Below are positions 1-33,260 of a stretch of 33,260 nt of DNA, in pieces. Origin of the DNA: a virus. Numbering within the stretch: the first letter of the stretch is position 1; the number at the start of each line of letters is the position of its first letter. The stretch is from IMG/VR virus record IMGVR_UViG_3300025132_000015, positions 1 through 33,260 of that record. One strand, written 5' to 3'. Under the pieces are notes generated by a model that was not told the DNA's origin, did not search any database, and saw only the letters and a program-made list of their open reading frames with translations. The translations under genes were made by a program, and so were the position numbers.

Positions 1-78
1 AACGCACCTGTGTTCTTTGATGACCAATGTCCAAGTAATAAGATGTATTTCTTAAATACGGACTATTTATTCCTTCGT
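1..78. repeat. Terminal overlap, left copy (circular contig)
   Basis: These 78 bases are identical to the last 78 bases of the window (33183-33260). The match lies inside one protein-coding frame that is restored when the copies are merged, so it marks circular closure of the assembly and not a biological repeat. The unit length is 33,182 bp. The physical ends of the virion DNA cannot be inferred from it. Confidence 0.93.
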
Positions 79-213
79 TCAGCTCAAGGTAGAGAATTTA
101 CACCTTTAGGTGAGAAGGCTTCTGTTAACCAAGACGCTATGGTATTGCCAGTTGTATGGGCAGGAAATATGACCTGTTCTAACAGAGCAAGACAAGGTGT
201 CATACAAGACTAA
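1..213 (+). CDS. Major capsid protein, C-terminal part (gene split by contig ends)
   Basis: This is the last 70 codons of the major capsid gene whose first 276 codons lie at 32433-33260; 26 of these codons are in the duplicated 78 bases. Frame 1 is open from the first base (N-A-P-V-F-F-D-D...) to TAA at 211-213. The tail of the protein has the hydrophobic Y-L-F-L-R and W-A-G-N-M-T-C-S-N-R segments and the ending G-V-I-Q-D, typical of HK97-fold phage capsid proteins placed after a scaffold gene. Merged length is 320 residues. The next gene follows after 13 bases with an AAGGA ribosome site. Confidence 0.85.
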   Translation, partial: NAPVFFDDQCPSNKMYFLNTDYLFLRSAQGREFTPLGEKASVNQDAMVLPVVWAGNMTCSNRARQGVIQD

Positions 214-226
214 GAAAGGATAAGTT

Positions 227-691
227 ATGGCTTATATAACTGGAATGGACAAAACTGAAGTTAGTGATACACCTACATTTATGGTCGGACAAAAGGGTAT
301 GGATGCAGCTGGAAACACCTTCAAATATGTTCAATACGATACTGGTGCTGGAAGTGTAGCAGCAGTAAGCGGACAAGTTGCTTATTACTACGCACCTTCC
401 GGTGCTTCTGCTGGTGCAGTAAATGTAGTAACAAGTGATTTATCTGATTCTAATGAGGTAGGCGCTGGTGTTTTACAATCTGCTCCAACAGACGGACAAT
501 ATGCTTGGATTCAGATAGGTGGAACAGCAACTCTATCTATTGCACTTACAGCAGGTAATGATGGAGACCCATTGACACCTACTGGTGCTGGTGATGGCAC
601 GCTTGATGTTACAGGAGATGTAACTTCACCTGTGTGTGCATTTGCTATAGATGCTTCAGCTAAAATAATTGCTTGTCAATTTGCTGGTTAG
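227..691 (+). CDS. Probable head decoration protein
   Basis: This is a 154-residue, Gly/Ala/Ser/Thr-rich, beta-type protein with almost no Lys or Arg, encoded 13 bases after the major capsid stop and preceded by AAGGA. Position directly after the coat gene, size and composition fit small head decoration or stabilisation proteins. Residues 1-40 contain a short charged lead (M-D-K-T-E-V-S-D) and the rest alternates small and hydrophobic residues, as expected for a beta barrel. I see no catalytic motif. The role is inferred from position; another small structural protein is possible. Confidence 0.6.
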   Translation: MAYITGMDKTEVSDTPTFMVGQKGMDAAGNTFKYVQYDTGAGSVAAVSGQVAYYYAPSGASAGAVNVVTSDLSDSNEVGAGVLQSAPTDGQYAWIQIGGTATLSIALTAGNDGDPLTPTGAGDGTLDVTGDVTSPVCAFAIDASAKIIACQFAG

Positions 692-703
692 AGCATTATA
701 ATA

Positions 704-724
704 GTGGGGGTGAAAGTCCCCCAC
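704..724 (+). other. GC-rich stem-loop between head genes
   Basis: GTGGGGG (704-710) pairs perfectly with CCCCCAC (718-724) around the 7-base loop TGAAAGT. It is the most GC-rich hairpin in an otherwise AT-rich operon and lies between the decoration protein stop and the AGGAGGT ribosome site of the next gene. No T-run follows, so it does not look like a Rho-independent terminator. It could protect the 3' end of capsid/decoration mRNA, act as a processing site, or reduce downstream expression. Confidence 0.45.
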
Positions 725-742
725 ACTAAAAGGAGGTAAAAA

Positions 743-1147
743 ATGGCAGGAAATAGAAGAATAACAATATACAGAGACCCTACAAATAAATTTGATTTAG
801 TAGAAATTAAATTAATAGGCGACCCAAATACTGTAATTTATAAAATGAAAGATAAAGAAGAACAAATCAAACAAGAGTTTCCTAATGATTATTATGCATA
901 TTACAAAAATAAAAAGCCTGTGGCAAAAGAAAAAAAAGAAACACCACTAACCAAACTAAAATCATTAAATAGAAATAAAAAAAAATTTTTCGAAATGGAA
1001 GGGATTACATCAGTAGAGCAATTAGCAAAATTATCTGATGGTGCTTGTCACGGACTGGGTAAAGATGTATTAGACCATAGAAAAGAAGCAAAACAATTTT
1101 TAGCAGGAAAAGATGCAAGACCTCAACAACCAGTGGTGGGTGAATGA
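743..1147 (+). CDS. Basic virion-operon protein of unknown function with C-terminal helical domain
   Basis: A 134-residue Lys-rich protein with a strong ribosome site (AGGAGGTAAAAA before ATG). Residues 1-55 look like a small alpha/beta module (R-I-T-I-Y-R-D-P...), followed by a charged linker (V-A-K-E-K-K-E-T). Residues 80-125 (F-F-E-M-E-G-I-T-S-V-E-Q-L-A...G-L-G-K-D-V-L) resemble a helix-hairpin-helix unit of the kind that binds DNA or acts as a docking module. It sits between head decoration and the tail adaptor and its last codons overlap the next gene by four bases. Function unknown; a head-neck or DNA-contact role is conjecture. Confidence 0.7.
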   Translation: MAGNRRITIYRDPTNKFDLVEIKLIGDPNTVIYKMKDKEEQIKQEFPNDYYAYYKNKKPVAKEKKETPLTKLKSLNRNKKKFFEMEGITSVEQLAKLSDGACHGLGKDVLDHRKEAKQFLAGKDARPQQPVVGE

Positions 1148-1851
1148 CATTATTATCAATATGCCAAGATGCAGCAAAAGAGATAGGAGTTCCTACTCCA
1201 ACAGCAGTATTTGGTTCATCAGATACAACAAATATTCAATTAGTAGCAGCAGCTAATAGAGAAGGAAAAAATCTAGTATCTGGATATGATTGGCAAGTAT
1301 TAATAAAAGAAGAACTACATACTACCATAGCAAATGAAAACCAAGGCTCTTTAACAACTATCGCTACTGATTTTTTACGATTTAGTAATGATACGATGTG
1401 GAACAGAACGACTGATAGAAAATATTATGGTCCTTTAAATAATGCACAATGGCAAAGATTAAAAGCAAGTGTTACAAGTGGTATAACAAATTATTTTAGA
1501 ATAAGAGGTAACAGTTTATTGTTTAGCCCAACACCACCAGCTGGTGAAACAGTAGCTTTTGAATATATAGGTAAAAACTGGGTAGATACAACTGGTGATG
1601 GTAACGCTAATGCAACCAGTTATGCAGCAGATAGTAACACTACAATTTTAGATGAAGATATAATTACTCTAGGAGTGATATGGAGATTTTTAAAACAAAA
1701 AGGTTTGCCGTATGATAATCAATTTCAAGAATATAGATTAAAGTTATCAGAGTTACAGGCAAAAGATGGTGCAAAACAAATCATTCGTATGGCTGGTCCT
1801 AATAGGCTATATTTACCAGTTAACGAACCAGAAGGAAACTTTTCACTATAA
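1144..1851 (+). CDS. Portal-tail adaptor protein (P22 gp4 / T7 gp11-type)
   Basis: A 235-residue protein starting ATG inside the stop of the previous gene (ATGA). The opening L-L-S-I-C-Q-D-A-A-K-E-I-G, the W-Q-V-L-I-K segment near residue 50, F-R-I-R-G-N-S-L-L-F-S-P-T-P-P near 120 and the late D-E-D-I-I-T-L-G-V-I-W-R-F-L-K block match the pattern of the adaptor that plugs below the portal of short-tailed phages. The neighbouring nozzle gene supports this. It would form the ring that closes the head after packaging. Assignment rests on pattern and synteny, not on a profile search. Confidence 0.68.
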   Translation: MTLLSICQDAAKEIGVPTPTAVFGSSDTTNIQLVAAANREGKNLVSGYDWQVLIKEELHTTIANENQGSLTTIATDFLRFSNDTMWNRTTDRKYYGPLNNAQWQRLKASVTSGITNYFRIRGNSLLFSPTPPAGETVAFEYIGKNWVDTTGDGNANATSYAADSNTTILDEDIITLGVIWRFLKQKGLPYDNQFQEYRLKLSELQAKDGAKQIIRMAGPNRLYLPVNEPEGNFSL

Positions 1852-1976
1852 TGCCAATTAAAAAAGTAAAAGGTGGTTATAGATTTGGAAATAAGGGTAA
1901 AACATACAAAAGCAAAAAAAAAGCTCAAAAACAAGCAAAAGCAATTTATGCTTCTGGATATAAAGGCAAAAAATAA
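1851..1976 (+). CDS. Tiny basic phage protein, KGGYRFG type
   Basis: This 41-residue protein begins at the TAATG that ends the adaptor gene and ends at the TAATG that begins the nozzle gene, so both neighbours share one base with it. It is rich in Lys and Tyr, with the K-G-G-Y-R-F-G-N-K-G-K motif followed by K-A-Q-K-Q-A-K-A-I-Y-A-S-G. This combination recurs in tiny proteins of many tailed phages near structural genes, but I know of no assigned function. Net charge is strongly positive, so contact with packaged DNA is possible. Confidence 0.75.
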   Translation: MPIKKVKGGYRFGNKGKTYKSKKKAQKQAKAIYASGYKGKK

Positions 1977-3547
1977 TGGTAGTATTTAACCCTACAGGTG
2001 AAAGTACATCATTAGCAGCGCCTATTGGTGGTTTGAATACAAGAGATGCTGTGGATTTAATGCCACAAACTGACGCTATACGATTAGATAATTTTTTTCC
2101 CGGAAGCACAGACGTTAGTTTAAGAAAAGGTTTTACAAATCATAAAACTGGTTTTGCTTCTAAAGTAGAAACTTTAATGTCTTATCATTCACCAACAACA
2201 AATAAATTATTTGCATTTAGTGGCACAGAAGCTTATGACGTTTCTAGTTCTGGTGCTATAGCTTCTACTTGGGACACTGCTAGTTGGGACACAGCAAGTT
2301 GGGCAAGTACATCAGATTTACCTGTATTAACAAGTTTATCTAATGCAAGATGGGAGTTTGTTAATTTTACTACTTCTGGTGGTTCTTTTTTATTTATTTG
2401 TAATGGAGTTGATGCTCCTAGACATTATAATGGTACAACTTGGGCAACACCTACATTATCTGGTATAACTGCTACAACAATTAATAATGTAACTGTGTTT
2501 AAAGAAAGATTATTTTTTATATTAAACGATAGTTTGAGTTTTGGTTACTTACCTATTGATTCTATAGCAGGAGCTGTATCTACTTTTTCTTTAGGAAGTG
2601 TTTTTAATTTTGGTGGTTATTTAGTAGCAGCAGGAACTCTTACACGAGATGGTGGTTCAGGGTCAGATGACTATATAGCTTTCATTACTTCAGAAGGCGA
2701 AGTTGCTATTTACCAAGGAACTAATCCTAGTGATGCAAACGCTTGGGCATTAATAGGAGTATTTAAAATAGCAAGACCAATAGGCAAAAGATGTGTAGTA
2801 AGAGTTGGTCCAGAATTAATAGTTATTACTGAATCTGGGTTTATACCTTTAACTAAAATGTATGCTGAAAGTGAAACTAATTATGGGCAAGCAATATCAG
2901 CAAAAATTAGTGGTAGCATTAATTTTAGTGTATCGAATTTTAAAACTATATTTGGGTGGGATGTAATCGTTTATCCTAAAGCACAGATGGGTATATTTAA
3001 TGTTCCTAATAATACCACTGGTGAGTTTATCCAATACGTTGTAAATTTAAACACTGGTGCTTGGGGTAGGTTTACAGGGCAAAATGCGTACTGTTGGGGT
3101 TTGCTAAATGGTGATTTATATTTCGGTGGAGAAACTGCTGTATATAAAGCAGATAACAGCACAAGTGATGCTGGCAATCAAATACAAGGAGATGCAAAAA
3201 CAGCATTTGTATATTTTGGTGGTAGAGGAACTACAAAACGATATACAGCTATTAGACCTATAGTGTCATCTGATGCATCTTTGCCTATTAGTATAGGATT
3301 TGATGTTGACTTTAATGATGGTTCCAGTACATACACACCATCTAGCGCTACAACAGAAGGAACAAGTTGGGACGCTGGAACTTGGGATGTAAGCGAATGG
3401 GCTGGTAGCGTAGATTCACAATTAGTATGGAGAAGTGTTGCAAATATAGGTTGGAACGCAGCAGTTAGAATAAGAACAAGTACACAAGCGCAAAGTATAA
3501 AATGGCATAGCACTGATGTTTATTATGAAAAAGGTTTAGGCTTATGA
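1976..3547 (+). CDS. Tail nozzle / hub protein (P22 gp10-like stabilisation protein)
   Basis: A 523-residue beta-rich protein. The N-terminus contains A-P-I-G-G-L-N-T-R-D and D-N-F-F-P, followed by repeated short strands typical of the beta-propeller-like nozzle or packaged-DNA stabilisation proteins of short-tailed phages (P22 gp10 is about 470 residues). It follows the adaptor gene as in P22-like modules. Two Trp-Asp repeats stand out: W-D-T-A-S-W-D-T-A-S-W at residues 99-109 and W-D-A-G-T-W-D-V-S-E-W at 465-475. It starts on the shared base of a TAATG junction and its stop overlaps the next start by four bases. The exact P22 counterpart is inferred. Confidence 0.65.
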   Translation: MVVFNPTGESTSLAAPIGGLNTRDAVDLMPQTDAIRLDNFFPGSTDVSLRKGFTNHKTGFASKVETLMSYHSPTTNKLFAFSGTEAYDVSSSGAIASTWDTASWDTASWASTSDLPVLTSLSNARWEFVNFTTSGGSFLFICNGVDAPRHYNGTTWATPTLSGITATTINNVTVFKERLFFILNDSLSFGYLPIDSIAGAVSTFSLGSVFNFGGYLVAAGTLTRDGGSGSDDYIAFITSEGEVAIYQGTNPSDANAWALIGVFKIARPIGKRCVVRVGPELIVITESGFIPLTKMYAESETNYGQAISAKISGSINFSVSNFKTIFGWDVIVYPKAQMGIFNVPNNTTGEFIQYVVNLNTGAWGRFTGQNAYCWGLLNGDLYFGGETAVYKADNSTSDAGNQIQGDAKTAFVYFGGRGTTKRYTAIRPIVSSDASLPISIGFDVDFNDGSSTYTPSSATTEGTSWDAGTWDVSEWAGSVDSQLVWRSVANIGWNAAVRIRTSTQAQSIKWHSTDVYYEKGLGL

Positions 3548-3882
3548 TTTTATCAAATAGAATATGGAGTTTGCTAAAACCATCAACAGATATAGCTGAT
3601 AATTTAAGCAAAGAAGAAATAGAAAAAGGTTTAGAAAATGGAAGTTATCAAATGTTTATTGATGAAAAAAGCGTTGTAATTACAGCTGATTATCAAGACG
3701 CATTGCGCATAGGATTAGCTGGTGGTGAATTAAATAGTTTGAAAAATTTAGAAAAAAAGATTATAAAATATGCAAAAGAAAAAAAATATAAATATGTTGA
3801 CATTTTAGGAAGAATGGGTTGGGAAAAATCATTAAAAGGATATAAAAAACAAGCAGTATTATTGAGGAAGGAAATAAAATGA
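3544..3882 (+). CDS. Small virion-operon protein, GNAT-fragment-like
   Basis: A 112-residue protein coupled to both neighbours by ATGA overlaps. The C-terminal half (L-R-I-G-L-A-G-G-E-L...L-E-K-K-I-I-K-Y-A-K-E-K-K-Y-K-Y-V-D-I-L-G-R-M-G-W-E-K...G-Y-K-K) has the strand-helix-strand pattern and R-x-G-W-E-x-x-L-x-x-Y element of a conserved group of small podovirus proteins that look like part of an acetyltransferase fold. The acetyl-CoA loop is not evident, so I do not call an enzyme. Position between nozzle and S74 protein suggests a virion or assembly role. Confidence 0.65.
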   Translation: MILSNRIWSLLKPSTDIADNLSKEEIEKGLENGSYQMFIDEKSVVITADYQDALRIGLAGGELNSLKNLEKKIIKYAKEKKYKYVDILGRMGWEKSLKGYKKQAVLLRKEIK

Positions 3883-5063
3883 GTTTCGTTACAGATATTT
3901 TTAAATCACCTAAACCACCACCAGCACCAGATTATGCTGGAGCAGCACAAGCACAAGGAGCAGCAAACGTTGAAACTGCAAGAGTAGAAGGTAGAATGAA
4001 TAGACCTGATGTGTATTCGCCTTATGATACTACAATTATAACAGATTTAGGTGATGATAGGTTTAGGCAAGATTATAGTTTAACACCAGAGTATGAAGCG
4101 CAAAGAGTAAAACAAGTAGGGATACAAGACGCTTATTTAGATACTGCTGGCAGATTATTAAGTGGATTGCCACAAGAAACATTTAGTTTAGCTAGTTTGC
4201 CTTCACAACCGGGAATGATTGATAGAAGCAGTTTTACTGCAATACCCACTATGGGTAATATAGATGACTATACTAGAAGAGTAGAAGGTGAGTATTTTGA
4301 TAGAGCTTTAAGTAGATTGCAACCTCAATTTGATTACGAAAGAGATACTTTAAGAACACAATTAATAAATTCAGGTATTCCTCAAGGTTCAGTTGCTTAC
4401 AACAATGCTATGTCAGAATTAACGATGGGGCAACAAGATTCATTAAGAGATTTATCAGCAGAAGCTATTAGGCAAGGGCAAGAGTTAGGCGATGCACAAT
4501 TAGCAAGAGCTACAGGATTAAGAAGTTTTCAAATAAGTGACGCAGCTAGCCAAGTAGCAGAACAAGAAAGAATGAGAGATAGGCAACTTGCAGATTTATT
4601 ATTATCAAGAGAAGTGCCTTTATCAGAAATCGCAACGCTTACAGGACTACCTTCACCAGCTACCAGAGGAGGAACAGTAGCAACTACAGGACTAAATGTA
4701 CCAGCTACAAGTATTGCACCTCCACCAATATTTGCAGGCGCTCAACAACAAGGACAATTTGACCAAGCAAGTTATGCTGGACAATTAGGCGCTTATGGAG
4801 CAAGAATGTCAGCTCTTGGTGATATAGGAAAGGCAGCAATAGCAGCATCAGATAAAAAATTAAAGAAAAATATTAAATACAAATCTAAATCTAAATCTGG
4901 ATTAAATATTTATGAGTTTGAGTATAACTGGTCACCACAAAAGTACACAGGTGTTGTTGCTCAAGAAGTTAAAAAAGTAAAACCATCAGCAGTATTTGAA
5001 AATATATTTGGACATTTGATGGTAGATTATAGCCAGTTAGATGTAAATATGGAAAGAGTATAA
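3879..5063 (+). CDS. Tail-associated protein with C-terminal S74 intramolecular chaperone domain
   Basis: A 394-residue protein. The N-terminus (F-K-S-P-K-P-P-P-A-P-D-Y-A-G-A-A-x-x-Q-G-A-A-N-V-E-T-A-R) is a recurring lead in podovirus tail or ejection proteins. Residues 100-260 are helical, with many Gln, Arg and Glu. The last 71 residues begin S-D-K-K-L-K-K-N-I (from about 324), matching the S-D-x-R-L-K-x-N-I cleavage motif of the S74/endosialidase chaperone, and continue with Y-T-G-V-V-A-Q-E-V. By family knowledge the Ser of S-D is the autoproteolysis site after trimerisation. The domain is short compared with fibre examples and sits on a non-fibre protein. Confidence 0.72.
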   Translation: MSFVTDIFKSPKPPPAPDYAGAAQAQGAANVETARVEGRMNRPDVYSPYDTTIITDLGDDRFRQDYSLTPEYEAQRVKQVGIQDAYLDTAGRLLSGLPQETFSLASLPSQPGMIDRSSFTAIPTMGNIDDYTRRVEGEYFDRALSRLQPQFDYERDTLRTQLINSGIPQGSVAYNNAMSELTMGQQDSLRDLSAEAIRQGQELGDAQLARATGLRSFQISDAASQVAEQERMRDRQLADLLLSREVPLSEIATLTGLPSPATRGGTVATTGLNVPATSIAPPPIFAGAQQQGQFDQASYAGQLGAYGARMSALGDIGKAAIAASDKKLKKNIKYKSKSKSGLNIYEFEYNWSPQKYTGVVAQEVKKVKPSAVFENIFGHLMVDYSQLDVNMERV

Positions 5064-5064
5064 T

Positions 5065-6597
5065 ATGGCAGTAATTAGAAACCCATATGGTGTAAGGCAA
5101 AGGAATCCATTAGTTGATGAATTATTAAAAAAAGCGCAAGCAGAAGCAAGTAATATTACACCAACGCAATATGCAGCTGAATCTTATGGCGGTAGATTTC
5201 CTATCGGTAGTCTAACAGCAGACATATTATCAGGAGTAAGAGAAAGAAATATAAGAAAAGAAGCAGAACAAGCATCAGCGGAAGAAAGAGATGCTTTATC
5301 AAAATTAATGCAAGTAAGAGGAGACCCTGAAAAATATCAAGTAGATGCTTCTGGAAATATAACAACAACTAGCCTTGTGCCTAAAAAAGATGTAGAAGGT
5401 TTTGATATATCACAACTAGGTACAACAGAAACATACAACCCAGCGCAAACTGGCAGTGGAGTTATGTTAGACCAATCTTTAGCAAATACTATGGGAACAT
5501 CACAAGAAGATGATGCACAAAATTTAGCAATAGCATTAAGAGCAGAAGAAGCAAAAAAAACAACAGGCACAACAGCTAGTCAACTTGAGCAAGATATGTT
5601 AACTGAAAAAACAACACCAGTTACATTTACTTTTGGCGCAGAAAAAGACCCTAACTTTTTAGATAGAATGTTAGGTAAATCATTAAGAAAAGAAGAAATA
5701 TCAAATATTAATGATTTAGCAATTAAAGCTGGAATTAGTCCTTTTGATTTACAAAAGTATGATGCTGAACAACAAATGAGACAAGAAGCATTTGAATTAA
5801 AAAAGAAAGAGTTTGCAACTAAAGAAAAACAGGCAGCAGACAAATCAGCTTTAGACCAACTTAATTTAGTTGCAAAACGACTAGAGATTGAAGGAAAAAA
5901 TATAGCTAATACAAAAAATTACAAAGAACTAGAAGATTACAACCAGAAAAAAACTTACGTTGATTTGATAAACGCTAAAGCAACAGAATTGGGATTAGAA
6001 GGAGAAGAAAGAGCAGATTATTTAGCAAGAAATTTTGCTAAAAAAGGTTACTTTGATTTATCTGAACCAATAGATAAAAGAATTTTTAAAAGCAAAGAAA
6101 CTAAAGAAGGCAACATAGCTAAATATAGAAAAGAAGAAAAAGCTACATTTAAGCCTTTGAAAAAAGGTATTGATAACTACAAAAAATTAAGAAACGCACT
6201 TCAAGGAAAAACTGGTACTGATGCTTACGCAGCTATGATTAGTTTCATTAAAAATTTAGATGATTCTGTTGTTAGAGAAGGTGAAGTAGCAGCATTCGGT
6301 TCATTTCAAGGTATATTTGTAAACATTAAAAGAGAGTTTGCTAAAGCGCAAGGTGAAAATATGCCTGAATCAATGAGAACAGCAATATTAAAATTAGCTA
6401 CTGAAAATATCAATAATCAAATAAACGATTATAATATGTCAAAAGCTGATGCGATGGCAAATTTTTATGGTAAAAATGATTATACTGCTAATGATATTTA
6501 TAGTGGTCTTACCTTTAGCACAGAAAACAAAGATGATGATGAATATAAATTAGATAGTTTATTGGGAAATAATGTTGAAGATTGGAGAAACTTTTAA
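5065..6597 (+). CDS. Probable internal virion / DNA-ejection protein
   Basis: A 510-residue, mostly helical, highly charged protein beginning one base after the S74 protein. Residues 230-340 are rich in Lys, Glu and Ala with heptad-like spacing (Q-M-R-Q-E-A-F-E-L-K-K-K-E-F-A-T-K-E-K-Q), suggesting coiled coil. I see no enzyme motif, signal peptide or membrane segment. Size, helix content and position between tail hub genes and fibres fit the ejection or inner-core proteins of podoviruses, which enter the host envelope with the genome. This role is inferred from context only. Its stop shares a base with the next start (TAATG). Confidence 0.6.
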   Translation: MAVIRNPYGVRQRNPLVDELLKKAQAEASNITPTQYAAESYGGRFPIGSLTADILSGVRERNIRKEAEQASAEERDALSKLMQVRGDPEKYQVDASGNITTTSLVPKKDVEGFDISQLGTTETYNPAQTGSGVMLDQSLANTMGTSQEDDAQNLAIALRAEEAKKTTGTTASQLEQDMLTEKTTPVTFTFGAEKDPNFLDRMLGKSLRKEEISNINDLAIKAGISPFDLQKYDAEQQMRQEAFELKKKEFATKEKQAADKSALDQLNLVAKRLEIEGKNIANTKNYKELEDYNQKKTYVDLINAKATELGLEGEERADYLARNFAKKGYFDLSEPIDKRIFKSKETKEGNIAKYRKEEKATFKPLKKGIDNYKKLRNALQGKTGTDAYAAMISFIKNLDDSVVREGEVAAFGSFQGIFVNIKREFAKAQGENMPESMRTAILKLATENINNQINDYNMSKADAMANFYGKNDYTANDIYSGLTFSTENKDDDEYKLDSLLGNNVEDWRNF

Positions 6598-8204
6598 TGA
6601 GACAAGTTATGATGCCTAATGGCAAAATAAAAACCTATGATGATGATGTTTCTGATGACGTTATTAAAAATGATATTAACATTATAAAACAACAGGGTAA
6701 TACTAATACTTTTGCTAATAGTAAAATCAATGAAACACAAACCACAAAGGAAGAACCAACATTATCTACAGATGTTTTAGGAACTTTATCAGCAAGTGGA
6801 GGTAAATTTATTAGCGATTTAATTACTCCATTTACACAGCCAATACAAACTGCAAAAAGCATAGGCGATTTAGCAAGTAGTGTGGTAAATAATATAAGAC
6901 CCGGAGAACAAGGCAACGAAGAAATAGCAAAACAAGTAGGGCAATATTTTGTTGATAGATATGGAAGTTTAGAAAATATTAAAAGCACAGTAAATAAAGA
7001 CCCAGTGGGCGCTTTTGCTGATTTAACAACAGTTTTATCTATTCCTTTTACAGGAGGAGCTGGGTTAGCAGCTAGAACTACAGGAACTGGAAGTAAAATA
7101 TCAAAAATAACACAAGGTGCTAAAAAAGCAGTAGATACAGTAGACCCAGCAAACCTTGCTTTTAGAGCAACAGGAGCAGCCGTTTCAAGTGTTGCAAAAC
7201 CTATAGTGGGAATGACATCAGGAGTAGGAAAAGATGTTATAGGATTAGCATACCAAGCTGGTAAATCAAATGATGCTAAAGTAAGACAAGATTTTATAAA
7301 AAATTTGCAAGGAAAAGAAGATGTTACATTAATTGTTGATGACGTACAAAAAGCACTAGAAGGTTTTAAAGAAAATAAACAAAGCACTTTTAATATAGCT
7401 AAAAACAAATTAAATTTAGATAAAAGGCGAATAGATTTATCATCATTAACAGATGATATAAATAAAATAGAAGATAGTTTTACTACATTAGGTAAATTAG
7501 AATTAGAAGAAGCTGATGTAAATTTATTAAATAAAATTAAAAAGAAAGTAAGAGAATATCAAACTGACCCTAATTTACAAAATGCTTTAGGTGCTGATTC
7601 ATTAAAAAGAAGTATTGATAATTTATATCCTAACACTCTTACTAAAGGTAGAAAAGCAGATATTATAGTAACGAGAGCAAGAAACGCTGTAAAAAATCTT
7701 ATTTCTAAAAAAGTAAAAAATTATGACAAAGTAATGAAAAAATATGAAGAAGCTACAAATTTACAAAATCAAATAGTAAAAGAATTATCTACAGGCAACG
7801 CAAATAAATCAACTATTTTAAGAAAATTAAAATCAGTATTTAGTGATGCTGGAGAAGCAAGATTTGCTAGTAGGGGAGAATTATTAGATACATTAGAAGA
7901 CTATAATCCTAATATATCTACAAGATTAGCAGGACAAGCGCTTAACCCTATAACACCAAAAGGTTTACAAGCATTAATTGCTTCAGGAGGGGTGGGAATG
8001 TCATTAGCAGGTGGATTATCTAATCCTAAATTACTTGCTTATTTACTTTCAGCTTCGCCCAGAACAGTAGGTAATATATCATACGGAGCTGGTGATATAT
8101 CTAGGAGAATGTCAACTCCTGTTGCTGGTAATCTAACTGGTAAAGATTTAGTAGCAGAATTATTAAGGCAAAATAGATTATATCAAGCAACACAAGGACA
8201 ATAA
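6597..8204 (+). CDS. Probable second internal virion / DNA-ejection protein
   Basis: A 535-residue protein. I place the start at the ATG of TAATG (6597), preceded by GGAGA at 6584-6588; an in-frame TTG at 6582 lies on that ribosome site and is unlikely. The N-terminus M-R-Q-V-M-M-P-N-G-K-I-K-T-Y-D-D-D matches the short 'MPDG' lead found on many phage internal or lytic virion proteins. Residues 130-220 are Gly/Ala/Thr-rich and hydrophobic (A-D-L-T-T-V-L-S-I-P-F-T-G-G-A-G-L-A), possibly membrane-active; 240-420 are charged helices; 440-500 again are hydrophobic. It ends the tail block before the fibres. Function is inferred from position and architecture. Confidence 0.6.
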   Translation: MRQVMMPNGKIKTYDDDVSDDVIKNDINIIKQQGNTNTFANSKINETQTTKEEPTLSTDVLGTLSASGGKFISDLITPFTQPIQTAKSIGDLASSVVNNIRPGEQGNEEIAKQVGQYFVDRYGSLENIKSTVNKDPVGAFADLTTVLSIPFTGGAGLAARTTGTGSKISKITQGAKKAVDTVDPANLAFRATGAAVSSVAKPIVGMTSGVGKDVIGLAYQAGKSNDAKVRQDFIKNLQGKEDVTLIVDDVQKALEGFKENKQSTFNIAKNKLNLDKRRIDLSSLTDDINKIEDSFTTLGKLELEEADVNLLNKIKKKVREYQTDPNLQNALGADSLKRSIDNLYPNTLTKGRKADIIVTRARNAVKNLISKKVKNYDKVMKKYEEATNLQNQIVKELSTGNANKSTILRKLKSVFSDAGEARFASRGELLDTLEDYNPNISTRLAGQALNPITPKGLQALIASGGVGMSLAGGLSNPKLLAYLLSASPRTVGNISYGAGDISRRMSTPVAGNLTGKDLVAELLRQNRLYQATQGQ

Positions 8205-8255
8205 TAATTTGCTTTTTTTAAAAATATAGGATAAAAAGAACGAAAGGAGAAAAAT

Positions 8256-9314
8256 ATGGGTTGGTCAGGAGGAACATACACAAGGTCAGATGGAGTGTTT
8301 ACTGGCACTTCAATATGGCAAAGTAACAGAGATGCTGGAACAAAAATTGTTGCAGATAGACACGATACACACGACCAAGATTTAGCCAGTGGCATAAACC
8401 AATGTTTAAATAAAGATGGTTCCAATGCAGCAACAGCTAATCTTGATGCTGGTACATATAAAATAACAAGAGTAGGTGATGGTACTGCACATACAGATGC
8501 AGTGAACGCAGGACAAATACAAGATGGCGGATTAATATTTCAAGCAACAGATAGTGGTAGTGCTAATGCTTACGTTATAGCTTTAACACCAGCAGTAACT
8601 GCTTATGTAGCAGGTCAAGTATTTTATTTTAAGGCAGCCAATACATCTACAGGCGCTTCTACATTAAATGTAAATGGATTAGGAGTAAAAAATATTAAAA
8701 AGAAAAACGACCAAGATGTTGCAGCTGGTGATATAGAACAAAATGCAATAGTAGCTGTTATATATGATGGCACATCTTTTCAGATGTTTTCACAATTAGG
8801 AACAACTGCAAGTGCTATGACTTCTTGGACATTATCTGGTGATAGTGGTTCTAACCAAACTATTAGTGATGGTAATACAGTAGATATTGCTGGAGGTACT
8901 GGTATTGATACAGTGGCTGGTGCTACAGATACAGTTACAGTTTCTATTGATTCTACAGTAGCTACTAAAAATGCAGCAAATACTTGGACAGCAGCACAAC
9001 AAGGTAGAACGCAAACTGCTAGTGTAACAGGTTCAACGACATTAGATTTTACATATCAAAATTTTATTTTAACTGCTACTGGTAATGTAACTTTAGCTAA
9101 TCCTTCTACAGAAGCTGCTGGTCAGTCAGGAATAATAGTTTTTATTCAAGATGGTACAGGCAGTAGAACATTAAGTTTAGGTACAGATTATGAAACTGCT
9201 GGTGGTGCTGGTTTAACAATATCAACTGCAGCTAGTGCTGTCGATGTCATACCATATTTTGTAAAAGCCTCTGGGTCAATACAATTAGGAGCTCCGCAAC
9301 TAGCATTTGCATAG
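8256..9314 (+). CDS. Tail fibre / spike stem protein
   Basis: A 352-residue protein with a good ribosome site (AAAGGAG). Residues 1-60 (G-W-S-G-G-T-Y-T-R...I-W-Q...R-H-D-T-H-D-Q-D-L-A-S-G-I-N-Q-C-L-N-K-D-G) are a conserved virion-attachment lead of marine podovirus fibres. Residues 60-180 contain a repeat unit used for fibre shafts (A-Y-V-I-A-L-T-P-A-V...Y-F-K-A-A-N-T-S-T-G-A-S-T-L-N-V-N-G-L), and the remainder is Thr/Gly/Ser-rich beta sequence. It is preceded by the largest gap (51 bases) in the structural block. Probably anchors the two fibre proteins that follow. Confidence 0.72.
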   Translation: MGWSGGTYTRSDGVFTGTSIWQSNRDAGTKIVADRHDTHDQDLASGINQCLNKDGSNAATANLDAGTYKITRVGDGTAHTDAVNAGQIQDGGLIFQATDSGSANAYVIALTPAVTAYVAGQVFYFKAANTSTGASTLNVNGLGVKNIKKKNDQDVAAGDIEQNAIVAVIYDGTSFQMFSQLGTTASAMTSWTLSGDSGSNQTISDGNTVDIAGGTGIDTVAGATDTVTVSIDSTVATKNAANTWTAAQQGRTQTASVTGSTTLDFTYQNFILTATGNVTLANPSTEAAGQSGIIVFIQDGTGSRTLSLGTDYETAGGAGLTISTAASAVDVIPYFVKASGSIQLGAPQLAFA

Positions 9315-9322
9315 GATAATAT

Positions 9323-10117
9323 ATGGTTCTATATAATAATGAATTATGGCAAAAACCAGCAACTGGTGCTACAGGTATATACTCATACCAAATCGAGCAA
9401 AGTTTAAGGTTTGATTTTGCAGATGATAGCTATATGAATTTTTCTCCTAGCACTGCTACAAGTAGAGATGTTATGACTTGGAGTTTTTGGTTTAAGTTTG
9501 GTGGCGACCCATATTCTGGTGGACAAGAAAATATATTATGGACTGCTGGTACAGGTGGTGGTGCTGGACAATATTCATTTATGGAAGTAAGAGCGTCAGA
9601 CAGAAATTTAACTTGTGATTTTTATAATTTAGGTATAGGTGCTACTGATGTATCATTAGTTGACCCTTCTTCTTGGTATCATATAGTTATGCGATATAAC
9701 TCTAATGAAAGTACACAAATAGATAGATTAAAAATATGGTTAAATGGTAGACAAATAACAATATCTTCTAACAGTATATCCTCTGGAGAAGATTTTCCTA
9801 ATTGGAACAATAACAATATGTATATAGGCAACAAACAAAATATAGGTCACGCAGCACAAGGAACTAATTTTAGTTTTGCAGAATGGATTTTTGTTGATGG
9901 CACTGCTTATGATGAAACGCAGTTTGGAGAATTTAAGAATAATATTTGGGTGCCGAAAAATCCAGCTGGAACTTCATTCGGTAATAATGGTTTTCATTTA
10001 AAATTTGCGTCTGGAGCTTTTGGCACAGATTCAAGTGGTAATGGTAATACTTGGTCTACCAACAACATAGGCACAGACCATACGTCTATAGATACACCTA
10101 CTAGTGGAGGGACTTAA
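9323..10117 (+). CDS. LamG/concanavalin-like fibre protein (N-part of a split fibre)
   Basis: A 264-residue protein. Residues 25-210 have the hallmarks of a concanavalin/LamG sandwich: S-L-R-F-D-F-A-D-D-S-Y-M-N-F, T-W-S-F-W-F-K-F, S-S-W-Y-H-I-V-M-R-Y, D-R-L-K-I-W-L-N-G-R-Q-I and M-Y-I-G-N. The ending N-N-G-F-H-L-K-F...D-S-S-G-N-G-N-T-W-S-T-N-N...D-T-P-T is usually followed, in related fibres, by the sequence that here opens the next gene. It stops two bases before that gene and in another frame (+2). Likely a carbohydrate-binding receptor module. Confidence 0.72.
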   Translation: MVLYNNELWQKPATGATGIYSYQIEQSLRFDFADDSYMNFSPSTATSRDVMTWSFWFKFGGDPYSGGQENILWTAGTGGGAGQYSFMEVRASDRNLTCDFYNLGIGATDVSLVDPSSWYHIVMRYNSNESTQIDRLKIWLNGRQITISSNSISSGEDFPNWNNNNMYIGNKQNIGHAAQGTNFSFAEWIFVDGTAYDETQFGEFKNNIWVPKNPAGTSFGNNGFHLKFASGAFGTDSSGNGNTWSTNNIGTDHTSIDTPTSGGT

Positions 10118-10119
10118 TT

Positions 10120-11880
10120 ATGGCAGCTAATTGTAATTATGCAACTTGGAATCCTGGTGCTAAAGTAAATCCTAGTTTAACTTATGCAGCAGCAGTATAT
10201 GACAATGCTAATACTAGATTTAGAGGTAATACTGGTGGCACATCAACTACAACTTCTACAATCAGTATGAAAAGTGGTAAATGGTATATTGAGGTATATG
10301 CACAAAATAATCCAGCTGGTGGTTGGCCAACACTAGGTATTTGTAAAACAACTTCTATATCAATATCGCAAAACATAGACAACTATCAATACAATACTAG
10401 CGATACAAATAATAAATCAGAAGTTGTAGGAACAAATGGTAATATAGTTAAGTTTGGTGCTACTGCAACTTCTGGTGGTGTGAGTTGGTCAGATGGAGAT
10501 ATACTACAAATAGCCGTAGATATAGATGCTGGAAAATGGTGGTTTGGCAAAAATAATACTTGGGCAGGAAGTGGAGACCCAGCTAACGGAAATAATCCTA
10601 TAGACACATTTACTGCTGGCACAGAGATGAATGTTTGGGTAGCTAGTTACAATGGAGCTTCGTATATGCATATCAATGCAGGTCAAAGTAGTAAATTTAA
10701 CGGCAATAAAACAAGTGGTTCTGCTTATGCAACTGATGGTAATGGTTTCGGAGATTTTTATTACACCCCACCCACGAACTTCAATGCCTTATGCCAAGGC
10801 AATGTTGCGATTGATTCTGATATTGACCCAGCACAAACTGATGATGATTTTGTAGGTGGTAAACAATTTGGTGTTGCTACTTATACTGGTAATGCAAATA
10901 CTGGACAAGCAATAACAGGATTAGGGTTTCAACCAGACTTAATATGGGCAAAAAGTCGTAGTAGTTCACAAGCACACTTTATGAGTGATACATCAAGAGG
11001 CATAAATAAATTTGTATTTTCTAATGCAGACACAGCAGAACAAAGTGGAGGTGGCTATTCAACAGTTTACAGTTCTTTTGACAGTGACGGATTTACTTTA
11101 GGAACAAGTGGTAGTGGTCCTAATGATAATAGTCAAACTTATGTTGCTTGGTGTTGGAGAGCTAATGGAGGTACAACAGCTAGTAATGGTAGTGGTTCAA
11201 TAACTTCTACAGTACAAGCAAATGCAGAAGCTGGTTTTAGTATAATTACCTATACAGGAAATGGTAGTGCTGGTGCAACAATAGGGCACGGTCTAGGAAA
11301 AGCACCAGAATTTATGTTAATTAAAAGATTAAGCTCTGGTCAAACTTGGGCAGTATATTCTGTAGGTTTAGGAGCCACAAAAAACGTTGCTTTAAACAAT
11401 AACAATGCTGTTGCTACAGGTACTGCTTGGTTTAATGATACAGAACCTAGTGCCACTTTAATTACTTTAGGTACTGAAGGTAGAGTTAATCAAAGTGGTG
11501 GAAATTATGTTTGTTATGCGTGGACATCAATTGCTGGTTTTTCTTCATTTGGGTCATACAACGGCACAGGCAATACCCAAGGTGCTTTCGTGTACACTGG
11601 GTTTCGACCAAAATTAGTAATGCTAAAAAGGACAGATGGAGCAGGTTCGTATTTAGTGTCTGATGCAACAAGAAGACCTTTTAATGATGAAGATTATAGA
11701 GAGGTGTATTGGAATGATACAAGTTCAGAGCAAACAGGTACAAATACACACGATGGAGTAGATTATTTATCAAACGGATTTCGTTTAAGAGGTACTAATT
11801 TAGGGTCGCAAGGTAGCAATAATGATTATATTTATTCTGCTTGGGGAGATATACCATTTCGCTATTCTAACCCATTTTAA
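10120..11880 (+). CDS. SPRY-like plus three-repeat fibre protein (C-part of a split fibre)
   Basis: A 586-residue protein. Residues 45-200 resemble a SPRY/B30.2 domain (S-G-K-W-Y-I-E-V, L-G-I-C-K, W-S-D-G-D-I-L-Q-I-A-V-D-I-D-A-G-K-W-W-F-G-K-N). Then come three related units at about 250-350, 375-470 and 476-586, each with Y-T-G-N, G-x-G-F/A-x-P-x-L/F-x-x-x-K and, in the first two, Y-x-A-W-x-W; this pattern is frequent in marine phage fibres. Its own ribosome site GGAGGG lies inside the end of the LamG gene. Probable host-recognition tip or shaft. Confidence 0.72.
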   Translation: MAANCNYATWNPGAKVNPSLTYAAAVYDNANTRFRGNTGGTSTTTSTISMKSGKWYIEVYAQNNPAGGWPTLGICKTTSISISQNIDNYQYNTSDTNNKSEVVGTNGNIVKFGATATSGGVSWSDGDILQIAVDIDAGKWWFGKNNTWAGSGDPANGNNPIDTFTAGTEMNVWVASYNGASYMHINAGQSSKFNGNKTSGSAYATDGNGFGDFYYTPPTNFNALCQGNVAIDSDIDPAQTDDDFVGGKQFGVATYTGNANTGQAITGLGFQPDLIWAKSRSSSQAHFMSDTSRGINKFVFSNADTAEQSGGGYSTVYSSFDSDGFTLGTSGSGPNDNSQTYVAWCWRANGGTTASNGSGSITSTVQANAEAGFSIITYTGNGSAGATIGHGLGKAPEFMLIKRLSSGQTWAVYSVGLGATKNVALNNNNAVATGTAWFNDTEPSATLITLGTEGRVNQSGGNYVCYAWTSIAGFSSFGSYNGTGNTQGAFVYTGFRPKLVMLKRTDGAGSYLVSDATRRPFNDEDYREVYWNDTSSEQTGTNTHDGVDYLSNGFRLRGTNLGSQGSNNDYIYSAWGDIPFRYSNPF

Positions 11881-11895
11881 ACAAGGAGGAAAAAA

Positions 11896-12492
11896 ATGTG
11901 GGCATACGTTAAAGATAATAAAATACAGGAGATTATACCTATACCTAAAAATATGGTGATAGATGATGTTAAACACCCAGCAAAAATATTTACTAATTGG
12001 AGTTGGAGTGAATTAAATAGTATAGGTATTTATACAGTAGAAAGTGCTACTGAGGGAGATAGTAGGTTTGAAATAACATCTAGTCCTACTTACACATTTA
12101 GCAAAACTAATAAAAAAGTAACTAGCGCAGTGACAAAAACAAATAGAGAATTAGACGATAAAACTGTAAATGGTGATTTAGTTTTAGGCTTAAAAACTTT
12201 AGCTAAAAATACAGCTAAAACACAAGCACATAATTTAATTAAAAGATTTGGTTGGTTAGTTGAAAGAAATATATATGATAATTCTAAAGCTATACCTGAT
12301 GCAGTAAAAACTTATGTAGCAGCAATACAAAAAGATTCTGATGATATTTGCACAGATATAGATAATGCTAAAGATATGACAGCATTTAAAGCATTATACG
12401 CAGATACTGTAAATAGTGAAGGTGATGTAACACAAGTAAATAGGATTAATAGGTGGACAAGTGATAGCACAGTTCAAGATTATATTAGGTAA
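11896..12492 (+). CDS. Fibre-linked or fibre-assembly protein
   Basis: A 198-residue protein with an AGGAGG ribosome site. The start M-W-A-Y-V-K-D-N-K-I-Q-E-I-I-P-I-P and the following H-P-A-K-I-F-T-N-W-S-W-S-E-L-N-S-I-G-I-Y match a small domain often encoded just after tail fibre genes, in fibre-assembly chaperones and capping proteins. The C-terminal 110 residues are helical (L-V-L-G-L-K-T-L-A-K-N-T-A-K-T-Q-A-H-N-L). No enzyme motif seen. Its last 32 bases overlap a small ORF in another frame (12461-12550). Confidence 0.62.
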   Translation: MWAYVKDNKIQEIIPIPKNMVIDDVKHPAKIFTNWSWSELNSIGIYTVESATEGDSRFEITSSPTYTFSKTNKKVTSAVTKTNRELDDKTVNGDLVLGLKTLAKNTAKTQAHNLIKRFGWLVERNIYDNSKAIPDAVKTYVAAIQKDSDDICTDIDNAKDMTAFKALYADTVNSEGDVTQVNRINRWTSDSTVQDYIR

Positions 12493-12550
12493 GATTAAAT
12501 CTTTATTTAAGAAAAAACGTAAAAGAGGTAGACCTAGAAAGGATAGCTAA
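12461..12550 (+). CDS. Candidate 29-residue AT-hook-like peptide overlapping fibre-assembly gene
   Basis: Starting at GTG 12461 (AGGTGG four bases upstream), this frame runs 29 codons and ends with TAA sharing its last base with the ATG of the next gene (TAATG), the same junction used at 1851, 1976 and 6597. The peptide is M-I-A-Q-F-K-I-I-L-G-K-I-K-S-L-F followed by K-K-K-R-K-R-G-R-P-R-K-D-S. The R-G-R-P core flanked by Lys/Arg is the AT-hook minor-groove binding motif, set on an amphipathic helix. Translation is unproven: GTG is a weak start and the ORF is short. Confidence 0.4.
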   Translation: MIAQFKIILGKIKSLFKKKRKRGRPRKDS

Positions 12551-12801
12551 TGGCAACAAATCCAGAAGCAAAACAAGCATCTGTAAGAGGAGTTACTTCT
12601 ACTACAGGTACATTTAACGAAGATTGGTTAGCTTTATTTAATGCTAGAAGTATTGGTGCAGGAACTTATAATGAAAGATTACTAGGTTATATAAATAATA
12701 AACTTGGTACATCTCATACAGACTTAAATTTAGCACTACAAGCATTAGCAGTAGACCAAGGCGATGCAAATTATTCTAGTATGGGGACATTTACACCTTG
12801 A
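12550..12801 (+). CDS. Small tail protein, copy 1 of a paralogous pair
   Basis: An 83-residue protein with AAGGA upstream. It shares a backbone with the next gene: R...T-G-T-F-N-E-D-W-L-x-L-F...G-I/A-G-T-Y-N-E-R-L-L-x-Y-x-N, then a Leu/Ala helix and the ending S-S-M-G-T-F. Together these point to tandem duplication of a short virion protein, possibly a fibre cap or adaptor. No known domain recognised. Its TGA overlaps the TTG start of copy 2. Confidence 0.65.
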   Translation: MATNPEAKQASVRGVTSTTGTFNEDWLALFNARSIGAGTYNERLLGYINNKLGTSHTDLNLALQALAVDQGDANYSSMGTFTP

Positions 12802-13103
12802 GCCAACAATCATTAAGACAGCAAAGTTGTAGAGATGCCAGTGATACTAATGGTGCATATAACGAAGATTGGATAAAAACCTTTGAAGAAGCTGGTATAA
12901 CTACAGGAACATTCTCAGAAAGAATGTTAGCTTACACAAATGCACAAGGTTCTGCTTGGGATAATGCAGAGTGGGACGTGTCTAGTTGGGGTAAAGGTCC
13001 ATTTGTAAATGTAAATGAAGCTATGGCACAATTAGGAAAACAAAACGGCACAACAGTTCCCGGTTCGTTATGGAGTAGTATGGGAACATTTAGTGCAGAC
13101 TAG
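12798..13103 (+). CDS. Small tail protein, copy 2 of a paralogous pair, with Trp-Asp insert
   Basis: A 101-residue protein, apparently starting at TTG 12798 overlapping the previous stop (TTGA). It keeps the N-E-D-W-I-x-x-F, G-T-F-S-E-R-M-L-A-Y-x-N and S-S-M-G-T-F positions of copy 1, but inserts A-W-D-N-A-E-W-D-V-S-S-W-G-K-G at residues 53-67, a motif also present in the nozzle protein. The insert suggests a shared docking or strand-exchange element between virion proteins. The TTG start is inferred from the overlap; no strong ribosome site precedes it. Confidence 0.6.
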   Translation: MSQQSLRQQSCRDASDTNGAYNEDWIKTFEEAGITTGTFSERMLAYTNAQGSAWDNAEWDVSSWGKGPFVNVNEAMAQLGKQNGTTVPGSLWSSMGTFSAD

Positions 13104-13111
13104 GAGATATT

Positions 13112-13480
13112 ATGGCATTACAATTTATTACACCGATAGCAAATTTAGCAGGTACTTGGTTAAAAGGCAGACAAAAAAAAGCTGAAGAAAAACAAAAGTT
13201 AGAAGTGGCTAAAATACAAGCACAAGTTAAAAGAGTACAAAGCGATGCTAACTGGGAAGAAAAGGCTATGGACGCATCAGCATCATCGTGGAAAGACGAG
13301 CTATGGACTTTGCTTTTTTGTGGTATAATTATCGCTTGTTTTGTGCCAGCTTGCCAGCCATATTTATCTGATGGATTTAAATTTTTAAGGGAGGATTGTC
13401 CTGATTGGTTAAGCTGGGGTATTCTTGCAAGTATTGGTGCAAGTTTCGGTTTAAAATCTATAGGACAATTTAAAAAATAA
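13112..13480 (+). CDS. Holin-like membrane protein
   Basis: A 122-residue protein. Residues 18-45 are a charged amphipathic helix (Q-K-K-A-E-E-K-Q-K-L-E-V-A-K-I-Q), S-W-K-D-E-L-W at 59-65 leads into a first membrane segment (about 66-84), then P-D-W-L-S-W at 97-102 and a second (about 103-115). This S-W-K-D-E-x-W-T plus two-helix layout is common in a phage family found next to lysozymes and commonly taken as holin. The stop shares bases with the endolysin start (TAATG). By analogy it would permeabilise the inner membrane and release lysozyme. Confidence 0.62.
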   Translation: MALQFITPIANLAGTWLKGRQKKAEEKQKLEVAKIQAQVKRVQSDANWEEKAMDASASSWKDELWTLLFCGIIIACFVPACQPYLSDGFKFLREDCPDWLSWGILASIGASFGLKSIGQFKK

Positions 13481-13908
13481 TGAATAGAGAAAAATTATTG
13501 GATATGATAACTCTACACGAAGGTTTAGAGCTAAAGCCATATAAATGCACGTCTGACAAGCTAACCATTGGCATAGGAAGAAATATAGAAGATATAGGTA
13601 TAACCGAAGAAGAAGCAAGGTATTTATTACAGAATGATGTAGACAGAATACTCAAAGAAGTAGAACATTGGGCTTTTTTAGAAAAATTAGATGAAGTAAG
13701 ACAAGCTGTAATTTTAGATATGGTATTTAATATGGGCATCAAAAGATTTAATGCTAATACTTGGGTAAAAACATTTGCTGCGATACAAAACGAAGATTGG
13801 GAAAAGGCTGCAAATGAAATGTTAGATTCTAAATGGGCGAAACAAGTAGGTCAAAGAGCAATCCGTTTATCACAAATGATGCGTAAAGGCGAGTGGTATG
13901 AATCTTGA
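13480..13908 (+). CDS. Endolysin, GH24 (T4-type) lysozyme
   Basis: A 142-residue muramidase. The catalytic pattern E-8-(D/C)-5-T is met by Glu14 (in H-E-G), Cys23 and Thr29, followed by the conserved T-I-G-I-G-R-N. In T4 lysozyme these are Glu11, Asp20 and Thr26; here the middle residue is Cys, a natural variant within GH24. R-Q-A-V-I-L-D-M-V-F-N-M-G and the C-terminal W-A-x-Q-V-G-Q-R-A-I-R are further family blocks. No signal peptide is seen, so it needs a holin. It lies directly after the holin-like gene. Confidence 0.9.
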   Translation: MNREKLLDMITLHEGLELKPYKCTSDKLTIGIGRNIEDIGITEEEARYLLQNDVDRILKEVEHWAFLEKLDEVRQAVILDMVFNMGIKRFNANTWVKTFAAIQNEDWEKAANEMLDSKWAKQVGQRAIRLSQMMRKGEWYES

Positions 13909-14146
13909 CCCTATGATGGTATGGAATGTTATTATTACTGTGGTTTTAGGACCATTTGCTTGGGCATTTTCTAAAATGTTTTCAGAAGTTAAAAGATTAC
14001 AAATACTTCTAAATAAAACAAGAGAAGATTTAGCTAAAGATTATGCCACAAAATCCGAGCTTCACAATGAAACTAGAGAAATCAAGGAGTTAGTTTTAAG
14101 AATAGAAAACAAACTTGACAGGTTCATTGAGAAGCAAAATGGTTGA
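13898..14146 (+). CDS. Small N-anchored coiled-coil protein of the lysis cassette
   Basis: An 82-residue protein overlapping the lysozyme end by 11 bases. Residues 7-27 are one membrane segment (V-W-N-V-I-I-T-V-V-L-G-P-F-A-W-A-F) and 28-80 are a charged coiled coil (E-V-K-R-L-Q-I-L-L-N-K-T-R-E-D-L...). One N-terminal membrane helix plus coiled coil beside a lysozyme is the layout of inner-membrane spanins, but an outer lipoprotein partner with a lipobox was not found. A regulator of holin timing is an alternative. Confidence 0.6.
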   Translation: MNLDPMMVWNVIITVVLGPFAWAFSKMFSEVKRLQILLNKTREDLAKDYATKSELHNETREIKELVLRIENKLDRFIEKQNG

Positions 14147-14783
14147 ACCTGTAACTGCTGTATTAACTGGCATAGCGCTTGTAAAAAAAAGTGTAGACTT
14201 CATAAAACAAAATATAGAAACTTGTAATGATATCGGTGATATTATTGGTCATATAGATAAAGCTATGACTGGTGAACAACAAGTTATCAAAGCTAGAGAT
14301 AAATCAGGAGCAGACCCATTTGCAGTAGGCACAGTCGCTCAAGAAATTATTGATGCTAAATTAGCCAGAGAACATTTGAATGATGTTCGTAATCTTGTCA
14401 ATTTAAGGTTCGGACCGGGAACTTGGGAGTTTATATTACAAGAAAGAAAAAAAAGAATAGATGCACAAAAACAAGCTATCAAAGAAGCAAGAGCAGCTAA
14501 ACTAAAAAAACAACAAGAGATAGCAGAATACATTAAATATGGTTTAATAACTGTAGTAACACTAGCGTTTATTGGTGTAGCTGTAGGTATAACTCTTAAA
14601 TTTTTTGTATCGGTAACAAATAAAGTATATGCACATAATTTAGAATATGATGATGGCACTTGTTTAGTATATGACCCTAAATATTTTATGATATGTATGA
14701 ACGAAGGTAGAGAGTTTGCAGATACAGAATTATATTTAGAGTATAAAAAACAATTAAATAATTGGATATTAGAAGAAGAATAA
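14139..14783 (+). CDS. Membrane-anchored virion or lysis protein, unknown function
   Basis: The start is placed at ATG 14139 (M-V-E-P-V-T-A-V-L-T-G), eight bases inside the end of the previous gene; an in-frame upstream start at 14115 would add eight residues. The product has 214 residues: a helical N-terminus, a conserved-looking block (F-G-P-G-T-W-E-F-I-L-Q-E-R-K-K-R-I near 91-107), a Lys/Ala-rich helix, one membrane segment (about 133-157) and an exported-looking C-terminus with three Cys. Similar proteins occur at the end of structural blocks in cyanophages and pelagiphages. It is the last rightward gene. Confidence 0.6.
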   Translation: MVEPVTAVLTGIALVKKSVDFIKQNIETCNDIGDIIGHIDKAMTGEQQVIKARDKSGADPFAVGTVAQEIIDAKLAREHLNDVRNLVNLRFGPGTWEFILQERKKRIDAQKQAIKEARAAKLKKQQEIAEYIKYGLITVVTLAFIGVAVGITLKFFVSVTNKVYAHNLEYDDGTCLVYDPKYFMICMNEGREFADTELYLEYKKQLNNWILEEE

Positions 14784-14902
14784 ACTTGTTTTTGCTGTAA
14801 GGTTATATATATTATTTTACACGAACTAGAGATTTAAAAATAAAAACAAGTGTTAATAACTTGTGGATATTTTACTATATGTTGTGGATAGGCTCTAGTT
14901 CG
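14784..14902. terminator. Convergent intergenic region with nested inverted repeats
   Basis: Rightward and leftward transcription meet here. ACGAACTAGAG (14821-14831) is perfectly repeated in inverted form at 14893-14903. ACTTGTTTTT (14784-14793) is inverted at AAAAACAAGT (14842-14851), whose ACAAGT can instead pair with ACTTGT at 14859-14864 around GTTAATA. The competing foldings with adjacent A/T runs fit a bidirectional terminator. The last pair of the long repeat touches the stop codon of the leftward DUF1376 gene. Termination is inferred from position and structure. Confidence 0.5.
14862..14891 (-). other. Pair of DnaA-box-like motifs
   Basis: Read on the minus strand, 14862-14870 gives ATATCCACA and 14883-14891 gives CTATCCACA; each matches the bacterial DnaA box TTATCCACA at 8 of 9 positions. 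They point the same way and are 21 bp apart, two helical turns. They lie in an A/T-rich intergenic gap between inverted repeats. A host-DnaA-dependent origin or a terminus element is possible, but two near matches in AT-rich DNA are weak evidence. Confidence 0.3.
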
Positions 14903-15337
14903 TTACTCATAACCATCATTTAATATTTTCCTAGCTTTATCTTTAGCAGACACAGTTGAAAATTTATCAATATTTTTATTTGTATAAACTTTCATTTTTT
15001 TACCCCATCTACCTTTAGCGCCTAGCTTACCAGCTTTGCTTTTCTTTTCTACTATATCCTTAATTTTAGTTTTTATTTCTTTTATCCTTTTTTGAGACAC
15101 TTTATCGCCATTATCAATTAATAAAGGAACTATATTATCCATTAATTTTTGATACTTTTTATTATCTCTTATGCCAAGTATATTAGGAATATGCCTTTTA
15201 AATAGGCTACAATCATCTTGTAGATACATTGTAGCTATTAGGGTTATATAAGCGCCTTTTTCCTCTAAAGTTAATACAGAAGTATCTGCAAGCCAATCAG
15301 CTGGGTAAAATGGAAAATAAAATAATTTTTCTTTCAT
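14903..15337 (-). CDS. DUF1376 (YdaU-like) replication-associated protein
   Basis: A 144-residue protein beginning at the ATG of a TAATG junction (15337) with GGAGG just upstream; a longer frame from 15361 overlaps the previous gene and carries that ribosome site, so I reject it. The N-terminus F-Y-F-P-F-Y-P-A-D-W-L-A-D-T...L-T-L-E-E-K-G-A-Y-I-T-L-I-A-T-M-Y is diagnostic of DUF1376, a domain found on phage proteins next to replication genes and thought to belong to initiator or helicase-loading modules. The C-terminal third is Lys/Gly-rich. It ends the leftward block. Confidence 0.8.
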   Translation of the reverse strand: MKEKLFYFPFYPADWLADTSVLTLEEKGAYITLIATMYLQDDCSLFKRHIPNILGIRDNKKYQKLMDNIVPLLIDNGDKVSQKRIKEIKTKIKDIVEKKSKAGKLGAKGRWGKKMKVYTNKNIDKFSTVSAKDKARKILNDGYE

Positions 15338-15519
15338 TACTCCTCCATTATTTTTGACCAAGATAAATTGTATTTATCTCTTATTTTTTTGATTAGCTTT
15401 ACACTCAAGTTTCTTTTACCTTGAAACAGTAATGTAACCATAGTTTCTGATATATCTAAATCTTTAGCTAACTGTGATTTAGATATTTTTTTCTTTTCTA
15501 TTATTTGTTCAAGTATCAT
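15337..15519 (-). CDS. Cro/CI-type helix-turn-helix regulator
   Basis: A 60-residue protein that is essentially one lambda-repressor-like domain: I-S-K-S-Q-L-A-K-D-L-D-I-S-E-T-M-V-T-L-L-F at about 12-32 is the helix-turn-helix, followed by G-K-R-N-L-S-V-K-L-I-K-K-I. There is no cleavage or oligomerisation domain, so it is closer to Cro than to full CI. It has an AAAGGA ribosome site and its start lies within the end of the preceding zinc protein. As the only such regulator seen, it is the likely ligand of the TTTAC-N5-GTAAA operators upstream of the same transcription block. Confidence 0.8.
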   Translation of the reverse strand: MILEQIIEKKKISKSQLAKDLDISETMVTLLFQGKRNLSVKLIKKIRDKYNLSWSKIMEE

Positions 15520-15683
15520 TTTTTTCCTTTCTTAATTAATTTTTGATAACATTCTTCGCAGTAAAATTTAAATTTATGATAATGAGCTGCGACATTATCA
15601 CAAAAGCTACACAACTTATGATGTATAAGTTTTTTCCAATGGTTGCTTGTACCATCTTTTTGTATTACTTTTTTTCTAGGCAT
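15516..15683 (-). CDS. Small zinc-ribbon protein
   Basis: A 55-residue protein not previously obvious because of its size. It contains C25-S-F-C28 and C42-E-E-C45, a CxxC-13-CxxC zinc ribbon, with a basic N-terminus (M-P-R-K-K) and His-rich middle (H-H-K, H-Y-H). It overlaps the upstream 56-residue ORF by 8 bases and the regulator start by 4 bases (ATGA), which supports translation. Small zinc ribbons of this kind in phages usually bind nucleic acid or host transcription proteins; no specific target can be given. Confidence 0.62.
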   Translation of the reverse strand: MPRKKVIQKDGTSNHWKKLIHHKLCSFCDNVAAHYHKFKFYCEECYQKLIKKGKK

Positions 15684-15846
15684 TTTTCTTTTCTCTTATT
15701 TCTTTTGCTTTTATGTATTCATCTTGCTCTTCAACTGTTCTCAAACTAAAACCATCTCTAATAAGTTCAAACAATTTACTTTCTACTTCAGCTTTTGTTG
15801 GTCGTGTCTTAAACTCCATTTTGTAATTTATTACATATTTACCCAT
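15676..15846 (-). CDS. Small charged protein, unknown function
   Basis: A 56-residue ORF from ATG 15846, inside the end of the helicase gene (overlap of 8 bases), to TAG 15676. It is charged and helical (K-A-E-V-E-S-K-L-F-E-L-I-R-D-G...E-E-Q-D-E-Y-I-K-A-K-E-I-R-E-K-K). A second ATG in frame ten codons later is an alternative start. No motif recognised; support comes from tight coupling with both neighbours and natural codon use. Confidence 0.5.
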   Translation of the reverse strand: MGKYVINYKMEFKTRPTKAEVESKLFELIRDGFSLRTVEEQDEYIKAKEIREKKNA

Positions 15847-17311
15847 AGCTTTTATTTAACCCTTCAAAACAACCAGTATCAAGATTCATATATACATCTA
15901 ATATTCGAGGATAACCAAGTTCCTCGTATCTAGTTTTGCATACAGTAAACATAGCTTCTGTATTTCTTGAGCCATCTTCGTTTTCAAACTTATCTCTCCA
16001 TAAACTGAATATATGGTCAGGCTTATTATTCCAATGAGCGCTACCAGCAATAGAATAGGCGCTAGGTGGTGCATTACTCATTTTTGCATCAGGTTTACTA
16101 GGGTGAGCCAGTATCATTATATGAATATCTAAATGTTTTGCTAACGAAGTTAGATAATCAAGGCTACGACCTATCCATTGAGTTTCACTACCTTTCGTAA
16201 AATCAGGCATATCTAATTTATTCCAAGGGTCAAGTATAAAAGCAGATATACCGAACCTTGCTTTCATATCGGATATTTTATCACACACCCAGTCAAAGTT
16301 AGGACTATTATTAGGGTGATTAAGAAATATAAATTGTTGTCGTATAAAATCATCAGCTTCTTGCTTTTCCTCATCAGTCATTCTCCATTCTAATTTAGTA
16401 TGATAAAATGTTCTTATATTCCTACGGACATAAGGCTTTACTCTCGTTTCACCACTAAACATACCAATCGTACAATTATATTCTTTAGCAATATTAGTCC
16501 ATAGTTGTATAGCAAAAGATGTTTTTCCGTGTCCGGGAAACCCTGTAAAAACAGAAACCATACCAGCGCCTAGCATAAATTTATCGTCCCACGCTTTTAT
16601 TTTAGGATTAAATAATTTTACTTTAGGTGGGTCTGGTATATCATCTAAACCATACACACCCTCTATAGGAAAGTCATTTAAGCCTTCATTTATTTGCCAT
16701 CTAATATCTTCCTTGCCCCAAGCAATTAACGCTTCATTAGCATCTTTTATATCTTTTGGAAAATCATAATATTTACATTTACCATACCCAAGAATACTTG
16801 CTAAATCTTGACGCAAAGCTAAACCACTTTCATCATTATCGGTAAGTAACACAAAACAATTAGCTTTATCAAGTCCTTGCTCTAAAGCATCTAATACATA
16901 TTTATATTTTCTTTGAGTTTGAGGGTCTTCAGTAGGACTAGCAACAGCGCCAGTAGGAACACTCAATATAGTATCAATAGGATAGCCACCTTCATATAGC
17001 GCTAGTGCATCAAACTCACCCTCCACAATAAATATAGTATTGTTAGCAAGGTTATTAGACTTTAATACATTATCTAAATTATAAAATCTTTGTTCGCCAC
17101 CCTTTTGTTGCTTAAAAAGTTTTTCGTGAATGGCTCTAGCTTTGTAATTTACTCTTTCGCCTTCATTATTATAGTACCCAAAAACAATACTTTCGTGCTT
17201 TTCATTACCAAACTGTGCCAGTCCACTTTCTATTTTTAAATCCGTAAGAGTTTTTTTGCTTATTTTCCTTTTCTCTGCGAACTCTATTATATTCTTCGAA
17301 ATCTCTTTCAT
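15839..17311 (-). CDS. Toprim primase-helicase (DnaB-type) lacking its zinc domain
   Basis: A 490-residue protein from ATG 17311, preceded by a strong GGAGGTG eight bases upstream (GTG 17326 lies on that site and is rejected). A Toprim region contains V-E-G-E-F-D-A-L at 96-103 and L-L-T-D-N-D-E-S-G at 155-163, with K-D-A-N-E-like K-D-I-K-D-A-N-E at 187-194. A RecA-fold helicase follows: Walker A G-F-P-G-H-G-K-T-S at 257-265 and Walker B F-I-L-D-P-W near 358-363. This matches the RNA-polymerase plus helicase parts of T7 gp4-like proteins. The zinc-binding domain is on a separate upstream ORF in another frame. Confidence 0.88.
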   Translation of the reverse strand: MKEISKNIIEFAEKRKISKKTLTDLKIESGLAQFGNEKHESIVFGYYNNEGERVNYKARAIHEKLFKQQKGGEQRFYNLDNVLKSNNLANNTIFIVEGEFDALALYEGGYPIDTILSVPTGAVASPTEDPQTQRKYKYVLDALEQGLDKANCFVLLTDNDESGLALRQDLASILGYGKCKYYDFPKDIKDANEALIAWGKEDIRWQINEGLNDFPIEGVYGLDDIPDPPKVKLFNPKIKAWDDKFMLGAGMVSVFTGFPGHGKTSFAIQLWTNIAKEYNCTIGMFSGETRVKPYVRRNIRTFYHTKLEWRMTDEEKQEADDFIRQQFIFLNHPNNSPNFDWVCDKISDMKARFGISAFILDPWNKLDMPDFTKGSETQWIGRSLDYLTSLAKHLDIHIMILAHPSKPDAKMSNAPPSAYSIAGSAHWNNKPDHIFSLWRDKFENEDGSRNTEAMFTVCKTRYEELGYPRILDVYMNLDTGCFEGLNKSYG

Positions 17312-17480
17312 AATATTCACCTCCACTTATGTTACAATGATGACAATAATAAACTACACCATCAGTTTTTTTAGTTATACTTAAACTCCTATCCCTTTTA
17401 TTTTTCCTAGTATGGCTACACTCTGGGCATTTATATTTACCAGAATAGGAAACAGATAGCAGCCACTCTCTACTAATCAT
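17205..17480 (-). CDS. Primase zinc-binding domain as a separate protein
   Basis: A 91-residue protein with C18-P-E-C21 and C46-H-H-C49 zinc ligands, R-S-L-S-I between them and C-N-I-S-G-G after, the pattern of the N-terminal zinc domain of phage primases that reads the template. It starts within the last 8 bases of the upstream HTH gene and overlaps the helicase start by 107 bases in a different frame; the helicase ribosome site is coded inside its S-G-G-E residues. The tail after residue 54 has no family pattern. It probably acts in trans, or is fused by slippage at a 7-A run (17251-17257 on the plus strand as T7). Confidence 0.78.
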   Translation of the reverse strand: MISREWLLSVSYSGKYKCPECSHTRKNKRDRSLSITKKTDGVVYYCHHCNISGGEYYERDFEEYNRVRREKENKQKNSYGFKNRKWTGTVW

Positions 17481-17703
17481 TATCTGCTACTTTCAAATGA
17501 TATTCAGCAAAATGATTTCTTTTTACTCCATTACTTTTAGATTTAGTTTCTATATCATACCCTTCTTGTCTTAAAACGTGTATGATAGCGCCTAATCTAA
17601 AACTGCCATACAAATTAAGTGCTTCTAGTGGATTTATTTTTTTGTTTTCTTCCAAATGTTTTAGCACTAATTCTTTTTGCGTTAGCTTTCTGTATTCTGT
17701 CAT
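17473..17703 (-). CDS. Winged-helix-like small DNA-binding protein
   Basis: A 76-residue protein from ATG 17703 with an excellent AGGAGGAAAATA ribosome site; a longer frame from 17763 lies within the HNH gene and is rejected. The sequence R-K-L-T-Q-K-E-L-V-L-K-H-L-E-E-N-K-K-I-N-P-L-E-A-L followed by F-R-L-G-A-I-I-H-V-L-R-Q-E-G-Y-D-I matches a common phage helix-turn-helix family that reads as 'loop length, then R-L-x-A-x-I-H-x-L-R'. Likely a regulator or replication accessory. It overlaps the end of the nuclease gene by 89 bases. Confidence 0.7.
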   Translation of the reverse strand: MTEYRKLTQKELVLKHLEENKKINPLEALNLYGSFRLGAIIHVLRQEGYDIETKSKSNGVKRNHFAEYHLKVADND

Positions 17704-18064
17704 TATTTTCCTCCTTGTTATAAGGACTAGCACTCCAAACTTTTTGAACAGTAAGAATGCCAAACCTTGAATTAAAAACTACTTCTTGAAAAAAATTATA
17801 TTCATTACCACAAAGATGTAACTCCCTATGATGCTTTTCACACAAAGGAATTACATCTTTATCACTAGCTTTCAAACCCATACCTCTTGATGAATAAAAA
17901 GGTTTGAGTAGATGGTGCGCTTGTATATTATAAAAATCACTACAAGTTGAAATATTTTTGGGCGCTATACCAACCATTTCTAAATTATCAAAATGCTTTT
18001 TGATACAACAATCCAAAGTCGTTACCCATTGTAAATGTTTTTTATTAGCATACCTAGTAGCCAT
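17615..18064 (-). CDS. HNH-fold nuclease (DUF968/YbcO-like)
   Basis: A 149-residue protein beginning on a TAATG junction with the upstream SSB-like gene. The core A-H-H-L-L-K-P-F...R-G-M-G-L-K-A-S-D-K-D-V-I-P-L-C-E-K-H-H-R-E-L-H is a zinc/HNH-type nuclease motif; G-M-G-x-K...D-x-x-x-I-P-L-C-x-x-H-H is typical of the DUF968/YbcO recombination nucleases. Cys at 19-20 and 41 may add metal ligands. The C-terminal 35 residues are basic and probably unstructured. Place next to SSB and exonuclease suggests recombination or replication-intermediate processing. Not an obvious homing enzyme, as it does not interrupt a gene. Confidence 0.72.
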   Translation of the reverse strand: MATRYANKKHLQWVTTLDCCIKKHFDNLEMVGIAPKNISTCSDFYNIQAHHLLKPFYSSRGMGLKASDKDVIPLCEKHHRELHLCGNEYNFFQEVVFNSRFGILTVQKVWSASPYNKEENNDRIQKANAKRISAKTFGRKQKNKSTRST

Positions 18065-18522
18065 TAAAAATCGCCCTCATCAAAACCCTTATGGGTAGCA
18101 ACTACACCATTAAAATAATTATCAAGTATGAACTTGAGTTTTTGATTAGGTGTCCAATCAGTTTGTCTATTAACACAACTTTGTAACACTATTAAAAAAT
18201 CTTTAGGTGTCATAGTTGGGTTTGAACTAACACCGCCATCATACACTCCATTTATTTTACTATCAGGAAAAGTTTCCTTTATCTTTTGCATATCAGCATT
18301 TACATCTTTAATAGGGTCAAACTTGTTAATCCATTTGTTTCCGTGTTGGTCAGGCGAATACTCTATATCTATCATATCGCCTTCTTGTACTTGAGCAATA
18401 CCACTTGTAGCTTTAGCAAAATACTTTACATTATCAGCAGTCGTAATTCTGTAAGACTTTCTACCATTATTATCTGCACTTGGTGGAATGGGTGCTTCAA
18501 GTTTACTTACTGTTATCTGCAT
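18064..18522 (-). CDS. Probable single-stranded DNA-binding protein
   Basis: A 152-residue protein with an AAAAGGAG ribosome site. Residues 20-75 form alternating strands compatible with an OB fold (S-Y-R-I-T-T-A-D-N-V-K-Y-F-A-K...G-D-M-I-D-I-E-Y-S-P...K-W-I-N-K). The protein ends G-F-D-E-G-D-F, an acidic tail with terminal Phe like the partner-binding tails of bacterial SSB and T7 gp2.5. Neighbours are exonuclease and HNH nuclease. No single diagnostic motif exists, so the call combines tail, fold pattern and context. Confidence 0.55.
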   Translation of the reverse strand: MQITVSKLEAPIPPSADNNGRKSYRITTADNVKYFAKATSGIAQVQEGDMIDIEYSPDQHGNKWINKFDPIKDVNADMQKIKETFPDSKINGVYDGGVSSNPTMTPKDFLIVLQSCVNRQTDWTPNQKLKFILDNYFNGVVATHKGFDEGDF

Positions 18523-18589
18523 ATTTATCTCCTTTTAGGGTGGCATTGAATAAAGGGCAAGGAGCTACTCTAAACCCTATCAATGCCAT
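18503..18589 (-). CDS. Possible 28-residue leader peptide before the SSB-like gene
   Basis: ATG 18589 to TAA 18503 codes for 28 residues (M-A-L-I-G-F-R-V-A-P-C-P-L-F...) and overlaps the first codons of the SSB-like gene by 20 bases. AAAGGAGCT, the same leader block seen before four other leftward genes, lies 10 bases upstream. Translation would run through the stem-loop at 18541-18588, so it could be a coupling or attenuation leader. Evidence is limited to the ribosome site and position. Confidence 0.3.
   Translation of the reverse strand: MALIGFRVAPCPLFNATLKGDKYADNSK
18541..18588 (-). promoter_or_regulatory. Stem-loop in the leader of the SSB-like gene
   Basis: TGGCATTGA (18541-18549) pairs perfectly with TCAATGCCA (18580-18588), with an inner AGGG/CCCT pairing (18554-18557 with 18575-18578). 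On the leftward RNA the hairpin ends only a few bases before the AAAAGGAG ribosome site of the SSB-like gene. It may tune translation or be the binding site of a regulator; autoregulation by ssDNA-binding proteins is known in other phages. The structure is seen, its role is inferred. Confidence 0.45.
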
Positions 18590-18605
18590 ATTAATAAAAG
18601 CTCCT

Positions 18606-19394
18606 TTAATCATCATTTTTAGCTTTTAAAAAATGATGTATTTGCAAGTAATTTTTCCATACTTCCAAATCTCTTACATAGCTATCAACATCATAAAGAT
18701 ACTCTTTAATTTCTTTAGTATCTTTATCTATAGCTACAATTAATCTATTGAATGGCTCTCTACCTAGTTCATTACAAAGTGCATACATATATCCACATAG
18801 TTGAATGCGCCATTTAGTTCCTACAGATTTTTTAGTGACTGTTTTCCAATCTATTATACACTCACCATATTTTGCGTGGTCTATCCAGCAATCAAACTGT
18901 CCAGCATAGGGCAAAATACTATTATCATAAACTAAATATTCTACAGCGTGTACTTTTCTAACACTTTTATTTAGATATTCATAAAGCGCATATTGCATTA
19001 AGCGTATTTGATTATCTTTTTCATCGTGCCCTTTATGATAACCAGTTTCTGACATAGTACCTTTTAAAAAATTTTCACAAAAACTATGAATAATTGTTCC
19101 TATCACTTTTTGGTCATTCCATTTTTTTTCTGCTAGTTTTTTTATTTCAAATAACTTTTCTTGCAAGTCTGTAAGGTCATTTACTCTTAACAAACCAGAG
19201 TTAGGCAACTCCTCCACCAAAGTTTCTAAATAATTTTTACGACCAGCCAAAGCGCCTATGGTAAAACCATCATCACCTTGAACAATACCACTCACGCTTG
19301 ATGGTGATATTTTTTTACCATCATCATTAACATAATATCTATGATTACCAGCGCTAAATTTTATTTCTATATTATTAAATTTTCTAATCTTCAT
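18606..19394 (-). CDS. PD-(D/E)xK exonuclease (RecB/lambda-exo-like)
   Basis: A 262-residue protein. Motifs appear in order: G-x-x-x-H (G-T-I-I-H, His103), a metal-binding Asp in A-G-Q-F-D168-C-W-I-D, the core I-I-D182-W-K184-T and R-I-Q198-L-C-G-Y-M-Y. This is the catalytic set of the RecB/lambda exonuclease branch of PD-(D/E)xK nucleases, which resect DNA ends for recombination or replication. Ribosome site CGAGG lies upstream. No recognisable annealing protein (Beta/Erf/RecT) is seen; the SSB-like neighbour may take part. Confidence 0.85.
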   Translation of the reverse strand: MKIRKFNNIEIKFSAGNHRYYVNDDGKKISPSSVSGIVQGDDGFTIGALAGRKNYLETLVEELPNSGLLRVNDLTDLQEKLFEIKKLAEKKWNDQKVIGTIIHSFCENFLKGTMSETGYHKGHDEKDNQIRLMQYALYEYLNKSVRKVHAVEYLVYDNSILPYAGQFDCWIDHAKYGECIIDWKTVTKKSVGTKWRIQLCGYMYALCNELGREPFNRLIVAIDKDTKEIKEYLYDVDSYVRDLEVWKNYLQIHHFLKAKNDD

Positions 19395-19539
19395 TTTTTT
19401 TACCTCGTTTAAAATAGTTAAGAGTAAGAATCGGTAGCAGCTTCATCTTTTTTTTATCAGCTTTTACTAAAACTGCTCTGGATAATAAGTTGACTTTGCC
19501 TTCTTTTTTAGTTTCAAATTTTATTATTTTTTTAGTCAT
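19384..19539 (-). CDS. Small basic protein, unknown function
   Basis: A 51-residue Lys-rich ORF from ATG 19539 to TAG 19384, overlapping the exonuclease start by 11 bases. Sequence pattern: M-T-K-K-I-I-K-F-E-T-K-K-E-G-K-V-N-L-L-S-R then a Lys-rich helix and F-K-R-G-K-K-N-E-D. No domain recognised. Coupling with the nuclease gene and uniform codon use suggest it is real; an accessory role near DNA is possible but unproven. Confidence 0.5.
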   Translation of the reverse strand: MTKKIIKFETKKEGKVNLLSRAVLVKADKKKMKLLPILTLNYFKRGKKNED

Positions 19540-19546
19540 TACACTC

Positions 19547-19618
19547 TCACATACTTATTAAATAAAGGTAGCAGTATAACAGCATCAATGAGCCATATAC
19601 TGCTACAAGAACATACAT
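19547..19618 (-). CDS. Candidate 23-residue single-pass membrane peptide
   Basis: ATG 19618 overlaps the stop of the 54-residue ORF (TGATG) and the frame ends TGA at 19547, eight bases before the next start. Nearly the whole peptide is one hydrophobic segment (M-Y-V-L-V-A-V-Y-G-S-L-M-L-L-Y-C-Y-L-Y-L). Tight placement in a translationally coupled row supports it; shortness makes it uncertain. Tiny membrane peptides of phages can modify host envelope proteins. Confidence 0.38.
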   Translation of the reverse strand: MYVLVAVYGSLMLLYCYLYLISM

Positions 19619-19782
19619 CACTTTAGCGCCTTAAATTCGTTTATCGCTTTTGAAGGCGATAATATTTCTCGTATTTGTTGAACACCATTTTTTAAAGTAA
19701 TTAATTTATACATAAATAAATCCGTATCAAAAATTAATTTAGCATAACCACCATTAATATTTTTAATATCTAGTTCTGGCAT
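19618..19782 (-). CDS. Small early protein, unknown function
   Basis: A 54-residue ORF from ATG 19782, four bases after the stop of the upstream 86-residue gene, to TGA 19618. It reads as a compact alpha/beta protein (A-K-L-I-F-D-T-D-L-F-M-Y-K-L-I-T-L-K-N-G-V-Q-Q-I-R-E-I-L). It is coupled to the downstream membrane peptide by TGATG. No known family recognised. Confidence 0.5.
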   Translation of the reverse strand: MPELDIKNINGGYAKLIFDTDLFMYKLITLKNGVQQIREILSPSKAINEFKALK

Positions 19783-19786
19783 TTTT

Positions 19787-20047
19787 TTACTCTGCATTAG
19801 CTTTCTCCCTTTCTAAATCAGCTTGTTGATTCCAATATCTATCTTCTTCTTCTACATAGTTTATCAAATTATCAATAATTTTTTTCATAGAATCATTAGC
19901 TTGATTATTAATTCTCAATAAGTCAATTCTCTTTTCTATTGGGTAAGGTTTATCATCATTGATAATATCGTTTCGTTGTTTAGCTATAGCAACATAATCT
20001 TTTAGTTGGTCTATAACTTTTATTAATTCATTAGTTGTTAAACTCAT
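19787..20047 (-). CDS. Early helical protein, unknown function
   Basis: An 86-residue, highly charged helical protein (T-N-E-L-I-K-V-I-D-Q-L-K-D-Y-V...M-K-K-I-I-D-N-L-I-N-Y-V-E-E-E-D) likely to form a coiled coil. It is preceded by AAAAAGGAGCT, the same leader found before three promoter-proximal early genes, but the operator palindrome is absent here. Nothing in the sequence indicates a catalytic role. Probably a small host-takeover or replication accessory protein, as its neighbours are. Confidence 0.58.
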   Translation of the reverse strand: MSLTTNELIKVIDQLKDYVAIAKQRNDIINDDKPYPIEKRIDLLRINNQANDSMKKIIDNLINYVEEEDRYWNQQADLEREKANAE

Positions 20048-20060
20048 ATTAAGCTCCTTT

Positions 20061-20258
20061 TTAGTTAAAAAATATTGTCCAAAATTCTTCTCTATCCATT
20101 TTTAATTCACTAGCCATATCATCAGCTTGAATATAAATAGCAGAAAACCTTTCGTCATCATCAGGAACACGATTGATGAGCCAATTATGCTCATCAACCA
20201 TACTCTCAATAATTTCTTGTTGTATTGGGGTAAGATTATATTGTGAATAAATAGACAT
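20061..20258 (-). CDS. Small acidic early protein, unknown function
   Basis: A 65-residue acidic protein starting on a TAATG junction (20258). It contains L-T-P-I-Q-Q-E-I-I-E-S-M-V-D-E-H-N-W-L-I and a late E-L-K-M-D-R-E-E-F-W-T-I-F-F ending. Strong negative charge and an aromatic end are features of small phage proteins that mimic DNA or bind host factors, but this is only a composition-based thought. No family recognised. Confidence 0.55.
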   Translation of the reverse strand: MSIYSQYNLTPIQQEIIESMVDEHNWLINRVPDDDERFSAIYIQADDMASELKMDREEFWTIFFN

Positions 20259-20551
20259 TAAGCGCTCTCCTTATATAAAGAGTTATTAGTATAATACGCA
20301 ACATCTTTTCTATAATCTTTAAGCCTGTTTCGTATATCAGCTATTTCAATATTTATACTTTTCAAATCCCATTCACTTATTTGAATAAATTTATACAATG
20401 GAAGTTTTAGTAAATTAATAAAATAAGCAAGTGCATTTTTTTCTACTTGTATTTTATTTTTATATATTTGAATTTTGATTTTTCCTTCTTCAACTGGATT
20501 AACACCAGTATTATCAAAATAGGTTTTTTGTTTTTTAGTAAGTTTTTTCAT
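20258..20551 (-). CDS. Early Lys-rich helical protein, unknown function
   Basis: A 97-residue basic protein beginning M-K-K-L-T-K-K-Q-K-T-Y-F and continuing in helical, Ile/Lys-rich sequence (I-K-I-Q-I-Y-K-N-K-I-Q-V-E-K-N). It is the first gene of the transcript from the double-operator promoter at 20584-20629, with ribosome site AAAAGGAGCT. No domain or motif recognised. First position after a regulated promoter suggests an early role. Confidence 0.58.
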   Translation of the reverse strand: MKKLTKKQKTYFDNTGVNPVEEGKIKIQIYKNKIQVEKNALAYFINLLKLPLYKFIQISEWDLKSINIEIADIRNRLKDYRKDVAYYTNNSLYKESA

Positions 20552-20583
20552 TTTAGCTCCTTTTTTTTATTATAATTAAGATT

Positions 20584-20629
20584 ATCATATATTTTACATT
20601 AAGTAAAGACTATATTTACTATCTGTAAA
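20584..20629 (-). promoter_or_regulatory. Leftward promoter with two operator palindromes
   Basis: On the minus strand a TATGAT -10 element lies at 20589-20584, 33 bases before the ATG of the 97-residue gene. Two copies of TTTAC-N5-GTAAA precede it: 20593-20607 (N5 = ATTAA on the plus strand) and 20615-20629 (TATCT), centres 22 bp apart. The nearer one ends 3 bp from the -10, where a bound protein would block RNA polymerase. The same arrangement occurs at 21171 and 22551. No good -35 is present. Confidence 0.65.
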
Positions 20630-20630
20630 A

Positions 20631-21146
20631 TTAATTAAAACTCCTAGTTGTAGCGCCTTTGCTCCAGGTTTTTATAAAACTAGGCATATTATTTAGCTTT
20701 TTCCAAGTGGCTATGCCTGATTTATATTTAGCATAATAGTAATATGTTTGATATGCTAGCACGCTACAGTCATTTTTATAGTCATCAGGCATACATTGAG
20801 GGTGTTTTAGCTTGAGTAAATTTTTACTACTATGATATACAGGGTGATGTGATACAGCAGTAATAACCTTTTGACAGCTATGAACCTTGCCGTATCGTTT
20901 AGTGTACTCTGAACACAGCGCTAATGCGTGGATATATAGCCAATCATAGTGAGCTGCGTCATCACCAGCCCATAAAGTACAAGGGTGTTTTTTAAATGCT
21001 TCCTTATAAGGCACATTATGTAAGTCAAACCTATGCCAAACGCTACATAACATTTGAGCAGATTCTAACGGCATTTTTACAATATGCTTATCGCACATCA
21101 TTTTAGCTGCTTTGACAGGGTCATTATTTAATACAAAAATATTCAT
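20631..21146 (-). CDS. Conserved phage protein with His/Cys-rich core, unknown function
   Basis: A 171-residue protein starting M-N-I-F-V-L-N-N-D-P-V-K-A-A-K-M-M-C-D-K-H-I-V-K-M with later H-P-C-T-L-W, Y-D-W-L, L-C-S-E-Y-T-K-R-Y-G-K-V-H and Y-H-S-S-K-N. This is a recurrent phage family ('D-x-D-P-x-x-A-A-x-x-x-x-D-K-H-x-V-K-M'); it is sometimes labelled as pyrimidine-dimer glycosylase-like, which I cannot confirm because the DenV active-site N-terminus is absent. Clustered His and Cys could bind a metal. It has its own operator-controlled promoter at 21171-21201. Confidence 0.68.
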   Translation of the reverse strand: MNIFVLNNDPVKAAKMMCDKHIVKMPLESAQMLCSVWHRFDLHNVPYKEAFKKHPCTLWAGDDAAHYDWLYIHALALCSEYTKRYGKVHSCQKVITAVSHHPVYHSSKNLLKLKHPQCMPDDYKNDCSVLAYQTYYYYAKYKSGIATWKKLNNMPSFIKTWSKGATTRSFN

Positions 21147-21170
21147 ATATAGCTCCTTTTGTTATAGACT

Positions 21171-21201
21171 ATCATACCTTTTACTATTAGTAAAGAGTAA
21201 A
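21171..21201 (-). promoter_or_regulatory. Leftward promoter with operator palindrome
   Basis: TATGAT at 21176-21171 (minus strand) is followed by the leader AAAAGGAGCT and the ATG at 21146. The 15-bp perfect palindrome TTTACTATTAGTAAA (21180-21194, three-base centre) ends 3 bp upstream of the -10, and an extra half site AGTAAA lies at 21196-21201. Architecture matches the promoters at 20584 and 22551. It separates the ArdC transcript from the downstream early genes. Confidence 0.65.
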
Positions 21202-21216
21202 TGTAGGAAGTAGCAA

Positions 21217-22125
21217 TCAAGCCACTTCCTTTTTAGCGCTAGGTTGTAAGTTATTTAAAAACTCTATAGCTTGACTGCTTTTACTGAAAGCTGAAAATAT
21301 TGCTCTAGGATTATTTTTAATAACCTCTTTCCAATGATTGAGATATTTAGCGTGGTCAGGTCGAGGACTTTTGCTAACACCTAGCATAACACATAACATA
21401 GCTGAACCAGTTTCAGCTACTAACTCTTCCATAGCATATTCTTTAGAGCCGAATGATTTACTAAAATCTCTTTTACATCTATCTTTATGCCCAGTCCAAT
21501 GAACCAGCTCGTGCAATAAAGTGCTATAATAATTTTCACTTGCCTTTGCAGTTTTCGTATCTTTGAACTGCGCTTTACTAGGCATATTAATATAATCTAA
21601 TACAGGAGAATAACAGGCTCGGTTACCACCTATTTGAATTACAGCTTTAGTATTTGCAATATACTGCTCGGCACGTTTGACGCTTTTAACTTTGTTGATT
21701 ATTTTTTTAGGCTTTGGTAATTTTATACCATCAACTTGCGCTACATTAAATACATTCCATACTTTCAAAAACCAGCGTGATTTAATTTCAGGGTCGCCAT
21801 TTTCATCTACATTATTTTTATCTTCAAACCTTTTAAGCTCCCAATAAAATACTCTGGTAGACTTTTCACCTTTTTTTACAGTAGCGCCTAATTTACTCCA
21901 CTGCTTATAGGTCGCCCAAGCATTATTCGTGTAGCCTTTATAGTGACACGCTAATGATAGCCATAAAATATTGAACCCAGTATATTCTTTTTGGGTAGCG
22001 TGATTTATAGGATAGCTCTTAGCCATCATATCACGCCAAGGTTTATCCCAATCGCTACCATATTTTTCCATATCAGCAAGTATGGTAGCAGAAACTTCTT
22101 TTATTATATTAGTAGTATATGACAT
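21217..22125 (-). CDS. ArdC-like antirestriction protein (ssDNA-binding plus zincin domain)
   Basis: A 302-residue protein. Residues 1-135 match the ArdC/TraC N-terminal ssDNA-binding domain (P-W-R-D, N-x-x-T-Q-K-E-Y-T-G-F-N, T-Y-K-Q-W-S-K-L-G-A-T-V-K-K-G-E-K-S-T-R-V). Residues 150-300 are a zinc metallopeptidase-like domain with H205-E-L-V-H209 (in L-L-H-E-L-V-H-W-T-G-H) and a downstream acidic E-E-L-V-A-E at 233-238. Members protect incoming DNA against restriction. It is third in the first early transcript, fitting a role at genome entry, and the peptidase residues look intact. Confidence 0.87.
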   Translation of the reverse strand: MSYTTNIIKEVSATILADMEKYGSDWDKPWRDMMAKSYPINHATQKEYTGFNILWLSLACHYKGYTNNAWATYKQWSKLGATVKKGEKSTRVFYWELKRFEDKNNVDENGDPEIKSRWFLKVWNVFNVAQVDGIKLPKPKKIINKVKSVKRAEQYIANTKAVIQIGGNRACYSPVLDYINMPSKAQFKDTKTAKASENYYSTLLHELVHWTGHKDRCKRDFSKSFGSKEYAMEELVAETGSAMLCVMLGVSKSPRPDHAKYLNHWKEVIKNNPRAIFSAFSKSSQAIEFLNNLQPSAKKEVA

Positions 22126-22334
22126 TATACCTCCTCATCATTATAAGGTTGCTCAAAAATATCTGGATTATATTTAGCTTTTACTTCGTCATAACAATAA
22201 TCACAAACATTACCACAAGAATAACCATTAGCATCTTTCAGTTTGAATACATAATCGCCTTTATGGATATTCCTTGAAGGTTCACATTTTTCGATAACAT
22301 TACCTTGCCAGTCGTATTTATTTTCAGTACACAT
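22125..22334 (-). CDS. Small Cys-rich zinc-binding protein
   Basis: A 69-residue protein with Cys at positions 2 and 17 and the cluster C-G-N-V-C-D-Y-C near 40-47, likely holding one zinc. Ribosome site AAGGAGATATAATT precedes it, and its stop shares a base with the ArdC start (TAATG). No defined family. Its pairing with ArdC could mean a shared host-defence role, but that is context only. Confidence 0.6.
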   Translation of the reverse strand: MCTENKYDWQGNVIEKCEPSRNIHKGDYVFKLKDANGYSCGNVCDYCYDEVKAKYNPDIFEQPYNDEEV

Positions 22335-22336
22335 AA

Positions 22337-22516
22337 TTATATCTCCTTATGAGTGATAGGATTAGTAATAGATAACTGCTGAAGTTTAGCAAGTTTACGA
22401 TTTAACATATCAATAATAGGCTTATTGCTATTGACAGTACCAAGCCTATGATACTCAGCAATACTAGCTTTGATATGAGTAATTTGATATTCTACTTTTT
22501 TTAGTTTAGTTAACAT
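22337..22516 (-). CDS. Small first-early helical protein
   Basis: A 59-residue ORF from ATG 22516 (leader AAAAAGGAGCTAAATAA) to TAA 22337. It is basic and helical: M-L-T-K-L-K-K-V-E-Y-Q-I-T-H-I-K-A-S-I-A-E-Y-H-R-L-G, then I-I-D-M-L-N-R-K-L-A-K-L-Q-Q-L. It is the first gene of the leftward block, directly under the double-operator promoter at 22551-22598, and its last codons carry the ribosome site for the zinc protein. No family recognised. Confidence 0.6.
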   Translation of the reverse strand: MLTKLKKVEYQITHIKASIAEYHRLGTVNSNKPIIDMLNRKLAKLQQLSITNPITHKEI

Positions 22517-22550
22517 TTATTTAGCTCCTTTTTAATTTATAACTAATGAT

Positions 22551-22598
22551 ATCATATTTATTTACTATTAGTAAAGAACTATTTGTTACTATTAGTAA
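22551..22598 (-). promoter_or_regulatory. Main leftward early promoter with two operator palindromes
   Basis: TATGAT at 22556-22551 (minus strand) lies 35 bases before ATG 22516. TTTACTATTAGTAAA (22561-22575, perfect palindrome) ends 4 bp upstream of it and a second core TTACTATTAGTAA (22586-22598) lies 24 bp further, centre to centre. This is the start of the whole early block. Location over the -35/spacer region predicts repression by a dimeric protein. Confidence 0.68.
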
Positions 22599-22874
22599 AG
22601 TTTATTGCTATAGCTAAAAAGGGTAATAATCCCTAGGAAAATAGCGCTGCGACAGGCTGCGGTCATTACATAAGCTATAAATGGTATATACTAGGCATAT
22701 AAACAACTATATACTAATGCTCTAATAATTGTTTGAATATTAAATATTAGTATTGAATTAACAAACATAGGGTTTTGCTATACCTTTGTCTATCATCTGC
22801 TATGCGTTTGTCATAGCCTTTGCTATATCAATATTAAAGTTAAAGTTAAAGAATATATATTAGGAAGGTAAGCT
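22599..22874. promoter_or_regulatory. Divergent non-coding region, left half
   Basis: 276 bases without a convincing gene. It contains a small hairpin AGGG-TAATAAT-CCCT near 22620, a GC-richer patch with two GCTGCG words (22647-22662), two copies of TATATACTA (22685-22693, 22708-22716), the hairpin GCTATG-7-CATAGC (22799-22817) flanked by two TTTGCTATA words (22774-22782, 22819-22827), and GTTAAA tandem repeats at 22848-22859. The mix of short repeats and hairpins is typical of a control region or origin; no tRNA seen. Confidence 0.5.
22808..22837 (+). promoter_or_regulatory. Possible rightward promoter for the 46-residue ORF
   Basis: TTGTCA (22808-22813) and TATTAA (22832-22837) are 18 bases apart and match the sigma-70 boxes at 5 and 4 of 6 positions; the ATG of a small ORF is 38 bases downstream. 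The AT-rich surroundings make chance matches common, so this is only a candidate. Confidence 0.3.
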
Positions 22875-23015
22875 ATGAAGCTAATTAGTTTGATAGGCGC
22901 TTATTTAAGGATAGGAGTGCTGGAAAGCAAAATCGCCTATTTCTACCCCAACAAAAAAGGGAGAACAAAAATAGCTCAAATGAGGTACGAAACCAAACCA
23001 TCAGTTACAGGCTAG
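22875..23015 (+). CDS. Short rightward ORF in the control region
   Basis: Forty-six codons from ATG 22875 to TAG 23013-23015, preceded by AGGAAGG six to seven bases upstream. The product begins with a hydrophobic helix (M-K-L-I-S-L-I-G-A-Y-L-R-I-G-V-L) and becomes basic (N-K-K-G-R-T-K-I-A-Q-M-R-Y). The good ribosome site in a region otherwise without genes supports translation. No family recognised. Being alone between the divergent blocks, it could be a regulator or lysis-timing peptide. Confidence 0.5.
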   Translation: MKLISLIGAYLRIGVLESKIAYFYPNKKGRTKIAQMRYETKPSVTG

Positions 23016-23283
23016 GGTAAGCCCACACAATAACAAAGGCATACTTATATACTAATGTACCTTAATGTGATTGTATGACGCTTAAAACTAATTAGAATTG
23101 CTTATGGTGATATATAAAGCTATAAGGGGACCCTTGCCAAAAAAAGTTTTTTAGATTGCGATGCCAGGACGGCTTGGGGGGTTAGGTAGGGTTATATACT
23201 AAACCACTATTAACCATAACAATAATTTGACAACTATATTATTTTTTGATAAATAAAAAAGCAACTAACCATCTAGGAGAGAT
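23016..23283. promoter_or_regulatory. Non-coding region before the virion block (possible packaging site)
   Basis: 268 bases with no convincing gene. It carries two more TATATACTA words (23046-23054, 23193-23201), the GC-rich ends GGGGACCCTTGCC (23126-23138) and a G-run patch at 23160-23191 that is far above the local GC level, separated by AAAAAAA-G-TTTTTT. It lies just upstream of the ParB-like and terminase genes. Candidate cos or pac site, or origin; nothing here proves which. Confidence 0.4.
23227..23255 (+). promoter_or_regulatory. Candidate late promoter before the ParB-like gene
   Basis: A perfect TTGACA (23227-23232) is followed after 17 bases by TAAATA (23250-23255); the ATG of the ParB-like gene is 29 bases further with AGGAGAG as ribosome site. 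No other plausible start for the long rightward block was noticed nearby. The -10 match is weak, so host or phage activators may be needed. Confidence 0.45.
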
Positions 23284-23916
23284 ATGAAAATAGAATTAGT
23301 AAATCCTGATACTCTTATAAACTATGATAAGAACCCTCGTAAGAATATACACGCTGTATCTAAAATAAAGGATAGCATAAAAGAGTTTGGTTTTAGGCAA
23401 CCTATAGTAGTAGATGAAAATAACATAATACTCGTAGGGCATACTAGATTGCTTGCAGCTAAAGAGCTTGGCTTAAAAAAAGTGCCTATTCATAAGGCGC
23501 TAGGCTTAACTGACGCACAAAAAAAGGCATATCGTATTATGGATAATAAATCAGCAGAATATGCCGACTGGGATAAAAATCTTTTAAAAAGCGAATTATT
23601 AGATTTAGCTGACGCTGATTTTGATATGAACCTGACAGGTTTTAGCCTTGAGGATATAAATAAGCTCACTACAGACGAACTATTAAACTTTGCTAGTGAT
23701 AATATAGAAGAAGATATGCTTGAGGATTCAGTAACCAATTTTGCGCCCAGCAACGTAAAATTAGTACAATTATTTTATGATACTGATACGGAACTGCTTT
23801 TTAGGGAAATGTGTACGATAATACAAGAACACTATAAATTAGATAATTTATCTGATGTAGTTTATAAAGTAATTGAAGATGAATACAAAGTTATTAAAAG
23901 TAAAAGCGCAAACTGA
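23284..23916 (+). CDS. ParB-like domain protein of the DNA-modification cassette
   Basis: A 210-residue protein. Residues 1-100 are a ParB/Sulfiredoxin-fold domain: N-P-D-T-L-I-N-Y-D-K-N-P-R, K-I-K-D-S-I-K-E-F-G-F-R-Q-P-I-V-V-D, G-H-T-R-L-L-A-A-K-E-L-G (the G-x-x-R-x-x-A nucleotide-binding box), then R-I-M-D-N-K-S-A-E. Related domains in phages act as CTPase clamps or nucleases and are known neighbours of TET/JBP genes. The C-terminal half is helical and unassigned. First gene of the rightward block; it overlaps the oxygenase start by 38 bases. Confidence 0.85.
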   Translation: MKIELVNPDTLINYDKNPRKNIHAVSKIKDSIKEFGFRQPIVVDENNIILVGHTRLLAAKELGLKKVPIHKALGLTDAQKKAYRIMDNKSAEYADWDKNLLKSELLDLADADFDMNLTGFSLEDINKLTTDELLNFASDNIEEDMLEDSVTNFAPSNVKLVQLFYDTDTELLFREMCTIIQEHYKLDNLSDVVYKVIEDEYKVIKSKSAN

Positions 23917-24814
23917 TTATAAATCTTTTGCTAAAAGGTCAGGCACTTTTGTAAAAGAAAGTGAAATACACACAATTATAAATTATAATTGTGACGCTTA
24001 TGATGAACAAGGCGAACCCTTATTTTTTTTTAGAAAAAATGTAATCCCTGCTAACTTATGCAAAACTGCATATTATGCTTTACGAACAGCAGCTACAGGA
24101 ACAAATAATAGAGGAGACGCAGCTGGTTTTCACCACCCACTAGAAAATACTACTATCAAAGGGCAAAGGCTTGAAAGTGGTAAACCTCAAAAAAGATTTA
24201 CAGTAGTTAAAAAAGATGGAACGCTTGATAGCGTAGCAAGAGCGCAACACGTTAAGAGTGGAATCATAGGTTACTTCGATAGAAATGTAAGATTTCCATA
24301 TTGCAGACAAACTGCTTGGACAGAAAAAAATTTTCCGAATTATATCAAAAGTAAAAAATATATACAAGCTATTTCTGATGAATTTAAAAAAGCATCGCCT
24401 GATAGGTACGAAAAGCAAAAAAAAGCTATAGATAGAACGCATAATGATTTTAAAATAGAAGGAACAGTTTTTACCACAGTTACAGTAAACAAAAATTTTA
24501 GAACAGCAATACACGTTGATGCTGGAGATTATGAAAAGGGATTAGGTAACATAGCAGTTTTACAAGCTGGAGAATATAAAGGAGGTGAAACTTGTTTACC
24601 AAGATATGGCATAGGCTTTGATGTAAGAAATACTGACGTATGCTTTTTCAATGTTCACGAATGGCACGGCAATTTACCTATAGTAGCAAAAAAACCATAC
24701 GAAAGAATAAGTCTAGTTTGTTACTATAGAAAAAATATGGATAAATGTGGAAGCAGTAAAGAGGAACTAGAGATAGTAAAAAATAGAAAAAATTTTAAAG
24801 GGTTAAATGTATAA
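23879..24814 (+). CDS. TET/JBP-type 2-oxoglutarate/Fe(II) DNA base oxygenase
   Basis: A 311-residue protein from ATG 23879 (TTG 23873 is less likely). The family block G-Y-F-D-R...C-R-Q-T-A-W-T lies at 131-148, followed by the core: N204, the iron ligands H212-V-D214, G-E-Y-K-G-G-E-T-C-L-P at 231-241, the distal ligand H263 in E-W-H-G-N and the 2-oxoglutarate Arg276 in Y-E-R-I-S-L-V. TET/JBP enzymes hydroxylate the 5-methyl group of 5mC or thymine in DNA. All metal ligands are present. The next gene, overlapping by 8 bases, is a matching glycosyltransferase. Which base is used here cannot be read from sequence. Confidence 0.85.
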   Translation: MNTKLLKVKAQTDYKSFAKRSGTFVKESEIHTIINYNCDAYDEQGEPLFFFRKNVIPANLCKTAYYALRTAATGTNNRGDAAGFHHPLENTTIKGQRLESGKPQKRFTVVKKDGTLDSVARAQHVKSGIIGYFDRNVRFPYCRQTAWTEKNFPNYIKSKKYIQAISDEFKKASPDRYEKQKKAIDRTHNDFKIEGTVFTTVTVNKNFRTAIHVDAGDYEKGLGNIAVLQAGEYKGGETCLPRYGIGFDVRNTDVCFFNVHEWHGNLPIVAKKPYERISLVCYYRKNMDKCGSSKEELEIVKNRKNFKGLNV

Positions 24815-25580
24815 ATTAATAATACCAACCTATAAAAGAGCTGAAACTCTTAAAAATAAAACAATGGCATATTTAAAAAAAACAAACATCAACGCTAAAA
24901 ATATTTTTATATATGTAGCCAATAAAGAAGAAAAAGAACTATATGAAAACACAATAGATAAAAATAGTTATGCAGAAATAATTATAGGCAAAAGAGGGTT
25001 ACCACAACAAAGGAACTTTATACAAAAAACACATAAGATAGGCGAAAATTTATTTATGCTAGATGATGATTTAAAATCTATAAAAATGAAAGTCAATGAT
25101 AAAGTATTAACAGAAATAAATGATTTAGATAGTTTTATAAATTTTGCTTTTGATATTTGCAATAAAAATAAAACTAGATATTTTGGCACATACCCAGTTG
25201 ATAATCCTTATTTTATGAAAAATGTAATAACTTTTGATTTGAGATATATAGTTGCTAACATAAGTGGTACTGTAAATAATCACGATATATTTAGAGATGA
25301 GGGTGAAGAATGTGAAGCTAGGAAAAATTTTACAGCAGGAAAAGAAAGCCACGAAATGACAATCAAATATTTTTTAGCAGATAAAAGCATAGCAAGATTT
25401 AATTATATAGCGCCCACAAGCACTTACTGGGGAGGTGAAGGTGGTCATCAAGTTTCCAGAAACATAGAAGGAGAAAAAGCAGCTACTGAATGGTTGTATA
25501 AAAAATACCCACAATACTTCAAAAAAGTTTTAAGAAAAAATGGTATGTGGGATTTAGTAATTAAAAGGAAAAAAAAATGA
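24807..25580 (+). CDS. TET-associated glycosyltransferase (TAGT-like)
   Basis: A 257-residue GT-A-type glycosyltransferase. The opening Y-K-L-I-I-P-T-Y-K-R-A-E-T-L is the nucleotide-sugar binding strand, K-R-G-L-P-Q-Q-R-N at 62-70 the linker helix and L-D-D-D88-L the metal-binding acidic motif; W-G-G-E-G-G-H lies in the acceptor side. This pattern is that of transferases coupled to phage TET/JBP enzymes, which add sugars to hydroxymethylated bases. It overlaps the oxygenase gene by 8 bases and terminase by 4, so the three are co-translated. Sugar donor unknown. Confidence 0.82.
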   Translation: MYKLIIPTYKRAETLKNKTMAYLKKTNINAKNIFIYVANKEEKELYENTIDKNSYAEIIIGKRGLPQQRNFIQKTHKIGENLFMLDDDLKSIKMKVNDKVLTEINDLDSFINFAFDICNKNKTRYFGTYPVDNPYFMKNVITFDLRYIVANISGTVNNHDIFRDEGEECEARKNFTAGKESHEMTIKYFLADKSIARFNYIAPTSTYWGGEGGHQVSRNIEGEKAATEWLYKKYPQYFKKVLRKNGMWDLVIKRKKK

Positions 25581-25963
25581 AAGAAGCTGGAAGACCTAAT
25601 TTTGAACCAACACCAGAAATGGAAAGGATATGTTCACTCGGAGTAGCTTTTGGTTTGACACACGAACAAATAGCAAAGCTAGTAGGTTGCAGTCCGAAAA
25701 CATTAAGGAAACATTTTCAAAACGCATTAGAAACAGGTAAAGAAAAATTGACAATGGCAATAGGAAGCCAACTATATAAAAAAGCTATGAAAGGCGATAC
25801 GATTTCAGCAATATTTTTAGCAAAAACGAAAGCTGGTTTTACAGAAAAAGTTGAACACGAAGGACTGCCTAACAATATTTCAGTGAGCTTTAATTTAGAA
25901 CCAGATAAAAAAGTAGTTGACGCAGAAATAATAAACGATAAGATAACTCACAAAAAGGAGTGA
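25577..25963 (+). CDS. Terminase small subunit
   Basis: A 128-residue protein starting G-R-P-N-F-E-P-T and containing a helix-turn-helix (H-E-Q-I-A-K-L-V-G-C-S-P-K-T-L-R-K-H-F at about 33-51) and a helical oligomerisation region (M-A-I-G-S-Q-L-Y-K-K-A-M-K-G-D). This is the usual form of small terminase in such phages: it recognises the packaging site and recruits the large subunit. The large subunit follows four small genes later. Its start overlaps the glycosyltransferase stop (ATGA). Confidence 0.8.
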   Translation: MKEAGRPNFEPTPEMERICSLGVAFGLTHEQIAKLVGCSPKTLRKHFQNALETGKEKLTMAIGSQLYKKAMKGDTISAIFLAKTKAGFTEKVEHEGLPNNISVSFNLEPDKKVVDAEIINDKITHKKE

Positions 25964-25965
25964 TT

Positions 25966-26145
25966 ATGGCAAAAAGAGGATTATATGCAAATATTCACGC
26001 AAAAAGAAAAAGAATAAAAGCAGGCTCAGGAGAAAAAATGCGAACACCCGGGAGCAAGGGAGCCCCAGCTAAAGGAATATTCAAAAAAATAGCAGCTAGC
26101 GAAAAAAGAAAAAAATCAAAAAAGAAAACAACAAAGAAAGGATAA
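25966..26145 (+). CDS. Tiny Lys/Arg-rich phage protein, KRGLYANIHAKRKR type
   Basis: A 59-residue protein from ATG 25966 with AAAAGGAG five bases upstream; GTG 25960 lies next to that site and is rejected. The sequence R-G-L-Y-A-N-I-H-A-K-R-K-R-I-K-A-G-S-G-E-K-M-R-x-P-G-S-K-G-A-P is a widespread tiny phage protein of unknown function, found near terminase or capsid genes. Extremely basic (many Lys, Arg), ending in T-K-K-G, so probably nucleic-acid-bound. Confidence 0.8.
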   Translation: MAKRGLYANIHAKRKRIKAGSGEKMRTPGSKGAPAKGIFKKIAASEKRKKSKKKTTKKG

Positions 26146-26149
26146 TACA

Positions 26150-26263
26150 ATGCCAGGTGGTAAAGGAACATACGGAAAAAAAATGACTAAAAAAGTCAAA
26201 ATAGTAATGGGTAACAAAAACAAAAAAGCTAAAAAGAAAACTAAAAAGAAAATGAGCGCCTAA
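26150..26263 (+). CDS. Tiny Lys-rich protein, MPGGKGTYG type
   Basis: A 37-residue ORF from ATG 26150 (four bases after the previous stop) to TAA 26261-26263, sharing its last base with the next ATG. It starts M-P-G-G-K-G-T-Y-G, a recurrent lead of tiny phage proteins, then becomes poly-Lys. Function unknown. It is one of a row of four small basic genes between the terminase subunits. Confidence 0.68.
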   Translation: MPGGKGTYGKKMTKKVKIVMGNKNKKAKKKTKKKMSA

Positions 26264-26433
26264 TGAAAGGTGTTAAACACTATAAAAGAGATGGTACACT
26301 TTTCAAAGGCAACACGCATAAAATGCCTAATGGAGATTTACATTCAGGTAAAACTCACGGCAAGACAAGTGTGAAACTTTATCATTTTAGTGAGTTATCA
26401 AAAAGAGCAAAAGCAAAAGCAAAAAAAGGATAA
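26263..26433 (+). CDS. Tiny basic protein, MKGVKHY...HKMPNGDLHSG type
   Basis: A 56-residue ORF starting on the TAATG of the previous gene. M-K-G-V-K-H-Y-K-R-D-G-T-L-F-K-G-N-T-H-K-M-P-N-G-D-L-H-S-G is recognisable from other marine phages, usually close to terminase genes, with a conserved Y-H-F-S-E-L near the end and a Lys/Ala-rich tail ending K-K-G. Function unknown. The next gene follows after three bases. Confidence 0.72.
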   Translation: MKGVKHYKRDGTLFKGNTHKMPNGDLHSGKTHGKTSVKLYHFSELSKRAKAKAKKG

Positions 26434-26436
26434 ACA

Positions 26437-26688
26437 ATGGCTATAGAATATAGAGGAGAAAGATTCTCTGGTTACAATAAGCCTAAAAGAACTCCTAATG
26501 GTCCAAAAAAATTTGCAGTATTAGCAAGAAACAAAGGCAAAACAAAACTGATAAGATTTGGCGACCCAAATATGAAAATAAAAAAAAGTAGCCCAGCAAG
26601 AAGGAAAAGTTTTCGAGCAAGACATAAATGTGATACATCTCCACCAAATAAACTTACTGCTCGATATTGGTCGTGTAAGAATTGGTAA
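26437..26688 (+). CDS. Small basic protein with C-terminal H-x-C...RYWSCKxW motif
   Basis: An 83-residue basic protein. The N-terminal half binds into short strands (F-A-V-L-A-R-N-K-G-K-T-K-L-I-R-F-G-D-P) and the C-terminal part carries R-R-K-S-F-R-A-R-H-K-C...A-R-Y-W-S-C-K-N-W, with a His and two Cys that may bind zinc. This ending recurs in a conserved phage and bacterial small-protein family of unknown function. It lies directly before the large terminase. Confidence 0.72.
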   Translation: MAIEYRGERFSGYNKPKRTPNGPKKFAVLARNKGKTKLIRFGDPNMKIKKSSPARRKSFRARHKCDTSPPNKLTARYWSCKNW

Positions 26689-26697
26689 GTGTTCCCT

Positions 26698-28032
26698 ATG
26701 CATATTACCATTCCTTACACACCAAGACCACAACAAGCCGAACTACACAAAAACCAAAAAAGATTTAAAATATGTGTATCACATAGAAGGTGGGGTAAAT
26801 CAGTCTATGCAATTACAGAAATATTAAGAAAAGCATTAGAAATAAAAACAGAAAGAAACGATGGTAGATTTGCATACATAGCGCCTTACTATCGACAAGC
26901 AAAAGCTGTGGCTTGGGATTATTTATTATATTATACAAAAGATATTCCCGGAACGAAAATAAACCAATCAGAACTTCGTGTTGATTTAATAAATGGTAGT
27001 CGTATAAGATTGTATGGAGCAGGTGATGACCCTGATGCTTTGAGAGGAATATTTTTAGATGGTTGTGTTTTAGATGAGTATGCTGATATGTCTCCTAGAA
27101 TGTGGAGTGAGGTGATACGACCTGCGCTTACTGATAGAAAAGGTTGGGCGATATTTATTGGCACTCCTAAAGGTAGAAATCAATTTTGGCAATTATATGA
27201 AGATGCAAAACACGATAGCGAATGGCATAGAGCAATTTATCGTGCAAGTGAAACAGGAGTAGTAGACCCAATTGAATTAGAAGCAGCAAAAAAACAAATG
27301 GGTGAAGATGAATATATGCAAGAGTTTGAATGTTCTTGGGCGGCAGCTATCAAAGGTTCATATTATGGTAACTTGATAATAGAAGCAGAACAAGAAGGTA
27401 GAATTACAAAAGTAGAAAAAGACCCAGCATTACCAGTTCACGTTGCTTGGGATTTAGGCATATCGGATAGTTGTGCTTTATGGTTTTTTCAAGTAACAAT
27501 GGGCGAAGTAAGAGTTTTTGATTATTATGAAAGCGCTGGTGTAGGTTTAGACCATTATGTAAAAGTTATGGAAGAAATGAATGTAGAATATTGGGGTGAT
27601 GATTATTTGCCACACGATGCTAAAGTAAGAGAGCTAGGAACTGGTAGAACTAGAGCAGAAACTTTAATAAATATGGGAAGGCGCCCACGCATTGTACCAA
27701 GTCATAAAATAGATGACGGAATCAATGCAGTACGATTATTGTTGCCAAAATGTTATTTTGATGATAAGAGATGTGAAAACGGATTAAATGCTTTGAGAAA
27801 TTATCAGAGAGAATGGGACGATACTAAAAGAGTTTTTAGAAAAAACCCTTTACATAACTGGGCATCTCACGGCAGTGATAGTTTTAGGTATTTAGCTATG
27901 TCTTACAAAAATATAAGACCCAAAAAAAAAGAACCAGATATTATGAAAGAATTAGTACGAACACCTACACTAGATGAAATGATAGATATGTACGATAGAG
28001 AACAACGTAATAAACCAGAAAAAAGGATATAA
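26698..28032 (+). CDS. terL: Terminase large subunit
   Basis: A 444-residue packaging motor from ATG 26698 (GTG 26689 is a possible alternative; neither has a strong ribosome site). Walker A S-H-R-R-W-G-K-S at 28-35, Walker B V-L-D-E-Y with D126-E127, the coupling motif I-F-I-G-T-P-K-G at 152-159. The RNase H-like nuclease has D252 (A-W-D-L-G), D307 (L-P-H-D) and D394 (G-S-D-S-F-R-Y). It cuts concatemers and drives DNA into the prohead through the portal. Length is normal. Confidence 0.93.
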   Translation: MHITIPYTPRPQQAELHKNQKRFKICVSHRRWGKSVYAITEILRKALEIKTERNDGRFAYIAPYYRQAKAVAWDYLLYYTKDIPGTKINQSELRVDLINGSRIRLYGAGDDPDALRGIFLDGCVLDEYADMSPRMWSEVIRPALTDRKGWAIFIGTPKGRNQFWQLYEDAKHDSEWHRAIYRASETGVVDPIELEAAKKQMGEDEYMQEFECSWAAAIKGSYYGNLIIEAEQEGRITKVEKDPALPVHVAWDLGISDSCALWFFQVTMGEVRVFDYYESAGVGLDHYVKVMEEMNVEYWGDDYLPHDAKVRELGTGRTRAETLINMGRRPRIVPSHKIDDGINAVRLLLPKCYFDDKRCENGLNALRNYQREWDDTKRVFRKNPLHNWASHGSDSFRYLAMSYKNIRPKKKEPDIMKELVRTPTLDEMIDMYDREQRNKPEKRI

Positions 28033-28034
28033 TT

Positions 28035-28298
28035 ATGGCATACGGCTCAATGACAAAAGAACAAATGGAACAACTGATGATAAATGAGTTAAGAAAAAAT
28101 ACACAAATAGCTGATTATATGGGTAAGCCTATCGCTGGTTTTAGTGGTAAAGGAAGCTCAGTAAAAATTTACCGAAACCCACAAGGAGGATATTATGGCG
28201 ATACAGGAGATTTTGATTTTTCAGCTAATAATTTAGATGAGCTTATGGAAAAATTAAAGAGAATAGGAGCAACTGATTTAGATTTTGGAAAAATATAA
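28035..28298 (+). CDS. Small packaging-block protein, unknown function
   Basis: An 87-residue protein two bases after the large terminase stop. Helical start (M-T-K-E-Q-M-E-Q-L-M-I-N-E-L-R-K-N), then Gly/Tyr-rich strands (V-K-I-Y-R-N-P-Q-G-G-Y-Y-G-D) and a last helix (L-D-E-L-M-E-K-L-K-R-I-G). No family recognised. Place between terminase and portal suggests head assembly. Confidence 0.55.
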   Translation: MAYGSMTKEQMEQLMINELRKNTQIADYMGKPIAGFSGKGSSVKIYRNPQGGYYGDTGDFDFSANNLDELMEKLKRIGATDLDFGKI

Positions 28299-28311
28299 TA
28301 AAGGAAAAAAA

Positions 28312-28434
28312 ATGGCTTATGGTAAAAAAAAGAAACCTATGAATGGTGCTTTAAAAGGTAAGCAAAAAAATTTACCTACAGCATTGAAGAAAAAAATTAT
28401 AGCATCAAAAAATAAAAAAAATAAAAAAGGATAA
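28312..28434 (+). CDS. Tiny Lys-rich protein
   Basis: A 40-residue ORF from ATG 28312, preceded by AAAGGAAA, to TAA 28432-28434. It starts M-A-Y-G-K-K-K-K-P-M-N-G and contains L-P-T-A-L-K-K-K-I-I-A-S-K before a poly-Lys/Asn end closing K-K-G. Similar peptides occur near portal genes of other phages. Function unknown. Confidence 0.65.
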   Translation: MAYGKKKKPMNGALKGKQKNLPTALKKKIIASKNKKNKKG

Positions 28435-28443
28435 GGAGATATA

Positions 28444-28680
28444 ATGGCAAGAGGAATGATGACAGAAGAAGAAATGTTAGCTCAAGAATTAAGAAAGCAA
28501 CCTAAAATGCAAATGGCTGATGCTCCTATGATGACATTAAAAGATTTAGTAGAAATGATGCCAGCAGAACAAATAGAAGGCTATATTGGAAGTTTAGTTA
28601 GAAGTAAAAACGATATGGAAAAAATACAAGGTTTGATGTTAATGAGAGAATTTGAACAAATAGGAAAAGATATTTTTTAA
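28444..28680 (+). CDS. Met-rich small protein, unknown function
   Basis: A 78-residue protein unusually rich in Met (M-M-T-E-E-E-M-L-A-Q-E-L-R-K-Q-P-K-M-Q-M-A-D-A-P-M-M-T-L-K-D-L). Mostly helical, slightly acidic. AAGGAGAT is the ribosome site. Family not recognised. Located between terminase and portal, so probably acts in head assembly. Confidence 0.55.
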   Translation: MARGMMTEEEMLAQELRKQPKMQMADAPMMTLKDLVEMMPAEQIEGYIGSLVRSKNDMEKIQGLMLMREFEQIGKDIF

Positions 28681-28682
28681 TA

Positions 28683-29087
28683 ATGACCGATGAAGAAAAA
28701 CAAATGATGATTGATATGTTAAAAAGAGAAAATAATTTACTACAGTATCATCAAGATTCTATTAATAAAAACTTAATGTTTGATGAACAAGGTAATCCTA
28801 CTACAGTATATATAAGAGGAGCAGTTAATCCAGAACAACCTGATAGGTTGTATGCTGTTCCTAGCTATGATAATGAAACTGGAAAAATTATTGAGAATGA
28901 AAATAGGCTTACTGATATGGCTATGGAAAAAAATTTTTTTGAAACTATGCCTTATACAACAAGATATGAAGATAATAGAGATTTAACTGAAGAAGAACAT
29001 ATGGAATTAGTTAGAAAATTAAAAAATGTCATAAATAGGGACGGAACTATGATACAAAAAATAAGAGGAACTTATGGCAGAAACTAG
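28683..29087 (+). CDS. Acidic pre-portal protein, unknown function
   Basis: A 134-residue acidic protein, two bases after the previous stop and overlapping the portal start by 14 bases. N-terminal helix (T-D-E-E-K-Q-M-M-I-D-M-L-K-R-E-N-N-L-L), central strands (T-V-Y-I-R-G-A-V-N-P...L-Y-A-V-P-S-Y), C-terminal helix. No motif recognised; a portal or packaging accessory role is suggested only by position. Confidence 0.58.
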   Translation: MTDEEKQMMIDMLKRENNLLQYHQDSINKNLMFDEQGNPTTVYIRGAVNPEQPDRLYAVPSYDNETGKIIENENRLTDMAMEKNFFETMPYTTRYEDNRDLTEEEHMELVRKLKNVINRDGTMIQKIRGTYGRN

Positions 29088-31032
29088 AAAAGAAACAGTT
29101 AAACTACAAGGCACTGCAAGATATTGGCAAATGGAACTTGAAACTGCTGATGAAACTGAAAAAGATTGGCGTGAAAGAGGAAGAAATGTAGTATCTCGAT
29201 ATAGAGATGAAAGAGATGCTGATACCTATGGCGCTGGACTATATAAACAATTTAATATCTTATGGTCTAATACAGAAACAATGAAAGGCGCTTTATTTGC
29301 TCGTATGCCAAAAGCAGATGTGCGTAGAAGATATAATGACAATAATCCTATTACTAGGCAAGTTGCAATAGTATTAGAAAGAGCATTAGAATATGGAAAC
29401 GAAGTATATTCAGCAGACAAACCTATTAAGGCAGCTATAGAAGATTATCTTTTGCCCGGCAGAGGTGTTGTTTGGGTAGTGTACGAACCTATTTTTGTAA
29501 AAGAAACTGTGCAAATGGAATCAATTGATGATGATGGTAATATGGTAATGATTGATAAAGAGGAAGAACGTATAGCTGACCAAAGATGTTATTTTCAATA
29601 TGTTAATTGGGAAGATTATAGAGAAAGCCCAGCTAAAAGACCTGAAGATGTATATTGGAAAGCTAGAAGGCACTTACTTACTAGAGATGAATTAATTGAA
29701 AAAGGATTTAAAAATGCTCGTGATATTCCATTAAATTGGTCTCCTGAACCAACTGAAGGTTATCAGGAAGAATATTCTGAAATATTTTCAAGAGCAGAAG
29801 TTTGGGAAATCTGGGATAAATATACTAGAAAAAGATTTTTTATATCAAAAGGATATAATGAAGTATTAGCTGAAGATGAAGACCCTTATGAACTTGAAAA
29901 CTTTTTTCCTTGTCCTGATTCATTAGTAGCTATTAGAACTAATGAAACCAGTATACCTATTCCAGAATTTACATTATATCAAGACCAAGCTGACGAACTT
30001 GATAGGATTACTACAAGGATAAGCAATCTAATAGAAGGATTAAAAAGGAGAGGTGTATACGATGCTTCTGTACCTGAACTATCACATTTAGCAGATGCTG
30101 GTGATAATGATTTTGTACCTTCAGAAAATTTTTCACAATTAGCAGCTAAAGGTGGGTTGCAACAAGTATTTCAACAAGAAGATATAGCGCCTATAGCACA
30201 AGTTCTAGCTGGTTTATACCAACAAAGAAACCAAGTGTTAGATACTATTTATCAAATTACTGGTATATCTGATTTGATAAGAGGTTCTACAAAAGCTAGT
30301 GAAACTGCTACTGCACAACAACTTAAAGCGCAGTTTGGTAGTATGAGAATGCGCAAAAAACAATCAGAAATTGCTGAATATATTAGAGATTTATTTAGAT
30401 TAAAAGCAGAAATAATAGCAGAACACTACGAGCCAGAAACTTTAGCAGCTATGACAGCATTAGTAATTACTCCAGAAATGATGCAAATAATGCGAGATGA
30501 TAAATTGCGTAGATACTCTATAGATATTGAATCAGATGCTACAGTTTTTACTAACGAAGAAGAAGAAAAAAGAACTAGAATAGAATTTTTATCATCATTT
30601 GGAAGCTATTTAGAAAGGGCAGTAGGAATAGCAACAAAATCGCCTGACCTTACGCCACTCGCTTTTCAAGCATTAAGATTTTTAATGGGCGCTTGGAAAG
30701 TAGGTAGGAACTTTGAAGATGTTATTGATAGAACGGAAGCTACATTATTACAACAAGCACAAATGATGAAACAAGCTGGAAGGCAACCTACAGAAGCTGA
30801 AAGAATAGCAGCACAAAAAATGCAAACTGAAATGGCAAAAGAACAACTTAAACAACAAGGTAAACTAGCAGATATACAAGCAAGAGAAAGAGCTTCTGGT
30901 AATAAAGTTTCTACAGAAGCGCAATCAAGCCGAGCCAGAGCGGAAGCAAAAAAAGAACTAGCGCTACTTGAAAGCGATATCAAAATAGCAGAAAAATTAA
31001 ATGAGGAAGCAAGAGATGAGTTACAGAGATAA
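29074..31032 (+). CDS. Portal protein (P22-type)
   Basis: A 652-residue protein with the layout of large podovirus portals: helical N-terminus (Y-W-Q-M-E-L...W-R-E-R-G-R-N-V-V-S-R-Y-R-D), the wing and stem region (F-N-I-L-W-S-N-T-E-T-M-K-G-A-L-F-A-R-M-P), D-Y-L-L-P-G-R-G-V-V-W-V at about 126-137, Y-Q-I-T-G-I-S-D-L-I-R-G-S near 410, and a Gln/Ala/Lys-rich C-terminal barrel helix. It forms the dodecameric gate for DNA at one capsid vertex. It lies between terminase and scaffold as expected. Confidence 0.85.
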   Translation: MAETRKETVKLQGTARYWQMELETADETEKDWRERGRNVVSRYRDERDADTYGAGLYKQFNILWSNTETMKGALFARMPKADVRRRYNDNNPITRQVAIVLERALEYGNEVYSADKPIKAAIEDYLLPGRGVVWVVYEPIFVKETVQMESIDDDGNMVMIDKEEERIADQRCYFQYVNWEDYRESPAKRPEDVYWKARRHLLTRDELIEKGFKNARDIPLNWSPEPTEGYQEEYSEIFSRAEVWEIWDKYTRKRFFISKGYNEVLAEDEDPYELENFFPCPDSLVAIRTNETSIPIPEFTLYQDQADELDRITTRISNLIEGLKRRGVYDASVPELSHLADAGDNDFVPSENFSQLAAKGGLQQVFQQEDIAPIAQVLAGLYQQRNQVLDTIYQITGISDLIRGSTKASETATAQQLKAQFGSMRMRKKQSEIAEYIRDLFRLKAEIIAEHYEPETLAAMTALVITPEMMQIMRDDKLRRYSIDIESDATVFTNEEEEKRTRIEFLSSFGSYLERAVGIATKSPDLTPLAFQALRFLMGAWKVGRNFEDVIDRTEATLLQQAQMMKQAGRQPTEAERIAAQKMQTEMAKEQLKQQGKLADIQARERASGNKVSTEAQSSRARAEAKKELALLESDIKIAEKLNEEARDELQR

Positions 31033-31279
31033 TTATGATAATATAAAATGGTCTAAATGCACATTTAAACCTATAAAAGCAACTAAAAGAACAAAATCAC
31101 ATCAGGTTATGGGTGATATACAAGAATTTGTGTCTCCAATCGATAAAACTGTTATAGGCAGTCGTTCTCAAATAAGAGAACACGAAAGGAAACATAATGT
31201 CAGGCAATGTGGAAATGATTATACCAGTTCTACAAAACCTAAATTTTGGGATAATATGATTAACAATAAAAGAGGATAA
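31016..31279 (+). CDS. Conserved small protein with SRSxxREHxRxxxVRQ motif
   Basis: An 87-residue protein from ATG 31016 (GAGGAA six bases upstream; an in-frame ATG at 31001 would add five residues), overlapping the portal end by 17 bases. M-S-Y-R-D-N-Y-D-N-I-K-W and V-M-G-D-I-Q-E-F-V-S-P...S-R-S-Q-I-R-E-H-E-R-K-H-N-V-R-Q-C-G-N-D are recurring in phage genomes between portal and scaffold. Function unknown; likely head assembly. Confidence 0.72.
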   Translation: MSYRDNYDNIKWSKCTFKPIKATKRTKSHQVMGDIQEFVSPIDKTVIGSRSQIREHERKHNVRQCGNDYTSSTKPKFWDNMINNKRG

Positions 31280-31280
31280 T

Positions 31281-32396
31281 ATGACACAAGAAAGCACTCC
31301 TAATCAGGAATCAGCACCAGAAAAAGCACCAAATTTAGATGCAGTTTTGGAAGGTGCAATCAATCAAGCGCTACCAACTGAAGAAACACCTACAACAGAG
31401 GAAGTAAAAAAAGCTCCTCAACCTGACACTCCACAAAATGTGGAAGAAACTAATTCTGAAGAATCTAATTCTGATTCATTAGACCAGATAGCTACTGAAA
31501 ATGAAACAGAAACCCAAGATTCTACCGAAGAACCTTCTGATGACACTCCAGTCGCAGCAGTTGATGGACAGGATTCGCAAGAACCTCCACTTGAAGCTCC
31601 AAAAAACTGGTCAGAAGAAGTAAGAAGTAAGTTCAAGGATTTACCTCGTGATGCTCAGGAGTATATGCTAAAACGAGATAAAGAGATGACTGCTGATTAC
31701 ACCCGAAAGACGCAAGAAGTAGCCGAACAACGCAAAAGTTTTGAATCATTAGATAAAGTTATAGCTCCAATGAGACAGCAAATATCAGCAAGTGGCATTA
31801 GTGAAGCCGAATATATATCAAGATTGCTTAATGCTGATTTAGCCCTCAGAAATAACCCAAAAATGGCAATCAAACAATTAGCACAAGGTTATGGTATTGA
31901 CCTTTCGTCTTATGACAGTGATTCTGTTGAATATGAAACAGATTCACAAATTACCCAACTAAAACAACAAAATCAAGCAATCCTTGCAGAATTAAATCAG
32001 TTCAAACAACAAAATCTGCAATCTGCTAGACAACAAACTGAAAATCAAATAAACACATTTGCTAATACTAAAGACGAAAAAGGCAACTTGAAATATCCAC
32101 ATTTTGATAAAGTAAGAACAAAAATGGGAAATTTAATTGATGCTAATGAAGCAAAAGGTTTAGAAGATGCTTATGCGAAAGCTGTAAGATTAGATGATGA
32201 ACTATATAAAGAATCATTAGACAATCAAAGAAAACAAGCTAAAGCAGAAGAAGATGCTAGAAGAAAAGCAGCAGTTGAAAAGGCTAAAAAAGTTAGACCT
32301 AGAACAGCTACTGCACCACCATCAGGTTCGGTTAAAGCTACAGATTTAGATGCCTTGTTAATGGAATCAATTAATAAAGTGGGTGTTGCTAAATGA
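31281..32396 (+). CDS. Scaffolding protein
   Basis: A 371-residue protein, very acidic and Pro/Thr/Ser-rich over residues 1-115, then helical with Gln-rich coiled coil (I-T-Q-L-K-Q-Q-N-Q-A-I-L-A-E-L-N-Q-F-K-Q at about 210-235) and a basic C-terminal tail (K-A-K-K-V-R-P-R-T). Acidic N-terminus, coiled coil and position directly before the major capsid gene are the usual form of a phage scaffold, which guides coat assembly and leaves the prohead. No protease domain is seen, so coat maturation by a phage protease is not apparent. Confidence 0.8.
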   Translation: MTQESTPNQESAPEKAPNLDAVLEGAINQALPTEETPTTEEVKKAPQPDTPQNVEETNSEESNSDSLDQIATENETETQDSTEEPSDDTPVAAVDGQDSQEPPLEAPKNWSEEVRSKFKDLPRDAQEYMLKRDKEMTADYTRKTQEVAEQRKSFESLDKVIAPMRQQISASGISEAEYISRLLNADLALRNNPKMAIKQLAQGYGIDLSSYDSDSVEYETDSQITQLKQQNQAILAELNQFKQQNLQSARQQTENQINTFANTKDEKGNLKYPHFDKVRTKMGNLIDANEAKGLEDAYAKAVRLDDELYKESLDNQRKQAKAEEDARRKAAVEKAKKVRPRTATAPPSGSVKATDLDALLMESINKVGVAK

Positions 32397-32432
32397 GTTG
32401 TGGGATAACATTAACTTATAGAGAGGTATATT

Positions 32433-33260
32433 ATGGCAACTTCGCCTAACAGTACATTTACTGAAATCGTTACAACTACTCTTGCTGGTTACTCAAAAAC
32501 ACTAGCAGATAACGTAACAAATAGTAATGCCTTACTACGTCATATTGATGCAAAAGGCAACAAACAAGTAGCTACTGGTAGAACCATTGTGCAAGAATTA
32601 GAATATGCAACTAACTCAACTGCAAAATGGTATAGTGGTTATGAAGTATTAGACACATCTACATCTAATGTATTCACAGCAGCTGAGTTTAATTATAAGC
32701 AATTAGCTGGTAACGTGGTTATATCTGGATTAGAACAGGTCGAAAACTCTGGGAAAGAAGCAATTTTTAACTTGCTTAAATCAAGAGTAAGAAACTTAGA
32801 AAAAACGTTAAACAATACTATGGCTACATCTTTGTATGCTGATGGTACTGGTACAGATGGTAAAGAACTAGGTGGATTACAGTTGATTGTTCCCGGTACA
32901 GTCGGAAACACAGTTGGTGGTATTAACTCTACCACTTACACATTCTGGCAAAATAAAGTGTATGATTTTAGTGCAGCATCAGGAAGTCCTACTCCTAGTG
33001 CAACCACTATACAAACAGCGATGAACACTTTATGGCTAGATACTACAAGAGGAGCAGATGTTCCAGATTGTATAGTAGCAGATACAAATTACTTTAATTT
33101 CTATTGGAGTTCTTTACAGACTAACCAAAGATTTACAAGTGATGATAATGCTAGTGCAGGCTTTATGAACTTAATGTTTATGAACGCACCTGTGTTCTTT
33201 GATGACCAATGTCCAAGTAATAAGATGTATTTCTTAAATACGGACTATTTATTCCTTCGT
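32433..33260 (+). CDS. Major capsid protein, N-terminal part (continues at base 1)
   Basis: First 276 codons of the coat gene from ATG 32433 with ribosome site GAGAGG; the frame is open to the last base and continues at position 79 after the 78-base overlap, giving 320 residues. The start M-A-T-S-P-N-S-T-F-T-E-I-V-T-T-T and the long helix A-I-F-N-L-L-K-S-R-V-R-N-L-E-K-T-L-N-N-T-M followed by a strand-rich domain match HK97-fold coat proteins. It follows the scaffold and precedes the decoration protein. Confidence 0.87.
   Translation, partial: MATSPNSTFTEIVTTTLAGYSKTLADNVTNSNALLRHIDAKGNKQVATGRTIVQELEYATNSTAKWYSGYEVLDTSTSNVFTAAEFNYKQLAGNVVISGLEQVENSGKEAIFNLLKSRVRNLEKTLNNTMATSLYADGTGTDGKELGGLQLIVPGTVGNTVGGINSTTYTFWQNKVYDFSAASGSPTPSATTIQTAMNTLWLDTTRGADVPDCIVADTNYFNFYWSSLQTNQRFTSDDNASAGFMNLMFMNAPVFFDDQCPSNKMYFLNTDYLFLR
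33183..33260. repeat. Terminal overlap, right copy
   Basis: Exact copy of bases 1-78 (see the left copy). Merging the two closes the genome and restores the major capsid frame. Confidence 0.93.

Follow-up and report, generated by a model that had tools for sequence, protein, structure and literature searches.

Phages of the lambda type control their early genes through Cro, a very small helix-turn-helix (HTH) dimer whose palindromic operators overlap promoter elements, with neighbouring operators lying 23–24 bp apart centre to centre; itself a product of the early region, Cro exerts negative control on early transcription. The locus described here comes from a marine bacterial virus represented by a single IMG/VR virus record (IMGVR_UViG_3300025132_000015), whose 33,260 bases are the whole stretch of DNA that was analysed (hereafter, the window). 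It resembles the lambda system in having a small HTH protein, palindromes that overlap promoters, a similar spacing of paired sites and, as we propose, negative control of early genes. Unlike lambda, the window has three tandem promoters on one strand instead of one divergent switch region, and its operator half-site appears to coincide with the -35 element. A search of the record for integrase (PF00589) gave no match while its controls were positive (the record may be incomplete), and no CI-like second HTH repressor was found, a single HTH_3 match in the record lying above cut-off. A lambda-type lysis/lysogeny switch was not found in this record.

Controller proteins of restriction-modification (R-M) systems offer a second comparison. 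C.BclI, C.AhdI and C.Esp1396I, the nearest solved folds to the window's candidate regulator (a 60-residue HTH_3 protein), are small HTH_3 dimers that regulate their own genes and have paired operators close to the promoter, whereas the window has several target promoters and some promoters of this kind carry a single site. The window's HTH_3 gene also lies among a primase-helicase, short ORFs and a primosomal-like protein, with no R-M pair beside it. CylR2 of Enterococcus, a 66-residue HTH dimer, is also among the closest folds and, of the solved chains, is the one most similar in sequence (E 0.003), but the similarity is weak and, unlike the window candidate, CylR2 is a bacterial regulator of another operon.

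Phages with several dispersed sites are known as well. In cluster A mycobacteriophages, as far as the portions of two reports consulted here describe them, one phage repressor acts at several genome sites (stoperators) with specificities that diverge between relatives; stoperators are asymmetric and numerous and also stop elongation, whereas the window has five palindromes, at promoters only (PMC9283540, PMC6550527). Some alphaproteobacterial phages controlled by CtrA likewise have clustered palindromic sites that overlap elements of phage promoters, but these are TTAA-N7-TTAA sites read by a host protein (PMC9437464). The type of control is a familiar one, of which the window system is a well-supported new example; the portions of the literature on pelagiphage transcription available to us described no operator of this kind.

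Palindromes and promoter anatomy of the leftward cluster

The window carries a minus-strand gene cluster running from ~22,516 down to 14,903, with structural and packaging genes oriented rightward. Its order is an ArdC-like antirestriction protein (21217..22125; domain matches to ArdcN and MPTase-PolyVal), a pyrimidine dimer DNA glycosylase-like protein (20631..21146), an exonuclease, an HNH-like protein, an HTH_39 winged-helix protein (17473..17763), the primase-helicase, the 60-residue HTH_3 (Cro/C1-type) protein (15337..15519) and the primosomal-like protein; we call these genes early on the basis of their content. Three putative promoters serve the cluster. P1 precedes a 59-aa gene with no family match (22337..22516), beyond which come a 69-aa ORF and the ArdC-like gene; the first gene after P2 encodes the glycosylase-like protein; and the first after P3 is a 97-aa ORF (20258..20551).

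A preliminary description of the window had reported five palindromes of the form TTTAC-N5-GTAAA, solely in front of leftward genes and in two cases paired 22–24 bp apart. All five were found at the positions given there, four as exact TTTACN5GTAAA matches and the fifth with one mismatch, in a 2+1+2 layout and only upstream of leftward genes. On the minus strand, P1 has a putative proximal operator at 22561..22575 (TTTACTAATAGTAAA) and a distal one, the mismatched copy, at 22585..22599 (TTTACTAATAGTAAC); P2 has a single site at 21180..21194 (TTTACTAATAGTAAA); and P3 has a proximal site at 20593..20607 (TTTACTTAATGTAAA) and an exactly matching distal site at 20615..20629 (TTTACAGATAGTAAA). Start to start, the pairs are 24 bp (22561/22585) and 22 bp (20593/20615) apart. 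Exact copies are rare: four were seen against 0.20 expected, none of 100 shuffles reached four, and the window holds no others. Two shorter TTACN5GTAA cores occur elsewhere in the window (546 and 18022), both within ORFs, and a search allowing two mismatches was near background (60 vs 47).

The proximal palindromes lie in a recurrent promoter context. Across 16 promoter-proximal sites on nine contigs, 13 conform to TTTAC[T/A]-N16-18-TANNNT, a sigma-70-type pair of -35 and -10 elements 16–18 bp apart and fixed relative to the palindrome, whereas shuffled downstream sequence gave a mean of 2.5 and a maximum of 10 in 20,000 sets. At two of the three exceptions, L260 and L264, the hexamer at the 16-bp spacing is TATAAC; P2 of L219 has no clear -10. 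The upstream half-site of the proximal palindrome is thus most likely the -35 element, TTTAC[T/A], and at P1, P2 and P3 we place it at the first six bases of the palindrome (TTTACT; 22570-22575, 21189-21194 and 20602-20607). The proposed -10 boxes, each with TGA before it, are TATCAT for P1 (22546..22551, spacer 18), TAGTCT for P2 (21166..21171, spacer 17) and TAATCT for P3 (20579..20584, spacer 17), all on the minus strand, and would be of the extended type (TGA-TANNNT). The proximal palindrome appears to span the -35 and the spacer, with start codons 47–62 bp from its first base. Transcription is predicted to start downstream of the palindromes, so that they could not form hairpins in their own transcripts.

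The preliminary description had instead taken TATGAT, 3–4 bp from the nearest palindrome, as the -10 box. The distances hold in the window, where the minus-strand TATGAT copies (22551-22556, 21171-21176 and 20584-20589) are 4, 3 and 3 bp from the palindrome and overlap our proposed boxes, but they do not hold as a fixed feature: the gap is 2–4 bp in L260 and L217 and 7 bp at P3 of L219/L126, and TATGAT is absent from this place in most other relatives. TATGAT is also common by itself (48 copies), and we rejected it as the -10 because the geometry that recurs in relatives is TTTAC[T/A]-N16-18-TANNNT. The 25–35 bases before the ATG that had been assigned to an AAAAGGAGCT leader are the position of the TATGAT box; AAAAGGAGCT itself lies just upstream of the ATG, only a few bases away, and reads as a Shine-Dalgarno sequence. 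The ribosome-binding sequence AAAGGAGCT occurs five times, always on the minus strand, against 0.34 expected (18599-18607, 20052-20060, 20555-20563, 21151-21159 and 22523-22531). Since two of these copies (18599 and 20052) precede leftward genes that have no palindromes, the sequence is not specific to the module.

Coordinated change of the sites among relatives

Relatives were collected through matches to the glycosylase, the HTH protein and the terminase. L126, whose type also covers L125, L127, L128, L219, L220 and L229, is syntenic with the window at 75–85% DNA identity, and L130/L129 (L237/L272) are mostly 71–87% identical to it across shared parts. By terminase the nearest cultured phages are pelagiphages, for example HTVC034P (47% identity), and the terminase search of bacterial genomes gave no match. 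The longest window ORF is no longer than 652 aa; a search for the T7-type polymerase family gave no match, but since control genomes gave none either, it does not establish absence.

The 2+1+2 layout is kept at orthologous places in L126 and L130, both of which also have the distal site of P1, with P1/P3 pair spacings of 24/22 in the window, 24/24 in L126 and 22/22 in L130. The sequence of the sites changes in step. While the window has four TTTAC-N5-GTAAA sites and none of the other types, all five L126 sites are TTTAC-N5-GTTAA, and the 15 kb of L126 contain none of the three other types; the L130 sites are of mixed type. The proximal sites keep TTTAC as their upstream half, as expected if that half doubles as the -35, whereas their downstream half differs among lineages, as do the distal sites. 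The same base change at five separate L126 sites is hard to explain unless a single protein reads them all, and nothing else in the data points so strongly to one trans-acting regulator; judged from sequence, the relatives form a clear natural record of an operator set changing in step. The sites were gathered with a pattern that requires the inner C and G, but an open TTWA-N7-TWAA search found both bases in 14/21 matches lying 40–70 bp before a start, compared with 28/261 elsewhere, so the C and G are part of the motif.

A scan of the whole collection for the palindrome with TATGAT gave at least 119 stretches. Among the matches listed, the loci with multiple matches include L011, a near-identical copy of the window, together with L009 and L027, which resemble internal repeats of a protein-coding gene and were set aside. 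Palindromes in L294, L296, L302, L310 and L316 occupy the same spot inside primase-helicase coding sequence and were not counted as operators. In related phages TTAAC-N5-GTTAA stands ahead of leftward-type genes (L343, 1501-1515; L236, 3458-3472); the L343/L310 phage has an HTH_3 protein with a different recognition helix, and this sequence is possibly a third operator type.

A candidate regulator and its linkage to the palindrome

Several observations point to the 60-residue HTH_3 protein as the regulator. It matches PF01381 at 34.5 bits (cut-off 23), its predicted structure has five helices in a Cro/C1 fold (pLDDT 86), and structure comparison returned Cro/C1-type domains at probability 1.00, but at E-values of 0.03 or above. 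Orthologues occur in L130 (80% identity) and L126 (74%), relatives that carry the operators. In L260 and L264, relatives with an 82% identical terminase, an exact palindrome lies immediately 5' of a 66-residue HTH_3-type gene together with a -35, a -10 and a Shine-Dalgarno sequence, looking as an autoregulated operator would; L265 has a palindrome with one mismatch at the corresponding place before its HTH_3 gene, and L260 has a second copy, also with one mismatch, facing a divergent gene. In L271 two sites precede early-type genes and, as in the window, the HTH_3 gene is just 3' of the helicase on the same strand. The palindrome before the HTH_3 genes of relatives, together with the position of the window's own gene in the cluster, makes the 60-residue protein the best candidate, and from the L260 and L264 arrangement we propose that an HTH_3 dimer binds the palindromes.

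The linkage is not universal. The window's HTH gene has no operator directly upstream, and the lack of a palindrome before the gene in the HTH_3 relatives L332-L335, L317 and L330-L331 counts against this reading and indicates that specificity differs within the wider family. Upstream of their HTH genes, which are of the L260 type, L330 and L331 instead have a conserved ATTTTCAATTTGCATATTATTTATTTTAAGAGTATAAGATTATAAC in common, which may be a different operator. L297 encodes an HTH_3 protein 70% identical to the window's, but the only exact TTWACN5GTWAA in its 32.9-kb record falls within a gene. Beyond that the record has just TTGACTATATGTTAA, a copy with one mismatch, at an early-type promoter close to where the contig ends; the early region of L297 may be truncated.

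Proposed control of P1–P3 and competing explanations

We consider it probable that the palindromes are operators of a phage-encoded Cro/C1-type HTH_3 dimer, likely the 15337-15519 protein, which represses P1–P3 with feedback. Host sigma-70 polymerase would use the TTTACT of each proximal palindrome as the -35, with a TANNNT -10 box 17–18 bp beyond it, and a dimer bound to that palindrome would occlude both the -35 and the spacer, blocking the polymerase. At P1 and P3 a second dimer 22–24 bp upstream, about two helical turns away, would lie on the same face and probably bind cooperatively. With an operator in that position, the most likely outcome is repression coupled to negative feedback; and since the regulator gene lies downstream in the leftward cluster that it would control, and is presumably cotranscribed with it, early transcription would make the repressor, which would then lower early transcription in a Cro-like feedback that limits early expression. 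Of the preliminary claim of one regulator with a fixed geometry, a single regulator of several leftward promoters is supported by the layout, the coordinated change and the HTH_3 linkage, and the TATGAT geometry is not.

The same operators and phage regulator might instead work in the manner of an R-M controller protein, the distal site at P1 and P3 activating and the proximal site repressing at higher dose, so that expression comes as a timed pulse. In favour of this, three lineages have sites paired 22–24 bp apart at two of their three promoters, and controller proteins are the nearest solved folds, but fold likeness between such small domains is weak evidence given E-values no lower than 0.02, and a single exact site over the -35 is found at P2 in all three lineages and at promoters of L213, L217, L225 and L271. 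A distal site could activate P1 and P3, whereas promoters with one site leave no room for such activation, and we consider this explanation unlikely overall.

Control by a phage protein also accounts better for the data than binding by a host regulator such as CtrA, which has a precedent in that CtrA binds and regulates phage promoters in other alphaproteobacterial phages (PMC9437464). The TTAA-N7-TTAA motif fits one L237 site (TTAACTATTTGTTAA) and the L236 and L343 sites, but none of the five window palindromes; the window has three matches against 5.9 expected, all away from the palindromes and without enrichment at promoters. The retention of the inner C and G before starts also argues against CtrA, and coordinated change between close phages together with the linkage to phage HTH_3 genes better suits a phage-encoded regulator, making a host regulator quite improbable.

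Very improbable, in our assessment, is that another phage protein reads the sites, the foremost candidate being the HTH_39 winged-helix protein, which is of a DNA-binding type, is encoded in the same cluster and is conserved in the window, L126, L130, L213 and L271. L212 and L230 encode an HTH_39 protein of 79% identity, but TTWACN5GTWAA occurs nowhere along the full length of either record, and L260 and L264 have the palindrome before the HTH_3 gene with no HTH_39 gene found in the sequence searched. That the sites are promoters only, with TTTACT as the -35 and the palindrome a by-product of A+T-rich promoter sequence, is scarcely credible: half of every proximal palindrome does coincide with a plausible -35, but the second half-site and the distal copies are not required for promoter function, and yet all of these are kept and change together.

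Little is known about gene timing in uncultivated marine phages of this size that lack a recognisable polymerase of their own, and the window group now has a specific operator, a candidate regulator and a promoter anatomy. The proposed repression by the HTH_3 protein leads to a broader proposal, which we offer tentatively: that one uncultivated group of marine podophages places several tandem early promoters under one Cro-like protein with no CI partner, that specificity evolves in the other half-site and the distal sites because one half-site is the -35, and that the regulon is recoded along with its regulator, as in the change from GTAAA to GTTAA at five sites. The window, L126, L130, L271 and L260 make up a natural series in which the divergence of the operators runs alongside that of a 60-residue candidate regulator. 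The series lends itself to the question of how specificity can shift at once in a minimal HTH protein and in every site that it targets.

Some features lie outside the control region. IMGVR_UViG_3300030116_002682 (62,884 bases), the source of L130, L237, L245 and L310, has two terminase and two HTH_3 genes of this phage group and so appears to be a contig in which a pair of related phage genomes has been joined. In the window, ~700 non-coding bases (22600-23280, no ORF of 50 aa or more) separate the leftward cluster from the rightward genes and are possibly a replication origin or a rightward control region. Directly 3' of a ParB-like gene, on the plus strand at 23873-25580, a TET/JBP-type oxygenase (PF12851) adjoins a TET-associated glycosyltransferase (PF20691), likely a pair for DNA cytosine hypermodification.

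Follow-up and report, generated by a model that had tools for sequence, protein, structure and literature searches.

A ParB–TET/JBP–glycosyltransferase operon in a phage genome and its candidate role in thymine modification

Beside the TET/JBP oxygenase genes of phages, ParB and C5-methylase are mutually exclusive in our sample. In the window, by which we mean the whole 33,260-bp stretch analysed here, a closed IMG/VR genome of a small marine phage with its first 78 bp repeated exactly at its end, the oxygenase is paired with ParB and both are followed by a TET-associated glycosyltransferase (TAGT), the three genes forming an operon on the + strand in which each overlaps the next (Table 1). 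With a probability of roughly 60%, we propose that the ParB-assisted oxygenase hydroxylates thymine in DNA and that TAGT glycosylates the product, giving a base-J-like base.

Table 1. Genes and sequence motifs of the modification operon and the gene adjoining it
Feature	Position	Strand	Basis
ParB_N-domain protein, 210 aa	23284..23916	+	PF02195 30 bits; PHROG 620 E 2.8e-49
TET/JBP 2-oxoglutarate/Fe(II) oxygenase, 311 aa	23879..24814	+	PF12851 E 4.6e-23; 38-bp overlap with ParB gene
Codons of metal ligands H212 and D214 (HVD)	24512..24520	+	Invariant in all sampled phage TETs except one X
Codon of third metal ligand H263 (WHGN)	24665..24667	+	Invariant; aligns with the TET2 ELHATTP histidine
R276 (2OG-binding Arg) to R284 (position of TET2 FYQH His)	24704..24730	+	Alignment
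TAGT, 257 aa, GT-A fold (predicted)	24807..25580	+	PF20691 E 3.6e-9
DDD (D86-D88), DxD-type nucleotide-sugar/metal motif of TAGT	25062..25070	+	Sequence conservation
HTH/small-terminase-like protein	25577..25963	+	PHROG 12540 and 309

The operon and its three proteins

The three overlapping genes named in the preliminary description of this DNA are all present, and each of the encoded proteins scores above its curated Pfam cut-off. In the oxygenase, Tet_JBP (81.7 bits, cut-off 34.9) is the sole domain detected. Alignment with relatives identifies ATG 23879 as the best start, and the mechanically called TTG 23873 was rejected on the same ground. The complete H-V-D, H, R pattern described earlier holds: the 2OG/Fe(II) residues H212, D214, H263 and R276 are conserved in the clade and align with those of TET2. 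H260 had been considered as the distal metal histidine and was rejected, the true ligand being the WHGN histidine three residues later. Fold agreement of an oxygenase model had been named beforehand as a point on which the description might fall, and it withstood this comparison. The AlphaFold model (pLDDT 92.8, pTM 0.90) has NgTet1 in complex with 5mC DNA (4lt5) as its best PDB match, followed by CMD1, TET2 and CcTet, and the protein is predicted to possess the double-stranded beta-helix fold of TET/NgTet1. The PHROG label 'queuine tRNA-ribosyltransferase' (phrog_6059) attached to the window oxygenase is annotation noise. The TET/JBP proteins of phages HTVC112P (gp18), DLP6, Cr30 and S-CBWM1 match the oxygenase family but bear the label 'SNF2 DNA repair protein', a propagated misannotation.

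The third gene encodes a predicted TAGT, as judged from the profile match (37.3 bits, cut-off 27.5), the DxD-type motif and the modelled GT-A fold. The model has a pLDDT of 85.8, with TarP, RmlT, TarS and other GT-A sugar transferases as its top PDB matches, and D86-D88 are conserved over 45 TAGT relatives, with D86 and D87 invariant in a 28-row alignment.

In the ParB protein, ParB_N is the only domain above its cut-off (26.3 bits) and no HTH domain was detected; a ParA partner was not found among the window genes scanned with PHROGs and/or Pfam. Canonical chromosome and plasmid ParB proteins, in contrast, possess HTH and dimerisation domains and act with ParA, and the window protein is thus not one of them. 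Its phosphate motif (P-motif) GHTR (G52-H53-T54-R55) is conserved across 82 relatives, and its C-terminal part is conserved among ParB-TET loci. It is ~40-55% identical to ParB domains of phages and prophages that carry the annotation ParB protein or DNA methylase, and in ParB-methylase fusions its alignment covers the ParB portion (positions 33-177 of 633 in phrog_498) and not the methylase. According to a 2025 survey, phage ParB-fold domains occur fused to N6/N4 methylases, and NTP binding by the ParB fold requires the P-motif arginine (PMC12704722).

The large terminase gene is located ~0.7 kb beyond the HTH/small-terminase-like gene that follows the operon. TerL of the window is closest to that of pelagiphages, the portal and capsid proteins are closest to those of Mx8-like and rhizobial phages, and a DNA-level search with the window gave no near match. 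About 1 kb from the operon, an ArdC-type anti-restriction protein (ArdcN plus zincin metallopeptidase) is encoded on the opposite strand (21217-22125, -) and may provide a second counter-restriction function. Some 770 bp without any ORF of at least 50 aa (22517-23283) lie between the divergent early (-) and modification/structural (+) blocks and are likely a control region.

ParB and C5-methylase in phage TET loci

The preliminary description had seen neither a methyltransferase nor a nucleotide-level hydroxymethylase and had proposed a profile search for C5-methylases. Both absences are borne out: neither the C5-methylase family PF00145 nor the thymidylate-synthase/hydroxymethylase family PF00303 has a match in the whole window genome, and no methyltransferase family was matched among the window ORFs scanned with PHROGs and/or Pfam, several ORFs being without any family assignment.

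The wider picture comes from viral contigs, many of them fragments, in which genes were counted with HMMs built for this analysis together with Pfam. A scan with the window oxygenase yielded 53 loci; ParB is situated directly upstream of TET in 49 of these, the remaining four end near the TET start, and none contains a C5-methylase. A wider scan gave a ParB-TET set of 86 distinct oxygenases from IMG/VR, again with C5-methylase in 0/86. ParB and TET are encoded in overlapping reading frames wherever a locus has both genes (119 of 119, duplicates included). Starting from Methylophilales phage Melnitz, the TET of which is 23% identical, we found a second TET clade of 71 loci; 64 of these have a C5-methylase gene immediately before TET, and none has ParB. 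A phage C5-methylase had been presented in the preliminary description as the normal partner of such oxygenases; this is true of the second clade but not of the clade of the window, in which ParB occupies the slot and a C5-methylase never does.

Whole records follow the same pattern. In the window clade, 42 whole IMG/VR records gave no match to PF00145, and complete HTVC112P, P12024L, DLP6, Cr30, S-CBWM1 and C48C1 gave none either, in contrast to complete Melnitz, which matches the family. Nor does PF00145 occur in Tonitrus, MossRose and Margaery, all of them complete actinophage genomes, or in the other ParB-TET records that were searched. PF00303 has no match in the ParB-TET records, these three actinophages included; among all records searched, Cr30 alone matches. 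Tonitrus, MossRose and Margaery each encode ParB, a TET/JBP protein and a kinase, and two of them also ADDT. Their TETs are 18-23% identical to that of the window and match PF12851 with E-values of 7.7e-8 to 5.7e-4, each below the Pfam cut-off. In a maximum-likelihood tree, actinophage ParB-TETs, C5-methylase TETs and marine ParB-TETs separate, with the DLP6/Cr30 types as sisters of the marine group. ParB pairing therefore occurs in two deep lineages, the exact joining of which is unsure because of long branches.

The decoration slot and the substrate base

Downstream of TET, the ParB-TET loci differ in gene content. Among the 86 distinct loci, this slot holds TAGT alone in 24, a set of GATase, GNAT, ADDT and kinase in 20, an FkbM methyltransferase in 12, an N6/N4-methylase with ADDT and kinase in five and a kinase alone in another five, the rest falling into smaller classes. 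Exchange of these decoration genes follows gene borders exactly. The window and locus L015 share 75% DNA identity across ParB-TET (23283-24812) and again from 25576, the very position at which homology to L016 and L018 restarts as well, and the window TAGT is swapped in L015 for a 246-aa gene plus ADDT and kinase. The HTH/small-terminase-like gene lies outside the modification chemistry and forms the fixed right border of the slot. At 80% identity, the TETs of the window and L015 very likely make the same product, which would then serve both sugar and amino-acid chemistry.

Of 49 no-methylase records, 26 encode the amino acid:DNA transferase ADDT (PF18724), a family known from thymidine hypermodification; none of 49 records of the C5-methylase clade, complete Melnitz included, does so (Fisher p 3e-10, shared ancestry ignored). 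P-loop kinases and TAGTs are found in both clades, also next to C5-methylase TETs, and such genes therefore do not fix the base; for the same reason, the kinase was rejected as proof of 5hmU.

Some slot genes have features of their own. The N6/N4-class methylase beside TET (L019:1880-2554, L020, L021, L026-L029, L051) carries TPCY, not D/S-PP-Y, as motif IV, conserved in 8/8 full-length copies, and the cysteine could point to an unusual methylase target. The ~246-aa gene between TET and ADDT (L015:7768-8508, L167:6927-7664) has no Pfam match and encodes a FAGVG...SDID pattern like that of Rossmann methyltransferases. The P-loop kinase of the operon is labelled 'terminase small subunit' in phrog_800 and in the RefSeq entry of Cr30 (NC_025422.1 51890-52318), which looks like a misannotation.

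A hint at the base comes from R284, the counterpart of the TET2 FYQH histidine (H1904), a base-contact residue in the TET2 structure. Arginine occupies this position in 51/51 nr90 ParB-type marine TETs in which it is present and also in the DLP6/Cr30 types, and aspartate is found in 15 of 17 C5-methylase-linked TETs. R284 is thus a candidate base-reading residue in the marine clade, where an arginine donor would suit thymine O4, just as an aspartate acceptor would suit cytosine N4. Actinophage ParB-TETs have leucine here, and HGV for HGN; arginine is therefore not a general thymine signature but a clade-level hint. The pattern of arginine without methylase has a single exception, L206 and L207, where the record with a DLP6-type TET carrying arginine at this position also has a C5-methylase ~5 kb upstream.

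Thymine, one of the options in the preliminary description, is retained as the probable substrate: the systematic absence of C5-methylase from the ParB-TET clade favours it over host-made 5mC. It is unlikely that a host methylase supplies 5mC in phage DNA, which TET would oxidise and TAGT glycosylate as 5hmC. Such a route would resemble the phages described with C5-methylase, TET and glycosyltransferases (Burke et al., 2021, as cited in PMC12730594), and it accords with the TAGTs of both clades and with an aspartate at H+5 of TET that is common to the C5 clade. A C5-methylase match over the cut-off is found in 38 of 198 genomes of the Pelagibacter family, the host family of HTVC112P, but ~80% of these genomes are without one. 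As 0/86 ParB-TET loci encode the enzyme, diverse hosts would all have to supply it, and those of ParB-TET or R-type TET phages span Pelagibacter, Gordonia, Caulobacter and Nonlabens. Furthermore, a GpC or CpG footprint exceeding the one in the TET-free pelagiphage HTVC010P is not seen. The GpC value of the window is 1.48, against medians of 1.22 in ParB-TET phages (L008-L200), where GpC is over-represented, and 0.76 in C5-methylase TET phages (L061-L131), where it is strongly under-represented. The depletion in the latter could stem from GpC methylation and deamination or from phage lineage, and the contrast between the clades lends thymine weak support, confounded by lineage as some T4-like phages without C5-methylase are also GpC-low.

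Proposed chemistry and relation to known systems

To our knowledge, no modification chemistry is known for any ParB-TET phage. In the reading that we prefer, the TET/JBP enzyme would act post-replicatively on phage DNA and hydroxylate thymine at its methyl group to 5-hydroxymethyluracil; as the 5-methyl group is part of thymine from the outset, this step can do without a methylase. ParB, with its NTP-binding-type fold, would load or target the oxygenase; we infer this as the simplest role since ParB replaces the C5-methylase that decides on the site in the 5mC-TET phages. With a nucleotide sugar as donor, TAGT would then glycosylate the hydroxymethyl group, and the resulting base-J-like sugar-oxymethyluracil would block host nucleases. 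A more specific version, the odds of which we consider even, has NTP-bound ParB placing a thymine-specific TET at chosen sites so that 5hmU arises in duplex DNA and TAGT forms the base-J-like glycoside, the first step being a common platform on which sugar, amino-acid and methyl decorations are swapped between phages.

The operon might also act on thymine mainly for low-level site marking, as a packaging start or timing switch, and not for bulk protection. We consider this quite improbable. The ParB-TET operon is indeed situated a short distance upstream of the terminase genes in the window, in HTVC112P and in the actinophages, and ParB suggests site-directed action, but the gene position may merely reflect module order and several marine loci have decoration operons whose length is characteristic of bulk protection. 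Very unlikely is an unrecognised phage C5-methylase, be it the ParB protein itself or one of the ORFs without family: no scanned window ORF matches a methylase profile, ParB corresponds to the non-methylase part of the fusions, and the TPCY methylase, which is inserted between TET and ADDT in some relatives, is confined to 7/86 ParB-TET loci and absent from the window. Action on N6-methyladenine or another host-methylated base is scarcely credible: CcTet, a fungal TET acting on N6-methyladenine, is among the structural neighbours of the TET model in its 6mA DNA-bound form, but the window is without an adenine methylase, the chemistry associated with the co-occurring ADDT and P-loop kinase is that of hydroxymethyl-pyrimidines, and we know of no precedent for a sugar on N6-hydroxymethyladenine. 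ParB would in that case be inherited from ParB-methylase fusions such as those reported in PMC12704722, in line with its closeness to domains annotated as 'DNA modification methylases'.

If the thymine reading is true, these phages, a widespread marine group together with some actinophages that can be cultured, need neither a methylase nor a pool of modified nucleotides to hydroxylate thymine directly in DNA, and viruses would have their own equivalent of base J synthesis. DNA base modification would be added to the functions of ParB-fold proteins, and sequencing chemistry could draw on new TET enzymes specific for thymine. The exclusion of ParB and C5-methylase beside TET offers a sharp, testable rule predicting the base acted on by a phage TET.

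The operon had been put forward as the strongest candidate for a new system. This does not stand, as ParB-TET pairs are common in IMG/VR and occur in the isolates HTVC112P, Tonitrus, MossRose and Margaery, and as TAGT is already a named Pfam family. In kinetoplastids (trypanosomes), base J, a glycosylated 5hmU in DNA, is made by JBP1/JBP2 and a glucosyltransferase, with a TET/JBP-type enzyme starting the synthesis; JBP1 also carries a J-binding domain. The window resembles this system in its oxygenase, its glycosyltransferase and the putative thymine substrate, and differs in that the oxygenase is a single-domain protein with a separate ParB partner in a bacterial virus. Pelagibacter phage HTVC112P (gp17-gp19), the host of which is known, shares the ParB-TET pair (45-48% identity) and the lack of C5-methylase, but its third gene encodes an FkbM-type methyltransferase instead of TAGT. 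The phage 5mC-TET pathway has in common a TET/JBP oxygenase followed by TAGT-type glycosyltransferases, along with P-loop kinases; it employs a C5-methylase, lacking in the window genome, where ParB is found here, and the TET clades are just ~23% identical. Phages M6, ViI and W-14 make 5hmdU as a nucleotide, upon which kinase and transferases act (PMC6449724). 5hmU would be the common intermediate, and the ADDT and kinase families recur in sister loci of the window, which however has no nucleotide-level hydroxymethylase, so that hydroxylation would occur on thymine within DNA. The clusters of the Rhodococcus phage Tonitrus and of Gordonia and Microbacterium phages likewise possess ParB and TET/JBP upstream of the terminase and no C5-methylase, but combine them with aGPT/ADDT and kinase in place of TAGT, and their TETs are distant from that of the window. 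For the ParB, Tet-like, aGPT (aGPT-Pplase2) and kinase genes of Tonitrus, a possible thymidine hypermodification has already been suggested (PMC11955845), which also speaks against a brand-new system. What appears to be new in comparison with all of these is how strictly and how widely ParB and C5-methylase exclude each other, the exchange of cassettes, and the combination of ParB, TET and TAGT, which predicts a base-J-like nucleotide.
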